From assembly GCF_029360725.1 (NCBI RefSeq), contig NZ_JARKMY010000014.1, positions 317,201 through 381,200 on the forward strand: DNA of 64,000 nucleotides. Direction: 5' to 3'. The position numbers and the translations under genes were made by a program. Source of the stretch: Chryseolinea sp. H1M3-3. Lineage in GTDB: Bacteria > Bacteroidota > Bacteroidia > Cytophagales > Cyclobacteriaceae. The notes under the pieces were generated by a model that did not search any database, was not told the DNA's origin, and saw only the letters and a program-made list of their open reading frames with translations. This document shows positions 1 to 64,000 of this stretch, piece by piece. The first letter of the stretch is position 1, and each line of letters opens with the position of its first letter.

Positions 1-224
1 AAACTTTTGCTGGAAGATGATTCCTGCTTCGTTATCGTTAGCCAATCCGCATTGTTCCAGTTTACTGAATTTCCATCACCGGTTACTATAAAATCAGTAG
101 TTTTTCTTACAATTATTTTTGCTGAATCATTAAGCAACACCGACGAAAAGCTCTCCGTTGATGCGATCCCTATTATTAGAAATCCAAGAAATGTATACAA
201 TATCCTGTTGTGGATCTGTCTCAT
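1..224 (-). CDS. Secreted protein with CBM9-like N-terminal domain (partial)
   Basis: The first 74 codons of a gene that runs off the left edge of the window. It starts with a basic N-terminus and a hydrophobic stretch (YTFLGFLIIGIAS) that looks like a signal peptide. A segment follows containing DFIVTGDGNSVNWNNADW, which resembles the opening of the carbohydrate-binding family 9-like domain found in many Bacteroidota secreted proteins. The ATG lies three bases past the TAA of the upstream PLP-enzyme gene on the same strand, so the two are probably co-transcribed. That suggests a shared role in using a sugar or polysaccharide. The rest of the protein, including any catalytic domain, is outside the window, so the domain call rests on a short stretch. 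Confidence 0.6.
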   Translation of the reverse strand, partial: MRQIHNRILYTFLGFLIIGIASTESFSSVLLNDSAKIIVRKTTDFIVTGDGNSVNWNNADWLTITKQESSSSKS

Positions 225-227
225 TAT

Positions 228-1448
228 TTACGCCGTCGCCTTAGTGAATTCTTCTTTAAGCCGGGTTGCTACAATTTTTTCCTGGCCGGGTTTTAACATA
301 AAGACTGTCAGGTTTACGCTGTTTTCTGTTCCTCCGCCTAATTCTATAGAAGGGCTTCCATTTCTCAATGACTCACGCAATTGCTTGTCGGTAACTTTGA
401 TTTTAGATTGATCCCACGTGACGCGAAGTGTAGGCGTATGGTTGCCGAGTGGGGGAACGTGAACTTCAGTTGTAATACCGGATAACTTGTTAACCGTATT
501 TTCAATATGGGCAATGTTTGTTTCCCACATAGCCCATTCTTTGTCATGATCCTGGTTAATATATTTTTCCAATGCTATATACATTCCAAAAATTTCCTCC
601 TTATTTATCTTCATCCCACGTCCGATGTTAAATCCACGAGGAGGCATGTGTAAACGAGCCGCTGCAATAATATCCTTTCTTCCCATGAGAAGACCAGCGC
701 TTTGAGGGCCTCTGATTGCCTTTCCCCCTGAGATCACAACAAAGTCAAATCCCATGTCATTGAATCGCCATAAATTTGAAACAGGAGGAACATCTGCTGC
801 GATATCAATCGATGTGGGAACATTGAATTTTTTTCCAAGCGCCACCCATTCCTCATGTTGGATTTTTCCTTTATCAGATTCAATGTGTAAAAAATGCATG
901 AGGGCAGTCCGCTCGTTCACTGCCTTGGCAACGTCCTCGGCTGTTTCAACCTGTATGATCTTGCAGCCTGTATTCGTCAAGGCATGGTTATAAACAATGT
1001 CATGGCTCTTTTGGCAAATTACTTCTGATTTCATTCCTGAATACGCAAGATGAGGAACTTGCTGCACCTTCTTTTCGTCTATACCGGTAAGGATACCCGC
1101 CAATCCCAACGTCATCCCGGAAAAGGCACCTGATGTTACCACGGCTGCTTCAGCGTGAACTAACTTGGCTATTTTTTCTCCAACTTTGTCTTGAACCTCG
1201 TCAAGCAAGCAAAACTCCTTCGCTGTCGAATTAATTGCCTCCAGCACTTCATCATGCATGAGCGAGCCGGTCATATACGTTAAGGTCCCGGCAGCATTGA
1301 TAAAAGTTCGGACTCCCAGTTCTTTAAAAAGATCCCTCTTGGGTGGTTTCCCTCCTGCAAACGCAGTTGTAAATGGAATGGAAGTCATTATTCCTCCTAA
1401 AACAGGAATGGCAGTTAAGCGTTGAATTAGCTTTCTTCTGGTAAGCAT
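228..1448 (-). CDS. Tat-exported PLP-dependent SelA-like aminotransferase-fold enzyme
   Basis: A 406-residue fold-type I PLP enzyme of the SelA/DgaE-like group (COG1921). It begins LTRRKLIQRLTAIPVLGG, a twin-arginine signal with the RRKLI core followed by a hydrophobic segment and an A-x-A-like site (TTAFA). This implies export of the folded, cofactor-loaded enzyme to the periplasm. The mature part has FINAAGTLTYMTGSLM near the start, typical of the family, and the PLP-lysine motif SGGKAIRGPQSAG near residue 243. Family members include selenocysteine synthase and D-glucosaminate-6-phosphate ammonia-lyase. True SelA is cytoplasmic, so selenium chemistry is unlikely here, and the substrate is probably an amino- or hydroxy-sugar acid or amino acid (inference). 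It shares a transcription unit with the truncated CBM9-like gene downstream. Confidence 0.8.
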   Translation of the reverse strand: MLTRRKLIQRLTAIPVLGGIMTSIPFTTAFAGGKPPKRDLFKELGVRTFINAAGTLTYMTGSLMHDEVLEAINSTAKEFCLLDEVQDKVGEKIAKLVHAEAAVVTSGAFSGMTLGLAGILTGIDEKKVQQVPHLAYSGMKSEVICQKSHDIVYNHALTNTGCKIIQVETAEDVAKAVNERTALMHFLHIESDKGKIQHEEWVALGKKFNVPTSIDIAADVPPVSNLWRFNDMGFDFVVISGGKAIRGPQSAGLLMGRKDIIAAARLHMPPRGFNIGRGMKINKEEIFGMYIALEKYINQDHDKEWAMWETNIAHIENTVNKLSGITTEVHVPPLGNHTPTLRVTWDQSKIKVTDKQLRESLRNGSPSIELGGGTENSVNLTVFMLKPGQEKIVATRLKEEFTKATA

Positions 1449-1642
1449 ATAAGTGTTGAGAATGTTTGACGATTACAATATCGATTTATTAAGTTATTAC
1501 TTTCAGCGCACTTGTTTAGGATTAATTACACTTTTTGTATGAAAGGTGCATCACAACCTGCACACTGCGCACATTATTACTCAGAAGGTTTCAGGTTCCT
1601 AAAAATGATAACCAAATTTGACTGACAAAAATCTTCTATACA

Positions 1643-2791
1643 ATGATAACAACACATCATTCAATAGCGAAAAGTATTTCTATTGCCGTAGTATTTTTTT
1701 TCCTTTTTTCACCGACACACGCACAAAAAAGAAAACCTATTGACCTCTCAGCAACCAGGGAGACAAAAGCCCTTTTTAAAAACCTGGGTAAGCTCTCTAA
1801 AAAACATATACTGTTTGGGCATCAACATGCAACAGAATACGGTCATGGATGGTCTGGCGAAAAAGGGCGTTCAGATGTTAAATCTGTTACAGGTTCTCAT
1901 CCCGCAGTTATTGGTGTTGACCTGAGTGGGTTTTCCGGAAGGCCAGGCGAAGCCATCGCACGTGCTAAAGAAACTTTACGGGAAAACGTTGTGGACACAT
2001 ATAATCGTGGGGGCGTTACGACTATAGCTTGGCACTTTTCAAATCCTGTTTCGAAAGGCGGGTTCTATTGGGTCGATACGCTTTCATTACCCGCGGTGAA
2101 ATACATTATTCCTGGTGGCGAAGCGCATCACCAATACAAAGTCATTCTTAAAGATATTGGCGAGTGGGCAAATAGTGTGAAAGGGGCAGATGGGAAATTA
2201 GTGCCGATGATTTTTCGGCCGTACCACGAGTTCGACGGTGGCTGGTTTTGGTGGGGCAAACCCCATTGTACACGTGAAGAGTTTATTTCTCTGTGGCGAT
2301 TTACAGTCTCGTACCTAAGAGACAGTTTGAACGTACATAATTTCATTTATGCATTTTCTCCTGACAATAAGTTTACAACAGAAGCACAATTTCTGGAACG
2401 TTATCCCGGTGACGAGTGGGTCGATATGTTAGGCATGGACAACTATGGGGATATGGGTCGAAACCGTTATGACTTGGACACTGCTGCCTTAAAATTGAAA
2501 ATCGTTTCTGATTATGCTCGAAAGGCCGGAAAGCTTGCAGCGTTTACTGAAACGGGATTGGAATCCATCCCCAATGCAACGTGGTGGACGGAAACATTGC
2601 TCAAGGTACTTAAGGCCTACCCTAAAATGCGATTATCATATGTGCTTGTGTGGCGAAATGACCAACGAAGTCCCACACATTTTTATGCGCCATATCCCGG
2701 ACATTCCAGCGTACCCGACTTTATAAAATTCTATAACGATCCCTACACTTTGTTTGAGAAGGATTTGAAGAACATTTATAATAAAAAGTAA
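1643..2791 (+). CDS. Glycoside hydrolase family 26 beta-mannanase
   Basis: A 382-residue secreted endo-beta-1,4-mannanase of family GH26. An N-terminal signal peptide ends near SPTHAQ, followed directly by the (beta/alpha)8 catalytic domain (KHILFGHQHATEYGHGW near the start). The family acid/base motif is seen as RPYHEFDGGWFWWG with Glu196, and the nucleophile motif as AFTETGLES with Glu303. It cleaves internal mannosidic bonds in mannan, glucomannan or galactomannan. There is no C-terminal T9SS sorting domain, so it is probably periplasmic or a lipid-free exported enzyme. It is transcribed away from the PLP-enzyme gene and converges on a large beta-helix protein gene, from which a strong bidirectional hairpin terminator separates it. 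Family assignment is firm; the exact mannan preference cannot be read from sequence. Confidence 0.9.
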   Translation: MITTHHSIAKSISIAVVFFFLFSPTHAQKRKPIDLSATRETKALFKNLGKLSKKHILFGHQHATEYGHGWSGEKGRSDVKSVTGSHPAVIGVDLSGFSGRPGEAIARAKETLRENVVDTYNRGGVTTIAWHFSNPVSKGGFYWVDTLSLPAVKYIIPGGEAHHQYKVILKDIGEWANSVKGADGKLVPMIFRPYHEFDGGWFWWGKPHCTREEFISLWRFTVSYLRDSLNVHNFIYAFSPDNKFTTEAQFLERYPGDEWVDMLGMDNYGDMGRNRYDLDTAALKLKIVSDYARKAGKLAAFTETGLESIPNATWWTETLLKVLKAYPKMRLSYVLVWRNDQRSPTHFYAPYPGHSSVPDFIKFYNDPYTLFEKDLKNIYNKK

Positions 2792-2940
2792 ACCTTAAGA
2801 TTTCAGACGTTGAAGGGTTCAGGGTTGAATGTACGCGCAAGCCAGAAGTTTATAAAAATCACGTGAGACGGCCTTTGTGATAAAGAAAGAAGACACATTT
2901 ACCTCACAGCTCAGGAGCGATTGATGGCAGCATACCGAAT

Positions 2941-2974
2941 AAAAAAAGGAGACCCATCACAGTCTCCTTTTTTG
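2941..2974. terminator. Bidirectional intrinsic terminator
   Basis: An inverted repeat with a 12-bp stem, AAAAAAGGAGAC paired with GTCTCCTTTTTT, and an 8-base loop. The A-tract on one side and T-tract on the other make it a rho-independent terminator on both strands. It lies between the convergent GH26 gene and the beta-helix protein gene, the expected position for a shared terminator. Confidence 0.85.
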
Positions 2975-2994
2975 GCAATTTAAAACGTGCATCG

Positions 2995-5900
2995 CTATTT
3001 CACCATCACTTTCTTAAATTCTGAGCCCCGTGCATGAATAACCTGGAAGTAATAAATTCCAGATTCAAGTCCTTGGGATGAAACACTTATGCTGGTTTCA
3101 TTATTAACAGCAACACTGCGATGTTGTTTGCCATTCAAGTCAAGAAGTTTTACTTCCCGTGATTCATCTGGAAGCTCTAATGTAAAGTCATCTCCTTGTT
3201 TTACAGGAACAGGATACACGGCGAATTGGTTTTCTGCACTTTCTTCAGGAAGTGCATTCACAAAATTCTCAGGCGAACCTCCTCCCCCACCTGAACCGGC
3301 TGTCGTTGACAGATAAGCACTGCCAATGATGGATTGAGTTATTCCAGGTCCCTGCCAGTATACCGCGACGTGATCAATTACACTTCCTTCTTTATGAAGT
3401 GCTTCGATAAAGTAATATTGGCCGGCAATTAAATTTTTTGTCACCGACTTCTGTTGCGGATATCTTGTTAATTCTCCAGGGTTTGCCCACCCTGGTAGAC
3501 TGGCAATAAGTGACTTATTTGCCGCATTTTGATCGGTACTTAGATATAATTCGCAATTGTCATCGCCCGTGATCCAAAAAGTATAACTTCCAGAAGTCTG
3601 TGGTCTGATATAACCATAAATTCTGCTGCCGTAATTGTCAGCCCAGTTGGTTGGGCCAGCGAACGTCGATACAGTGGAAGTACTGCTCGGATTATTCGGA
3701 TAATTTGAATTTGATTTCAAGGTGCTTAATTGATCACCACCAAGGTTTGACCACACAGCCCTGGTCAACAATCCATTCCCGCCCGTAACGGTTTGGACAG
3801 GTGTCGGTGTACTTACGGATGAAGGTGCTGTCGAGATATAAGCACTTCCTATTATGGATTGTGAAATCCCGGGCCCCTGCCAATAAACAGCAACGTGATC
3901 ACCACCTACACCTTCTTTATGCAATGCCTCGATATAATAGTACTGGCCCGCTACCAGGTTTCTGGCCGCAGATTGCTGTTGAGGATAGCGCGTAAGTTCG
4001 CCTGGGTTTGACCAGCCAGACAAGCTCGCGATCATCGTTTTGTTTGCTGCATTCTGGTCGGTGCTCAAATACAATTCACAGTTGTCATCACCCGCTATCC
4101 AGAAGGTGTAACTTCCAGACGTCTGTGGTCTGATGTAACCAGAGATTCTGCTACCATAATTATCGCCTGCATTGGACGGCCCGGCGAAACTTGAAACCGT
4201 TGAGGTGAGGTTTGGATTGCTTGGATAATTTCCATTGGACTTTAGTGCCGATAATGATTCTCCGGCAATTCCGATCCAGGCCGACCTAGTCAACACACCA
4301 TTTACACCACCACCAGACGTAGATGAGGGCGGCGTTACGGTAACCGTTGCGTTGGCCGTTTTCGCTCCATCGGTAGTTCTCACCGTAATAGTGGCAGTAC
4401 CTGCTGCCACACCGGTAACAAGGCCGCTTGCAGCATCAACGCGCGCAATGGCTGCGTTGCTGGAACTCCATGTTACAGCTTGGTTAGTTGCATTGGAAGG
4501 GGTGATGGTCTTTGAAAGTGTGCTCGTTGCATTTACACCCAGTGTCAGGGATGCAGGTGATATGGCCACACCTGTTACTGCCACCGTCGTAGGACTCGTA
4601 GAAGATGCAGTTGTTGATATGTAAGCACTACCAATAACAGATTGCGATACGCCGGGACCTTGCCAATAAACGGAAACATGGTCTCCCCCTGTTCCTTCTT
4701 TATGTAATGCCTCGATATAATATGATTGCCCCGCAACAAGGTTTTTTGCAACCGACTGCTGTTGAGGATACCGCGTAAGTTCACCTGGGTTAGACCATCC
4801 AGATACACTGGCGATTAAAGTTTTGTTCGCGGGATTTTGGTCGGTGCTTAGGTATAATTCCGATTGATCATCGCTTGATATCCAAAACGTATAACTGCCG
4901 GTTGCCTGTGGTCGAAGGTATCCATAGATTCTTGTACCATAGTTATCGCCAGCATTGGCGGGCCCTGCAAAACTTGACACCGTTCCCGTACTGGAAGGGC
5001 TATTAGGATAGTTGCCATTTGACTTCAACACACTTAGCTGGTCGCCGGAGATGCCAGTCCATACCGCTCTCGTCAATACGCCATTACCTCCTGGGCTAGG
5101 CGCAGATGCATTAACAGTCACCGTCGCATTAGCCGTTTTCGCTCCATCGGTAGTTCTCACTGTAATGGTAGCAGAACCTGCTGCCACGCCGGTAACGAGG
5201 CCGCTTGCAGCATCAACGCGCGCAATGGCTGCGTTGCTGGAACTCCATGTTACAGCTTGGTTAGTTGCATTGGAAGGGCTAATTACTTTTGCGAGCGTAG
5301 TTGTACCATTGACACCAATCGTCACAGAAGCGGGTGAAACACTTACTCCTGTTACCGCAACCGTTGTAGGCGCTGGAGCAGGTGAAGAAGAGGTTCCTGC
5401 TGTACCAATAATGTTGTTATCACCACAAGCACCAATATCCGGGGCGCCTTCGATACCAACATATACGCCTTTATCGATCAGGTTTCCTCCTGCGCTATGG
5501 TTATAAAAAGTTTGTGGCTTATTGCCAGATCTAAGAATGTTAGATGTTCCAGTGGCGTTGGCTGAATAATTCCCCGGTACCGTGCCCTGCGTTATGTTTT
5601 GGAAGAAATTATTCGTTACCTGAAGGTTGTTGATAGAAGCATTATTACGAAGGTTCAATACTTTATTTGCACCGTTTGAGTTAATGATCAGGTTATTCTT
5701 CAAATTAACATTCGTTCCTACGCTTCCGTTATCAAATTCAACGAAATGGACTGCTTGGTTTGTAGAGGTGAGTTCAACCGTGTTATTATAAAGATTAAGA
5801 TTCTGCACACCCCCCTTATAGGAGCAAACAACGGAGGTTGGATTCCCACCGCCAGATAAACCGTAAAACACATTGTGATGAATATTCCAATTGCTATACA

Positions 5901-6915
5901 CCTTCGGTGACCAGTTGACAACGCCATAGGACCCGCCATGGAACCAATTGTTTCTTACTTCTACACTGCTGCTTGACAGCTCCATGCAATACCCAGCACC
6001 ATTTGTTCGTGGGCTAAGGATGTCAAAGAAATTGTTGTAAATCTTAAGCGGTGTAGCCGACTGTGTGTTGTTAGGGTTAACAATTGATATATGGTTGTCA
6101 ACGTACGTGTTATATATTTCTGTTCCGGAGTAACCGCTTGCCCAGAATTCAATGGTAATGTTTGGGGCACTTCCACCATTCCATAAACCTGCCTGATGAA
6201 CAGATACTTTACCATGGTGTAACTTGACATTTGTTAAGGGCGCGTTTTGATCATGGCCTAAATTCTTAATTCCGTATCCCCTTCCTTCGTCAATGTCAAA
6301 CCCCGAGACATCAAGATTGGTTAGATTACCAAATTGCAGCGCCGCTGAGCACCAACTTGAACTTCCCCACGCGCAATCTTTTAGCTTGATATCTTTAACG
6401 GTACAGCTATTGGAACTTGTAAGCCAAAGCCCACTAAAATTCACATATTGTATTTTAATATTTTCTACAACAACGTTATTCCTGTTATGAATAAAGATTC
6501 CACCGTGCAATTTTTTTCCATCGCCGTCAATCGTGAAATTTTTAATGCTTTGATTACCCGTGGACGAACCTCCTGAATAAAACCGCATCAGAAATTTTTC
6601 ATTAGAAAAACCTGGGCTGGCGGGGTAATAATAAAACGAAGGGTTGGCTTTAATAATAGTAGCATCTACTCCTGCTCCGACAAGATGCACGCCAAGAGGG
6701 ACATGAATTTGATTCTCAATAAACGTACCAGCAGCTATTTGGATCGTATGACCTTGGCCTGCGGGTACTTTAGCAGCAGCATTTTGGATGGTGCGCCAGG
6801 GCCGTCCTGAACTTCCATCATTAGCATCATTACCACTCAAACTGACATAATAAGTAGTGGCAAAGGAACACGGGACAAAAACCAGACAAAGAAATAGAAT
6901 ACTTACATACCTCAT
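2995..6915 (-). CDS. Secreted beta-helix / Big_2 / PA14 repeat protein with T9SS type A sorting domain
   Basis: A 1306-residue surface or secreted protein. Order: signal peptide (to about residue 19); DUF1565-like start (YYVSLSGNDANDGSSGRPW) and right-handed parallel beta-helix rich in Asn and repeated NN motifs (about 20-500); bacterial Ig-like Big_2 domain (about 517-600); PA14-type domain (about 612-765); second Big_2 (775-857); two more PA14 domains (865-1020, 1040-1195); type A T9SS C-terminal domain (about 1225-1306, with FAVYPVPV and the ending GIYYFQVIHARG...KKVMVK). PA14 domains typically bind carbohydrate, and beta-helices often act as polysaccharide lyases or hydrolases, so a plant- or algal-polysaccharide role is plausible; catalytic residues were not identified. 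The internal duplication is recent (see the repeats). It sits between GH26 and galactonate dehydratase genes. Confidence 0.85.
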   Translation of the reverse strand: MRYVSILFLCLVFVPCSFATTYYVSLSGNDANDGSSGRPWRTIQNAAAKVPAGQGHTIQIAAGTFIENQIHVPLGVHLVGAGVDATIIKANPSFYYYPASPGFSNEKFLMRFYSGGSSTGNQSIKNFTIDGDGKKLHGGIFIHNRNNVVVENIKIQYVNFSGLWLTSSNSCTVKDIKLKDCAWGSSSWCSAALQFGNLTNLDVSGFDIDEGRGYGIKNLGHDQNAPLTNVKLHHGKVSVHQAGLWNGGSAPNITIEFWASGYSGTEIYNTYVDNHISIVNPNNTQSATPLKIYNNFFDILSPRTNGAGYCMELSSSSVEVRNNWFHGGSYGVVNWSPKVYSNWNIHHNVFYGLSGGGNPTSVVCSYKGGVQNLNLYNNTVELTSTNQAVHFVEFDNGSVGTNVNLKNNLIINSNGANKVLNLRNNASINNLQVTNNFFQNITQGTVPGNYSANATGTSNILRSGNKPQTFYNHSAGGNLIDKGVYVGIEGAPDIGACGDNNIIGTAGTSSSPAPAPTTVAVTGVSVSPASVTIGVNGTTTLAKVISPSNATNQAVTWSSSNAAIARVDAASGLVTGVAAGSATITVRTTDGAKTANATVTVNASAPSPGGNGVLTRAVWTGISGDQLSVLKSNGNYPNSPSSTGTVSSFAGPANAGDNYGTRIYGYLRPQATGSYTFWISSDDQSELYLSTDQNPANKTLIASVSGWSNPGELTRYPQQQSVAKNLVAGQSYYIEALHKEGTGGDHVSVYWQGPGVSQSVIGSAYISTTASSTSPTTVAVTGVAISPASLTLGVNATSTLSKTITPSNATNQAVTWSSSNAAIARVDAASGLVTGVAAGTATITVRTTDGAKTANATVTVTPPSSTSGGGVNGVLTRSAWIGIAGESLSALKSNGNYPSNPNLTSTVSSFAGPSNAGDNYGSRISGYIRPQTSGSYTFWIAGDDNCELYLSTDQNAANKTMIASLSGWSNPGELTRYPQQQSAARNLVAGQYYYIEALHKEGVGGDHVAVYWQGPGISQSIIGSAYISTAPSSVSTPTPVQTVTGGNGLLTRAVWSNLGGDQLSTLKSNSNYPNNPSSTSTVSTFAGPTNWADNYGSRIYGYIRPQTSGSYTFWITGDDNCELYLSTDQNAANKSLIASLPGWANPGELTRYPQQKSVTKNLIAGQYYFIEALHKEGSVIDHVAVYWQGPGITQSIIGSAYLSTTAGSGGGGGSPENFVNALPEESAENQFAVYPVPVKQGDDFTLELPDESREVKLLDLNGKQHRSVAVNNETSISVSSQGLESGIYYFQVIHARGSEFKKVMVK
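4421..4501. repeat. 81-bp exact direct repeat, copy 1 (Big_2 coding)
   Basis: Identical over 81 bases to 5198-5278. Both copies encode the same part of the two Big_2 domains of the beta-helix protein (including the TWSSSNAAIARVDAASGLV region). Flanking sequence is similar but diverged, so identity at synonymous sites points to recent duplication or gene conversion. Confidence 0.9.
5198..5278. repeat. 81-bp exact direct repeat, copy 2 (Big_2 coding)
   Basis: Second copy of the exact repeat at 4421-4501, in the same orientation and within the same gene, about 780 bp apart. Recombination between the copies would remove one Big_2 and one PA14 domain in frame. Confidence 0.9.
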
Positions 6916-7286
6916 GTTTACATTTTGGTTAAAAATTGACTCATAGATTTATTTAGGTGTGGACTTACTTTCCAGACTAATTGGGGCGTTTCTTCCCCAG
7001 GGTCGCAAAAATGGAACTGTGAGTTGCGCAACAAAAATGCGGATCGGTAGAGTACCCTATTAAGGGATAAGCTGATTATTTATCAGAGGAACTGCGGTTA
7101 CGTCCGAAATCTTACATTGGTTAATATGAAGGAATTTTTGTTTTTAACATTAAAATTTGACCCTTCCTCTTGTTTTTGTTGACTTAGCACCACACATTGC
7201 CTGGTTTTTTAAATTAGTTTTGGCTTAAACGCTAATAAATTGACCCATTCAAAGTGGCAGGGCAATGCTACAAACCATCCTACCTC
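6916..7286. other. Intergenic region between divergent beta-helix and dgoD genes
   Basis: A 371-bp non-coding stretch holding the upstream regions of two divergently read genes. A small hairpin (TGGGG and CCCCA arms, 6982-6999) and a TAnnTTTG-type element at 7215 are visible. No RNA gene or credible small ORF was seen. Confidence 0.6.
7215..7222 (+). promoter_or_regulatory. Candidate Bacteroidota -7 box for dgoD
   Basis: TAGTTTTG matches the Bacteroidota sigma-ABfr -7 consensus TAnnTTTG and lies 65 bp before the chosen dgoD ATG. No TTG at the ideal 19-21 bp spacing was found (the nearest, at 7197-7199, is only 15 bp away), so this is tentative. Confidence 0.35.
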
Positions 7287-8435
7287 ATGAAGATTAAATC
7301 TTACACACTTTATCAAGTTCCGCCACGATGGCTGTTTTTAAAAATTGAAACAGACGAAGGTATTACCGGGTGGGGTGAACCAGTCATCGAAGGAAAGGCG
7401 GCCACAGTCAAGGCAGCCGTTGACGAAATGATGGAATATCTTATTGGTAAAGATCCCATGAATATAGAAGATCATTGGAATGTACTTTATCGGGGAGGGT
7501 TTTATCGAGGCGGACCAATCTTAATGAGTGCGCTCGCAGGCATTGATCAGGCATTATGGGATATTAAGGGTAAATTCTATAATGCACCAATTCATCAACT
7601 CATCGGTGGAAAAGCGCGCGATTCTATAAAAGTTTATTCCTGGATTGGAGGGGACAGACCTGCAGATGTTGGCTTGGCGGCAAAGACGATCGTCGGCCAT
7701 GGTTTTACAGCTGTAAAGATGAATGCCACGGAGGAGCTACAGTACATCGATTCATTCCAGAAAATTGATGAAGCCATCAAACGAATTGCTGCGGTAAGAG
7801 ATGCAGTGGGCGCAGCTATCGGAATTGGCATAGATTTCCATGGTCGGGTACATAAGCCCATGGCCAAAATTCTTGCAAAAGAACTCGAAGCCTTTCACCC
7901 AATGTTTATTGAAGAGCCGGTTCTTCCGGAAAACAATGAAGCGCTTCGTGAAATTGCCAATCATGTATCCATACCCATCGCTACGGGTGAAAGAATGTTC
8001 TCACGGTGGCAATTCAAAAATATTTTAATGGATGGTTACGTCGATATTATCCAGCCTGATCTTTCACACGCCGGCGGCATTACAGAATGCAAAAAAATAA
8101 TTTCTATGGCCGAAGCATTTGATGTAGCAGCGGCACCGCATTGTCCTCTTGGACCCATTGCATTAGCTGCGTGCTTGCAGGTTGATGCAACATGTCACAA
8201 TGCTTTTATCCAAGAGCAGAGTTTAGGTATCCATTACAATCAAGGCAGTGATCTGTTAGATTACCTGGCTGATAAAACAATTTTTAAATTTAGTGATGGC
8301 TTTGTTAAAATTCCAGAGGGCCCGGGGTTGGGCATTTCTATTGATGAAGAGCACGTCAGGAAGATGGCTGCCGTTGGTCACAACTGGAAGAATCCGGTAT
8401 GGCGACATACTGATAATAGTGTAGCAGAGTGGTGA
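7287..8435 (+). CDS. dgoD: D-galactonate dehydratase
   Basis: A 382-residue enolase-superfamily enzyme that dehydrates D-galactonate to 2-keto-3-deoxy-D-galactonate. It aligns almost end to end with E. coli DgoD: it starts [20 protein letters not shown], carries [11 protein letters not shown] and [20 protein letters not shown], has metal-ligand regions DFHGRV, EEPV and GERMFSR, and ends [14 protein letters not shown]. An upstream GTG at 7254 would add 11 residues that have no counterpart in the family, so the ATG at 7287 was chosen. No other galactonate-pathway gene (kinase, aldolase, permease) is adjacent, so the pathway partners are elsewhere. It follows the polysaccharide-related genes and fits sugar-acid catabolism. 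Confidence 0.93.
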
Positions 8436-8491
8436 TCGTTTGGATAGGCTCCCCAATTGCTTCACTTAAGCTCCTGTATTGGTGTTAGATT

Positions 8492-8875
8492 TCAAGTTAG
8501 CGCTGTCACGTGGTTCTTAATCTGCAGACAATTTTCTATGGACAAAGGTTTCTCAACATAATCAATTACTTGTGGGTAGGTATATGCTTTTTTTCTGTCC
8601 CTTGCATCAACGGACGATGTAACTACAACTACATAAATGCGTGTATCTTTTATTTTCTGAATCGCGTCAAGGAACTGCCAACCATCCATCTCAGGCATGT
8701 TAAGGTCTAACAGTATTAAAAACGAATCGTTGGCATGTGTCGCAATATATTGAAATGCCTGGCTTCCGTTATAAGCGATCACAGGTTTTTCGCATAGCCC
8801 GCTTTCCACAACCGATATTTTGTGAAGAAAAATTACCATTTCATCATCGTCGGTTATAACGGTTTCAAGTTTCAT
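8492..8875 (-). CDS. Stand-alone response-regulator receiver protein
   Basis: A 127-residue protein that is only a receiver (REC) domain. The acidic pocket (ITDDDEM, residues 7-13), the phospho-acceptor Asp57 (ILLDLNMPEMDGW), the switch Thr86 (VVVTSS) and the Lys109 (VEKPLS) are all present, so it should be phosphorylatable. There is no output domain; such single-domain regulators act by protein binding or as phosphate shuttles. Its first codons overlap by 11 bp the end of the upstream REC-PAS-DHp gene, indicating translational coupling and suggesting that they are partners. Its 3' end converges on dgoD with about 56 bp between them. Confidence 0.9.
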   Translation of the reverse strand: MKLETVITDDDEMVIFLHKISVVESGLCEKPVIAYNGSQAFQYIATHANDSFLILLDLNMPEMDGWQFLDAIQKIKDTRIYVVVVTSSVDARDRKKAYTYPQVIDYVEKPLSIENCLQIKNHVTALT

Positions 8876-11027
8876 GCTTAACTGGATTATAAATGCCCTC
8901 TGTTTTTAAAACAATATCACGAATAATGTGATCTAACTCATGAGCAGAACTTAAAATATAATGCAGTACCTCTTTTGGAATTTGTTCGTACGATTCATAT
9001 TTCGGCAGTATTTCAATCAGTCCCATAATCCGAGCCAACGGCGCTCTGACGACATGCGATTGAGTCCAGGCGATTTCTTTTAGCCGTTCATTCTGGTCTT
9101 CTATTGCCTGTATATAATTCATTCGTTCAGTCACGTCACGTTGTATGGATATGAAGTGCGTAAACTTTCCAGTATTGTCTGCTACAGGTGCGATAGCCAT
9201 ATTTAACCAAAATTTCTCGCCACTTTTTTTGTAATTAATAAGTTCGAGGTCACAAGGCTCTCCTGTAGTTAACGTTTTCCTGATTCTATTCAGCCCTTCC
9301 CTGCTTGTCAGGGGTCCTTGTAAAAAACGAGGAGATTTCCCAATTACTTCATTCTTTGAGTACCCCGTCATTTTTGTGAAGGCGTTGTTTACGTATACGA
9401 TTCTTGGACCCGGATTATCAATTGGCGTGGCTTCCGTTATCATCACGGCGTCGCTGGCATTCGTGATAACTGATTCTAATAATTTCAGACGATGCTCTTC
9501 TTCTTTTTGTCGGGTAATATCGTGCATGGATCCTATCATGCGAATACCCCTGCCGTTATCATCTTTAATCAGGAATCCCCTATCAAAAAAATATTTATAC
9601 GTCCCATCAGCGCAACGAAAACGATACTCATCAGTCCAATATGCATTGCAGTTGTTAATCGATGCATCTAATTTGTCTATTATTCTTTTGGATTCCTCCG
9701 GATGTAACTTATCAGTCCACCACGCTATTGTTGTTTGTGCTGTATCATAGCCGAGAACCGACCTTATGTTTTCGTTCCAGTTTAAATTACCAGTAGACAA
9801 ATCATAATCCCATATAACATCGTTGGTGGCTTTCGACACAATGTTATACCGTTCAACGCTTTCACGTATCTTATTTTCACTTTCCAATCTTTCTGTCACT
9901 TCAATGGAGTTAGCCACAATTCCACCTACTGAAGGATCATGAATCAGATTTGTCAACTTTGTTTCTATCCATCTCGAATTATTATTATTAATATCTTTTA
10001 TGCGGAATGGCTTTATATGAATCGACTTCTGTTGTTCGAGACGATTAAATTCCTGCCGTACTCGGGCCTTGTCTGCCTCATGGACAAAGTCGATAGCATT
10101 TTTACCAATCAATTGGTCCACGGTAATTCCTAAAATTGATTCAGCGGTCGGACTAACATAGGTGCAATTGCCTTCTGGGCTAAGAATGGCTATCATGTCC
10201 GTACCCTCTTGCACGAGTGCTTTGAAACGTTGCTCACTCAACTGAAGAATTTTTGCAGCTTTAGTCTTTTCTGTAATATCTGTGGCCAAAACAAGTCTCG
10301 CAGCTTTTCCATCAAAGTCTATCGAATCACTTTGCACTTCTACGAAAATCAGTTCGCCGGATTTTTTCACATGTTGTACTATTCCCCTATACGGGGCCGC
10401 AAATTTTTTAAATTGTTTAATTCTATCGAGTTGCTCTCCCACATTATTTTGAGTCCAGATAGCAGGAAGTTTCATTTGAAGAAACTCTTCTTTGCTGAAA
10501 CCATACTGAACGATAGCAGCTTCGTTGACGTCTAAAAAGCTAAGCGTCTCCAGATCGTAAACCCACATGGGGAGTGGACTAAAATGAAATAAACGATGAT
10601 ATTTGGCTTCCGATTTTTTTAGCTGGTTCCCAATTCGTTTTCGTTCGACACTGTAGGCGATACTTTTATAGAGTTGATATGCATTTAACTCATCCTTTAA
10701 AAGGTAATCCGCGACGCCCATAGAAAGGGCTGAGATACCAAATTTTTGATCTGAAAAACCTGTAAGCACAACAATAGGAGTTGATCCTGCAATTTCAACC
10801 ATGTCGTGCACTAACTTTTCTCCATATGCATCTGGCAGCGTTAAATCTAGAAGAATGGCATCGAAATTATGACGTTGTTCAAGAGTCCGTTCGGCCTCCT
10901 CATAGGTACTGGCCCGACGTAACATTATGTGAGCACCCTGCTCTCTCAGGTAATCCTCAATTAAGATAAAATCTCCGGTGTTATCTTCAACCACCAGTAT
11001 TTGTAAATCAGGTCTTAGAGAAGGCAT
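8865..11027 (-). CDS. REC - PAS(x3) - LOV-like - DHp signalling protein lacking an ATPase domain
   Basis: A 720-residue cytoplasmic sensor with no membrane segments. Order: receiver domain (about 8-125; Glu14/Asp15, Asp61, Thr89, Lys111); PAS (139-250); PAS (262-380); PAS_3 type (388-505); LOV-like PAS (about 510-638); DHp helix pair with QSHVVRAPLARIMGLIE, His658; end. The LOV-like domain keeps IVYVNNAF, RFLQGPLT, NYKKSGEKFW and FISIQRDVTER, but the photoactive Cys of NCRFLQ is replaced by Pro566. No HATPase_c N, G1 or G2 box follows the DHp domain, so the protein cannot phosphorylate itself as a classical kinase does. The downstream REC gene overlaps its 3' end. It may be a phospho-acceptor or scaffold for another kinase (inference). 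Confidence 0.85.
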   Translation of the reverse strand: MPSLRPDLQILVVEDNTGDFILIEDYLREQGAHIMLRRASTYEEAERTLEQRHNFDAILLDLTLPDAYGEKLVHDMVEIAGSTPIVVLTGFSDQKFGISALSMGVADYLLKDELNAYQLYKSIAYSVERKRIGNQLKKSEAKYHRLFHFSPLPMWVYDLETLSFLDVNEAAIVQYGFSKEEFLQMKLPAIWTQNNVGEQLDRIKQFKKFAAPYRGIVQHVKKSGELIFVEVQSDSIDFDGKAARLVLATDITEKTKAAKILQLSEQRFKALVQEGTDMIAILSPEGNCTYVSPTAESILGITVDQLIGKNAIDFVHEADKARVRQEFNRLEQQKSIHIKPFRIKDINNNNSRWIETKLTNLIHDPSVGGIVANSIEVTERLESENKIRESVERYNIVSKATNDVIWDYDLSTGNLNWNENIRSVLGYDTAQTTIAWWTDKLHPEESKRIIDKLDASINNCNAYWTDEYRFRCADGTYKYFFDRGFLIKDDNGRGIRMIGSMHDITRQKEEEHRLKLLESVITNASDAVMITEATPIDNPGPRIVYVNNAFTKMTGYSKNEVIGKSPRFLQGPLTSREGLNRIRKTLTTGEPCDLELINYKKSGEKFWLNMAIAPVADNTGKFTHFISIQRDVTERMNYIQAIEDQNERLKEIAWTQSHVVRAPLARIMGLIEILPKYESYEQIPKEVLHYILSSAHELDHIIRDIVLKTEGIYNPVKHET

Positions 11028-11216
11028 TTACCAATAACTTAACTTTATGAAAACCAGTTCATAACAATAATGTTAAATGTTGAAAATACGGATTACTTTT
11101 TGCAGATAACCTAATGCGATAAAAGAAACATTAGAATTCTGCGATTATTGGATAAAGTGAGGGTGCAGTGTTACAAACGGACGTGGTTTTGTCTCATCCA
11201 TGCTCAAAATTAGCCC

Positions 11217-13970
11217 TCAATACAAATTACCGAAATGTTTTGGTATGGTGAAATGGAAAGTACTACCGACTCCCGGACTAGAGTCGACCCATATCTTCCC
11301 TTGATAAGATTCAACGATTTTTTTGCAAATAGCTAGACCTAAGCCGGTTCCCGAGAATTCATCCCGGTTGTGAAGACGTTTAAAAAGAACAAAAACAGCA
11401 TCAAAATTCTTGGGGTCAATACCAATTCCATTGTCAGCTATTGAAAATTGCCAATGAGATAACGTTTCCGTAAATCTTATTTCGACTCGCGGCCTTTGTC
11501 CCGGCCTTTGATATTTTAATCCATTACCAACGAGATTATGAAGTACCTGTTGCAAAGGCGTTTTTGAAAATTGTATAACAGGTAAATCGTGCCAGATAAC
11601 TTCAGCATTTTTTTCTTCTATTGTGGTTTGGTTCAGTTGGACAATTTCCTTCAACAACTCATTCATGTCAATCTTTTGCACCGCCGAATCCGATTTACCT
11701 ACGCGCGAATACTCCAGTAAATCCAAGATGATACGTTTCATTCGAGCCGCTCCATCAACGGCAAAGTGTATATACTGCCTCCCCTTCTCGTCGAGTATGT
11801 CATTATATTTCTTCTCTATTTGCGTAAGAAAACTGGTGACCATTCTAAGTGGTTCTTGCAAATCATGTGAAGTGATGTAAGCGAATTGTTCCAGTTCGGC
11901 GTTTGATTTTGCTAATTCCATGGCACGTTTGTTAAGCTCGTTATTCAATTCAATCAATGCCAACTCATTCTTTTTTAGACGGGTAATATCTTGTAAGGTA
12001 CCTTGCAAACGGATTGGAGTACCTTTGTCATCACAAACTCTAGAGGCTTCAATTAAAATATATCGCAAATCACCATCTTTTCGGATCAGTCGATAGTCAG
12101 GCTTCAAGAAAGGAATACCTTGTAATGCGGCACGATGGTTTTCAAGAAATTCTTGCCTGTCATCAGGATGAATAAGGTCAGCAAATTCCTGAATCGAAGC
12201 AACGTTTGCTTTTTTATCCAGTCCACATATTTCATAAATCTGAGTCGACCAATAATTAGCATTTCCAATCAAATCCAATTCCCAATATCCCAGCTTCGCG
12301 ATTTGTTGCGCCGATAATAATTGGGTATGGGCTTTTTGCAATTGTGATTGTGCTTCTTTTTTTTCGCTTATATCTTCAATAAAGGCGCAGAAAAATTCTG
12401 AGTTATCTTGCTTCACAGGAAGGATGGTCAATGATATTGGAAACTCGATTCCCTGGCGATTTTTAGCCGTTACTTCCATAACCTTATTAAGCATGGAAGA
12501 ACTCTGCGCTGTTCTAAGGTAATTTCCTAATCCCGCAAAGTGCCGATCCCTGAAATTTTCCGGTAATATCAGGTCGGAAATTTCTATTCCCAACACCTCT
12601 TCTTCTTTCCATCCGAATATTTTCTCTGCTTGTGGATTCCATAATGTTACTTGTCCTGCTGTATCTATACAGATAATAGCATCCAACGCCGCATTCATTA
12701 TTAGTCGTCGCGTCTGTTCGCTTTTCTTAACCGCATCCTGCGCCTGTTTATTAATTAGAATTGTTTTTAGTATGATACTCGCTTTGTCGATAGAATCTTC
12801 CTCACTTGGTTTAACTTCATGCGTTGTCGTATAATAAATTGCAAAGGTACCGAGCACGTTTTGTTTGATATCCAGGATTGGATAAGACCAGCACGATTTT
12901 AATTGGAATTGCTCCGCCAGGGTACCATAATCTTTTGTGATTGGATCGCTTACGATATCCTTTACAAATACTTTGCGCTTTGTCTGGGCGGCTACCCCAC
13001 ACGAACCTGAGCCAACCGGAATCCCATCAATTGCCTGGTTGAATTCAGAAGGCAAATGTGGTGAGACCCATGTAAATAATTTATCATTCTTAACTTTTAA
13101 AATACTACACAACATGTGGGGATGTATACGTTGAAGACCATTTAACAGCAAGGTCAAAATTTCTTCAATGGGCGTTTCGCTATTCGTGTAAAATTCAAAA
13201 ATATTCTTTTCAAGTTCTGAAATACTTTTTCGGCGTTTCGTCTCCGTGATATTTCTGATGAAAGCAGACACACCGTCTGGAGAAGGGTAAATATGATACT
13301 CCAGCCATATATTGAAGGGTTCATAATAAAATTCAGTATGCACATCTACCTGCTCAATCATCGCTTTATGGTATGCGAAATAAATATTTGAGCCCACGAT
13401 ATCAGGAAATTCTTCCCACATGTGTTTACCTAAAAGTGAATCCACCGTGCGGTTTGCCAACTCCGCTCCTCTTTTGTTAACATAAGTAAACCGAAAATTT
13501 CTGTCTAACGAAACAAAGGAATCAGACACTCTTTCAATCAATCCGCGCCCGCGGTCCTCAGCATTCCTTATCTTTTCTGCTTCCAGCATCTGTCGCTTTG
13601 AAATATCTACGACGCTAATACTGAACAAGTCTTCAGCGTAAACATTTTCAAGCGTCAACCATGAAACCTCACACGGAAAACGATCGCCGTTTTTCCGGAT
13701 GGCGTAAGATTCAATCACATATTTTTCTTCGCACTTTGCTCGTTGAAACACGCGCTCAAAATTTTCTTCAAAGAGGATTTGTCTTGTGCTTGACTTTAAT
13801 TCTTCCAACGCATAACCAAACATGGCTGCCGCATTTTCATTACCATCAACGATAGTACCATTAGCAATGGTGAGTAGAATTGCATTGGAACGTTCAACTA
13901 TAGAGCGACAGATGCCTTCGTTGGACAAAGAAGGACTTGAATGATCAGATTTATTGAGAGGGCTACGCAT
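11217..13970 (-). CDS. Multi-PAS/GAF sensor histidine kinase
   Basis: A 917-residue hybrid-free histidine kinase without transmembrane segments. Order: PAS (about 20-130), PAS (150-250), GAF (about 280-410), PAS (425-545), PAS_3 (555-670), DHp with FAYITSHDLQEPLRM (His702), and HATPase_c with N box (QQVLHNLVGNGLKY), G1 (DNGIGID) and G2 (GTGLGLAICKKI). All catalytic boxes are intact, unlike the two DHp-only proteins nearby. There is no cognate response regulator in the same transcription unit. The closest receiver domains are the REC-PAS-DHp protein and the lone REC protein immediately downstream on the same strand, 190 bp away. A phosphorelay among the three is an attractive inference. The signal sensed is unknown. 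Confidence 0.9.
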   Translation of the reverse strand: MRSPLNKSDHSSPSLSNEGICRSIVERSNAILLTIANGTIVDGNENAAAMFGYALEELKSSTRQILFEENFERVFQRAKCEEKYVIESYAIRKNGDRFPCEVSWLTLENVYAEDLFSISVVDISKRQMLEAEKIRNAEDRGRGLIERVSDSFVSLDRNFRFTYVNKRGAELANRTVDSLLGKHMWEEFPDIVGSNIYFAYHKAMIEQVDVHTEFYYEPFNIWLEYHIYPSPDGVSAFIRNITETKRRKSISELEKNIFEFYTNSETPIEEILTLLLNGLQRIHPHMLCSILKVKNDKLFTWVSPHLPSEFNQAIDGIPVGSGSCGVAAQTKRKVFVKDIVSDPITKDYGTLAEQFQLKSCWSYPILDIKQNVLGTFAIYYTTTHEVKPSEEDSIDKASIILKTILINKQAQDAVKKSEQTRRLIMNAALDAIICIDTAGQVTLWNPQAEKIFGWKEEEVLGIEISDLILPENFRDRHFAGLGNYLRTAQSSSMLNKVMEVTAKNRQGIEFPISLTILPVKQDNSEFFCAFIEDISEKKEAQSQLQKAHTQLLSAQQIAKLGYWELDLIGNANYWSTQIYEICGLDKKANVASIQEFADLIHPDDRQEFLENHRAALQGIPFLKPDYRLIRKDGDLRYILIEASRVCDDKGTPIRLQGTLQDITRLKKNELALIELNNELNKRAMELAKSNAELEQFAYITSHDLQEPLRMVTSFLTQIEKKYNDILDEKGRQYIHFAVDGAARMKRIILDLLEYSRVGKSDSAVQKIDMNELLKEIVQLNQTTIEEKNAEVIWHDLPVIQFSKTPLQQVLHNLVGNGLKYQRPGQRPRVEIRFTETLSHWQFSIADNGIGIDPKNFDAVFVLFKRLHNRDEFSGTGLGLAICKKIVESYQGKIWVDSSPGVGSTFHFTIPKHFGNLY

Positions 13971-14146
13971 TGAATCTCAATTTCTGAATTAATTACTAAT
14001 GGTTCAATGCATTTGAGCATAAAAATAAAAAGTGAGTACCCGTATTTTTCAAATCCCGATTCCAGGAGGAATATAAATAGGCTAGTACCGCACAAAGTGC
14101 TGGGTCATTAGGGAAAGCACATCACCAGTCAAAGGCCACCGGTTTA

Positions 14147-16549
14147 TCATTCATACCGCAGTGATCTTGCGGGATTAATCCGCGCCGCATTTATCGTGTG
14201 GATACTCACGGTTAGTAGTGCGATAGCCACAACAACAAAACTTGGAATACCAAAAATCCACCAGGCTAACGAAATCCGGTAGGCGAATTCAGACAACCAT
14301 TCATTCATAATCCACCACGCGACTGGTACGGACAACGTGATTGCGATCAACATAAGTATGAGATAATCCTTACTCACTAACGTTAGAATACTTGGTACAC
14401 TGGCACCCAACACTTTTCGTATGCCTATTTCTTTTGTACGTTGAATGGCCGTGAGCGATGACAATCCAAAAAGACCCAGACACGCAATAAAAATAGCGAG
14501 GGTGGAAAATATGCCAAACACCTTTCCAAATTGCTGATCGGCCTGGTACTGTTGATTATAGTGATCATCCAGAAAAAAATAGCTAAAGGGATTGCCGGCA
14601 AAAATGGCTTTCCAGGTATCTTCAAATCGGCTAAGCGATTCTTTTACATTTGATGTATTGAACTTAATAGAATATAGTCCACCAGGGGATGCGTTGTATC
14701 GCAGCACAAGAGGTTCAAAGGCTTTCTTTAAAGATTCCTGGTGATAATTTTTAACCACACCCACGATTCGAAATGTGTCCCCCCAGAAAAAAATCTGATC
14801 ATTCAACGCATCTTCCGGTTTCTTGAAACCCATGAGTTGAAATGCCGATTCATTAAGTAAAACATTTTTCCACTCATTAGCAGTTTCCCCGGAAAATCCT
14901 CTTCCCGCAATTACTTTCAATCCATACAAGGGTATGAAATCGTGATCCATCATGATGACGCGATATTGTTTGGCTTCTTTTTCAGATTGACTTAGCCTAC
15001 GGATTCCACCAGCATTCCATCCAGGCTGACGCCCCGGTACCTCAGAAGAAGCAGTCACAGCAACCACTTCCGGATATTGATGAATTTGTTGCTTAAAGAC
15101 CTGAAATTTTGTTTCGTATGTGGAGTCAACGACGTTTGGTGACGGAAGTATCAAAGTTTGGTCGATGTTAACGCCCAATGCCTGATTTTGCATAAACTGT
15201 ATCTGCCTGTAGACAGTGAAGGTTCCAACTATAAGGGTGATCGAACAAATAAACTGCACGATCACCATTCCTTTACGGAACCGTACGCCAGAATGCGTAT
15301 TTTTAAACCGTCCCTTCAAAACCTCCACGGGTTTGTAGGAAGATAAAACAAAGGCGGGATACAGGCCTGAAAGCAAAGCTCCTCCAATAATCAATGCTCC
15401 CATCCAGATCCAAAACATATTTTGCTTGAATAATAAATAATCCAGCTGCCTTCCTGTTAGATCACTGAAAGCAGGTGTAAGCATTACTACCAGGACCACA
15501 GAAATTATAACAGCCACAATATTCAGCAATAACGACTCTACAAGAAATTGTTGAATAAGTTGTGATCTGATACTACCCATCACTTTACGAACACCAACTT
15601 CGCGTGCTCGCTCAATCGATTTTGCCGTTGACAGATTGATATAATTGATCCAGGCAATCACCAAAATCAGTATGGCTACGATAGACAAAAAATATGTGGA
15701 TTGCCGGTTGCCATTTGGTTTGAATTCCATCATGAAATTAGAATCCAGGTGAATGTCGGTAACGGGTTGCATATGAAAAGCGATTCCTGCATTAAAACGC
15801 TTCATCTCCTCTCCTGTTTTTTGCTCGGCCAACGCAGGAATTTTTGCTTCGATTGCCTTTACGTCTGCTTTTTCATGGAGAAGAACGTAGGTTAGAAATC
15901 CATCCCAAGACCATGTAAGCATAGGATCATTTCTTACTGTAGTCAACGTGACGAAAGACATCAGGGCACTAATTTGCATATGTGTATTGGCTGGCAAATC
16001 TTCGAAGATACCCGTGACTTGATATTCCTCTTTGCCATTTACCCGCATCATTTTCCCCACAGGATCTTCCTGCCCAAAATATTTTTTTGCAAGGGATTGT
16101 GATAACACTATTTTAAACGGCTCCCTTAGTACCGAAGAATCCTCGCCCGCCAGAAGTTTAACGGAAAAGATTTTAAAAAAGTCTTCTGATGCATAATAGA
16201 CATCAGTTTCCTTGAAATATACATCACCAACGGAAAACATAGGACGCGTCCCGCTTAGTCTTACAAATCTTTCCACTTCTGGAAAGTTTGCTTTCATATC
16301 GGGGCCAATACCTGCACATCCGGCCGCCCAACGGGTAGCCAACACGCCATTTTCATACCGATCCTGTTGCATCCTAAAAATCCTTGCCTTCTTCTCATGA
16401 AAATCATCGTAGCTAAATTCATGCAATACATACTGGGTGATGAGCATGCATGCCATCATTCCAATGGCTAGTCCGAGTACGTTAATAAACGTAAAACCTT
16501 TATTACGCAAAATATAGCGTAAAACGGAGGTGAGGTAGTTTTTAATCAT
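14147..16549 (-). CDS. FtsX/MacB-family ABC transporter permease
   Basis: An 800-residue inner-membrane permease of the type common in Bacteroidota, with two fused half-permeases. N-terminal transmembrane helix (about 20-42, GFTFINVLGLAIGMMACML), MacB periplasmic core domain, FtsX-type helices (about 280-420, with SIERAREVGVRKVMGS), then a second periplasmic domain and FtsX helices (about 670-795, with TAIQRTKEIGIRKVLGAS). The paired E[VI]G[VI]RKV[ML]G motifs are the coupling-helix signature. Such proteins work with a MacB/LolD-like ATPase in antimicrobial-peptide, lipoprotein or cell-envelope stress functions. No ATPase gene is adjacent; a LolD-type ATPase sits 43 kb away at 59447. The substrate is unknown. 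Confidence 0.9.
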   Translation of the reverse strand: MIKNYLTSVLRYILRNKGFTFINVLGLAIGMMACMLITQYVLHEFSYDDFHEKKARIFRMQQDRYENGVLATRWAAGCAGIGPDMKANFPEVERFVRLSGTRPMFSVGDVYFKETDVYYASEDFFKIFSVKLLAGEDSSVLREPFKIVLSQSLAKKYFGQEDPVGKMMRVNGKEEYQVTGIFEDLPANTHMQISALMSFVTLTTVRNDPMLTWSWDGFLTYVLLHEKADVKAIEAKIPALAEQKTGEEMKRFNAGIAFHMQPVTDIHLDSNFMMEFKPNGNRQSTYFLSIVAILILVIAWINYINLSTAKSIERAREVGVRKVMGSIRSQLIQQFLVESLLLNIVAVIISVVLVVMLTPAFSDLTGRQLDYLLFKQNMFWIWMGALIIGGALLSGLYPAFVLSSYKPVEVLKGRFKNTHSGVRFRKGMVIVQFICSITLIVGTFTVYRQIQFMQNQALGVNIDQTLILPSPNVVDSTYETKFQVFKQQIHQYPEVVAVTASSEVPGRQPGWNAGGIRRLSQSEKEAKQYRVIMMDHDFIPLYGLKVIAGRGFSGETANEWKNVLLNESAFQLMGFKKPEDALNDQIFFWGDTFRIVGVVKNYHQESLKKAFEPLVLRYNASPGGLYSIKFNTSNVKESLSRFEDTWKAIFAGNPFSYFFLDDHYNQQYQADQQFGKVFGIFSTLAIFIACLGLFGLSSLTAIQRTKEIGIRKVLGASVPSILTLVSKDYLILMLIAITLSVPVAWWIMNEWLSEFAYRISLAWWIFGIPSFVVVAIALLTVSIHTINAARINPARSLRYE

Positions 16550-16702
16550 GCGACAAAATTTATCTTAGGCGAATGGAATACTTGTGAACGCCTAAATCGT
16601 TACATTTAAATTAAGAAAACTTTTTAGAACACCGGTTCTGCACTTAACAAGGGTTGCCCAATCACATCCTATCAAACACGAACGAAATCAGCGCGCGAAA
16701 TC

Positions 16703-18145
16703 TTACTTATTGCTTTCGAGTTTGCGACTTACTTGACGGATAATATCATCCAACTCATTTGCTGAAACCTGTAGGCGTGAAATAATTTCTTCGCGCTCAT
16801 GGTTTAACTCTTTGACTTTAACCAACTCCACTAACCCTAAAATTCGGGCCAACGGTCCACGGACTTCATGTGCTGTAAAGAATGCATACTCCACCAGTTT
16901 TTGATTTTGCATTCGTATTTCCTCCGTGCGTGCCTGTACTTTTTCTTCTAACCCTTCATTTAATTTATTAATCTCAAGGTTCAACGTCTGTAGCGCCTTT
17001 CGCGCATGCTTATTATTTTCGTTAAGTATGTAAAGTTTATATCCGAACAACGTCACCAGTATAAGGATAATCGTTACGCCAACGATCGCCAGGTACTGTC
17101 GCTGAATTTGATGATCTCGTAATGTGAGCATTTGTTCTTTTTTCTCGAACTCATAAAGCATTTGCATGGTGGCGATCTGTTGTGACTTCTGCTTGTCGAA
17201 TATCTCACGGTCTAAAACACTTGCTTCCCTGGTGTAATAAAGTGATGAATCAAGATGATCAATCGCTGAAAAATATCGCGCTAAATATTCACTTGCCTCC
17301 ATTTCATTGGTCTTGCTGTTTTGTTGACGTGCGAGTTCTAGTGCTTTCTTTAAATAACGATAGGATGAATCATATCGGTTTGCTTCAAGATAAAGTTTTC
17401 CTAATTGATTATTCCCCTCGATGATTTGAATGTGATCGTTCGCCTTGGCTGCAGTTCTTATCGTTTCATAATAATATCCTGAAGCATAGGGCCAGTTCCG
17501 TAGTTGATGATACATTTTTCCCAATTGCAACATGGCATGGCTTATTCCCCAATTATTATTCAATAGCCTATATCTTTTCAATGCCTCCTTGCCAAACTCA
17601 AGTCCCTTGTCCACCAATTTCTTTTTCATGTAGATCTCTGACAATGCAAGAATAACATTCGCAACCCCCAGGCTGTCGCCGATCTCACGTTTCCACGCAA
17701 GAGACTTTGTAGAGAGATCGTAAGCTTTGTCGATTTCACCACGGGCTGTGAAGACCATTGCCATGTTATTCAAGACATCCGACTGCCCTGCTTTATCGTC
17801 ATTGGATTCGTATAGCTTAAGGGCCTCGTAGGAATATTCGATTGCTTTATCATGCTCACCCTTTACGTAATAAGTGGCGCCGAGCGTTTTATATCCCTCC
17901 GCCAGGCCTTTTTGATAGTTGGTCTCTCGCGATTGCCCAATCGCCTGGGTAGCAAATTTTTCGGCATCGTCAATTGAGAAAAGCGTATAGCTGGAGGCAA
18001 GATTGTTTAGGAGGTCAATGCGTTTTGGACCGTCCTGTATCCTTGGGAGGGCATTAAGCAATGAATCAAGCTCATGTTTGGCCTGAGCATGACTCGAATA
18101 AAACGAGACAGTAACCAACCAAAACAAAAAGGCTATTCTTTCCAT
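16703..18145 (-). CDS. TPR signalling protein ending in a DHp domain without ATPase
   Basis: A 480-residue protein with a signal-peptide-like N-terminus, six or seven tetratricopeptide repeats (about 45-310), one transmembrane helix (about 335-357, AIVGVTIILILVTLFGYKL), a coiled coil (about 365-410) and a C-terminal DHp-like helix pair, FFTAHEVRGPLARILGLVE with His426. It stops 54 residues after that His, with no HATPase_c domain. The topology (periplasmic TPRs, cytoplasmic DHp) matches the TPR-containing histidine kinases of Bacteroidota minus their catalytic domain. Its DHp motif closely resembles that of the REC-PAS-LOV protein at 8865 ([SA]HxVRxPLARI[ML]GL[IV]E), so the two may belong to one family of kinase-less phospho-acceptors. 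No frameshift remnant of an ATPase domain is visible downstream before metF. Confidence 0.85.
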   Translation of the reverse strand: MERIAFLFWLVTVSFYSSHAQAKHELDSLLNALPRIQDGPKRIDLLNNLASSYTLFSIDDAEKFATQAIGQSRETNYQKGLAEGYKTLGATYYVKGEHDKAIEYSYEALKLYESNDDKAGQSDVLNNMAMVFTARGEIDKAYDLSTKSLAWKREIGDSLGVANVILALSEIYMKKKLVDKGLEFGKEALKRYRLLNNNWGISHAMLQLGKMYHQLRNWPYASGYYYETIRTAAKANDHIQIIEGNNQLGKLYLEANRYDSSYRYLKKALELARQQNSKTNEMEASEYLARYFSAIDHLDSSLYYTREASVLDREIFDKQKSQQIATMQMLYEFEKKEQMLTLRDHQIQRQYLAIVGVTIILILVTLFGYKLYILNENNKHARKALQTLNLEINKLNEGLEEKVQARTEEIRMQNQKLVEYAFFTAHEVRGPLARILGLVELVKVKELNHEREEIISRLQVSANELDDIIRQVSRKLESNK

Positions 18146-18185
18146 TTTAATAACAAACCTACATAACTGGAATGTTAAAGATAAC

Positions 18186-19142
18186 CTAAAATAATTCTTT
18201 TGCTATGCGGTAAATCGGATCGGACTTACCCATGCTATAAAAGTGAAGTGTTGGCACATTGTGCTTCATCAGTTCTTTCGACTGCTGTATACACCATTCA
18301 ATCCCTACTTCCTTGACAGCAGCGTTATCTTTGCATTTTTCGGCCGCGTCCGACAATTCTTCAGGAATATCAATATGAAAAGTCTTGGGAAGTATATTAA
18401 GCTGTCCTTTGCCTGTGAGGGGTTTTATGCCGGGAATAATAGGAACATTGATTCCTACCTTTCTGCATTCATCCACAAACTGAAAATATTTTTGATTATC
18501 GAAAAACATTTGCGTTACGATATACTCTGCTCCCAGATCGACCTTTAGCTTAAGATATTTCAAATCCGCTTTTAGATTAGGGGCCGAGAAATGTTTTTCA
18601 GGATAACCAGCTACACCGATACAAAAGTTGGTAGGAGAAGTGCTCTGTAACTCTTCATCCAGGTAAATACCGCGGTTCATTTTAACAACCTGTTCCAACA
18701 GCTCGGAGGCATATCTATATCCATCTGGTTCGGGAATAAATCGTGACTCTGTTTTAATAGCATCGCCCTGGAGCACAAGGACATTATCGATACCGAGAAA
18801 GTGAAGGTCGATTAGAGCATTCTCAGTCTCTTCACGTGTAAATCCGCCGCAGATGATATGTGGCACAGTATCTACCTTGTACCTGTTTTGTATCGCTGCA
18901 CAGATACCAACAGTGCCGGGCCTTTTCCGCGTTGTTCTTTTCTCAAGAAGTCCGCTTGGCGTTTTTTTATAGACATACTCCTCCCGATGATAAGTTACAT
19001 CAATAAATGGTGGTTTAAATTCCATCAATGGATCGATATTGTCAAACAACATCTGAATATTCTCACCCTTCAGCGGAGGCAGAATTTCAATTGTAAATAA
19101 CGATTTACCGTTTGCTCTTTTCAAGTGTTCACAGACTTTCAT
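18186..19142 (-). CDS. metF: Methylenetetrahydrofolate reductase
   Basis: A 318-residue FAD-dependent enzyme that reduces 5,10-methylene-THF to 5-methyl-THF, the methyl donor for MetH. Family features include SLFTIEILPPLKGENI at the start, PFIDVTYH, PHIICGGFTREETENALIDL, NVLVLQGD, the central FCIGVAGYPEKH, AEYIVTQMFFDNQKYF and IPGIKPLTGKGQL. Length is normal for bacterial MetF. It is the last gene of a leftward methionine cluster (metH N-part, metH C-part, four-helix-bundle gene, metF), so it may depend on the SAM riboswitch upstream. The inserted four-helix-bundle gene ends only 19 bp before the metF ATG. Confidence 0.95.
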   Translation of the reverse strand: MKVCEHLKRANGKSLFTIEILPPLKGENIQMLFDNIDPLMEFKPPFIDVTYHREEYVYKKTPSGLLEKRTTRKRPGTVGICAAIQNRYKVDTVPHIICGGFTREETENALIDLHFLGIDNVLVLQGDAIKTESRFIPEPDGYRYASELLEQVVKMNRGIYLDEELQSTSPTNFCIGVAGYPEKHFSAPNLKADLKYLKLKVDLGAEYIVTQMFFDNQKYFQFVDECRKVGINVPIIPGIKPLTGKGQLNILPKTFHIDIPEELSDAAEKCKDNAAVKEVGIEWCIQQSKELMKHNVPTLHFYSMGKSDPIYRIAKELF

Positions 19143-19157
19143 GGACGATGGGCGTAG

Positions 19158-19189
19158 GTGTTTACGTGTTTATGTGTTTGGGTGTGGAT
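19158..19189. repeat. Octamer array, metF side (4 units)
   Basis: Four 8-bp units read on the plus strand: GTGTTTAC, GTGTTTAT, GTGTTTGG, GTGTGGAT. The array contains the stop codon and the last eight or so codons of the four-helix-bundle gene, so the C-terminal residues STPKHINT are encoded by the repeat itself. Confidence 0.85.
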
Positions 19190-19560
19190 GTATCTCGGCG
19201 ATTGACTAAATATTTAATTAGCGCAACCGTAAGCGCTTTAACTTCATCAGATTTTGCCTGAAGTTCTTGTGTTTTTTCTTGCTCTAAATAATTCAAATCG
19301 TGCAGAACGTAAAGAATACTTTTCACTTCCGAAACAGAATTACTTGCCGTATCTAGATATCTAATGAACTCTTTAGCGCTAAATTTTCCAAAACCTTCGG
19401 CGATATTGTTCATTGTTGAAAGGGCAGCCCTTTTTATTTGACTTTTTGTATCGAAATCTTTGGCGAGTTTTCCATGCTCACTTACAAGATAAATTTCTTT
19501 TACAAGCTTGCGGGCTTCTTGCCAGCAGCGCAAATCCTCAAATTTTGTCACTTTACTCAT
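19162..19560 (-). CDS. Four-helix-bundle protein (IVP / S23 family)
   Basis: A 132-residue protein of the four-helix-bundle family first found in intervening sequences of 23S rRNA genes (TIGR02436-type), related to the Avd accessory proteins of diversity-generating retroelements. Visible signature: FEDLRCWQEARKLVKEIY near the start, QIKRAALSTMNNIAEGFGK in the middle, and FIRYLDTASNSVSEVKSIL. It is all-helical and basic and probably forms a pentamer that can bind nucleic acid (known for relatives). Molecular role is unknown. It interrupts the metH-metF order, starting 61 bp after metH and ending 19 bp before metF. Inverted octamer arrays flank it, and its stop codon lies inside one of them. 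Confidence 0.9.
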   Translation of the reverse strand: MSKVTKFEDLRCWQEARKLVKEIYLVSEHGKLAKDFDTKSQIKRAALSTMNNIAEGFGKFSAKEFIRYLDTASNSVSEVKSILYVLHDLNYLEQEKTQELQAKSDEVKALTVALIKYLVNRRDTSTPKHINT

Positions 19561-19585
19561 AATGTTTTCGAACTAATGGCTAACA

Positions 19586-19617
19586 TAAACACTTAAACAC
19601 TTAAACACTTAAACACA
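19586..19617. repeat. Octamer array, metH side (4 units)
   Basis: Three perfect TAAACACT units followed by TAAACACA on the plus strand, in inverted orientation relative to the array at 19158-19189. It lies between the four-helix-bundle gene start and the metH stop codon. Confidence 0.9.
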
Positions 19618-19621
19618 ACCC

Positions 19622-22306
19622 TTACACATCATAGGACAGATTCGGACCGAGCCATTTCTCCACTTCTTCCACGCTCATTCCCTTGCGCTGGGCGTATTCA
19701 ACAACCTGGTCTTTCTCAATTTTTCCGAGGCCAAAGTATTTTGATTCGGTATTGGCAAAGTAAAAGCCACTAACAGAAGAGGCCGGATACATGGCATAGG
19801 ATTCTGTGAGTATTATTCCAGCTTTCTCTGCATCAAGGATGTTAAACAGAATACCTTTTTCAGTATGATCCGGACAGGCAGGATAACCGGGGGCCGGACG
19901 TATGCCGCGGTATTTTTCCGCGATCAATTCGTCATTGCTCAATTTTTCATCAGCAGCATAACCCCATAATTCATGGCGTACTTTTGCATGCAAGCATTCC
20001 GCAAAAGCTTCAGCCAACCTATCGGCTAATGCTTTGACCATTATATCAGAATAATCGTCCTGGTTTTCCTTGTACTTCGCTAAAAGTTTTTCGATACCAA
20101 TACCTGCGGTTACGGCAAACATCCCTATATAATCTTGCCGTCCTGACGACTCTGGCGCAACGAAATCAGCCAGGCAAAAGTTTGGAAGATTTTGGGCTTT
20201 CTTATTTTGCTGGCGGAGAAAATGAAATGTCGCGAAGGGAGATTCGCCTTCTTTCTTAAATATTTTTACGTCGTCCTGATCCGTTCGAACCGCCGGATAA
20301 AATCCGATAACACCATTCGCCTGCAAGCTGCGGCTTTGAATAAGCTGATCCAACATTTTCTGCGCATCATCGAATAACCGTTGTGCTTCTGTTCCAACAA
20401 TGGGATCTTTAAATATTCCAGGATAACGTCCGGCTAACATCCATGTCTGAAAAAAAGGTGTCCAGTCAATATACTTTCTAAGTTCGTCCAATGGAAAGTT
20501 TATAAATGATCTGTTGCCGATGAAAGTTGGTTTTGTTATTGATGTTTTTTGCCAATCAATCTTCACCTGATTGTTTCGCGCTTCTACTAACGAGATATAA
20601 TTCTTTTGTTCTTTTCGCTTGTCGTAGTCTTCCCGGAGTTTGGCATATTCATTTTTGAATCTAGTCTTTATGTTCTTAAAGGTATCAGGGTTGATGAATT
20701 CACTCGCCACTGGAACGCTTCGAGAAGCATCCAGCACGTGAACAACAGGTCCGTCATAAACAGGATCTATCTTAACAGCGGTATGAATGCGAGACGTAGT
20801 TGCACCGCCGATTAACAACGGCATTTCCATTTTTTCCCGCTGCATTTCTTTTGCCATGTGCACCATTTCATCCAATGATGGTGTGATAAGTCCACTGAGG
20901 CCAATCATGTCCACCTTTTCGCGCTTAGCAGCTTCAATAATCTTTTCCGACGGCACCATCACACCAAGATCAACAACATCATAATTATTACAAGCCAACA
21001 CGACACCGACAATATTCTTTCCTATATCGTGAACATCGCCCTTGACCGTTGCCATCAGTATCTTTGCTGCCGGTTTATCAACACCACCGCTGTTTCTTTT
21101 CTCTTCCTCAAGATAAGGAGTGAGGTAGGCGACTGATTTCTTCATAACGCGTGCACTTTTTACCACTTGAGGTAAAAACATTTTTCCTGCCCCAAACAGG
21201 TCACCAACGACATTCATACCCGCCATGAGTGGCCCTTCAATGACGTTTAATGGTCTCCCATACTTTTGGCGCGCTTCTTCCGTGTCCTGGTCGATATAAT
21301 CAATTACGCCTTTTACCAAAGCGTGTGTAATCCTTTCCTCAACCGTCCCCTTTCGCCACTCATCATCCAGTTCTTTTTTCTTTGCAGATCCCTTAACTGT
21401 TTCCGCAAAATCAAGTAGACGTTCGGTGGCATCAGCGCGTCTGTTCAGTAAAACGTCTTCAACGCGTTCAAGCAAATCTTTGTCAATGTCATCGTACACT
21501 TCGAGCATTGATGGATTTACGATACCCATGTCCATACCAGCCTTTATGGCATGGTATAAAAATGCTGTGTGCATTGCTTCGCGCACTTTCTGATTTCCGC
21601 GAAAGCTAAAGGAGACATTGCTTACCCCACCACTAACATGCGCATGAGGAAGGTTTTCTCTGATCCATTTCGCCGCCCTGAAAAAGTCAACAGCATAGTT
21701 ACGATGTTCTTCAATACCTGTGGCGACGGGAAAAATATTAGGGTCAAAAATAATATCCTGTGGTGGGAACTTAACTTCGTTGACAAGAATATCATATGCC
21801 CGTTTACAGATTGAAATTCTTCGCTCATAAGTATCAGCTTGTCCATCTTCATCAAATGCCATCACCACAACGGCTGCCCCATAGCGCTTTACCAGTTTGG
21901 CCTGCCTGATAAATTCCTCAACCCCGCCCTTCATGCTAATGGAGTTTACAATGCCTTTTCCCTGCAGGCATTTTAGTCCGGCTTCGATGACATGCCACTT
22001 TGAAGAATCGACCATGACGGGTATACGCGCGATCTCCGGTTCGGAAGCCATCAGGTTCAAAAATTTTACCATCGCCGCTTCTGAATCAAGCATCCCTTCA
22101 TCCATATTTACATCAATCACCTGAGCCCCGCCCCGCACTTGGTCAAGTGCTACCTCCAGTGCCTCATCAAACTTGTCCTCCTTAATAAGTTTCAAAAATT
22201 TAGCGGAGCCAGTAACGTTGGTACGTTCACCGATGTTGACAAAGTTGGATTGTTTAGTGATTTCGACGGCCTCAAGACCGCTTAGCTTCAGGGTATATGG
22301 ATCCAT
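19622..22306 (-). CDS. metH: Methionine synthase, folate/cobalamin/activation part (split MetH)
   Basis: An 894-residue protein corresponding to MetH without the homocysteine domain. Order: pterin-binding (folate) domain (about 15-280, [46 protein letters not shown]); cobalamin cap and B12-binding domain (about 330-560, with [11 protein letters not shown] carrying the cobalt-ligand His near residue 424 and [13 protein letters not shown]); S-adenosylmethionine-binding reactivation domain (about 590-894, [15 protein letters not shown]). It transfers methyl from methyl-THF to cob(I)alamin and on to homocysteine held by the separate N-terminal protein encoded 177 bp upstream. The sum of both parts (1235 residues) equals a normal MetH, so this is a clean split at the Hcy-folate linker rather than decay. 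Confidence 0.95.
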
Positions 22307-22483
22307 AGTTTTAAAATGAAGTTCATGGCGAGTGGGCCATGATTCAGGTATTTACTTTTTATTAAATTTTTTACGCTTGAATTTTAGTAGGTCAGTAATT
22401 TTAAAAAAGCATTTTTTATCCCATCCTCGCTCCGATGAATTCTCACCCATCAGTCGCAGTCCTGTCAGTGCTCATACCAAAAT

Positions 22484-23509
22484 TTATGATGCCTGCTGAC
22501 CATCTGCCAAGGAGAGTACACTATGTACTTTTCTCGGCTTATACTTTTTCGCTAACTCAGCTATTACTTTAATATGCTCTGGCGTTGTACCACAGCATCC
22601 TCCTACGATATTTACCAAACCTTCTTTTAAAAATTCCTCCACTTGCGCACCCATGTTTTCGGGCGTTTCATCGTATTGGCCAAACTCATTGGGTAGCCCG
22701 GCGTTGGGATATGCGCTGACAAAAAATGGTGCGTTGTCACTGAGTACCTGCAGATAAGGGCGAAGCATAGACGCGCCCAAAGCACAGTTTAGTCCCACAC
22801 TTAATAACGGCATATGAGAAACGGAAATCAAAAAAGCCTCCGTAGTTTGTCCTGACAGCGTTCTTCCGCTGGCATCGGTAATGGTACCCGATACCATCAC
22901 CGGAACACGCTTGCCTGTTTCCTCAAACAATTCCTGTATGGCAAATAAAGCAGCCTTAACATTCAAGGTATCGATAATGGTTTCGAGAAGAAGCATGTCA
23001 ACGCCGCCATCAAGCAACGCTTGGGCTTGTTGTTTGAATGCTACTTTGAGCTCATCAAATGTAATTGCACGGTAGCCAGGATTATTGACATCCGGCGAGA
23101 GGGATGCGGTCTTATTGGTTGGCCCCATAGCGCCCGCCACAAATCTTGGTTTATTTGGCTCGCGTTTGGTGAATTCATCCGCAACTTCACGCGCTATCTT
23201 TGCTGATTCATAATTCAAATCATACACAGCATCTTCAAGATGATAATCAGCTTGTGCAATGGTCGTTGAACTGAATGTATTTGTCTCAACGATATCCGCC
23301 CCGGCTTCGAAATATAAGCGATGAATTTCTTTTATGATATCAGGGCGAGTTATAGAAAGGATATCGTTATTTCCTTTCAACGGATACTGATGATTTTTGA
23401 AGCGTTCCCCTCGAAAATCTTCTTCCGTTAGCGTATGGCGTTGAATCATTGTGCCCATAGCACCATCAATCACCAAAATTCTTTCCTTTAAAATGTCTTC
23501 AATTTTCAT
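22484..23509 (-). CDS. metH: Methionine synthase, homocysteine-binding part (split MetH)
   Basis: A 341-residue homocysteine S-methyltransferase domain, equal to the N-terminal module of MetH. It begins [19 protein letters not shown] and keeps the zinc-ligand motifs GLNCALGA and [11 protein letters not shown], plus [15 protein letters not shown]. It ends about 10 residues past the module, so it must work in trans with the folate/B12 protein encoded 177 bp downstream on the same strand. It is the first gene after a SAM-I riboswitch whose aptamer ends about 50 bp before the ATG, and so is the directly regulated member of the cluster. An AGAGAG Shine-Dalgarno-like sequence just before the ATG could pair with CTCTCT in the linker. 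Confidence 0.93.
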
Positions 23510-23559
23510 AGACTCTCTTTTTTAGATGTGCTGTCCAGAGAGCCCGGCGTAAGGGGTTT

Positions 23560-23671
23560 ACTTATCTTTTCCACCAGGTGGCGGATGGGATTTAGCACAA
23601 CACCCCGCCAGACGGCAGGATAGGATGCTAAGATGTCATAGGGCCCAAACCCTCGATCTTTCTGGATAAGC
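23560..23671 (-). promoter_or_regulatory. SAM-I (S-box) riboswitch upstream of metH
   Basis: Read on the minus strand, P1 is closed by CTTATC (23665-23670) and GATAAG (23561-23566). Inside are the P2 segment with CGAGGGTTTGGGCCCTATGA (K-turn and pseudoknot loop region), a P3 arm with GCATCCTATCCTGCC, and P4 with the hallmark GTGCTAAATCC, followed by the GGAAAAGATAAG return of P1. This order and spacing match the SAM-I aptamer, which turns off methionine genes when SAM is abundant. In the 50-bp linker, CTCTCT (about 23533-23538) is complementary to AGAGAG (about 23512-23517) beside the ATG. No U-tract terminator is evident, so control is probably translational (inference). Confidence 0.88.
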
Positions 23672-23703
23672 AATGCAAATAAAAGTATAAGATGTGAATA
23701 TAC

Positions 23704-23726
23704 AAAGTGTTGAGGTGTTGAAGTTC
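23704..23726. repeat. Dispersed 23-bp repeat, copy 1
   Basis: A 23-base sequence with core GTGTTGAGGTGTTGAAG, repeated exactly and in the same orientation at 63428-63450. It has an 8-bp internal period (AAGTGTTG/AGGTGTTG/AAG). It lies just upstream of the SAM riboswitch, in a stretch with no gene. Confidence 0.8.
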
Positions 23727-23911
23727 TAATCCTTGAAGTCGTCAGCACGAGTTTGGGGGTTGGAAGCGGCCGTTGAACTTGCCAGGTCCACCTGTAACGA
23801 TCCGTTTGTGAGGAATACCCTTAACGCTTACACTGCAATCGAATTCAAAACCATACAGAAAGCAATAAGGCTTCAATAACCGGTAATATCACACAACATT
23901 GCTTAAACTTT

Positions 23912-23966
23912 GATAGTTTTGTCTATGATGCATACGCAACTGACTACTTTATCTAACAAAACTATC
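23912..23966. promoter_or_regulatory. 11-bp perfect inverted repeat in the ppx leader
   Basis: GATAGTTTTGT at 23912-23922 and its exact complement ACAAAACTATC at 23956-23966, separated by 33 bp and ending 8 bp before the TTG start of the exopolyphosphatase gene. The left arm contains TAGTTTTG, which matches the Bacteroidota -7 box. It could be an operator, or a hairpin hiding the start region if transcription begins upstream. Both readings are inference. Confidence 0.55.
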
Positions 23967-23974
23967 CGTTCGTA

Positions 23975-24868
23975 TTGAAACTCGCAGCAATTGACATCGG
24001 CTCAAACGCAATCCGCTTTCAGATCTCTACGGTATTGGATCACTCTCCGCAAGTGCTGTTAAAAAAACTTGAATATGTTCGCTTTCCACTGCGGCTAGGA
24101 CATGATGTATTTAGCAGCGGGCGAATCAGCGAGAAAAGCATTGGAAAGTTTAAGAAGTTGATGAAAGCATTTCGCTTGTTGCTAGAACTTTATGAAGTAG
24201 ACGACTATATGTTTTGTGCTACCTCAGCCATGCGTGAATCGGAAAACGGTCAGGAAATTGTGACTCAGGTACAGGAAGAAGTCGGCGTATTCATTCATGT
24301 TATTGATGGCAACCGGGAAGCAGAATTTATTAATCGTGCGATCAGTTCTTATTTATCATCAAAAACTTATTTACACATTGACGTCGGGGGTGGCAGTACA
24401 GAACTGAACTTATATACAGATGGTAAAAAAATTAAAACACGCTCATTTAAGATCGGATCTGTACGTGTGCTCGAGCATACTGATTCACCGATCATGTGGC
24501 AGCATATGGAGCAATGGGTGAAGGAAAATATTAAAAAGAGTTATGGAAAGGTTACCGCCGTAGGTACCGGCGGTAACATCAGTAAGATATTTGAACTGGC
24601 GTTATCAAAACCCGGTAAAACAATCTCCATAAAAAAGGTAAAACAAATCCGTGATATGATTGAAAGTTATTCGCTTGAAGAACGGATTTACAAGTTGCAG
24701 ATGAACCCGGATCGAGCAGACGTAATTATTCCCGCCAGCAATATTTATCTTAAAGTAATGGAGTGGGCACACGCAGGAAGCATTCTGGTTCCTGAAGTAG
24801 GCCTGAAGGATGGAATAATTTTCCATCTTTACGAAAAAAACATTCTTCAGAAAAAAATTGAATTCTAA
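23975..24868 (+). CDS. Ppx/GppA-family exopolyphosphatase
   Basis: A 297-residue ASKHA-fold phosphatase of the Ppx/GppA family, hydrolysing terminal phosphates from polyphosphate or pppGpp. Phosphate-1 motif LAAIDIGSNAIRFQ at the N-terminus, CATSAMRESENG and EAEFINRAI in the middle, phosphate-2 motif HIDVGGGSTELNLY, and TAVGTGGNISKI near residue 190. It is the short single-module form, without the C-terminal HD-like domain of E. coli Ppx. The start is TTG at 23975: no in-frame ATG lies nearby and the family motif begins immediately. Ppk1 and Ppk2 genes lie 13-18 kb to the right. Ppx cannot be separated from GppA by sequence alone. Confidence 0.85.
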   Translation: MKLAAIDIGSNAIRFQISTVLDHSPQVLLKKLEYVRFPLRLGHDVFSSGRISEKSIGKFKKLMKAFRLLLELYEVDDYMFCATSAMRESENGQEIVTQVQEEVGVFIHVIDGNREAEFINRAISSYLSSKTYLHIDVGGGSTELNLYTDGKKIKTRSFKIGSVRVLEHTDSPIMWQHMEQWVKENIKKSYGKVTAVGTGGNISKIFELALSKPGKTISIKKVKQIRDMIESYSLEERIYKLQMNPDRADVIIPASNIYLKVMEWAHAGSILVPEVGLKDGIIFHLYEKNILQKKIEF

Positions 24869-25662
24869 CGCTTGTTGAGGCTGCGTTTATCAATTGTGCT
24901 TTTGCCTTTCTTCCGTTCTTCAGTTTTTAAATCAACCAAAAAAGCTAAGGAAATTCTAAAGCCCTGGTTACGGGCCTTAAATGGTTCGGCATAATACAAC
25001 CCGGAAAATTTACCATCTGATTTTGCTAGATTACTATGACCCCGTTCGTAATGCACGGAAAACATAATACGTTGATTAACCCACGGTTCGAATACTATGC
25101 CGGCAACAGCATTCAGGCCAAGTTGAAGTCTGTTCGCTCGGGTTACTCCCATGATGTCTTCTGACGCATCTGTTTCCGCCGGGTTGAACTTTATTTTATA
25201 AGATAGCTCACCAAGGTTATCCTCTTCTAATTCTGAATTATAAAATTTGCCGCTGCCACCCAACCAATAACTGATGTTGGGACCAATACCCAAAAAATAT
25301 TTAAACTCTTTACTCTTGCCGATTTTACCTTTGAAGTCAACGGTATAGTTAACAGGCAGATCTATATAACTGTAGCGTGAGGTGCTTTTCAGCATTCTGT
25401 CATAATTGCTTTTCAATAGCCTTCCTTTACTTGAGTACAGCAAAGAAGCGTGTAGAAAAAAACGTTTCCGAACCTTGAAGGCAATATGTCCACCAGCATG
25501 AAAACCAATCACAGGTTCAACAGAAAATCGGTCTTTTAAATCACTCTCGCGAAAAGAAGTCCATGAGTAATTTACGCCAACTTCAGGTCCAACCAGCAGC
25601 TGAGAAAACGCTGGTTTTTCAAGTATTAAAATGAAAATTAAAAGCACAAAGGAAGCTTTCAC
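24865..25662 (-). CDS. Outer-membrane beta-barrel protein (porin-family)
   Basis: A 265-residue protein with a signal peptide (ASFVLLIFILILEKPAFSQ) and alternating amphipathic strands typical of a small PorT/OMP_b-brl_2-type barrel: LLVGPEVGVNYSWTSF, GFHAGGHIAFKVRKRFFL, YIDLPVNYTVDF, GIGPNISYWLGG, LQLGLNAVAGIVFEPW and FRISLAFLVDL. The C-terminus extends about 20 basic residues past the last strand. It is encoded convergently with ppx and overlaps its 3' end by 4 bp. The ligand or partner is unknown. Confidence 0.7.
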   Translation of the reverse strand: MKASFVLLIFILILEKPAFSQLLVGPEVGVNYSWTSFRESDLKDRFSVEPVIGFHAGGHIAFKVRKRFFLHASLLYSSKGRLLKSNYDRMLKSTSRYSYIDLPVNYTVDFKGKIGKSKEFKYFLGIGPNISYWLGGSGKFYNSELEEDNLGELSYKIKFNPAETDASEDIMGVTRANRLQLGLNAVAGIVFEPWVNQRIMFSVHYERGHSNLAKSDGKFSGLYYAEPFKARNQGFRISLAFLVDLKTEERKKGKSTIDKRSLNKR

Positions 25663-25901
25663 AAAAAAATTGATTAAAGAGTCTAAAAAGTTACATCATA
25701 TTAATTCAGCAAAGGTAAGGTAGGTAAGTAGTTGAAAGAATGGAACGAAAAAACGCTGTATATTCGAGAGTTACTATGAAGTGACTTTTCACCGGGACAA
25801 TAGTTCACTTACAGGCCAAGACTATTTTTTAACGATAAGTTGTCGATACCCCTGTTTCTTTAAAGTGACTTTTTGGCTTTTGTCCTTATTAATGGATGTG
25901 A

Positions 25902-27227
25902 ATGCGCTATTTTTTTAACTTAATACTCTCATTAACGCTATGTCTATGCTGTTTTGCATATACAACATCGCATGCTCAAAATTTTCCAGTCTATAACAGT
26001 TTTTACATCAATCCGTTTTTATACAATCCGGCTGAAGCACTTACCGAATATACCCAGATTTTTGCATTACACCGACAACAGTGGATGAATATCGAAGGAG
26101 CGCCGACAGTTTCTGCGTTGACAATTAACACTTTGTTAAATGAATCACGGGCGGGTATAGGCGCAAAATTTTCTTCCTATAAGCGTGGATTGTTAAACAC
26201 TACCGACTTCACTTTATCTTATGCCTACGGTGTACCTATGGGGCAAAAAAACTGGCTGTTTCTTGGCCTTTCGGGCGGGGCGATAACAAATTCCATTGAC
26301 CTTACCAAGGTGAGCGACCCCAATGACCCAGCCATAGCAAATTATTTGGCCAACAATATTCAACCCGCAGCGGGCTTCGGGGCACTTTATCGATCGGGCT
26401 CCGGATTAAACGTCGGTTTTTCCTTTCCTCAACTTTTTCCGAACGTTTATAACAGCGATGCCAGCTTTTCCAACACTACAGTCTCTCCCGCAGATAACGT
26501 TTTTGTCACTATTTATTACAAGCGAAAAGTTGAGAGCAAGATTGTAAGTCGCAAGAAAGGCGGGCTGAAGCGAAAAGTAAAAACGCAGGAGGCAATTGCG
26601 CCACTGGAAATGTATTTCAACTACAAATATTCCAAATATGGCAACAGCCAGTTCGAACTGCTCGGCAAACTTAATTTAACTCAAAACTTCTGGCTAGGTG
26701 GGTCTTATCGCTTGCCTTACGGATTCACAGGAAATCTGGGAATTAATACACAGCGATTCATTTTAGGATATTCTTATGAGCCTAACAATCAACCTCAGGA
26801 CGGCTTCTCACAAGGTTCGCACGAAGTAATCCTGGGGCTTAAGCTAGGAAGCATCAAAAAATTCAAACGTGCCGCACCAGTTCTCCGCTCTACATTAACA
26901 AAAACACCAAATGAAAAACACACGGCACGATTCCAGGACACTGGAGACGATCCGAATAAGCTCAACGCAGAACAGGGAACTGCTAAAAAGAAATACTATG
27001 TAGTGATTCGTGTGTTTAATGATTTTACACAAGCTGACAATTACAAGAAGAAACTAATCACCGAAAAATTCAATGCTGAGATATTCTATAATCCTCAGGA
27101 TAAAAAATACTACGTTCACGTTCTTGAAACATTGAAAGCTTCTGAGGCTAACGAAGAGATCAGAAATCTTAAGTCTTACACGAAACTCAAGGAAGCACGT
27201 CTATTGGTCGTAACGAGCGACAAGTAA
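25902..27227 (+). CDS. PorP/SprF-family T9SS membrane protein with SPOR-like tail
   Basis: A 441-residue outer-membrane protein. A signal peptide ends at TTSHAQ. The PorP/SprF barrel (about 26-310) begins with the family's NFPVYNSFYINPFLYNPAEA and HRQQWMNIEGAPT pattern and ends in GYSYEPNN. A linker follows, then about 75 residues (363-441) starting KKYYVVIRVFNDFTQADNYK that match a SPOR domain (beta-alpha-beta-beta-alpha-beta, with YYVHVLETLKASEANEEI). PorP/SprF proteins help export or anchor type B T9SS cargo such as gliding adhesins, while SPOR domains bind denuded peptidoglycan glycans. It is the first gene of a four-gene rightward locus with two type B cargo proteins and a second PorP/SprF, and the next gene is 47 bp away. 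Confidence 0.88.
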   Translation: MRYFFNLILSLTLCLCCFAYTTSHAQNFPVYNSFYINPFLYNPAEALTEYTQIFALHRQQWMNIEGAPTVSALTINTLLNESRAGIGAKFSSYKRGLLNTTDFTLSYAYGVPMGQKNWLFLGLSGGAITNSIDLTKVSDPNDPAIANYLANNIQPAAGFGALYRSGSGLNVGFSFPQLFPNVYNSDASFSNTTVSPADNVFVTIYYKRKVESKIVSRKKGGLKRKVKTQEAIAPLEMYFNYKYSKYGNSQFELLGKLNLTQNFWLGGSYRLPYGFTGNLGINTQRFILGYSYEPNNQPQDGFSQGSHEVILGLKLGSIKKFKRAAPVLRSTLTKTPNEKHTARFQDTGDDPNKLNAEQGTAKKKYYVVIRVFNDFTQADNYKKKLITEKFNAEIFYNPQDKKYYVHVLETLKASEANEEIRNLKSYTKLKEARLLVVTSDK

Positions 27228-27274
27228 CCTTAAATTCAGGTTACATTGAAGGCTGTGAAAAGGATTCAAGGATA

Positions 27275-30200
27275 ATGAAACAAATGCAAAATACTGTGCG
27301 TGCTGTCTGTCTCTTTACTTTTATGATAAGTACAGTTTTAACTGCATTTTCACAAAAGCCAGAAATTAAATCTGTTGATAAATGGTCTGGACACGTTGAG
27401 GAAATGGTAACTATTAAAGGTGCCTTTTTTGGAACTGACGCCAGTAAAATCACGGTGACTTTTGGTGCAGCCAAAGCGGATATAGTTTCCATCTCTGATC
27501 AAATTCTGGAGGTCAAGGTTCCTTCGGGAACAACCTACTCCGGTATCGCCGTGACAAATGTGACTACGGGCTTATCGGGTTACACGAAAAAGCAATTTTT
27601 ATTGAATTACAATGGCAATGCAGGGTTTGAACTTAGCAATCTCCAGGGCCAATTTAACTTTCCAGCCGGCGCTGCGGTATCGGAAGGCCTATACGATCTT
27701 TGCATGTGCGATTTCGACGGCGATAAAAAGGTTGATGTCGCTACTGCCAGTGACAATTTTAAGTTCATTAATATTTTTCCTAACGGTTCCACTGTAGGCA
27801 CGGTGTCCTTCCCCAGTAAAACTGCCGTCAACATTGCGTCACTTTCGCTCCACATCAAATGTGGGGATTTGAATGGTGACGGTAAGCCAGACCTTGTTGC
27901 AACGGAAAGTGGAGTTACAGATAAAGTCTTCATTTTAAAAAATGGAAGTACTGGGCCTGGCAACTTTTCTTTCGCTCCACCCGCACCGATAACACTTTCT
28001 GGTAAACGCCCAAAGCGAATAGAAATAGCAGACCTGGATGCCAATGGAAAGCCGGAGTTGATCGTCACTTCTCAGGGAAGCAATTCAGTAACTGTTTTAG
28101 TAAATCAAAGTTCGGTCGCGGCCATATCCTTCTCTCCCACACCGCCCATCGATGTGGTCATACCAGGAGCAGTAACAACAGAAGGGCTTGCCGCAGAAGA
28201 TTTAAATGGCGATGGTTTACCAGAGATCGTTACCAGTCAATTTCAGACGAACTCAAATATTTATGTCATTGAAAATAAAAGTTCACCTGGCTCATTTGCC
28301 GCAGGAGACATAAAAACGTTGACAGTTGGTACACCGATAAAAAATATTCGTGTCGGTGATCTTGATGGAGATGGTAAAGCAGACATCGCTTTTACACAAC
28401 TTGTCTCAGCAGGCATTGGAATATTTCTAAACCAAAGCACAACGTCACTCGCCTTTGGCAGTCTCAAAACTATCGAAACCGACATAACACCTTGGGGGAT
28501 CGATTTTGGAGACCTGGACGGAGATGGTAAAATAGACATCGCTATTGCATCGCTTACAAAGAAATCGTTAACCGTTTTAAACAATACCAGCACAAGCGGA
28601 AATCTTTCCTTTGAGAAATTCATACAGCCTACAACCTATATCAATCGCCATATCGCCATTTGTGATGTCGACACTGATGGTAAACCTGACTTAGTGTTCA
28701 CCAGCATTGATGATAATAACCTTAATATTCCGGCATCAAAGATTTCCGTATTCAGAAATAAACATTGTATGGTACCCTTCATAAAGCCTGAAGGACCTCT
28801 AAATGTATGTGCTGGATTCCCATTGGAATTAAAAGCAACAAAAGGCGGCGGAGTCACCTACGAGTGGACCAATACGACAACAAATACAACCGTAGCAGGT
28901 ACGGAAACATTTTCACCTGTGGTATCCGGCGATTACGTCGTTAAAGCTATTTCTGAAAGCAACTCATGCAACGAGCTTTCAAACATAGTAAAGGTGACAA
29001 TCTCCCCCGGAGCCGCAGGAGACCCGCTACCTATCAACGACGGCCCTGTTTGTGTAGGTCAAACGTTGGCCCTCAAAATATCAAATGACCTGGGCGCAGG
29101 ATTCACTTATGAATGGTCTGGTCCTGAAAACTATACAGGGACAGGCATTAACCCTTCACCTGTTACAAACTTCAAATTAGTAAATGCGGGACGCTACTAT
29201 GTAGATGTCAAGGCTGCCAGTGGATGCATAGCGCGCCGCGAGTCTACATTGGTTGAGGCTATCGATTTGCCTGATTTTAAAGTTGGATTTTCAGGTTCAG
29301 ATGTTATTTGCTCCGGCGATCTCAAACAATTGACAATTGTCCCAAACGCTCCCGGCTTTACTTACCAGTGGTATGAAACTACTTCGGGAATAATTACAGG
29401 CGCAACAACACCAACGCATACGATAGGCGCATCTGGAAATTTCTATTATACCGCAGACTCGTCAAATCCAGCTTGCCCTACTGTGACCTCCTCCAGCGCA
29501 ACGTTGAAAGTTGTAACGCTGCCAGTGCCTGCATTTACAATGCCTGCATCAGCTTGCAAAGGCCAGGAAATTTCCTTCTCCAATCAATCTACTTTTGACA
29601 ATCAAGTAACACCAGGCTATCAATGGAACTTCGGGGATGGAAACATCTCTACGGAAAAGGATCCGAAACATATCTACGCGAACACCGGCGCTATTACAGT
29701 AAAACTAACAGTGAGTTATGGAAGCAATGCTTGCCCTGTGACACTCACCAAGCCTGGTTTGACCATCACCGATGCGCCTGCAGTTTCCATCTCCAGTGAT
29801 TTGAATAAGTTTGAGCTATGCCCTGAAGAAAAATTAAAACTTCTTGTAGCCGGAACATTCAATTCATATTCCTGGAGTACTGGAGCGGTTACACCTACCA
29901 TTGATATTACAGAAGCCGGAACGTACAGTGTGACGGTCACTGCAGTGAACGGCTGCGAATTGAAAGCAACCAAAGAAATTACAAATCTTCCTGCACCAGA
30001 AGTAACGGTCATTGCAACACCTGAAATAATAGATGAAGGACAAAGCGTTCAATTGGAAGCTTCGGGGCTCGAAAGTTACAGTTGGACACCCGAAGAGACA
30101 TTATCAGATCCGTTACTCGCCAACCCCATAGCGCTACCGTTAGTTACGACAACTTATGAGGTTACCGGCACTGACATCAACAATTGTAAAGGCAAAGCAA

Positions 30201-30505
30201 CCATTGATGTGAAGGTGCGGGGTGAAGCTATTGTAAAAAAATTGAAGCCCGAGAACTTCTTTTCACCTAATGAAGACCTGGTTAGTCCCTATTGGAAGGT
30301 TGAAAAAATTGATGAATACCCGCAGTGCGAGGTGCTTATCTTTGACGATAAAGGCGTAAAAGTTTTTAATGCAAAGCCATACATGAATGATTGGGATGGC
30401 TCCTTTAACGGAAAACGTTTACCCGATGGTGTTTACTACTACATCATACGTTGTGAAGGCGAAGAAAGTGCGCCCAGATCGGGAAGTATAACATTGTTAC
30501 GATAG
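27275..30505 (+). CDS. FG-GAP/PKD adhesin with T9SS type B sorting domain
   Basis: A 1076-residue cell-surface protein. Order: signal peptide (to about residue 26, ending TAFSQ); IPT/TIG domain (28-110); FG-GAP/VCBS seven-bladed propeller (about 118-485), with repeated calcium-binding loops such as DFDGDKKVD, DLNGDGKPD, DLDGDGKAD and DVDTDGKPD; three Cys-containing Ig-like domains (about 505-750); PKD domain (about 755-835, YQWNFGDGNISTEKDPKH); two further Ig-like segments; type B T9SS C-terminal domain (about 985-1076, FFSPNEDL...LIFDDKGVKVF...WDGSFNGKRLPDGVYYY). It is probably exported by the T9SS with help from the neighbouring PorP/SprF proteins and attached to the surface, as for gliding or biofilm adhesins. 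Its ligand is unknown. Confidence 0.88.
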   Translation: MKQMQNTVRAVCLFTFMISTVLTAFSQKPEIKSVDKWSGHVEEMVTIKGAFFGTDASKITVTFGAAKADIVSISDQILEVKVPSGTTYSGIAVTNVTTGLSGYTKKQFLLNYNGNAGFELSNLQGQFNFPAGAAVSEGLYDLCMCDFDGDKKVDVATASDNFKFINIFPNGSTVGTVSFPSKTAVNIASLSLHIKCGDLNGDGKPDLVATESGVTDKVFILKNGSTGPGNFSFAPPAPITLSGKRPKRIEIADLDANGKPELIVTSQGSNSVTVLVNQSSVAAISFSPTPPIDVVIPGAVTTEGLAAEDLNGDGLPEIVTSQFQTNSNIYVIENKSSPGSFAAGDIKTLTVGTPIKNIRVGDLDGDGKADIAFTQLVSAGIGIFLNQSTTSLAFGSLKTIETDITPWGIDFGDLDGDGKIDIAIASLTKKSLTVLNNTSTSGNLSFEKFIQPTTYINRHIAICDVDTDGKPDLVFTSIDDNNLNIPASKISVFRNKHCMVPFIKPEGPLNVCAGFPLELKATKGGGVTYEWTNTTTNTTVAGTETFSPVVSGDYVVKAISESNSCNELSNIVKVTISPGAAGDPLPINDGPVCVGQTLALKISNDLGAGFTYEWSGPENYTGTGINPSPVTNFKLVNAGRYYVDVKAASGCIARRESTLVEAIDLPDFKVGFSGSDVICSGDLKQLTIVPNAPGFTYQWYETTSGIITGATTPTHTIGASGNFYYTADSSNPACPTVTSSSATLKVVTLPVPAFTMPASACKGQEISFSNQSTFDNQVTPGYQWNFGDGNISTEKDPKHIYANTGAITVKLTVSYGSNACPVTLTKPGLTITDAPAVSISSDLNKFELCPEEKLKLLVAGTFNSYSWSTGAVTPTIDITEAGTYSVTVTAVNGCELKATKEITNLPAPEVTVIATPEIIDEGQSVQLEASGLESYSWTPEETLSDPLLANPIALPLVTTTYEVTGTDINNCKGKATIDVKVRGEAIVKKLKPENFFSPNEDLVSPYWKVEKIDEYPQCEVLIFDDKGVKVFNAKPYMNDWDGSFNGKRLPDGVYYYIIRCEGEESAPRSGSITLLR

Positions 30506-30676
30506 AATTCTATGGCGGAATCTAATGATTTTGGAGTCGGCATAGGTTTTGTGTATAGCAGGGATTCCTCTAACCGCTGCATAAAACTTACACCTAAAAA
30601 GCCGTCTGTTTTTAGTATCAAATAAATAAACAGATAGTGTCATATTTCGCAAGTGCTTAATCAAAAATCCTGAGTT

Positions 30677-33600
30677 ATGAAGAGGCTTCTTTACGCGGTA
30701 GTGTTTTTCTGCGCAGGCATTTATACGATACCCGCCTATGCACAGGTTAAAGAAATATGTGCGAACAGTATCGATGATGATGGAGACGGTTTCATCGATT
30801 GTTTTGATGGTGAGTGTGCAAAAGAAGTTGTCTGCAGCGGCGGATATATCGGAAATGATCTTAACTGCGAAGCAAAACCTTCTGAATTTCCTAAGTTCTC
30901 CTTAGCGCTTGAGTCCGCGTCTGAAAATGGAACGGCCGTTCACCTCGGTCGTATTGCAGTTGGTGATATCGATGGTGACGGAACGCCTGAAATGATCACC
31001 ACAAATAGGTATTCTAAAAAAATCTTCATACTGAATGGTGAAAATGTGGCAGGTGTCAATACAATTCAAAAACAAATCACGGTTGGATATTCACCTAACT
31101 ACACTGACATTCTAACTGCAAATCTGGACCCGACACAGAAATGCGCAACTATCTTCACGATCAGCACTGGTAACTATGTTCGTGCTTATGATTGCAATCT
31201 GAATTTTATTTGGGAAAGAGATATGACCGGAGACCCGGGAATGATGGGTCTCGCCGACTTCAATGGCGATGGTCAAGTCGAGTTGTATGCCCGAAATGCT
31301 ATTTATAACGCCCATAATGGTGATGTAATTGTTGCACCTCGCGGATGGTCATATTCAAATGAAGACAGACGCCCCAACGGTGGACCTGTTGCTGTTGATA
31401 TTTTAAATGATGCTACAAAAAATGCTCACCTATTGACCGATGCCATTAAAGATGACAACCTCGAACTTGTTGTCGGTGACACTATCTTCAGCGTCAATAT
31501 AGCATCTAAAACAATTTCACCCTCCAAGGTCATGCCGAATTATGGGCGGCGTACACCAAGTGATGCGACCAGTATAGCCGACTTTAATCTTGATGGTTCA
31601 CTTGACGTTATCATTTCTGGTAAGAATATGGCAGACGGTAATACCACCATTTTCTTTTGGGATGTTAAAACTGGTGTAGTTAAAACATATTCCGATCCAA
31701 TCGCCGGCAATTTTACAATCCAAAATTGCCAGGGCGCTACTGGCACAACTACAGGCGAATATTACAAAAACGGGTGGCACCAGGGAACTGGACGTGTAAA
31801 TATTGCCGACCTGGATGGCGATGGAAAATTGAACGCCGCCTATGTCTCCGGTAAATTCCTTTATGCCCTTAAAGAAGATTTAACCCTACTTTGGCGAATT
31901 ACCGTGAACGAAGAAACGTCCGGAAATACCGGGTGTACGCTATTTGATTTTAATGGCGACGGCAAATCTGAAGTCGTCTATCGTGATGAGAAATTCATTT
32001 ACATTATTGATGGAAGCAACGGTAACATTTTTACGCAGCAGCCTTGCGTATCAAGGACCAACCGGGAATATCCAATTGTTGCAGATGTTGATGCAGATGG
32101 TAATACTGAACTATGTGTGACCTGTCGAACAGTAGATTTTGTTCAAAATGGAACTATCACAGATCCGAACGATCCTGGTTATTTAACAGAAGATCAAAAA
32201 AACTTTTGTAACATCGACAACGCCGAATACTCCCAGGTAAGAGTATTCAGATCCGGTAGCGAACCTTGGGTACCGGCGAGAAGAGTTTGGAATCAACATG
32301 GTTACTTTAACGTTAACGTAAATGACAATCTAACCATCCCTAGGATTCAGCAGAAACATCATCTCGTGTTCTCTGAGAACGTTTGTACAGTAGGTAAGAA
32401 TCGTCCACTAAACAGCTTCTTAAATCAGTCACCTTTCTTAAACTCGTTAGGTTGTCCAAAATATGCTTCTCCTGATTTAGCGTATGTCCAAAATTCCCTG
32501 ACGGTTAATCAACCTACATGTCCCGAGACAGACTTCACCATTTCATTTCAGATCACAAATCTTGGTGATGTGTCTTTAAGTGGTACTGTGCCAATTTCGT
32601 TCTACAACGGTGACCCTAAACTGGTAAATGCAATCAAGCTAAATACAATCAATATAAACCTGGCAGACTTTAAAGTCAACAGTGTTCAAACCATTACGAA
32701 TGCTACTGTAAATGGTCCCGGATCACCCTTTACACTTTACATTGTATTAAATGATGGCGGTACTACTGTGCCTACGCCTATCAAGCTTCCCAACACCAAT
32801 TTTATTGAGTGTAATTATGCAAATAATGTTTTATCGAGCCCGGTTAATCCAATACTCGCTCCACTAACAACCTTAAAAATTAAGGATAATATTAAGTGTT
32901 CACCAGGCACCACGCCGGATAATGGTGCTGTCGAAGCTTTTGTTCCTGATGGCGCACTTAAAAACACAACAGACTATCAATTCTATTGGTCTATTGGAAC
33001 AACCGCCAAACCCTTAGGATCGACCGACCACACCGGGGCGACATACACTGGCATTAAAGAGGATACCTATACAGTTTATGCGATACATAAAACAGCGAAT
33101 TGTTACACAGTAACCAAAGACGTTGTCGTAGATAAAGTAAATTCCCCGGTCGTCGTCAAACTGATTTTAGAAAATCCATACGACAATTGTAAATACCCTA
33201 ACGCCAAACTCCGGGCCGTTGTAAATGACACGGACAACGATGGTGTCGGCGACCCAACGGGAAATTACACTTACACCTGGTACGTTGGTAACGATGTGTT
33301 TGGAGAAGTAGTTGGCGTAAGTCATATCGTTACGGATTTACAACCTATAGCATATTCGGTTTTGGTGAAGAGCAAGGCAACAGGTTGCCAAACCCTTCAA
33401 TCTTATACTGTCCCCAATCAAGCAGTTAAGCCCGTGCCGACGGTAACGAAGATCGATGCAACGTGCTCGGCTGTCGCTACGGGAAGTGCATCTGCAAATG
33501 TAGGAGGCGTGACTGCCGGTTATACTTTCGAATGGTCTATTGGCAACTCGGCTAAGCCTGTACCCGATTTTACAGGCGCGAATTATTCAAACCTGGGGGC

Positions 33601-36600
33601 CGGTACTTATACATTGGTTGTCACACGCAACTCTTCGCAGTGTAGCTCAGATCCCGTGCAGGTAACTATTATTCAAACCATACCTCCAGTCGTTGCGGCA
33701 ACTGTTAACGCGCACCAAACATCATGTGATATTTCACTGCCTAACGGTTCCGCCACTGCCAATGTAGGAGGCACTACGACCGGTTATAACTTCGAATGGT
33801 TTTTTGGACAGAACACTGTACCTGCTAATAGGGTATCTACATCAAGCGCTCCTTCCAATCTAAACGTTGGAACATATACAGTAAAAGCAACTGACATTGT
33901 CACGGGCTGCTCAGACACAGAAGAAGTAACCATTAACTTCGCTGTCGTTACCCCTACCCTGACGTTGTCATCCACATCTCATGCTACGCAATGTTCACCC
34001 GCTAATGGATCCATTACGGTTTCAGTGAACCCTGGTACGGCAACAGACTATACATTCTCATGGTACATCGGAGAAAGTATTAAAGCCACACCTGATTTCA
34101 CGGACACGGACCAGACATTGAGCGGATTGGCAGCGGGCAAATATACCGTTAAAGCCATTTTCGATGCGCGTCATTGCGAGACCGCACCAATAACAGTAAC
34201 AATAAATGATCTAGCTCCGGTAACTACATTTAATCCTACGAACGTTGTACGTCCCAGTGATTGCAACGATAACAATGGATCGCTGTCAGTTTCGGTATTT
34301 GCTCCAGGCAATACGTTGGGATTTGACTTTGAATGGAGAAAAGGAGAAGAGCCATATCAGGAACCAGCCATCACCACTACAACCAATACGGCGACGTCAA
34401 GTACCGCGACACAATTGGTGACGGGAAAATATACGCTGATCGCCACGAATCGCAATACGGGTTGTGTTACTACAAAAACCTTTGATCTTCCATTTGATGA
34501 TGCCCAGGTGTTAGCCTTTGATAAAAAGTTAAATATTGAAAATTGCGTTCCGGGCAATGATGGAGAAATTTACGTCAACTTAATTCCAACTCCTGGTTTT
34601 GATCATAGTGATTATCGCATTGATGTCTTTGAAGGGAAAAATGATTTGGGGGCATCCGGTGCAACATTTGGCTCTAAAAATGGCGTAAGTGGCACAACCA
34701 ATTATTCTTGGATAGGTCTCGAACCAGGCTTTTACACATTTGTAGCGATAACCACTAATCCTGCAAGAAGCACGTTTGAGTGTCGTTCAGTGCCGGTCAC
34801 GGTTGAACTCATTCAACAAACCACTAATCCTGTGTTCACAGCGAACCCAGTCGTAAACAATGTAAACTGTGATGGTGTTGCTGCGACTGGTCAGCTTTCT
34901 GTAAATATTGCAAATGCCGTTGACTACACTTTTGAATGGTTTGAAGGAACTGACATCACATCGGACCCCCTAGGCACCAATACGGGTGGCATTCCTGGTG
35001 GCGTACCTTCAGGAGTCAGTGCACTCAATCTGCCTGCGGGAAAGTATACGGTAAAGGTTACGAAAACTGCAGGTGTGTCGGCCGGTTGTTTCTCGACTGC
35101 AACTTATCAAGTATTTGATAACCAGCCGACAATTTCAATTGCGCAAGCGGATGTAGCGCTTGTCGACATCACACGATGCGATATGATGACAGCAGGATCG
35201 GCAACAATTAATACCATTATGGAAGGCGGCGTGGCCGCACCGCTAGGCAATTATACTTTCGAGTGGTTTACAGCAGATGTCGCAGGTCCTCAAATTATTC
35301 CTTTGGAAACAGGAAATTCCTTGCTGAACAGACCGGCCGGAATATACTATGTACGTGCGATTAACACGACGAGTATGTGCAGCACCAGTGGTTTGTTCGA
35401 GTTTGAAATTAAAGATAAAACGGCGAACACCGTTGGTGTCGACTTGGTCTCATTTGTAATACCTACACAATGCTTTAAGCCTGCGAATATCACAGGACGC
35501 CTTGAAGTACTCGCGACTGGAAACAGTGGCAGCGGTTATACTTACAATTGGTTTCAAGGTCAATCTACAGCAGGCCCACCTTTGCCCGGTGCGAACATCG
35601 GCGGAGGCGGTATCATAGCACAGGATCTGGCAGCCGGATTTTATACTGTTGAAGTATTGAACAACACGACGCAGTGTACAATAACCGCTACATACGAACT
35701 ACCGCTCGACATACGTCCAATATCAATGACGGCATCGGCCGAACCGCTTTCGGTTTGTTTCGATACGAATAAAGATGGAAGCGTGTTCGCCACCGTTACC
35801 AACGGGTATAAAAATGAATACGATTACTTCTGGTATGCAGAAACTGTAAAAGCTACTGAAGATTTTACCAGCATGCCATTAGCACCAATCAGCAACTTAG
35901 GCATAGGAAACTTCATTGTAAAAATTATTGATCAGAACGATGCTTCGTGTATTGTGTCTGACACTGTTCGGGTTGAGGATGGACGCGTAATGCCAGTTGT
36001 GATCGCAGAACCATTGGCGCCGCTTACCATGTGTGATCCCACCCGCCCTGATGGTGTGGCAGCAGCACACGTGGATGGAGCAATCATCTATCATCGATTT
36101 GATTGGTTTACCAACGCACCGCCTAGTGGCGCAATAATATACTCAGGCTCACAGGCGTCAAGCCTCAGCGGCGGTCTGTATTCCGTAATTGCCACCGACT
36201 TTGTCAGTGGCTGTTCGGACACAACCCAAGTTACTATTGATGTACAACAGGTTCCTGTCCCTATGCCGACCATTAAAATTCTTTCTATGGTGACTAGTTG
36301 TATTACTGATAATGGTGCACTTTCAGTTTCTGTCAATGGAATCACAAGTGAATATGTGTTTGACTGGTACATTGGAAATGCAGAAAAGGCTTCACCGGAT
36401 TTTGTTGGTGAATTTTATGATAGCCTGGCCGTTGGACCATACGCCGTAACCGCTACGAGCAGGATCACCGGTTGTAAGTCGCCAATAGCAGTCGAAAACA
36501 TTACCAATAATCCAAAATTCCCTGATTTCAGTATCACTACTGTTCCCACGCTATGTCGTCAGGATTCCAGTGAGCCTGCTACCGGGTTTGCCGCACTCTT

Positions 36601-37051
36601 CATGACAAACAATGTAGATACTGATTCTATCATTTGGGAATTCAATAACAACGTGATCGCCACAGGTCCACTTGCTGACGGACTTGACGCCGGCATGTAT
36701 CGGGTTACGGTGATTTCGTCCTTGGGGTGTGAGACCACTAAAGAGGTTGAGGTGAAAACCGAGATTCGTCCTTTCAACGGCGTGTCCAGAAACAGCGACG
36801 GGCAAAATGATATTTTCCATATCAATTGTATCGAAAGTTTCCCGATGAATCAGGTTAAGATTTTTAATCGCGCAGGAACAATGGTTTATGAGGCTGAGGG
36901 CTATGATAACAACGGGACTTTCTTTGATGGTCAATCTAACCGTGGGATAAGTATGCTTGGCAACACATTACCAGGGGGAACATACTTTTACATTATTGAT
37001 AAACGTGATGGATCTAAACCAATAGCAGGCTACCTGGAAATTGTAAACTAA
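30677..37051 (+). CDS. Giant SprB-repeat adhesin with T9SS type B sorting domain
   Basis: A 2124-residue surface protein. Order: signal peptide (ending AYAQ); MopE-like Ca-binding motif EICANSIDDDGDGFIDC (about 25-45); FG-GAP propeller (about 75-520, loops DIDGDGTPE, DFNGDGQVE, DLDGDGKLN, DFNGDGKSE, DVDADGNTE); CARDB-like domain (about 610-725, PDLAYVQNSLTVNQPTC); 14 SprB-like repeats of about 90-100 residues (about 730-2030), most with a [FY].W motif and two Cys at fixed places; type B C-terminal domain (about 2035-2124, RNSDGQND...VKIFNRAGTMVY...TLPGGTYFYII). It resembles SprB-type gliding or attachment adhesins. The downstream PorP/SprF gene starts 7 bp after its stop, the arrangement expected for cargo and helper. 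Confidence 0.88.
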   Translation: MKRLLYAVVFFCAGIYTIPAYAQVKEICANSIDDDGDGFIDCFDGECAKEVVCSGGYIGNDLNCEAKPSEFPKFSLALESASENGTAVHLGRIAVGDIDGDGTPEMITTNRYSKKIFILNGENVAGVNTIQKQITVGYSPNYTDILTANLDPTQKCATIFTISTGNYVRAYDCNLNFIWERDMTGDPGMMGLADFNGDGQVELYARNAIYNAHNGDVIVAPRGWSYSNEDRRPNGGPVAVDILNDATKNAHLLTDAIKDDNLELVVGDTIFSVNIASKTISPSKVMPNYGRRTPSDATSIADFNLDGSLDVIISGKNMADGNTTIFFWDVKTGVVKTYSDPIAGNFTIQNCQGATGTTTGEYYKNGWHQGTGRVNIADLDGDGKLNAAYVSGKFLYALKEDLTLLWRITVNEETSGNTGCTLFDFNGDGKSEVVYRDEKFIYIIDGSNGNIFTQQPCVSRTNREYPIVADVDADGNTELCVTCRTVDFVQNGTITDPNDPGYLTEDQKNFCNIDNAEYSQVRVFRSGSEPWVPARRVWNQHGYFNVNVNDNLTIPRIQQKHHLVFSENVCTVGKNRPLNSFLNQSPFLNSLGCPKYASPDLAYVQNSLTVNQPTCPETDFTISFQITNLGDVSLSGTVPISFYNGDPKLVNAIKLNTININLADFKVNSVQTITNATVNGPGSPFTLYIVLNDGGTTVPTPIKLPNTNFIECNYANNVLSSPVNPILAPLTTLKIKDNIKCSPGTTPDNGAVEAFVPDGALKNTTDYQFYWSIGTTAKPLGSTDHTGATYTGIKEDTYTVYAIHKTANCYTVTKDVVVDKVNSPVVVKLILENPYDNCKYPNAKLRAVVNDTDNDGVGDPTGNYTYTWYVGNDVFGEVVGVSHIVTDLQPIAYSVLVKSKATGCQTLQSYTVPNQAVKPVPTVTKIDATCSAVATGSASANVGGVTAGYTFEWSIGNSAKPVPDFTGANYSNLGAGTYTLVVTRNSSQCSSDPVQVTIIQTIPPVVAATVNAHQTSCDISLPNGSATANVGGTTTGYNFEWFFGQNTVPANRVSTSSAPSNLNVGTYTVKATDIVTGCSDTEEVTINFAVVTPTLTLSSTSHATQCSPANGSITVSVNPGTATDYTFSWYIGESIKATPDFTDTDQTLSGLAAGKYTVKAIFDARHCETAPITVTINDLAPVTTFNPTNVVRPSDCNDNNGSLSVSVFAPGNTLGFDFEWRKGEEPYQEPAITTTTNTATSSTATQLVTGKYTLIATNRNTGCVTTKTFDLPFDDAQVLAFDKKLNIENCVPGNDGEIYVNLIPTPGFDHSDYRIDVFEGKNDLGASGATFGSKNGVSGTTNYSWIGLEPGFYTFVAITTNPARSTFECRSVPVTVELIQQTTNPVFTANPVVNNVNCDGVAATGQLSVNIANAVDYTFEWFEGTDITSDPLGTNTGGIPGGVPSGVSALNLPAGKYTVKVTKTAGVSAGCFSTATYQVFDNQPTISIAQADVALVDITRCDMMTAGSATINTIMEGGVAAPLGNYTFEWFTADVAGPQIIPLETGNSLLNRPAGIYYVRAINTTSMCSTSGLFEFEIKDKTANTVGVDLVSFVIPTQCFKPANITGRLEVLATGNSGSGYTYNWFQGQSTAGPPLPGANIGGGGIIAQDLAAGFYTVEVLNNTTQCTITATYELPLDIRPISMTASAEPLSVCFDTNKDGSVFATVTNGYKNEYDYFWYAETVKATEDFTSMPLAPISNLGIGNFIVKIIDQNDASCIVSDTVRVEDGRVMPVVIAEPLAPLTMCDPTRPDGVAAAHVDGAIIYHRFDWFTNAPPSGAIIYSGSQASSLSGGLYSVIATDFVSGCSDTTQVTIDVQQVPVPMPTIKILSMVTSCITDNGALSVSVNGITSEYVFDWYIGNAEKASPDFVGEFYDSLAVGPYAVTATSRITGCKSPIAVENITNNPKFPDFSITTVPTLCRQDSSEPATGFAALFMTNNVDTDSIIWEFNNNVIATGPLADGLDAGMYRVTVISSLGCETTKEVEVKTEIRPFNGVSRNSDGQNDIFHINCIESFPMNQVKIFNRAGTMVYEAEGYDNNGTFFDGQSNRGISMLGNTLPGGTYFYIIDKRDGSKPIAGYLEIVN

Positions 37052-37058
37052 GAGTCAC

Positions 37059-38009
37059 ATGACACCAACTCGAAAGAGTATTTTTTTAACTCTATTGCTT
37101 ACCCTGATCGTCGCAACGTACGGGCTTGCGCAGCAATACCCTGTTTTTACACAGTACTATTTCAATGAGCTTGTACTGAATCCTGCTTACGCAGGCAGTC
37201 AGGTTCAGCTGAGCCTTACTGCTATGTATCGTAATCAGTGGGTTAATTTTCCTGGCGCTCCAAAAACATTCAGCGTAAGCGGGCATACGGCACTTGCTAA
37301 AAACAAAGTAGGGATCGGATTGATGATTAACCACGATGAGATCGGTAGTTATCAGAATGAGCACATCTACGCGAGTTATGCATACAAGCTGCATTTTCAG
37401 GAAGCAACACTTTCAATGGGACTTCAAGCCGGGATTAACTTATTGGGAGCAGACTACAGCAAACTGGATTTACAAAATCCGGGCGACGCTTCTTTTTACA
37501 ACATTTTGAATACAGTGAAGCCGAACTTTGGAGCCGGCCTATTTTACAGTAAAAAGAATTTCTTTATTGGATTCTCCGTTCCCTTTATTCTCAATAACAA
37601 AATCGCCAACGGTGTCGAAGGATTGCTCGGGCAACTAAAGGAGGCACGTTATTACTATCTTCGAAGTGGTGTAGTATTGCCTCTCGATCGTTTTAATAAA
37701 GTAAAAATAAATCCATCCATTCTCGTTCGTCAACAGGAAGGCCAGCCGCTTAGCGTCGATATTAACAACGCTTTTATTTTCCACGACGTTTTTAGTGCTG
37801 GTGTCTCCTATCGTACGGGAGATTCTTTTATTTCCTTTATCGATTTAAAAATCAGCGAAAAATTTCACTTTGGGTATTCCTACGATTGGACGCAATCGGA
37901 CTTGAATCGCTTCTCCAATGGAACGCATGAATTCATGATTAATTACCGCACACGGATTAATGGGATTCATAAAAATCCAGAGTGCCCGCATTATTACAGT
38001 TACCGATAA
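37059..38009 (+). CDS. PorP/SprF-family T9SS membrane protein
   Basis: A 316-residue outer-membrane protein of normal family length. Signal peptide ends at YGLAQ, then the family opening QYPVFTQYYFNELVLNPAYAGS and MYRNQWVNFPGAPKTFS, barrel strands such as KNKVGIGLMINHDEIGSY and KFHFGYSYDWTQSDLNRFS, and the C-terminal GTHEFMINYRTR. It starts 7 bp after the 2124-residue adhesin and is surely co-transcribed with it. Members of this family are needed for secretion or surface attachment of type B cargo, and here the likely client is the giant adhesin. It lacks the SPOR-like tail of the first PorP/SprF of the locus. Confidence 0.93.
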   Translation: MTPTRKSIFLTLLLTLIVATYGLAQQYPVFTQYYFNELVLNPAYAGSQVQLSLTAMYRNQWVNFPGAPKTFSVSGHTALAKNKVGIGLMINHDEIGSYQNEHIYASYAYKLHFQEATLSMGLQAGINLLGADYSKLDLQNPGDASFYNILNTVKPNFGAGLFYSKKNFFIGFSVPFILNNKIANGVEGLLGQLKEARYYYLRSGVVLPLDRFNKVKINPSILVRQQEGQPLSVDINNAFIFHDVFSAGVSYRTGDSFISFIDLKISEKFHFGYSYDWTQSDLNRFSNGTHEFMINYRTRINGIHKNPECPHYYSYR

Positions 38010-38041
38010 CTTTCAAGGGTAACGCGTGTGGCGCTTTGTAA

Positions 38042-40162
38042 CTAAAGCAATTTTGCTTCCATCACAATCTCTTTTGTGACGTGATAAAATTCCTTGTGTA
38101 TATTAAATGGAGGAAGGCCGTCCTGCTTTTTGATGTAGGTACCATCTTCCTGCATAATGTAGGCATTCACGTTATCCTTTAAATTGAAGCGAAGGTTATT
38201 AATTGCCTGCCTCTTTAATATCTCCTCATCCAGTAAGAAGAGTGATTCAATACGCCTGTCAAAGCTACGAACCATAGCGTCCGCGCTACCGATGTATACT
38301 TTTGGATTATCTGCGTTATGAAAATAATATATCCGTGAATGTTCCAAATATTCGCCGACAACAGAAATCACTTCTATGTTCTCACTGAGCCCTTTTCTGC
38401 CTGGGCGTAGGCAACACATTCCCCGAACCACCAGCTTAATCTTTACACCAGCCCTGGAAGCCTCGTATAATTCGTCAATGAACTCCTTATCCTGAAGGGA
38501 ATTCAATTTAATAATCACGGCAGCAGGAATTCCATTACGGGCATTCTCCGCTTCCCGCTTCACCAAATTACAAAGCTGAATACGCATGTCACGCGGTGAC
38601 GTAATCAGGTTCCTATAGGTCGAGGGTTGTGAATGCCCAGTGATAACATTGAAGAACTCAGAAACATCATTTGCATATACTTCCTTAGTCGTAAGCAAAC
38701 CAATATCAACGTATAGTCTTGATGTGGACTCATTGTAGTTTCCGCTCGAAAGATGCACGTAGCGGTACACTTTATCCTCCTCCTCCTTCCGGACAATCAA
38801 CAAAAGTTTGGTATGCGTTTTCAAACTGCTGATGCCGTAAATAACAAAGCAACCCGCTTTTTGTAAACGTTGCGCTTCTCGTAAATTGTTTTCTTCATCG
38901 AACCGCGCTTTGACTTCAAAAAGCACAGACACGTGTTTTCCATTTTCGGCGGCCTTTAACAACGCTGAGGTTATACGCGATTCTTTTGCAACACGATAAA
39001 TTGTTATTTTAATTGAAAGAACGTGCGGATCATCAGCTGCTTTTTCCACCAACTCCAGAACGGGCTCCATAGAATTGTAGGGATGATGCAAAAGTATATC
39101 CCTTTCCTTTAGGACTTCAAAAAGATCACGGTCGCCTTGCTCAGGAAAATTTAACGGTTTGATGGGTTCCGGTAACTGCGCTCTTTTTGCCTTGAACTCT
39201 TTATGGTTAATGATTTGGAGAAGACCGGAAAAATCAATTGAACTTTCTTTCGGCGTGTAAAATATATTGTGCTCATCCAAATCCCACTGAATGCGTAGCA
39301 GCCGCATCATCCATGGATCGGGATTCTCCTCTACCTCCATTCGCACGACCCTGCCCGTTCTCCTCGTTTTTAATTTTATACGCAAATCTTCCAGGAAATT
39401 GGATTCTATGTCCTCACTTTCCTCCAATGTAAAATCCCCGTTCCGGTTTATTCTAAACAAGTTTGTACTGATGATTTCAACATTTCTGAAAAGAGAATGA
39501 ATGTTATTGCGGATAATTTCTTCAATTGGAACAAATTGAATAACCTCCCCATCCCACAGCTCGTAATAGCGGGGAAGATTTTGCGGCACCTGAACAAACG
39601 ATACTTTCTGTTGATTAAGATTTTCCGTTGGATTTCTTGACACGACACCCAACAACAGTCTGTTATTCATCAATACTGGAAAAGTATGATAACTATCAAA
39701 CACCATCGGTGTAAGCATTGGAAAGATGGTCTTGTTGAAGTAATCGTTTACCCGTTGCGTATTTTCAACGCTAAGATCCCGATAGGCAACAATAGCAAAT
39801 CCATTGGAACGAAAAAGGGGGCGTAAATGATTAACATAATAATCACTTTGGTCTCGACAGAATTTTTTTGTCTCACTTAACAAGTGAATACGAAATGGTT
39901 CTTCACGCAACCCACTGTAATCAAAACGTTCCTTTCCGTAGTCAATATAATTATATAAGCTTCCCAGCCGGATGGTACAAAATTCATCCAGGTTAGAAGA
40001 CGTAATGGCCAAAAATTTTAACCGGTCGAAAATGCTTCGGTCGGTATGCATCGCCTGGTCAAGAACACGGTAATTAAATTTGATCCAGCTTAAATCGCGG
40101 CTAATATAATTACTCTCTTCTATCTGGTGGGCTATCTTTTCTACTGCAACAACATCCTCCAT
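38042..40162 (-). CDS. ppk1: Polyphosphate kinase 1
   Basis: A 706-residue PPK1 that reversibly polymerises the gamma-phosphate of ATP into polyphosphate. N-terminal domain starts YISRDLSWIKFNYRVLDQA; head-domain segments FPMLTPMVFD and HFPVL-like FPVLMNNRLL; PLD-type catalytic motifs KTHTKLLLIVRKEE (about residue 449) with YVHLSSGNYNESTSRLY, and YLEHSRIYYFHN (about residue 607), supplying the two conserved catalytic histidines. Length and domain order are normal. It follows gyrB on the same strand with 20 bp between, so the two are probably co-transcribed. With ppx (23975) and ppk2 (42292) it forms a loose polyphosphate neighbourhood. Confidence 0.95.
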   Translation of the reverse strand: MEDVVAVEKIAHQIEESNYISRDLSWIKFNYRVLDQAMHTDRSIFDRLKFLAITSSNLDEFCTIRLGSLYNYIDYGKERFDYSGLREEPFRIHLLSETKKFCRDQSDYYVNHLRPLFRSNGFAIVAYRDLSVENTQRVNDYFNKTIFPMLTPMVFDSYHTFPVLMNNRLLLGVVSRNPTENLNQQKVSFVQVPQNLPRYYELWDGEVIQFVPIEEIIRNNIHSLFRNVEIISTNLFRINRNGDFTLEESEDIESNFLEDLRIKLKTRRTGRVVRMEVEENPDPWMMRLLRIQWDLDEHNIFYTPKESSIDFSGLLQIINHKEFKAKRAQLPEPIKPLNFPEQGDRDLFEVLKERDILLHHPYNSMEPVLELVEKAADDPHVLSIKITIYRVAKESRITSALLKAAENGKHVSVLFEVKARFDEENNLREAQRLQKAGCFVIYGISSLKTHTKLLLIVRKEEEDKVYRYVHLSSGNYNESTSRLYVDIGLLTTKEVYANDVSEFFNVITGHSQPSTYRNLITSPRDMRIQLCNLVKREAENARNGIPAAVIIKLNSLQDKEFIDELYEASRAGVKIKLVVRGMCCLRPGRKGLSENIEVISVVGEYLEHSRIYYFHNADNPKVYIGSADAMVRSFDRRIESLFLLDEEILKRQAINNLRFNLKDNVNAYIMQEDGTYIKKQDGLPPFNIHKEFYHVTKEIVMEAKLL

Positions 40163-40182
40163 AAATCCGCTTAAAAAATGAA

Positions 40183-42147
<1,965 letters not shown>

Positions 42148-42157
42148 TTAGAACCGT

Positions 42158-42165
42158 CAAAAATA
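42158..42165 (-). promoter_or_regulatory. Candidate -7 box for gyrB
   Basis: On the minus strand TATTTTTG fits the Bacteroidota -7 consensus TAnnTTTG and ends 19 bases before the gyrB ATG. No clear TTG -33 element sits at 19-21 bp, so the call is tentative. Confidence 0.4.
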
Positions 42166-42291
42166 ATGTTTTTGAGGTTATAAAAAGAGATTATTTCTGA
42201 CAATTATTAAGCTGTTCGTGCGAATTAGAAATAGGGTGTTTGAGATCTGAAGAACTACATTTCCGCTGAAAAAGGGAGTCAGCCTTACAAC

Positions 42292-43191
42292 CTAGCGTTC
42301 ATTCATCAACATCTCCCGTCCTTTCATCAATTCGGCGCGCTGGGCGTCGGTGATTTTAGGATAGTCGATGGCCAATGCTTTAAACTGCTTGTAAATGACA
42401 CCAGCGATGGCAAGACGTGTATACCACTTGTCGTCCGCAGGAATAATGTACCATGGTGCATACTTTGTAGATGTAGCATTGATGGCTTCCTCGTAAGCAA
42501 ATTGATATTCGTCCCAATGAGCACGTTCCAGCAAATCGCCAAACGCAAACTTCCAGTGTTTCTCAGGGTCGTCTATTCTCTCTAAAAAACGTTTCTTCTG
42601 TTCGTCCTTTGAAAGGTTAAGAAAGAACTTCAGAATGATCGTTCCATTCTCACTGATGTTTTCTTCGAAGCGATTTATTTGTTTGAATCGCGAGTCCCAA
42701 AATTTTTCATCGATTTTTGCAACTGTGTCAATACCAGGCAGCTGTTCCTTCATGATGTATTCCGGGTGAACCCGCGTCACCAAAACGTTTTCGTAATGCG
42801 ATCGATTATGAATCGCGATTTCTCCGCGGCCGGGTAATGCCACAATGTGGCGCCATAAGTAATGATGATCTAGCTCCTGAGGCGTTGGCGCCTTAAAGCT
42901 GTAAACTTTTACCCCAAGGGGATTGAATCCTGACATGATGTGCTTAACCGCACTATCCTTGCCTGACGCGTCCATCGCCTGTAGGATAATCAACACACTG
43001 TACTGATTTTGCGCGTATAATTTGTCCTGCACCTCTGAAAGGTGCGCGAGACCCGACTCGAGTAAGTCGCCGGCTTCCGATTTATTCAAAGATTTTCCTT
43101 CATAGCCCGTAGGAAAATCTTTTAGGCGAATCACTTTTCCTGGCTTGACCTTAAATTTTTCAATCGCGACAAAATCATTTTCAGAGAGCAT
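42292..43191 (-). CDS. ppk2: Polyphosphate kinase 2 family protein
   Basis: A 299-residue P-loop kinase of the PPK2 family, which phosphorylates nucleoside mono- or diphosphates using polyphosphate. Walker A is QAMDASGKDSAVKHIM, followed by the family's VYSFKAPTPQELDHHYLWR, the Walker B region AIHNRSHYENVLVTRVHP, and lid-region FLERIDDPEKHWKF. Size and sequence resemble the single-domain class III type seen in Cytophaga (AMP and ADP substrates), but the class is an inference. A TTG at 43212 would extend the protein by seven residues; the ATG at 43191 was preferred. It is separated from gyrB by about 150 bp on the same strand. Confidence 0.88.
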   Translation of the reverse strand: MLSENDFVAIEKFKVKPGKVIRLKDFPTGYEGKSLNKSEAGDLLESGLAHLSEVQDKLYAQNQYSVLIILQAMDASGKDSAVKHIMSGFNPLGVKVYSFKAPTPQELDHHYLWRHIVALPGRGEIAIHNRSHYENVLVTRVHPEYIMKEQLPGIDTVAKIDEKFWDSRFKQINRFEENISENGTIILKFFLNLSKDEQKKRFLERIDDPEKHWKFAFGDLLERAHWDEYQFAYEEAINATSTKYAPWYIIPADDKWYTRLAIAGVIYKQFKALAIDYPKITDAQRAELMKGREMLMNER

Positions 43192-43355
43192 ACAATTAAA
43201 GTTATCAGCCAAAATAGAAAATAGGTTTCGGATGCTTGACGATTATGTTTCGGTAAAAAAAATATTTTTTCCCTAATCGGAAAAAAAGCCTTCGAAATCG
43301 ATTGAATAGCAATTTTTTTGAGGTAAATTCATAGTATCACCAACGCACAAATATT

Positions 43356-43835
43356 ATGAAAACGAGAGCTCGAATTTTCTGTGTTTTTTGTCTGGTATGC
43401 CTTGTTGCTCCTTTATTCGCACAAAAGAATAATGATATAGAAGCGATTAAATCCTTGATAGAAAAAGAGACGACTGCCTTTTTTGAAATCGACTATAAAA
43501 CCTGGGCATCAAGTTGGGCGCAAACTCCTTACGCATTCTGGTCCTTTGCAGATACAACCGACGTCAATTCATTTTCTGGTTGGCCAAGCATTAATGCAGG
43601 GTTCCGAGAATATTTTCAAACGGCCAGACCTTCAAAAGCAAAGATAGATCGGACATGGCATGAGGTAAAAGTATACGGCAATGGCGCCTATGCACGCTTC
43701 ACCCAAAAGGTCGATGACAATACGTTACGTCCCCCACAAGCGGAAGTTCGTGTGCTTGAAAAAATCAAGGGTGTTTGGAAAATTGTTTGCGTGAATGTTA
43801 TCGCAATACAGAAAGACAACGAACCTAAACTCTGA
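43356..43835 (+). CDS. Secreted SnoaL/DUF4440-like (NTF2-fold) protein
   Basis: A 159-residue protein with a signal peptide (FCVFCLVCLVAPLFAQ) and one NTF2-like cone domain: IEAIKSLIEKETTAFFEIDY, then YAFWSFADT, YFQTARPSK and a C-terminal GVWKIVCVNVIAIQ strand. The pattern AIKxLIExET...W...VLEKIKGVWKIV is typical of DUF4440 proteins, whose ligands are mostly unknown. It is monocistronic and converges on a CoA-binding protein gene 12 bp away. Confidence 0.75.
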   Translation: MKTRARIFCVFCLVCLVAPLFAQKNNDIEAIKSLIEKETTAFFEIDYKTWASSWAQTPYAFWSFADTTDVNSFSGWPSINAGFREYFQTARPSKAKIDRTWHEVKVYGNGAYARFTQKVDDNTLRPPQAEVRVLEKIKGVWKIVCVNVIAIQKDNEPKL

Positions 43836-43847
43836 ATCAATAACTGT

Positions 43848-44213
43848 TCAGTATTGTCTTGAACGCAATAATACCAAGGTACATGCTTCAAGAGTCTCTA
43901 CGCCTTGTTGTTGAGCAAGCTGTTCGAACTCCGGATTTTCCGTTCCGGGATTAAAAATGATGCGTTTGGGTTTTAAGCCAAGGAAATAGTCATACCATTC
44001 AGGCTGACGAGGAGGTCCAATGTAAAGCGTGATGGTATCAACATCTGAGATAGGGGGTCTTTCGCGAATATCTAAAATTTTATTTCCATTGATTTCACCC
44101 TTTTGAATACCTAACAAGACAGTATCATGGTTATATTCTGCCAGCATCCTGGCTGCCAGGTTAGCATACCGCGCCTGATTTGGCGTTGCTCCTACAACTA
44201 CGCTCTTTTTCAC
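43848..44213 (-). CDS. CoA-binding protein (YccU-like)
   Basis: A 121-residue Rossmann-fold protein of the CoA_binding_2 family. It begins KKSVVVGATPNQARYANLAA, has ILDIRERPPISDVDTITLYI and the PKRIIFNPGTENPEFEQLA segment with EACTLVLL at the end. Homologues bind CoA in crystal structures but have no agreed reaction. It starts after a 190-bp AT-rich gap from the divergently read M61 peptidase gene. Confidence 0.85.
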   Translation of the reverse strand: MKKSVVVGATPNQARYANLAARMLAEYNHDTVLLGIQKGEINGNKILDIRERPPISDVDTITLYIGPPRQPEWYDYFLGLKPKRIIFNPGTENPEFEQLAQQQGVETLEACTLVLLRSRQY

Positions 44214-44404
44214 TATTGCTAAATTTTTAAATTAAACTATTCAGTTCAATATTCCGTTATTTGTTGCAAGCAAACTTCTTCGCATTACAATTCAATTTAA
44301 GTGCCTACTTTGCCGATTATTTTAATATACAAATGCATGTAGCAGTTTTAACCCTCACAAGTATTACCGCACGCTTTCACGATTCTTTTAAAATTTAAAA
44401 ATAA

Positions 44405-46312
44405 ATGAAGCAGATCATAACATCATTTCTCCTCATTGCTATTTCGATATTTTCAGTTTTAGGCCAGGCCAAAAAAGCAAACACCTATCATTATACGGTG
44501 GACCTAACCCAGGTGGTAGACGACAAAGTGATGATTGAACTGCTACCCCCCCACATTTCGTCATCAGAAATTACTTTTTACCTCCCAAAAATTATTCCCG
44601 GAACGTATGCTATCGCTGACTATGGCAGATACGTATCCGATTTTAAACCGGTTGATAAAAAAGGCAGAGCACTTCCTTTTGAACGTGTTAACGACAATAC
44701 CTGGAAGATTAAAAATGCTACACGTCTTCATAAAATTAGTTACTGGGTAAATGATTCTTTCGACACCGAGATTAGTGGGCCTAACATTTTTAAACCCGCC
44801 GGCACCAACATCGAGGAAAACAAAAATTACCTGATCAACAGTGCCGGATATTTCGGATACTTTGAGAACATGAAAGAAACTGCAATTGTTTTGAATGTTG
44901 TTCGATCAAAAGATTTGTATGGATCAACCGCACTTATTCCCCAAAATCCAAGTTCCAAAACAACCGTTAAATTGGAGAAGGGATCACAAGATAATAATAA
45001 AGTTGTTGATACTTACCTGATCGATGATTACGATGAAATGATTGACTCACCCTTGATGTACAGTCGCCCAGACACCGCCATTATCAAAATCGGAAACACG
45101 GAAGTACTTATAGGAGCGTACTCTCCATCACAAAAAATTACAGCAAAAGAAATCGCCAATAGCGTGCGCGAAGTATTGATGGCACAAAAAGAATATCTCG
45201 GTGGTAATTTGCCCGTCGAAAAATATGCGTTTATATTTTACTTCACACAAGAACCCGTTTACACCTATGGCGCATTAGAACATTCCGCCTCATCATTTTA
45301 TTATATGCCCGAAGCTACCATAGAACAAATGAATCAACAGCTACGGGACTTTGCTGCGCACGAATTTTTTCACATCGTTACACCATTGACAATTCACTCT
45401 GAGGAGATAGAGAATTTTGATTACAACGATCCAAAAATGTCACAGCATCTGTGGTTATACGAGGGTGTTACAGAATATTTCGCCGGGAATGTTCAGGTTA
45501 AATATGAGTTAATCACACCTGAGAATTACCTGGATGTTTTGCGCGAAAAAATTCTCACCGCTGAATCTTTTAAAGATACCGTTCCCTTTACAGACATCAG
45601 CAAGTATACGCTTACACAGTACAAAGATCAGTATTATAATGTGTATCAAAAGGGCGCGCTGATCGGAATGTGCATTGATATCAAACTGCGGAAATTGTCG
45701 GATGGCAGCTATGGTCTTCAAAATCTTGTTGCAGACCTCTCGAAGAAATATGGCAAGGAAAAGCCTTTTGAAGATGATAAATTATTTGAAGAAATAACGG
45801 CGCTAACCTATCCTGAGATCGGGGAATTCTTGAACAAGTATGTGGCAGGCACCGAAAAGTTACCATTAAAAGAAATTTTTGAGATGGTGGGAATTAACTA
45901 CATAGAAACATTTATTTCTCCAGAGCTAAATTTAGGATTGGAGAGTAATGCCGTCACAATAACGCAAGAGGATAGTTCGCCTAAACTTGCTATTGCCAAT
46001 GCCCAGGCGCTTAATGACCAAGGTAAAGCATTCGGATTCAAAGATGGGGACGTTCTTCTCAAAATAAATGGCGAATTGATTCCTTACAACCAAGAATTCA
46101 GAGAATTTTTTTTCCGTCAGCAACAGAGTCTTCAGAAAGGCAAACCATTCTCTTACACTGTCCAGCGGAAAAACGAGGCTGGTGAACTGCAGGAAGTAGA
46201 ATTAAAAGCTGAAGCGATAGTGGTTGAACGCGAAGTAAAACATTTACTGGGAATAAACGATCAGGCCACTCCCGCACAAGTATCGCTCAGAAAATCATGG
46301 TTGGATGATTGA
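44405..46312 (+). CDS. M61 family metallopeptidase with PDZ domain
   Basis: A 635-residue exported peptidase of family M61 (glycyl aminopeptidase type). A signal peptide ends near FSVLGQ. The N-terminal beta-rich domain has FYLPKIIPGTYAIADYGRY. The gluzincin site reads AAHEFFHIVTPLTIHSEEI (His319, Glu320, His323), with the third ligand in LWLYEGVTEYFAGNV. A PDZ domain (about 505-590) includes AFGFKDGDVLLKINGELI. It probably acts in the periplasm on small peptides with N-terminal Gly or Ala. The gene ends one base before the end of a convergently read FAD enzyme gene. Confidence 0.9.
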   Translation: MKQIITSFLLIAISIFSVLGQAKKANTYHYTVDLTQVVDDKVMIELLPPHISSSEITFYLPKIIPGTYAIADYGRYVSDFKPVDKKGRALPFERVNDNTWKIKNATRLHKISYWVNDSFDTEISGPNIFKPAGTNIEENKNYLINSAGYFGYFENMKETAIVLNVVRSKDLYGSTALIPQNPSSKTTVKLEKGSQDNNKVVDTYLIDDYDEMIDSPLMYSRPDTAIIKIGNTEVLIGAYSPSQKITAKEIANSVREVLMAQKEYLGGNLPVEKYAFIFYFTQEPVYTYGALEHSASSFYYMPEATIEQMNQQLRDFAAHEFFHIVTPLTIHSEEIENFDYNDPKMSQHLWLYEGVTEYFAGNVQVKYELITPENYLDVLREKILTAESFKDTVPFTDISKYTLTQYKDQYYNVYQKGALIGMCIDIKLRKLSDGSYGLQNLVADLSKKYGKEKPFEDDKLFEEITALTYPEIGEFLNKYVAGTEKLPLKEIFEMVGINYIETFISPELNLGLESNAVTITQEDSSPKLAIANAQALNDQGKAFGFKDGDVLLKINGELIPYNQEFREFFFRQQQSLQKGKPFSYTVQRKNEAGELQEVELKAEAIVVEREVKHLLGINDQATPAQVSLRKSWLDD

Positions 46313-46313
46313 T

Positions 46314-47888
46314 TCAGGTGACTTTTATTTTCAACGCAACTGCCTCGGCACACCGTTCACCATCCATCGCGGCGGATACAATGCCTCCCGCGTAACCTGC
46401 ACCTTCACCACACGGAAATAATCCACTAATTTGGGGGTGTTCCAGTGAGAGAGGGTCTCTTGGAATCTTTACAGGAGATGAAGTCCGGCTTTCCACGGCT
46501 ACAACTTGTGCATCGTTCGTGAGATAACCTTTCATTTTTGTCCCGAAGTTCTTAAAGCCTTGCTGCAGCGCGCGGAGGATATCGGCAGGTAAAATCTCTT
46601 TAAGGTTAACGGACGACAGGCCGGGTTGATAGGAAGTTTCAAGCAATGAAGCGGAAACTTTGCCATCCACAAAATCAACAAGTCTTTGGGCAGGCGCTGC
46701 TTGTGTACCTCCTGCTATTTCACAAGCCTTCTTTTCAATGGCTGCCTGAAAATATAGCCCTGCAAGCGCACCATTTTTCTTGTATTCATGAAAGTCATTG
46801 TGATCGACTGCCACTACAATTCCGGAATTTGCAAATGGTGAATCGCGCCGTGATGGGCTCATGCCATTGACAACGATCTCCCCAGGCGCCGTTGCTGCAG
46901 GAACAATGAATCCTCCCGGACACATACAAAAAGAAAACACGCCACGTTCTTTTCCATTGATCGATGCCTGGTGCACCAACGCGTAAGATGAAGCCGGCAA
47001 ATACATTCCACGATCAGACGCACAATGGTATTGCACCTGATCTATCAATTGTTGCTGATGCTCAACCCTTACACCTAACGCGAAGGGTTTTGCTTCAATC
47101 AGAATATTTTTATGGTGCAATAGAAAAAAAATATCCCTAGCAGAATGTCCGGTGGCTAATATTACCGCCTCACTTTGAATTCGATCTCCTTTATGAGTTA
47201 TGACACCATAAATTTGGTTCCCCTGTAAATCAAGGTCCGTTACTTTTGTATTAAAATGTATTTCGCCACCGGCTTCTAAAATACTTTGCCGGAGTGCGGC
47301 CACCACACGCGGTAACTTATTGGTACCAATATGCGGATGTGCATCAAACAATATATCATCCTTTGCGCCGTGAGCCACCAGAATCTCCAATACACGCCTT
47401 ACGTCGCCTCTTTTCTTGGAACGCGTATATAATTTTCCATCAGAATAGGTTCCCGCACCACCTTCTCCGAAACAATAATTCGACTCAGGATTGACCACAT
47501 GGTCTTTATTGATGGCTGCGAGGTCACGCCTGCGTGACTGGACATCATTTCCCCGTTCTATTACAATCGGTTTGAATCCTGATTCGATTAAACGTAACGC
47601 AGCAAAAAGTCCGGCAGGCCCGCTTCCAATCACTACAACGGCCTTACTATTGCTTACATTTCTAAAATCTTTTTTATAGGATATTAAAGGCCGGGCTTCC
47701 GATGGCGAGAGGATTTCGCACTGAATGCGTACAACAACATTCTTTGACCGAGCATCGATCGACCGCTTGATAGGCTGAACGAAAACACTGCCGTCTTGCT
47801 TTAGCCCAAGTTTTTGATAAAGGATTGAATTGAAATTCTCTTCGTCGAAAGCCTCTTCTGGCTTTAAGACAAGTTCGGTTGTTCGCAT
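46314..47888 (-). CDS. FAD-dependent dehydrogenase (COG2509 type)
   Basis: A 524-residue flavoprotein of an uncharacterised but widespread family. A short N-terminal domain (1-75) precedes the FAD-binding Rossmann motif VVVIGSGPAGLFAALRL (about 84-100) with IERG as the strand-2 acid. Later motifs are NYCFGEGGAGTYSDGKLYTR, VILATGHSARDIFFLL, RVEHQQQLIDQ, FSFCMCPGGFIVPAAT and the C-terminal GLFPCGEGAGYAGGIVSAAMDG. The CMCPGG loop and the EGAGYAGG end are hallmarks of the family. Substrate and electron acceptor are unknown. It is probably cytoplasmic and monocistronic. Confidence 0.88.
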   Translation of the reverse strand: MRTTELVLKPEEAFDEENFNSILYQKLGLKQDGSVFVQPIKRSIDARSKNVVVRIQCEILSPSEARPLISYKKDFRNVSNSKAVVVIGSGPAGLFAALRLIESGFKPIVIERGNDVQSRRRDLAAINKDHVVNPESNYCFGEGGAGTYSDGKLYTRSKKRGDVRRVLEILVAHGAKDDILFDAHPHIGTNKLPRVVAALRQSILEAGGEIHFNTKVTDLDLQGNQIYGVITHKGDRIQSEAVILATGHSARDIFFLLHHKNILIEAKPFALGVRVEHQQQLIDQVQYHCASDRGMYLPASSYALVHQASINGKERGVFSFCMCPGGFIVPAATAPGEIVVNGMSPSRRDSPFANSGIVVAVDHNDFHEYKKNGALAGLYFQAAIEKKACEIAGGTQAAPAQRLVDFVDGKVSASLLETSYQPGLSSVNLKEILPADILRALQQGFKNFGTKMKGYLTNDAQVVAVESRTSSPVKIPRDPLSLEHPQISGLFPCGEGAGYAGGIVSAAMDGERCAEAVALKIKVT

Positions 47889-47952
47889 AATTAGATTTCC
47901 TGTCCGCGTGTTGAAGTGAAGCCACCTCCCACCCTACGAACTGAAACCAAAA

Positions 47953-49749
47953 TTACTGGAAGGAAAAAACATTTCCTAAGTTCAAACCAAAGTGAAATGT
48001 TTTGGAAAATTTGTCTTGATTGAGATCTGCAAAATGAGGCGCTGCCGTCGCGTCAACATTAAATCCGCGGTAACCGATATCCCCTGAAACAAATATATCC
48101 ATGGTAAAGCCGGTGGAATTATTTCGGCGCATAATTCTGTAGCCAAATAATAGTCCCCATTCAATTCTTTGTTCCACCGCATTAAAAGTATAAATCGCAT
48201 CGGGATAGAACCCACTGATCTGTTTTTCGTTTTCGAAATGTCCGAGGTTTGTAAAACGAACTTCATGACCGAAATACCACATTCCGGCCTTTAAGGGGTT
48301 GTAGAATTTTTGTTTGATACTGATGCTGTATCCTCGTTCAAATTTTTTGCCTGGTGCAATATTCAAATCTGAAGTAAAGAACGGATCGCGAATACCAATG
48401 AATTCAAATTCGTGTCCAATTCGTTCCTCCAAATAAAATTCAATACCAATGGGAAGTCGACCGGCTGCCAGCCATAACGGATTTGTCCCAAAGATCACCC
48501 CTTGAAATTCATTGATCCGCGCATCGAAATACCCGAAGTGTTTACCTTTTGTGATTTTTTTATCAATACTGCTTTTTCCAGCCAGTTCAACGATCTCGTT
48601 GCTTAATTTTTTATCGTCATAGAATGGTTTATAGTATCCGGATAATTTACCATCATTCTCATAGATTTCCCAGGTACCCGTTTTTAAATCATCCTCCAAC
48701 GTTCCTTTTGTTTGTAAATTTCCGTTGGGAAAATAACCGTAATATGTTCCTTTGCCTTTTTCATATTCGCAGGCTCCTTCCAGTTTTCCATCTTCATAAT
48801 AATACTCCCATTTTCCCTGCCGTTTTTCGTTGACGATATTTCCTTTTCTCCGCAGTTTTCCGCTGGGATAATATTCCCGGTATTCGCCAGAGCCTTTATC
48901 GTAAGTAATTTCACTTTTAAGTTTTCCATCAGCACTTAAGGTTTTCCAGTAGCCGTTTCTTTTTCCCTCCAGGAACGCTCCGCTAGCATTTAATGTACCA
49001 TCTTCAAAAAAATACTCCCATTGGCCCGTAGGCTCATCGTTAAGGTAACTACCCTTGGATGCCATTTTCCCGGAGGCATAGTGATTTATCCAGACACCAT
49101 TTTTCTTTCCGTCAATAAATTCGCCTTCATCCTTTAAGGTACCATCTTCTGCATAATACCTCCAGTAGCCTACGTTGCGTGTACCTGACTTCGGTCCTTC
49201 ACCTAATATTTTTCCAGAATGAAAATACTCGGTATACCTTCCGAAATCTTCAGCATAATCTATCTCTCCTTTTAAAGCACCATCTTCAAAATATGCTTTC
49301 CAGTGGCCTATCCGTTTGTTGCTTTTGTATTCTCCAATTTCTTTTATCTGGCCATTTTCGTAAAAGGTCTTCCATTCACCTTCACGGTTTCTTCCATAGA
49401 TAATACCCTCCATGCTCTTTTGGCCGCCTTCATAAAAGTATTCCCATAATCCATAATTTGAGCTTTTAAAAAGGATACCGCGCATCTTCAACTTGCCTGT
49501 CTCATAGAAGAATTCCCAAATGCCGCTCGTTTCGTTATCTGTAAATTGACCCTGCGATTCGACATTACCGTTGAGATAATAGGATATATAGCGCCCGTGA
49601 AGGATATTTTTTATAGTATCCTTTACCTGATAGACCTCCTTGATATTTTTCTTCTCAGGGTCGTGGTAGGTCTGGCGCATGAAGCCTTGTGCAAAAATCT
49701 GCGAGGCGGCAGCACTAAAAAATAAAAAAATGAGTAAAAAACTTCTCAC
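47953..49749 (-). CDS. MORN/YwqK-repeat protein with barrel-like C-terminal domain
   Basis: A 598-residue exported protein. Signal peptide (LLIFLFFSAAASQIFAQ), then about 14 tandem repeats of 22-24 residues (about 40-385) in the MORN_2/YwqK pattern, for example GIWEFFYETGKLKMRG, GEWKTFYENGQIKEIGEY and GKWEYYYEDGKLEGACEY. The last 200 residues (about 400-598) change to alternating amphipathic strands (LPIGIEFYLEERIGHEFEFI, WGLLFGYRIMRRNN, FHFGLNLGNVFSF) ending in an aromatic residue pattern typical of an outer-membrane barrel. Fusion of a repeat rod to a barrel suggests a surface or periplasmic structural role; this is inference. It is monocistronic, and a heptad array lies just upstream. Confidence 0.75.
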   Translation of the reverse strand: MRSFLLIFLFFSAAASQIFAQGFMRQTYHDPEKKNIKEVYQVKDTIKNILHGRYISYYLNGNVESQGQFTDNETSGIWEFFYETGKLKMRGILFKSSNYGLWEYFYEGGQKSMEGIIYGRNREGEWKTFYENGQIKEIGEYKSNKRIGHWKAYFEDGALKGEIDYAEDFGRYTEYFHSGKILGEGPKSGTRNVGYWRYYAEDGTLKDEGEFIDGKKNGVWINHYASGKMASKGSYLNDEPTGQWEYFFEDGTLNASGAFLEGKRNGYWKTLSADGKLKSEITYDKGSGEYREYYPSGKLRRKGNIVNEKRQGKWEYYYEDGKLEGACEYEKGKGTYYGYFPNGNLQTKGTLEDDLKTGTWEIYENDGKLSGYYKPFYDDKKLSNEIVELAGKSSIDKKITKGKHFGYFDARINEFQGVIFGTNPLWLAAGRLPIGIEFYLEERIGHEFEFIGIRDPFFTSDLNIAPGKKFERGYSISIKQKFYNPLKAGMWYFGHEVRFTNLGHFENEKQISGFYPDAIYTFNAVEQRIEWGLLFGYRIMRRNNSTGFTMDIFVSGDIGYRGFNVDATAAPHFADLNQDKFSKTFHFGLNLGNVFSFQ

Positions 49750-49802
49750 TACCAGTGTCTTAGCCTTTTGTAAAGATAGTGAAAAAAGGTAACCGGCTGG
49801 GC

Positions 49803-49872
49803 GTAATCGGTGAGCAGTAAATAGTAAGTGGTAAGTAGTAAATAGTAAGTGGTAAGCGGTAACGAGTAATCG
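49803..49872. repeat. Array of ten degenerate heptads
   Basis: Ten consecutive 7-bp units on the plus strand: GTAATCG, GTGAGCA, GTAAATA, GTAAGTG, GTAAGTA, GTAAATA, GTAAGTG, GTAAGCG, GTAACGA, GTAATCG. The first and last units are identical, and every unit begins GT with a strict 7-bp period. It lies between the leftward MORN-repeat gene and the leftward TDO-like gene, with no ORF. It resembles, with a different unit, the octamer arrays around the four-helix-bundle gene. Confidence 0.9.
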
Positions 49873-49909
49873 TTTGCCTTCTGATTACAATGCTGGTCTA
49901 CGTTTTATC

Positions 49910-50860
49910 TTAATGTACAGCACTCAGAATCCCTTTTCCCCACTCAGCGTGTTCTTGTTCGCTCCATAATTCGGGAAAAAACATCACTTTTTGGATTCTC
50001 GCTGGAAGATATTTTTGCCAATTCGTGCCGCCTGTTGCTTTAATTTCCTTTTGATTTTTCTGCAAATAATGGCCGGCGGATTTGAGGTGCGCAAAACGCC
50101 AGTGAATGTTGGCTAATGCATCGTAGACACGCAAGCGTTCAATAATTTCATCGCGTTCCTCGCTCTGACTTAAATGTTTTTCAAAAATCTGAAGCAGGTT
50201 CTTGTCTTTATACTTCATTCCTGCGTCGTAGAATGTGCCCATGTATTTTGCTTCAAATTGTTGCAGCGTGAGGGTCTTTTTACCGGAGGCAAGTTCAGTA
50301 GCCCCACTGCGCCAATATAATTTTTCAAGTAATGTATTAAGTTCACGGTCTTGCAACCCTTCGCGCTCTTCAACGCTCACAAGGTTGATCATATCGGTTG
50401 AGGCAATCTCAATTAGCCTATACTGTGCCGATTGAAAACCGCTGGCGGGAAGTAATGCCATTCTAAACTTCAGAAACTGCTCTTTCTCCATTCCCACTAC
50501 CATGATCTCGAAAGAATTAACCAGGTTTTGAAAATAACGTATGATCCTGTTTACACGCTCAATAAAAAACTTCGCATCAATATTCGGGCGGGTGGAAATC
50601 TGTTCCAGCTCCAGCATAATCATGCGAAAATATAATTCCGTAATTTGGTGATACATGATGAACACCTTCTCGTCGGGAAAACTGGTTTCAGGCGACTGGA
50701 GACTAAGTAAAGTGTCAAGACGAATATAATCCCAGTATGTAAGATAATCCGAATACAACAATCCATCGAGGTATGAAGACAGATCTTGCCCCATCACATT
50801 GTACTTTGCCTGAAGCTTTTTCAGTTGCTCCAGGAGGTGTGCGTCAACATTTTCGCCCAT
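49910..50860 (-). CDS. Tryptophan 2,3-dioxygenase-like haem protein
   Basis: A 316-residue all-helical protein of the tryptophan 2,3-dioxygenase family, which opens the indole ring of Trp to N-formylkynurenine. Visible landmarks are LTYWDYIRLDTLLSLQSPET, the distal haem-pocket segment VFIMYHQITELYFRMIMLEL, FRMALLPASGFQSAQYRLIE, WRFAHLKSAGHYL and the C-terminal KATGGTNWQKYL. It is the divergent form common in Bacteroidota, so substrate identity is likely but not certain. An upstream ATG at 50962 would add 34 residues unlike the family; the ATG at 50860 was chosen. It is divergent from a glutaryl-CoA dehydrogenase-like gene, which catalyses a later step of Trp breakdown. Confidence 0.82.
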   Translation of the reverse strand: MGENVDAHLLEQLKKLQAKYNVMGQDLSSYLDGLLYSDYLTYWDYIRLDTLLSLQSPETSFPDEKVFIMYHQITELYFRMIMLELEQISTRPNIDAKFFIERVNRIIRYFQNLVNSFEIMVVGMEKEQFLKFRMALLPASGFQSAQYRLIEIASTDMINLVSVEEREGLQDRELNTLLEKLYWRSGATELASGKKTLTLQQFEAKYMGTFYDAGMKYKDKNLLQIFEKHLSQSEERDEIIERLRVYDALANIHWRFAHLKSAGHYLQKNQKEIKATGGTNWQKYLPARIQKVMFFPELWSEQEHAEWGKGILSAVH

Positions 50861-51034
50861 CTTTGTTTTTAATAAGTATTTAGGCCTGTCTTGAAAATAA
50901 AAGTCACACAAAGACCGCAAAGTGCGAACACACAAAAGCCCAGGAAAGTGTTTTTCCGACAATTGTGGGTAAATTTATGCTTGCAATACATGGACATTAA
51001 CAAGTTCACCAAAGACAGACACTATTTAGTGGTG

Positions 51035-51042
51035 TAAATTTG
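51035..51042 (+). promoter_or_regulatory. Candidate -7 box for the acyl-CoA dehydrogenase gene
   Basis: TAAATTTG fits TAnnTTTG and lies 30 bp before the ATG at 51073, in the gap between two divergent genes. A TTG at the correct -33 position was not found. Confidence 0.35.
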
Positions 51043-51072
51043 ACGCCATAGTTACGAATATTCCAAATCATT

Positions 51073-52296
51073 ATGTCAGCCAAAACATCCCCATCAGCGA
51101 CAAATTCAAAAAAATCTTCAAAGCAAGACTTATTTGAGCATCCCGATTTTTACGCAATCGATGATTTATTGACAGAAGAACATAAGCTTGTTCGCAATTC
51201 CATTCGTGATTTTGTGAAGCGTGAAATTTCACCTTTTGTAGAATATTGGGCTCAGCATGCCCATTTTCCACAGGAGATTGTTAAAAAATTTGGTGACATC
51301 GGCGCATTCGGACCCACCATTCCAACTGAATATGGTGGTGGCGGGATGGATTACATCTCCTATGGCATCCTCATGCAGGAAATTGAACGCGGCGATTCCG
51401 GAATGCGATCTACAGCTAGCGTGCAAGGTTCATTGGTAATGTATCCCATTTACAAATTTGGCTCAGAGTCTCAGCGAAAGAAATACTTGCCTAAACTTGC
51501 CTCGGGTGAATGGCTTGGGTGTTTTGGGCTTACTGAACCAGACCATGGATCTAACCCTGCGGGTATGGTAACAAATTTCAAGGATGCAGGTGACCATTAT
51601 ATTTTAAACGGCGCAAAAATGTGGATCTCAAATGCGCCATTTGCGAACGTTGCTGTGGTGTGGGCAAAAAATGAACAAGGCAGAATTCATGGACTTATTG
51701 TCGAAAGAGGAATGCCCGGTTTTTCGGCACCAGAAACGCATCATAAATGGTCGCTTCGAGCAAGTGCTACAGGTGAATTGGTGTTTGATAATGTTAAAGT
51801 ACCAAAAGAAAATTTGCTTCCGGGAAAAAGCGGCCTAGGTGCACCGTTGATGTGTCTGGATTCCGCACGCTATGGCATTGCATGGGGTGCTATTGGGGCT
51901 GCTATGGATTGTTACGAATCAATACGAAAATATGCTGCGGAAAGAATTCAGTTTGGAAAACCCATTGCATCCTTTCAGCTTGTTCAAAAAAAATTGGCAG
52001 AAATGTTAACGGAGATCACAAAGGCACAACTCATCAACTGGCGCTTAGGTACTTTGATGAATGAAGGAAAGGCAACAACAGCGCAGATCTCATTAGCGAA
52101 AAGAAACAACGTGCAGGTAGCCCTTGCGATAGCGAGAGACGCGCGTGATATGCATGGCGCCATGGGCATTACCGGAGAGTATCCGATTATGCGCCACATG
52201 ATGAACCTCGAATCTGTGATCACATACGAGGGAACGAATGATATTCACTTGCTGATTTTGGGAAATGAGATTACAAAGATTTCAGCCTTCAGCTAA
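51073..52296 (+). CDS. Glutaryl-CoA dehydrogenase-like acyl-CoA dehydrogenase
   Basis: A 407-residue FAD enzyme of the acyl-CoA dehydrogenase family, closest to glutaryl-CoA dehydrogenase, which oxidises and decarboxylates glutaryl-CoA to crotonyl-CoA in Lys and Trp catabolism. N-terminal helices FYAIDDLLTEEHKLVRNSIRDF, then RSTASVQGSLVMYPIY, the FAD-binding GCFGLTEPDHGSNPAGM, the GCDH-like RYGIAWGAIGAAMDC, RIQFGKPIASFQLVQKKLA and the catalytic Glu in ITYEGTNDIHLLILG. The position of this Glu, near the C-terminus as in GCDH, and the Arg in GMRS support the call over straight-chain dehydrogenases. It is divergently placed next to the TDO-like gene. Confidence 0.83.
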   Translation: MSAKTSPSATNSKKSSKQDLFEHPDFYAIDDLLTEEHKLVRNSIRDFVKREISPFVEYWAQHAHFPQEIVKKFGDIGAFGPTIPTEYGGGGMDYISYGILMQEIERGDSGMRSTASVQGSLVMYPIYKFGSESQRKKYLPKLASGEWLGCFGLTEPDHGSNPAGMVTNFKDAGDHYILNGAKMWISNAPFANVAVVWAKNEQGRIHGLIVERGMPGFSAPETHHKWSLRASATGELVFDNVKVPKENLLPGKSGLGAPLMCLDSARYGIAWGAIGAAMDCYESIRKYAAERIQFGKPIASFQLVQKKLAEMLTEITKAQLINWRLGTLMNEGKATTAQISLAKRNNVQVALAIARDARDMHGAMGITGEYPIMRHMMNLESVITYEGTNDIHLLILGNEITKISAFS

Positions 52297-52345
52297 CGGC
52301 GTACAAAGACAGCATCCGCCTAAAATAACAGCAATATATTCTTGA

Positions 52346-52377
52346 AGCGCTCCATTTATAAGGACAAATCGAGCGCT
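52346..52377. terminator. Possible hairpin between convergent genes
   Basis: AGCGCTC (52346-52352) and GAGCGCT (52371-52377) form a 7-bp inverted repeat with an 18-base loop between the ends of the convergent dehydrogenase and DUF1573 genes. No T-tract is present, so its termination function is doubtful. Confidence 0.35.
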
Positions 52378-52380
52378 AAT

Positions 52381-53460
52381 TTATTCTACGTATCCGGAAA
52401 ATGTAATTCGCTGCACAGGGTTTTGTGGATCATTGGAATAAATCGTCAGAGACTTTTGCAGGGATCCTTTCCTGTCTTGTGGGTTAAGCGAAATTTTTAT
52501 CAAACTGCTTTCACCTGGTTTTATCGATGTCTTTTCTGCAGATGCTGTAACGCAGGTACAATTGCCCTGCAATGATTTAATATCAAGCTCCTTTTTACCG
52601 GTGTTATAAAATTGTATTTCTCTTACGCTAGGTACATTTGGTCTTAATCGTCCAAAATCCAATGTCGAAGCTTGAACCCGAAGCTGCGGCGCTTTGGCAA
52701 GTTCTTCAGCCGTAAGTTGAGGAAACTCATCTTCCAACGTTGCGTATACTGAAAATGATTTCGTGGCATTCAGCTCGTCATCCGTATACAGTTCAACGTT
52801 ATCCGACTGAAAACCATACTTGGCTTTCATCTTTCCATTATAGCTTACCTTAATATTTCCCTTTTCGCCAGGAGCGAGTGTTTTTGGTTGTACATCGATT
52901 TTGATGTACGCAGGTCCTACATATTTTCCGCTGAATGTTACAGGCTTTGAACCTTCATTTAAGACCTGGAAATCACGTACCGTAAATTCATCTTTGATAA
53001 AAACCTTACCTAAGTTAAATGACCCGGATTTTAATTTCCAGCTGCCATTTGCTGCTTGAAACTGTACGTTTTCTTTTTCGCCTTCTACGGCTACCTGACC
53101 TTTGATCTGAAGAATAATTGGATTGGAATCTAAATCAGTTGTTACGGTAAGTGATTTATTAAAATAACCTGGTCTTCCAACCGGATTATAACTCGCTTGG
53201 ATAAATCCTTTTTTGCCAGGTGCAACGGGTTCTTTAGACCAAGCCGGTGTAGTACAACCGCATGACGCCTGCACCCCGACAATTTTAACGTGTCGGCTGC
53301 TGTTATTCAAAAAAGTAAACTCATGCGTAACAGGGCCGGCTTGTTCTTTTATCGATCCAAAATCAAATATTTCTTCACTGAATTGCAGGGGCTTCGCTAC
53401 TTGCGCAAAAACACCTGTACTGCACACCAGACAAAAGAAGAAGAATTTAATACGCATCAT
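52381..53460 (-). CDS. Exported DUF1573 Ig-like repeat protein
   Basis: A 359-residue protein with a signal peptide (FFFFCLVCSTGVFAQ) and three ASH/DUF1573-type beta-sandwich domains. The first (about 22-125) has FDFGSIKEQAGPVTHEFTF and the conserved VQASCGCTTPAWS; the second (about 135-240) begins SFNLGKVFIKDEFTVRDF; the third (about 260-359) has LDFGRLRPNVPSVREIQFYN and LQGNCTCVTASAEK. The CGC and CTC pairs are the family's conserved cysteines. Such proteins are secreted or surface-attached in Bacteroidota, with no known activity. It is divergent from trpS, 66 bp away. Confidence 0.85.
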   Translation of the reverse strand: MMRIKFFFFCLVCSTGVFAQVAKPLQFSEEIFDFGSIKEQAGPVTHEFTFLNNSSRHVKIVGVQASCGCTTPAWSKEPVAPGKKGFIQASYNPVGRPGYFNKSLTVTTDLDSNPIILQIKGQVAVEGEKENVQFQAANGSWKLKSGSFNLGKVFIKDEFTVRDFQVLNEGSKPVTFSGKYVGPAYIKIDVQPKTLAPGEKGNIKVSYNGKMKAKYGFQSDNVELYTDDELNATKSFSVYATLEDEFPQLTAEELAKAPQLRVQASTLDFGRLRPNVPSVREIQFYNTGKKELDIKSLQGNCTCVTASAEKTSIKPGESSLIKISLNPQDRKGSLQKSLTIYSNDPQNPVQRITFSGYVE

Positions 53461-53526
53461 TTCAATTTTTAATATCCTACAAATTTAAAACTAATTCGGT
53501 TCAGCTTTATTTTATTTCTTTGCAGT

Positions 53527-54498
53527 ATGGCAAGAATTCTTACAGGCATACAAAGCAGCGGAAGACCTCATCTTGGGAACCTGCTGGGTGCTATCATCCC
53601 GGCAATACAGCTTTCTCAAAAACCAGGAAATGAATCATTCTTTTTTATCGCCGACCTGCACTCACTAACAACCATCAAGGATGCAGCGATTAGGTCGGCC
53701 AATGTTCGGGCAGTTGCTGCTGCATGGCTGGCTTTTGGTTTCGACATTGAGAAAAATTATCTGTATCGACAGTCCCGTATTCCTGAGGTTTGTGAGTTGG
53801 CGTGGTATTTAAACTGCTTCACTCCATTTCCCATGCTGGCAAATGCACATTCATTTAAAGATAAGTCTTCCCGTTTGGCCGATGTAAACGCCGGTTTGTT
53901 TACATACCCTGTCTTAATGACCGCCGATATCATTTTATATGATGCGGAATTTGTACCTGTCGGAAAAGATCAGCGGCAACATGTTGAAATGGCCCGCGAT
54001 ATTGCTACTGCTTTTAACAATACATTCGGTGAGACCTTCGTCGTACCTGAAGCCAAAATTGAAGAGCAAGTAATGACTATCCCGGGAACGGACGGGCAGA
54101 AAATGAGCAAATCTTATGGCAACATCATCGATATTTTCTTACCAGATAAAGAACTCCTGAAACAAATAAAGTCGATCAAGACCGACAGTACGCCAATGGA
54201 GTCTCCAAAAAATCCTGAAGGGGATAACGTTTTTGCTATCTACAGCCTACTAGGAACGGCAGATCAAAAAGAATCACTCCGACAAAAATATCTCGGCGGT
54301 AATTATGGGTATGGACATGCCAAGCAAGAGTTATATGAATTGATTGTCACTAAATTCAAAAAAGAGCGTGAAGCTTTTAATCATTTCATGAACAACCCTG
54401 ATGAGTTGGAAAAGAAATTAGAAATCGGAGAAGGAAAAGCGCGGGTGATTGCAGTGGACGTTTTAAACAGGGTAAGAAAAAAATTAGGCTTCCGGTAA
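53527..54498 (+). CDS. trpS: Tryptophanyl-tRNA synthetase
   Basis: A 323-residue class Ic aminoacyl-tRNA synthetase charging tRNA-Trp. It begins ILTGIQSSGRPHLGNLLGAI, with the HIGH-equivalent PHLGN, followed by FFIADLHSLTT, YLNCFTPFPMLANAHSFKDK, PVLMTADIILYDAEFVPVGK with DQRQHVEMARDIA, and the KMSKS loop GQKMSKSYGNII near residue 193. Length and order are typical of bacterial TrpRS. It lies three genes from a TDO-like Trp-degrading gene, but there is no leader peptide or T-box to indicate Trp-dependent control. Confidence 0.96.
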   Translation: MARILTGIQSSGRPHLGNLLGAIIPAIQLSQKPGNESFFFIADLHSLTTIKDAAIRSANVRAVAAAWLAFGFDIEKNYLYRQSRIPEVCELAWYLNCFTPFPMLANAHSFKDKSSRLADVNAGLFTYPVLMTADIILYDAEFVPVGKDQRQHVEMARDIATAFNNTFGETFVVPEAKIEEQVMTIPGTDGQKMSKSYGNIIDIFLPDKELLKQIKSIKTDSTPMESPKNPEGDNVFAIYSLLGTADQKESLRQKYLGGNYGYGHAKQELYELIVTKFKKEREAFNHFMNNPDELEKKLEIGEGKARVIAVDVLNRVRKKLGFR

Positions 54499-54508
54499 AG
54501 AGGAAGCC
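54487..54508 (+). terminator. Hairpin over the trpS stop codon
   Basis: GGCTTCC (54487-54493) and GGAAGCC (54502-54508), a 7-bp GC-containing stem with an 8-base loop that includes the TAA of trpS. The following bases are T-poor, so it may stabilise the 3' end rather than terminate. Confidence 0.45.
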
Positions 54509-54550
54509 GATTGAATTCAAAATGTTTGTCCTGCGTCGACCAAAATCGTC

Positions 54551-54916
54551 TTAGACTTTCTCAGAAGTCCAGACCACTTGCTGTTTATCTTTATTGACGC
54601 TTAAAATAATCCGCGTAGGGTTAGGTGCAAGAATCAAACGCGTATCTTTTCCGGGCAACTTGTCAACTTCCACGGGTATACCTTGTCCCAGATATCCTAT
54701 AGGCATCAACACATCATTGTCGGGACAATATTCGTCGTGCACTTGTTGTAAAGCTTCTTCCAGGTATTCTCCATATTCATCTTGGAAATCATCCTCCAGA
54801 TCATGCAATTCTTCTTCAAGATTATCGTAAGTGGGATCGTTATAATTAATTTTGCTCAACTCCTCCCGCTTCCTGATTATTTCCAATAGCGCTTTATTCA
54901 GGGCTTTAACATCCAT
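54551..54916 (-). CDS. Conserved hypothetical acidic protein
   Basis: A 121-residue protein I do not recognise functionally. The N-terminal half is a charged helical hairpin or coiled coil (about 5-60, with NLEEELHDLEDDFQDEYGEY). The C-terminal half is a short beta-rich part (about 70-121, LMPIGYLGQGIPVEV and TRLILAPNPTRIILSVN). It has no signal peptide or membrane segment. Codon usage and the start context look ordinary and its compact length suggests a real gene. It converges on trpS, with about 50 bp between. Confidence 0.7.
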   Translation of the reverse strand: MDVKALNKALLEIIRKREELSKINYNDPTYDNLEEELHDLEDDFQDEYGEYLEEALQQVHDEYCPDNDVLMPIGYLGQGIPVEVDKLPGKDTRLILAPNPTRIILSVNKDKQQVVWTSEKV

Positions 54917-55035
54917 ATCTGTATTTTTCGTAAAGATTAAAGAAATCGCCGAATTACAAAAGATTTATAATGAGGTCATGAAATAATAATTGACAAAAAA
55001 TTTTGGTAAAAAGTCAAATATGATTTTGCCTTCTT

Positions 55036-55043
55036 TATTTTTG
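55036..55043 (+). promoter_or_regulatory. Candidate -7 box for the phosphosugar mutase gene
   Basis: TATTTTTG matches TAnnTTTG and ends 21 bases before the ATG at 55065, the same spacing seen for the gyrB candidate. No well-spaced TTG was found. Confidence 0.35.
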
Positions 55044-55064
55044 GCACACTATTAAAATATTCCA

Positions 55065-56795
55065 ATGGATAAACTGTTACAACTTGTTCAAAGTAAAGCG
55101 CAAACGTGGCTTAATAGTCCTGTTATTGATGAGGCAACAAAATCGGAAGTGACTTCCCTTCTGTCTAAAAACGATTCGAAAGAACTAATTGATAATTTTT
55201 ATAAGGACCTGGAATTTGGGACCGGCGGCTTGCGGGGAGTCATGGGCGCGGGATCCAATTGCATGAACCAGTATATGGTGGGCATTGCCACACAGGGGCT
55301 TGCGAATTATTTGAATAAGACATTTCCTGGAAAAAAGATTAAGGCAGCAATTGCGTATGACAGCCGAAACAAAAGTGCTTTTTTCGCACAAGTAACAGCC
55401 GATATTTTTTCTGCCAATGGCATCGATGTTTATATGTTTTCCGAACTCCGTCCGACGCCATTACTATCGTTTGCTATTCGCTATCTCCAGTGCGATTCAG
55501 GTATTGTAATTACGGCTTCTCATAATCCAAAAGAATACAACGGATACAAGGCATACTGGAATGACGGCGCGCAGGTGGTTCCGCCTCACGATAAAAACAT
55601 TATCAATGAAGTGAAATTGATTACCTCTTTTGAACAGGTAAAATTTAAAGCCGATAAATCCAAAATACATACCATCGGACCAGACGTGGAAGCAGCTTAC
55701 TACGAAGAAGTAAAAAAGCTGATTCCCAATAAAGCAGTCATCTCCAAGCATAAGCATATTCCATTGGTGTACTCAAGCATTCATGGTGCCGGTATTACCA
55801 TGGTTCCTGAGTGTTTAAAACAAATAGGGTTCACCAATATCCATGTCGTTGAAGAGCAAGAAAAACCGGATGGGAATTTTCCAACGGTTCAGTCTCCAAA
55901 TCCCGAGGAAAAATCCGCGATGGAGTTAGTGATTAAAAAAGGTAAAGCTGTTGGAGCAACCATGGTGATGGCAACAGATCCTGATACAGACCGTGTAGGC
56001 ATAGGGGTACGCAAATCAGATGGCGATTTTATCTTGTTGAATGGCAACCAGGCGTTCAGTCTGATGATGTATTTTATCCTGAAAAATTTGAAAGACAAAA
56101 CGGATGCATACATCGCTAAGACTATTGTAACTTCTGAACTTGTTGATACGATGGCGGCCAAGCTTGGCGTCGAATGCTACAATACGCTGACCGGTTTCAA
56201 GTACATCGCTGAATTAATGGGTAAGTTGGATGGTGAAAAACGTTTTGTGGCTGCAGGTGAAGAAAGCTATGGCTATATGGTGGGTGATTTTGTCCGCGAT
56301 AAGGATGCTGTTTCTGCCTGCGCATTTTTTGCAGCCATGGCAGCAAGCGCTACCGACGAGAATAAATCCATGTACGACTGGTTAATCGATATGTATGTGG
56401 AGTTTGGTTATTATAAAGAAACTTTGCTTAACATTACGAAAAAAGGCCAGCAGGGGGAACAAGAAATAAAATCCATGATGGAGAAATTTCGAAATAATCC
56501 CCCTGAAACAATTATTGGAAGTAAGGTTGCCCGTTTGTTGGATTACAAAACGTTACAAGAGAAAAATTTATTGACTGGTAAAACAAGTGCGTTGAATTTT
56601 CCAGTCTCCGATGTGCTGCAGTTTTATTTGGAAGATGGTAGTAAAGTATCTGTGCGACCCTCTGGTACGGAACCAAAAATTAAATTTTATATGGCTGTAC
56701 AAGCACCGTTAAAATCACGGGAGGATTTTGCAGCTGTTACAGCTCAACTCGATAAGAAAATTAAAGGTCTCGAAGAATACTTACTTTCAGTTTAA
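55065..56795 (+). CDS. Phosphoglucomutase/phosphomannomutase family protein
   Basis: A 576-residue alpha-D-phosphohexomutase interconverting sugar-1- and sugar-6-phosphates. Substrate-entry motif FGTGGLRGVMGAGSNCMN (about 45-65), the phosphoserine loop ITASHNPKEYNGYKAYW with catalytic Ser152, the metal loop ATDPDTDRVGIGV (about 305), the sugar loop AAGEESYGYMVGDFVRDKDAV and the phosphate-binding VSVRPSGTEPKIKFYM at the C-terminus. Length (about 575) matches the PgcA-type group rather than the 450-residue ManB type, so glucose-1-phosphate is the likeliest substrate. A DinB-like gene starts on the last base of its stop codon. Confidence 0.92.
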   Translation: MDKLLQLVQSKAQTWLNSPVIDEATKSEVTSLLSKNDSKELIDNFYKDLEFGTGGLRGVMGAGSNCMNQYMVGIATQGLANYLNKTFPGKKIKAAIAYDSRNKSAFFAQVTADIFSANGIDVYMFSELRPTPLLSFAIRYLQCDSGIVITASHNPKEYNGYKAYWNDGAQVVPPHDKNIINEVKLITSFEQVKFKADKSKIHTIGPDVEAAYYEEVKKLIPNKAVISKHKHIPLVYSSIHGAGITMVPECLKQIGFTNIHVVEEQEKPDGNFPTVQSPNPEEKSAMELVIKKGKAVGATMVMATDPDTDRVGIGVRKSDGDFILLNGNQAFSLMMYFILKNLKDKTDAYIAKTIVTSELVDTMAAKLGVECYNTLTGFKYIAELMGKLDGEKRFVAAGEESYGYMVGDFVRDKDAVSACAFFAAMAASATDENKSMYDWLIDMYVEFGYYKETLLNITKKGQQGEQEIKSMMEKFRNNPPETIIGSKVARLLDYKTLQEKNLLTGKTSALNFPVSDVLQFYLEDGSKVSVRPSGTEPKIKFYMAVQAPLKSREDFAAVTAQLDKKIKGLEEYLLSV

Positions 56796-57256
56796 TGCGG
56801 TTAGACATGATCATCATCCTTGAAACACTCTTAAAATTATTCGATCGCGATTTACAACGGCTGGAGGAAGAAATTAATCTATATCCCTCTGAAGAAGCTA
56901 TTTGGAAAGTTAGTGGCGATATAAAAAATCCTGCCGGTAATTTGTGCCTTCACATTTGCGGCAACCTGCAGCACTACATCGGCGCTAATCTCGGGCGAAC
57001 TTCCTATGTTCGAAATCGTGATTATGAATTTGCAGCAAAGGACATTTCAAAGGCAGCGCTGAGTGCTGAAGTTCAAAAAACGAAACAAGTCGTTCGCGAA
57101 ACACTCGAAACGCTTAAACCCTCTAGCCTGGAGGCTGAATATCCGGAAAAGGTTTTTGAATATTCAATGACAACAGCCTATTTCCTGATACATCTCTCCT
57201 CCCATTTGGGATATCACCTTGGACAAATTAACTATCATAGAAGGATTCTTCAGTAG
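56795..57256 (+). CDS. DinB/DUF1572-like putative metal-dependent protein
   Basis: A 153-residue four-helix protein of the DinB/DUF1572 superfamily. Possible metal ligands are His in HICGNLQHYIGANLG and the HLSSHLGYHLGQINYHRR segment at the C-terminus. Family members include thiol-dependent S-transferases such as bacillithiol transferase, but the role here is unknown. The start codon overlaps the mutase stop (TAATG), which implies translational coupling; ATG at 56807 is an alternative start. Confidence 0.78.
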   Translation: MRLDMIIILETLLKLFDRDLQRLEEEINLYPSEEAIWKVSGDIKNPAGNLCLHICGNLQHYIGANLGRTSYVRNRDYEFAAKDISKAALSAEVQKTKQVVRETLETLKPSSLEAEYPEKVFEYSMTTAYFLIHLSSHLGYHLGQINYHRRILQ

Positions 57257-57643
57257 AGAATGCGGTCGCCGGCGTCGGTCGCCAAGATCGGTGATCGTTA
57301 ATTATTTTCCATGTGCTAAGTAATCATCGCGTAACCCTTCTGGCTCCGTCTGTCATCGTTCGAGCTTTCGTAACGCTTCGATCGAGCTTCCATCATCCTT
57401 GCATAAAATCAGCTTTTATGCAACAACCCTGCATCCAAACGGGTGCTTGACGGAAACTCCATCGAAGGTAAACGCTAGTCAGATCGGGGCGCACGGCTAT
57501 CAATGGGAATGCTCGAAAGTACGTTGGCTGTTTGATATCGAAACCATGCCCACCTCTCACTTCATGGCAGTCCGGGAAATAAGACGACAGACCTTTGCGC
57601 AATTTTCCCGTTCCCAATATCCTGATTACCTTTGCGGATTGCC
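57257..57643. other. Gap between the DinB-like gene and mtaB
   Basis: A 387-bp stretch with a GC-rich direct repeat of GGTCGCC at its left end (about 57265-57290), a perfect 25-bp palindromic hairpin at 57399-57423 and the mtaB upstream region. Two antiparallel overlapping ORFs (82 and 91 codons) cover the right two-thirds, but neither resembles a known protein, and I do not call them genes. Confidence 0.5.
57399..57423. repeat. Perfect palindromic hairpin
   Basis: TTGCATAAAA and TTTTATGCAA, a perfect 10-bp stem with a 5-base loop (TCAGC). It is about 140 bp downstream of the DinB-like gene. There is no T-tract after it, so it could be a terminator variant, a protein-binding site or part of a dispersed element. 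Confidence 0.7.
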
Positions 57644-58966
57644 ATGAAAAAAGTCGCGTTTTACACACTGGGATGCAAGCTTAATTACTCTGAGACCTCC
57701 ACAATTTCAAGGTTGTTTGAAGAAAAGGGCTACCGAAAAGTCGAGTTTACAGAGACACCTGATATTTTTATTATCAACACCTGCTCTGTAACAGAAAATG
57801 CCGACAAGAAATGCCATAAAATTGTGCGGGAGGCTCGAAGTATTTCCCCTGATGCTTATGTGGCTATAATTGGATGTTATGCCCAACTAAAACCGCAGGA
57901 AATCGCCACTATACCCGGCGTGGATGCGGTGCTGGGTGCAGCCGAAAAATTCAGGTTAGTAGAATTACTGGACGGTTTTGTAAGACCGCCGGAAGCACAG
58001 GTTTTTGCTTCGGATATTGAAACAGCAAACAGGTTCAACACATCCTATTCGCTGCACGACAGAACCCGTACGTTTCTTAAAGTACAGGATGGATGTGATT
58101 ACTCATGTTCTTTCTGTACGATACCATTGGCACGCGGGGCAAGTCGAAGTGATAGCATTGCCAATATTGTCAGGACAGCAACTGAAATTGGAAAAACAGA
58201 CGTACGAGAAGTTGTACTCACGGGGGTAAACACGGGCGATTTTGGCATCCAGGAAGGAAAACGTGTAGAGCGATTTATTGATCTCATCAAGGCGCTGGAC
58301 AACGTGCCGGGTATTGACCGTTTCCGGATTTCATCTATCGAGCCCAATCTTCTTACCAACGAGATCATACAATTTGTTGCAGAATCAAATAAGTTCGTCC
58401 CGCATTTTCATATTCCATTACAGTCGGGCTCCAATAAAGTGTTGAAGCTCATGAAGCGACGGTACCTTCGTGAATTATATGTTGATCGGGTAGCGGAAAT
58501 AAAATCATGGATGCCCAATGCCTGTATCGGTGTTGATGTCATCGTTGGGTTTCCCGGAGAGACACAAGAGGATTTTTTGGAAACATACGAGTTTTTGAAT
58601 AACCTGAATATTTCTTATCTCCACGTATTTACCTACTCCGAACGCGAGAATACGTTGGCGGCCACCTTAAACGATGTTGTGCCTAAACATATCCGGGCAG
58701 AACGCTCTAAAATGCTGCATATCCTTTCCGACAAAAAGCGCAGAAAATTTTACGAGGAAAATTTAGATCGGGAAGCAATTGTTCTTTTTGAGAACGACAT
58801 CGAAAATGGAATGATGCATGGCTTTACCGAGAACTACGTTCGCGTCACCGCCAAGTACGATCCGGTGCTGGTGAACGATTTGAAAAAATTGCGTCTAAAG
58901 CTTATCAACGAAAAAGGACTTGTTGAATTAGAAGAACCATCTATCGAAATGCTGGCGCATCGATAG
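57644..58966 (+). CDS. mtaB: tRNA t6A37 methylthiotransferase
   Basis: A 440-residue radical-SAM methylthiotransferase that converts t6A37 to ms2t6A37 in ANN-decoding tRNAs. N-terminal UPF0004 domain with the auxiliary cluster cysteines in FYTLGCKLNYSE, NTCSVTENADKKC and IIGCYAQLKP; the radical-SAM motif CDYSCSFCTIP; SSIEPNLLT, HFHIPLQSGSNKVLKLMKR, GVDVIVGFPGETQEDF and HVFTYSEREN; and a short TRAM-like C-terminus. The TTG at 57632 would add four residues; the ATG at 57644 fits the family start (KKVAFYTLGCKL). The choice of MtaB over MiaB follows from the GCKLNYSE start and the length. Confidence 0.92.
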   Translation: MKKVAFYTLGCKLNYSETSTISRLFEEKGYRKVEFTETPDIFIINTCSVTENADKKCHKIVREARSISPDAYVAIIGCYAQLKPQEIATIPGVDAVLGAAEKFRLVELLDGFVRPPEAQVFASDIETANRFNTSYSLHDRTRTFLKVQDGCDYSCSFCTIPLARGASRSDSIANIVRTATEIGKTDVREVVLTGVNTGDFGIQEGKRVERFIDLIKALDNVPGIDRFRISSIEPNLLTNEIIQFVAESNKFVPHFHIPLQSGSNKVLKLMKRRYLRELYVDRVAEIKSWMPNACIGVDVIVGFPGETQEDFLETYEFLNNLNISYLHVFTYSERENTLAATLNDVVPKHIRAERSKMLHILSDKKRRKFYEENLDREAIVLFENDIENGMMHGFTENYVRVTAKYDPVLVNDLKKLRLKLINEKGLVELEEPSIEMLAHR

Positions 58967-59446
58967 GATTGCCCTCCCACATTCGATCCGGCACAACCAA
59001 TCTATCTAACGCCATCGCCAAATGCATTCGTTTGAATCAATTCCCGACCGTTTAAGGAATGATCCACACGGGCTCTAATCTTAACATAAGTTATTGATGA
59101 TCAATCCAATTAGCGCCGGTTTGCAACGTTTTAAAGGGTAGATTCGCGATGCGGGAAAGAATAAAGTTCTTATTTTAGGAACAAGCCCGAAAGCTTATGT
59201 GTTTAAAAAATCAAGGAACACAACCATACTTACACGATTAATATAATCAACGACTAAAACGGTTGTAGGAATTTTAAGCAAAGTAACTTAGGCCCATATT
59301 TTAACCCCGTATTAAAATGATAACTGTATTTTTTATTGGTGTTTTGATCGCCATTTTTAATAGCATTCAAAAACTTCATGTTCGGCCCGTATTTGTTAGA
59401 GTTAAAGCGAATAATAACAAGCGGAATTTCAAATGACTAACCGATT
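58967..59446. other. Gap between mtaB and the LolD-type gene
   Basis: A 480-bp AT-rich stretch between convergent genes. It holds one small ORF on the plus strand (59317-59436, described separately). No tRNA, riboswitch or clear terminator was recognised. Confidence 0.5.
59317..59436 (+). CDS. Possible small membrane peptide
   Basis: A 39-codon ORF from ATG to TGA with a hydrophobic N-terminal half (TVFFIGVLIAIF) and a basic C-terminal half (Arg, Lys and Asn rich, ending KRNFK). This layout is typical of single-helix small membrane proteins, but no homologue is recognised and no promoter or Shine-Dalgarno is clear. It may be chance. Confidence 0.3.
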   Translation: MITVFFIGVLIAIFNSIQKLHVRPVFVRVKANNNKRNFK

Positions 59447-60121
59447 TTAAGAAATCTTCGGTTCTTCAATTTTTGTAATCACCCCGTCCTTAAGTTCGAT
59501 TCTTCGATCTGCCATCTCGGATAGATGTTCGTTATGGGTAACAATGATAAAAGTCTGTCCCGTTTCTTGTCGAAGTTGAAAGAAAAGGCGGTGCAGGTCT
59601 TCTGCATTTTTGGAATCCAGATTACCGCTCGGTTCGTCTGCCAGAATCAAATCCGGGGCGTTGATCATAGCCCGCGCTACAGCAGTTCGCTGCTGCTCCC
59701 CTCCCGACAATTCAGAGGGTTTGTGATGAATTCGATCTTCCAATCCTAACATTTTTAGCAATTCTTCACCCCGTTGCCTTATTTTCCTTTCATCTTTCTT
59801 CCCAATTAGGCCAGGGATGATAACATTTTCCAAGGCTGAGAATTCCGGCAGGAGGTTATGAAACTGAAAGACGAACCCTAAAGATTTATTACGGAATGCA
59901 GCAAGATTTTTTGCAGACTGGCTGAATACATCTTTATCATGAATGAAAACTTTGCCTTTATCCGGGCTATCAAGCGTACCCAAAATATGGAGCAATGTAC
60001 TTTTACCCGCGCCTGAAGCACCAACAATTGCTACAATCTCACCTTTTCTAATTTCGAGATCAATTCCCTTAAGCACAGCCAATTTACCGTAGGATTTTTC
60101 AATCTGAGTGGCGCGTAACAT
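59447..60121 (-). CDS. LolD-like ABC transporter ATP-binding protein
   Basis: A 224-residue ATPase of the MacB/LolD type. Walker [17 protein letters not shown]-loop [17 protein letters not shown], signature [15 protein letters not shown], Walker [13 protein letters not shown], His switch VTHNEHL. Relatives power lipoprotein release or export of peptides by FtsX-fold permeases. No permease is adjacent; the nearest FtsX-type gene in the window is at 14147. It is divergent from sucC, 69 bp away. Confidence 0.88.
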
Positions 60122-60141
60122 TGTTTGAATTTACGTGTTTC

Positions 60142-60172
60142 TTGAAATAAAGCCGTAAATAAACTAGTTTCG
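60142..60172 (+). promoter_or_regulatory. Candidate promoter for sucC
   Basis: TTG at 60142-60144, then 20 bp, then TAGTTTCG at 60165-60172, which fits the Bacteroidota TTG-N19/21-TAnnTTTG layout with one mismatch. It ends 18 bases before the sucC ATG. Confidence 0.5.
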
Positions 60173-60190
60173 CCCCAAACAAAAAATTTC

Positions 60191-61402
60191 ATGAACATCC
60201 ACGAATACCAAGGAAAAGAAATTCTTAAGAAGTACGGGGTAACAATTCAACGCGGCATAGTTGCTGATACTCCGGATAGTGCTATTCAAGCGGCAAAGGA
60301 ACTTCAGGCAGAAACTGGAACGAAATGGTTTGTCATCAAATCCCAGATACATGCTGGTGGACGTGGAAAAGGAAAGATCAGGGAGACAGGCTCGCACGGC
60401 GTCGTATTAGCAAAAAGTATCGCGGAGGTACCGGATAAAGTAAAGGCCATACTGGGGGGCACACTAGTAACGCACCAAACAGGCGCAGAAGGAAAAAAAG
60501 TAAATAAAGTATTGATTGCCGAGGATGTTTATTATCCCGGGGAAGCTCAGCCAAAAGAATACTACCTGAGTATCTTGCTTGACAGGTCAAAGGCTTGTCC
60601 CGTGATCATGGCATCAACTGAAGGCGGTATGAACATCGAAGAAGTTGCTGAAGAACATCCTGAAAAAATTATAAAGGAATGGATCGATCCTGTTGTTGGA
60701 CTGCAGCCATTCCAGGCACGTAAAATTGCTTTCGCTTTGGGATGGGAAGGAAATGCTTTCAAAGAAGGTGTGAGATTCATCAACTCACTTTACACTGCAT
60801 ACCTCGGCTTGGATGCTTCCATGTTTGAGATCAACCCGTTACTGAAAACATCCGACAATAAAATTCTTGCGGTAGATGCTAAAGTAAACCTGGATGACAA
60901 TGCGTTGTACAGACATAAAGATCTGGCTGAATTGAGAGATATCACAGAAGAAGATCCTTTGGAAGTAGAGGCAGGTAAAGCCGGGTTAAACTATGTAAAG
61001 CTGGACGGCAATGTTGGATGCATGGTAAACGGTGCCGGACTTGCCATGGCGACAATGGACATTATCAAACTGTCGGGCGGAGAACCCGCTAACTTTTTGG
61101 ACGTAGGGGGTGGAGCAAATGCTGAAACTGTTGAAGCTGGGTTCCGTATCATTCTAAAAGATCCTAATGTAAAAGCTATTCTGATCAACATCTTTGGGGG
61201 AATTGTTCGGTGCGACCGTGTAGCCAATGGCGTTGTGGAGGCTTATAAAAAGATTGGTGATATTAAGGTGCCGATCATTGTACGCTTGCAGGGAACAAAC
61301 GCTGAAGAAGGTGCAAAAATTATTGAGCAATCAGGATTAAAAGTATTCTCTGCCATATTGCTTAAGGATGCTGCTCAGAGAGTTAAAGAAGTATTAAGTT
61401 AA
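60191..61402 (+). CDS. sucC: Succinyl-CoA synthetase beta subunit (ADP-forming)
   Basis: A 403-residue ATP-grasp subunit of the TCA-cycle enzyme that converts succinyl-CoA and ADP to succinate, CoA and ATP. It begins [21 protein letters not shown] and carries [44 protein letters not shown]-type [18 protein letters not shown] and [17 protein letters not shown]. Length is slightly above the E. coli enzyme, as is usual in Bacteroidota. The alpha subunit sucD is not adjacent: the next gene on the same strand is an outer-membrane protein, so the pair is unlinked here. Confidence 0.95.
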
Positions 61403-61464
61403 ATCATTTTTTATCAGTCCTCTAAATTGTTTATATTCACCAAAACTATAGTCTGAAGAAAAGG

Positions 61465-62340
61465 ATGAAGAAGCTTTCAATACTCGTTCTGATTGGATTA
61501 ACCACACTTCCTTTTGCAGGTAACGCTCAAAGCTTTTTCGCTCTTCGCAGAGATCGAAATTTCCTGGTAAGTATAGGAACAGGTACAGCAACTTACAAAG
61601 GGGAAATGGTGAACCCTGGTGACTTTGGGAGTCTACGTCCAAACATTGCCATTGGTGCCGAATATTATTTGAATAGTCGGTTGAGTGCCCGCGCCGAGCT
61701 GACCTACTTCCAGCTAAGAGGTGACGATAAAAAAGCTGATGATGATCGATGGGAGAGAAATCTTTCATTTAAATCGGGTAATGTTGAATTGGCATTGTTA
61801 GGCGCGGTCAACCTTAGCCCTATGGGCTTACGGTTTTACCAACGCTCTGCCTTAAATATTCATGCTTTTGCCGGCATTGGTGTATTGTATTTTAATCCTA
61901 AAGCAGAGATCGACGGAAAGACATACGCCTTGCAGCCGCTTCAAACTGAAGGAAAAAAGTATAGCCGTATTCAACCCGTCATACCGTTTGGATTAGGTGC
62001 GCGGATCAAACTGGATCCATTCTTCAACATTTTAATTGAAGGTGGGTACAGGATTACGTTTACCGATTATTTAGACGATGTCAGCATTCGTCGCTATCCT
62101 GATCCTGCCACCCTGAAAAACGATTTAGCGCGCCGGTTATCCGATAGAAGACCTGAAATTGGAACACAACCAGATAATCCCACACGAGTTGGTGTCCGTG
62201 GCAATCCTAAAGAAAATGATGGCTATTTGATTTTAAATGTTACGTTACAATACTACTTGCCTCAAATGATATTTGAGAATTATAACAAGTTGTATAACGT
62301 GAAGCGTAAAGGATATTATCGCAAGCCTAGAAAAAGTTAG
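61465..62340 (+). CDS. Outer-membrane beta-barrel protein (DUF6089-like)
   Basis: A 291-residue protein with a signal peptide (LIGLTTLPFAGNAQ) and barrel-type strands: FLVSIGTGTATYKGEM, NIAIGAEYYLNSRLSARAEL, NVELALLGAVNLSP, NIHAFAGIGVLYFNP, VIPFGLGARIKLDPFFNILI, EGGYRITFTDYLDDVS and YLILNVTLQYYLPQ. The FTDYLDDVS motif and the pattern resemble DUF6089 barrels. It follows sucC by 62 bp, possibly in one transcript, with no functional link known. Confidence 0.75.
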   Translation: MKKLSILVLIGLTTLPFAGNAQSFFALRRDRNFLVSIGTGTATYKGEMVNPGDFGSLRPNIAIGAEYYLNSRLSARAELTYFQLRGDDKKADDDRWERNLSFKSGNVELALLGAVNLSPMGLRFYQRSALNIHAFAGIGVLYFNPKAEIDGKTYALQPLQTEGKKYSRIQPVIPFGLGARIKLDPFFNILIEGGYRITFTDYLDDVSIRRYPDPATLKNDLARRLSDRRPEIGTQPDNPTRVGVRGNPKENDGYLILNVTLQYYLPQMIFENYNKLYNVKRKGYYRKPRKS

Positions 62341-62395
62341 TCTGTCTATCAATGGTAGGCAAGATCGCTGCTAACTTCATAAGATCACTTGATGC

Positions 62396-63421
62396 CTACT
62401 CCATCAATATACTCTGGTATTTCTTCGTCTCGCCCAATGTATTGGCAATTCCTTTGGACACCGATAAAAGCGGCTGAGGATCAATATGAACTGGAAGCCG
62501 CAGCTTGGTTTCAAATCGCTCGCGTAAGCCTCTTAGCATCGCACTGCCGCCGGTAATATGAATGCCATTTTCATAAATATCACTGGCAAGTTCAGGTGGA
62601 CAAGTTTCTAACGTCTGGACTACACTATGCTCGATAGCGCTTATTGATTTTTCCAACACGAATGCAATTTCACTGTGATTGACTTTTTTTGTCACAGGAA
62701 TACCTTCTACCAAATCCTTACCTTTTACAATTAAAGGCTGCGGTATCTCCGGAGGATTATCCATCACCGCGCCCACTTTTATTTTTATCTGTTCAGCAGT
62801 TTTTAAACCGATTGCCACATTATAATTTCTTCTGAAATGATCTTGTATTTCTTCGTCAAAAGTATCCCCCGCTACTTTAAGAGATTGAAAAGCGGCAATC
62901 CCTGAAAGAGAAATCACAACAATTTCTGTTATACCTCCACCAATATCAATGATCATTTTTCCGTTAGGCTCGCGGATGTTTAACCCGATGCCCATAGCCG
63001 CTGCAATAGGCTCATAAACCATGTAAGTATGTCTGGCGCTGAATTGGTCCAGCACATCCCTTAATGCACGTCGTTCAACCTCCGTTGTGTTATATGGAAT
63101 TCCTGAAATGATGCAGTCATATCCGCTCATAAAAGAACCGCAGCCACACGCCTGACCTACCATTTCGTGAATCATCTGGCGCGCAGAATCATAATCGGCT
63201 ATCACGCCGCCTCTCAGCGGTTTAACCGGTCGCAGTTCCTCATGATTTTTTTCAAACATATTATAAGCCTTGTCGCCAACGGCCTTTACGGCGTGGCTTC
63301 CCGCATCAAAAACAATGTATGAAGGTTGAGAGAAAAGAACACTCTGACGATTACTCACGACGGTATTGTTATTACCCAAATCAAGTGCTACACTTTTGTT
63401 CTTAAAGAAATTAAAATTCAT
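62396..63421 (-). CDS. MreB-like actin-family protein (paralogue)
   Basis: A 341-residue bacterial actin of the MreB/Mbl family. Phosphate-1 region VALDLGNNNTVVS, PSYIVFDAGSHAVKAVGDKAYNMFEKN and RPVKPLRGGVIADYDSARQM match MreB, as do YEPIAAAMGIGLNI, the phosphate-2 motif IIDIGGGITEIVV, the adenosine motif ITGGSAMLRGL and LSVSKGIANTL near the end. It differs from canonical MreB in the phosphate-1 loop (DLGNNNT instead of DLGTANT) and is not followed by mreC or mreD. It is therefore likely a second MreB-type filament protein rather than the main rod-shape gene. Confidence 0.82.
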   Translation of the reverse strand: MNFNFFKNKSVALDLGNNNTVVSNRQSVLFSQPSYIVFDAGSHAVKAVGDKAYNMFEKNHEELRPVKPLRGGVIADYDSARQMIHEMVGQACGCGSFMSGYDCIISGIPYNTTEVERRALRDVLDQFSARHTYMVYEPIAAAMGIGLNIREPNGKMIIDIGGGITEIVVISLSGIAAFQSLKVAGDTFDEEIQDHFRRNYNVAIGLKTAEQIKIKVGAVMDNPPEIPQPLIVKGKDLVEGIPVTKKVNHSEIAFVLEKSISAIEHSVVQTLETCPPELASDIYENGIHITGGSAMLRGLRERFETKLRLPVHIDPQPLLSVSKGIANTLGETKKYQSILME

Positions 63422-63427
63422 GGTTAA

Positions 63428-63450
63428 AAAGTGTTGAGGTGTTGAAGTTC
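63428..63450. repeat. Dispersed 23-bp repeat, copy 2
   Basis: Exact match, in the same orientation, to 23704-23726. It lies 6 bp upstream of the leftward MreB-like gene start, in a 165-bp gap. A further related octamer (GAAGTGTTGG) follows it. Confidence 0.8.
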
Positions 63451-63586
63451 GAAGTGTTGGAGTTTGTTAGACTCTATGCAAGCACTGGAACTCTTAATCA
63501 TTCTGCCGGGGTTAATCTAATTTGCTGTTGTTTGTGATGGTGTAAAAGTCGTAACTTCCCTGACTATAACCAACCTTAAATATTCT

Positions 63587-64000
63587 ATGTCAGACCATAT
63601 ACAAAAATCGCGAAGATCTTTTATTAAAAAGGCTATAGGTAGTGCAATTATTACCGGTGTACCTTCCACCATCATTGCACATCCGGAAAGCTACATTGAA
63701 ACATTGTCGCCCGCTAAAAAATTCATGGCCAACGACCAAGTTAATATTGCGGTAATTGGCATGGGTATCATGGGCTTTAGCAATGCAAAAACCTCTGTAC
63801 AAGTACCTGGAGTGAAGCTGGTTGCTGCCTGCGACTTATACACCGGGCGCCTTGATCACGCGAAGGAGGTATATGGCAAAGATTTGTTCGTAACTAAAAA
63901 CTATCAAGAAATTCTCGATAGAAAGGATATAGACGCGGTTTTTATCGCCACCACCGACCATTGGCATGACCGGATTTCCATAGACGCCATGAACAAAGGC
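63587..64000 (+). CDS. Tat-exported Gfo/Idh/MocA oxidoreductase (partial)
   Basis: The first 138 codons of a gene cut by the right edge. It begins with a twin-arginine signal (KSRRSFIKKAIGSAIITG). The mature part has the NAD(P)-binding Rossmann start VNIAVIGMGIMGF, LVAACDLYTGRLDHA, the YQEILDRKDIDAVFIAT segment and the TTDHWHD motif typical of the Gfo/Idh/MocA family. Such Tat-exported members in Bacteroidota act on sugars or glycosides in the periplasm with tightly bound NAD(P) (inference). The C-terminal substrate domain is outside the window. Confidence 0.88.
   Translation, partial: MSDHIQKSRRSFIKKAIGSAIITGVPSTIIAHPESYIETLSPAKKFMANDQVNIAVIGMGIMGFSNAKTSVQVPGVKLVAACDLYTGRLDHAKEVYGKDLFVTKNYQEILDRKDIDAVFIATTDHWHDRISIDAMNKG

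Follow-up and report, generated by a model that had tools for sequence, protein, structure and literature searches.

A single gene for a four-helix-bundle protein (IVP), located between metH2 and metF in the 64,000-nt stretch of Chryseolinea sp. H1M3-3 DNA analyzed here (the window), is enclosed by two complementary arrays of tandem octamers, and this unit is one case of a general anatomy in which one IVP gene stands between two complementary arrays of 7-8-nt units, is lodged between genes, and is usually co-read with them. The reading that we favor, with moderate confidence, takes the unit for a repeat-armed IVP element akin to the intervening sequences (IVS) of 23S rRNA, with arrays that are copied within genomes in the way of REPINs with their RAYTs.

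With the metH2 end at 19622 and the metF start at 19142, the element comprises the entire intergenic space, so it is slightly larger than the interval (19158-19617) assigned to it by a sequence-only reading of the window. The parts of the element, and two gene-less octamer arrays found elsewhere in the window by the search described below, are as follows.

19143 to 19621, minus strand: whole element, 479 nt, the metH2 stop-to-metF start gap
19162 to 19560, minus strand: IVP gene, 132 codons, PF05635 / TIGR02436, four-helix bundle
19583 to 19616, minus strand: 5' arm (coding strand), four GTGTTTAA-type octamers, directly after metH2
19155 to 19191, minus strand: 3' arm (coding strand), degenerate octamers complementary to the 5' arm, directly before metF
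23704 to 23727, plus strand: dispersed gene-less array of AGTGTTGAGGTGTTGAAGT type, between a SAM riboswitch and the next gene
63429 to 63465, plus strand: second dispersed gene-less octamer array, from the octamer-dimer search

The two inverted octamer arrays that the sequence-only reading saw on either side of the gene are recovered by Tandem Repeats Finder, each with period 8 and 3.9 copies. The left array (19155-19185; 82% matches) is degenerate by comparison with the right one (19586-19616; 100% matches), and the unit, read on the coding strand, is GTGTTTAA. The inverted 34-nt arms (19158-19191 and 19583-19616) are 82% complementary, and the window sequence confirms that the 3' arm overlaps the stop codon and last residues of the IVP gene. 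This complementarity is greater than expected by chance: when the upstream flank is aligned with the reverse-complemented downstream one (the arm score, with a pass at 28 or more), the element scores 38 versus a median of 19 in 264 control ORFs, 5 of which reach at least 34 and 4 at least 40. The earlier proposal that the arrays would pair into a stem around the gene agrees with the predicted fold of the sense RNA (-119.2 kcal/mol, z -3.54, with 0 of 100 shuffles as stable), in which the two arms form the terminal stem.

The gene matches PF05635 (E 2.2e-31) and TIGR02436 in profile searches, and its AlphaFold2 model is a four-helix bundle (pLDDT 92) for which the best Foldseek matches are 2gsc (Xcc0516; TMq 0.81), 2rld (0.73) and, in third place, Avd (4dwl; 0.70), a protein of the Bordetella phage retroelement. 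The titles of the solved PF05635 structures, 2gsc and 2rld, call them hypothetical or of unknown function. PADLOC defense models gave 0 matches at E<=0.01, and an anti-phage role was dropped on that result.

The element shares with 23S rRNA IVS an IVP/S23 protein (PF05635) and complementary ends that enclose the IVP gene in a terminal stem. It differs in its location between the protein genes metH2 and metF rather than in an rRNA helix (the window contains no rRNA at the Rfam gathering score), in having tandem arrays for both arms, and in the dispersal of unit copies across the genome. From the available text of the source, the nearest published precedent is the Coxiella 23S IVS, a single IVS in which tandem GACAGAT heptamers precede the IVP frame and a 28-bp stem is cut by RNase III (PMC4990558). 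These heptamers and this processed stem suggest that IVS and the repeat-armed IVP element are probably one kind of entity.

IVP genes were present in 32 of 39 relatives, and their flanks were scored in an order-level set of 64 IVP frames (60 stretches taken from the host and from relatives within its order, plus the window; 3 of the 34 first loci were too short, and L060 had no IVP frame by profile). An arm score of at least 28 was found for 43 of these 64 genes, with 21 below that value, versus 6 of 264 control frames in the identical stretches and 2.7% of arm pairs formed across loci. Arrays of period 7 or 8 numbered 36 in 62.8 kb around IVP genes versus 11 in 510 kb elsewhere, and other periods from 4 to 15 had no comparable excess near IVP genes. 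A many-phylum set was obtained by scanning named genomes with the 2gsc chain (at least 80 loci from ~15 phyla, assigned by record title); among the matches listed, 62 of 79 scorable loci passed (L219 was unscorable), as did 3.4% of cross-locus pairs. In the Xanthomonas family, where 66 of 68 IVP matches from 54 genomes were scored, 61 of the 66 passed. Most IVP genes elsewhere thus do have flanking inverted arrays, so the lack of such arrays that would have counted against the sequence-only reading was not observed. IVP matches also occurred in 18 plasmid records, and all six plasmid genes examined (three from Nostoc, and one each from Calothrix, Picosynechococcus and Riemerella) passed the arm score; carriage by phages was rejected, since the phage collection gave no tblastn match to IVP.

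When both neighbors are codirectional, IVP genes of the order-level set lie in sense 45 times and antisense 11 times, a bias that modestly exceeds that of control genes (66 versus 37); for the many-phylum set, where control genes are absent and 10 of 79 loci lack a neighbor on one side, the corresponding figures are 45 and 6 among the matches listed. Individual locations are varied. For example, one Picosynechococcus plasmid element (L182) sits, arrays included, in a type III CRISPR operon, with cas10 on one side and a cmr3-type gene on the other, and an antisense element on a Nostoc edaphicum plasmid (L180) separates ribonucleotide reductase subunit genes. By eye, the boundary before an MKRRDSLK-type gene appears to be a recurrent landing place, as it contains IVP in L131, L137, L138, L146 and L123, with arrays of differing units in four of the five.

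The host genome itself has five IVP genes, of which two reach an arm score of 28 (the window gene with 38 and L077 with 40). The expectation that the window octamer would recur beside the other four was not borne out: one of the four passes and the others score 24, 22 and 23, the flanking units vary from gene to gene, and none is the window octamer, which was therefore rejected as their flank unit. Two of the three low-scoring genes adjoin short-unit repeats, and the third (L004, between tRNA genes) has no arrays; one octamer match lies ~320 nt from the IVP gene of L003. At L005 (1306-2078), an IVP copy with TTCGATA-type arrays stands beside a gene-less hairpin made of arrays of the same type.

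The repeat unit was analyzed in the 71 of 101 distinct elements that passed, and its best period was 7 in 48, 8 in 20, 10 in two and 6 in one. The heptamers have an AG core (position 1 is A in 41 of 48, position 2 is G in 43 of 48) followed by five more variable positions; their information content is 4.82 bits versus at most 4.06 in ten letter-shuffled sets, which were fitted with fewer restarts than the real one. In the 5' arm G predominates, outnumbering C in 36 of 43. Unit similarity at unrelated sites climbs with protein identity, from 0.025 (<35% identity) and 0.033 (35-45%) to 0.109 (45-55%) and 0.18 (>55%), and the unit therefore belongs to the protein lineage. All eight metH-metF IVP copies have GTGTT-type octamers, as does a 57% identical IVP gene at another site in G043. 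Tandem arrays of unequal length do not align base by base, so agreement between arms was assessed by comparing own-partner with cross-pair arm scores: across 8 orthologs the mean was 37.0 with the own partner versus 31.5 with the arms of other orthologs (permutation p 0.007), the own partner ranking first in only 2 of 8 rows. Generality, a clade-specific unit and agreement of the unit from arm to arm are thus properties of these elements.

Occupancy of the site was followed in 45 metH-metF junctions, the second of the genome sets having been picked to include IVP holders, and leaving out genomes in which metF has no adjoining metH (G008, G009, G015, G017, G167, G044 and G075). Eight junctions contain IVP and 34 do not (empty ones judged by eye), so the gene is not carried by all relatives, and the sequence-only reading is not refuted on this count. 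Filled and empty junctions occur within single genera (g1: G000, the host, and G004 filled, G001, G002, G003 and G005 empty; g38: G155 and G264 filled, G142, G204, G278 and G284 empty). By eye, G010 has a decayed IVP with both arrays and G101 a solo arm. The G019 junction (L102, 920-1493) contains, in place of IVP, a PF13366 PD-(D/E)XK gene, which we take to be of the GxxExxY type, between two repeat hairpins, possibly a parallel repeat-armed element. A different IVP element separates the two metH parts in G004; at that position G005 has an IVP remnant (by eye) and G000-G003 have none. The spacers of filled and empty junctions are too diverged to place element boundaries or a target-site duplication, and the metH-metF element could be ancient, passed on vertically and lost many times.

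The octamer also occurs apart from IVP genes. Searching with the dimer pattern GTGTTKAAGTGTTKAA, with one mismatch permitted and overlapping matches rather than sites counted, gave 64 matches in the host, 78 in G004 and 173 in G020, all of which bear IVP, and 0, 1, 0 and 1 in four congeners that lack a metH-metF IVP; the reversed pattern gave 0-2 in those seven and 0-3 in the whole set of 23 genomes. Five further metH-metF IVP holders had 0 (G301), 3 (G264), 5 (G021), 5 (G258) and 7 (G155) matches and the remaining genomes without it had 0-4, so octamer load fails to separate holders from non-holders outside G000, G004 and G020. The 64 host matches fall at 49 places, mostly away from IVP genes (2 adjoin one).

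The loci examined comprise 31 host octamer loci outside the window and three within it, plus 33 stretches of G004 that include nearly all of its octamer places except one at a contig end and the IVP itself. Some of the dispersed arrays fold as gene-less hairpins. Flanks are shared with G004 sites at only 3 of 31 host sites by blastn at 1e-10, a fraction that may be too low because the G004 contigs are short and such a search could miss diverged orthologs. Stretches of 33-36 nt are nonetheless up to 100% identical between unrelated sites of the two genomes, which points to copying; near-identical gene-less arrays and hairpins thus occupy mostly non-shared sites. Paired arrays at these host and G004 loci are convergent in eleven cases and divergent in none. 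Within 20 nt of a gene start or stop are 46 of 87 arrays, 28 with the C-strand before a start and 18 with the G-strand after a stop, whereas the two opposite orientations account for 0 of 87 and random positions would give ~1% per class; the orientation that is found matches the geometry of the IVP arms.

Two other repeat features of the window lie apart from the element. The array at 23704-23727 is directly upstream of a SAM riboswitch (23559-23672, minus strand), which itself precedes metH1. At 49809-49869 there is a gene-less GGTAAGT-type heptamer array that matches the arms of the L038 IVP element in the congener G004 (scores 58 and 55, with 30 the next best among 64 elements); this unit was absent from host IVP genes in that comparison, and the array is possibly an orphan.

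The placement of arrays near gene ends bears on the main rival explanation, in which IVP is an RNA-binding regulator of translation that controls itself through its own arms and has as its targets the dispersed arrays before start codons, gained for their usefulness. Such a regulon would account for the 20 of 34 host arrays whose C-strand precedes a start codon by no more than 20 nt and for the resemblance of the protein to Avd, and there is a parallel, in the portion of the source available, in the TAACTGA heptamers before Beggiatoaceae start codons that have been suggested as sites for a post-transcriptional regulator (PMC4679880). It explains less well why 18 of the 46 arrays near gene ends follow stop codons, why some arrays are gene-less hairpins, and why so few host sites (3 of 31) have flanks in common with G004 when 33-36-nt stretches at unrelated sites are up to 100% identical. 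We therefore regard a regulon of this type as unlikely, if the most serious competitor, and regulation and dispersal may both be true.

A second explanation is purely structural: the complementary arms would fold away or cut out the IVP frame, movement would be rare, and the dispersed arrays would be decayed IVP elements. The window stem (z -3.54), the G010 junction (a decayed IVP that keeps both arrays) and the solo arm of G101 are compatible with this, as is the Coxiella 23S IVS with its heptamers, 28-bp terminal stem and RNase III cleavage, as described in the accessible text (PMC4990558). Decay of this type predicts poorly, however, the absence of any IVP trace from the 31 host octamer loci and 10 Luteimonas hairpins, the close identity of arrays whose sites in two genomes are unrelated, and the 188 GGGAATC dimer matches in a Xanthomonas genome that has one IVP gene, so we consider it improbable.

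The Xanthomonas family provides a further case. IVP genes of three Xanthomonas species have GGGAATC-type flanking arrays, and the same heptamer, in the text available from Rehm et al. (PMC4692102), is reported from two Xanthomonas genomes (186 places and 70 convergent pairs in the first, 183 and 75 in the second), on the antisense strand near starts or the sense strand near stops, and generally without mobile-element association; in its unit, convergent pairing and placement near starts and stops, this repeat resembles the arrays described here. The same source gives GGGGA(C/T)T as a Nostoc heptamer repeat, and no reported source for the Xanthomonas or Nostoc repeats was found in the text available (PMC4692102); the words 'four helix' and 'intervening' were absent from the searchable text of PMC4692102 and PMC4679880. 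In our searches, GGGAATC dimer matches numbered 188, 86 and 91 in three Xanthomonas genomes, 140 in Luteimonas and 19 in Dokdonella, versus 0-1 in ten other IVP-bearing genomes. The STRR of cyanobacteria are further heptameric repeats.

Across 119 genomes of the family, at least 5 GGGAATC dimers were found in 28 of 54 with IVP versus 8 of 65 without it (p 3.2e-6, kinship ignored), with fewer than 5 in 26 of the 54. When genomes were divided by flank unit, in classes defined after the arms had been inspected, GGGAATC was dispersed in 21 of 26 genomes with GGGA-type flanks, 3 of 6 with GTGA-type flanks, 4 of 22 with other units and 8 of 65 without IVP, and GTGATTC in 6 of 26, 5 of 6, 2 of 22 and 4 of 65, respectively; a first grouping by flank unit had given GGGAATC in 21 of 27 versus 7 of 27 (p 3e-4, kinship ignored). 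The type and load of dispersed repeat thus go with IVP presence and flank unit in this family, and both here and in the host's genus arrays co-distribute with IVP of the matching unit. The 8 genomes that have at least 5 dimers and no IVP require gene loss or another source. They are also what would be expected, together with the 11 period-7/8 arrays in 510 kb away from IVP genes, if the arrays came first, with replication slippage or another host process making heptamer hairpins at gene boundaries into which IVP genes insert. This order of events is very improbable in our judgment, as units at unrelated sites track the clade of their IVP, both the load and the type of arrays accompany the IVP unit, and the four congeners without a metH-metF IVP have 0-1 octamer matches.

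In RAYT-REPIN systems a gene for a Y1 transposase is flanked by its own repeats, each a single palindrome, short gene-less hairpins of the repeat are dispersed, and the unit is specific to the gene lineage. The IVP units share the repeat-flanked gene, the dispersed gene-less hairpins of the flanking repeat and the lineage-specific unit; they differ in that the protein is a four-helix bundle (in this comparison the window gene matches PF05635 alone and is not a Y1 HUH transposase) and in that the repeat is a tandem array of 7-8-mers. Since the element lies outside rRNA and lacks a Y1 transposase, it is a strict member of neither this class nor 23S IVS, and the best reading from these comparisons may be that it is RAYT-REPIN-like in its genetics and 23S IVS-like in its RNA form. 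It resembles diversity-generating retroelements (DGR) in the fold shared with Avd (Foldseek TMq 0.70) and differs in that the host genome has no RVT_1 match.

Three steps can be proposed for a repeat-armed IVP element with copied arrays. First, the arms would pair in the mRNA and enclose the IVP frame in a stem, in the manner of a 23S rRNA IVS, which would allow an insertion between cistrons to be tolerated, with trimming by RNase III likely. Second, IVP, which has a homopentameric Xanthomonas relative and the fold of the DGR protein Avd, may recognize its own unit. Third, host enzymes, together with recognition by IVP, would copy arms or hairpins of the unit to other gene boundaries, so that IVP would be to its arrays what a RAYT is to its REPINs. 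The window element has no transposase or reverse transcriptase gene, and no movement event or intermediate was seen in the compared genomes and junctions. RVT_1 had no match at E<=0.001 in eight IVP-rich genomes (G000, G004, G007, G010, G011, G020, G021 and G033, with 4-13 IVP genes each; several of the genomes searched here and for Y1 are drafts), so the element can apparently do without a host reverse transcriptase, and dependence on one was rejected. Dependence on a Y1 transposase was likewise rejected, because no match was found in the IVP-bearing G008, G014, G016, G035 and G038, with the same caveat on drafts; for Y1_Tnp in G008 (93% complete, 5 IVP genes) the threshold was E<=0.001. The original suggestion of a minimal mobile or RNA-structural element is therefore supported in part: the anatomy recurs and the arrays are dispersed, and transposition, binding of IVP to its arrays and processing by RNase III are what we infer from them.

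A broader proposition, to which we would give nearly an even chance, is that the heptamer and octamer repeats scattered in bacterial genomes have in IVP genes their missing autonomous partners. These would form an element class of many phyla that uses a small Avd-like bundle to carry 7-8-nt tandem arrays to gene boundaries and itself encodes no transposase, nuclease or reverse transcriptase, and for which 23S rRNA IVS would be one special landing site. Among the matches listed in a literature search limited to papers other than subscription papers and preprints, none linked IVP genes with inverted short-unit arrays. Linking IVP to arrays by sequence gives both the PF05635 proteins and the published heptamer repeats a testable role. 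In addition, IVP genes have been reported in cas loci, in the text available from two sources (PMC3936711; PMC10910872), and a repeat-armed element may account for their presence there, as IVP also occurs within other kinds of operon. If IVP does spread its arrays, this would be a way of seeding the leaders and tails of many genes with a common motif.
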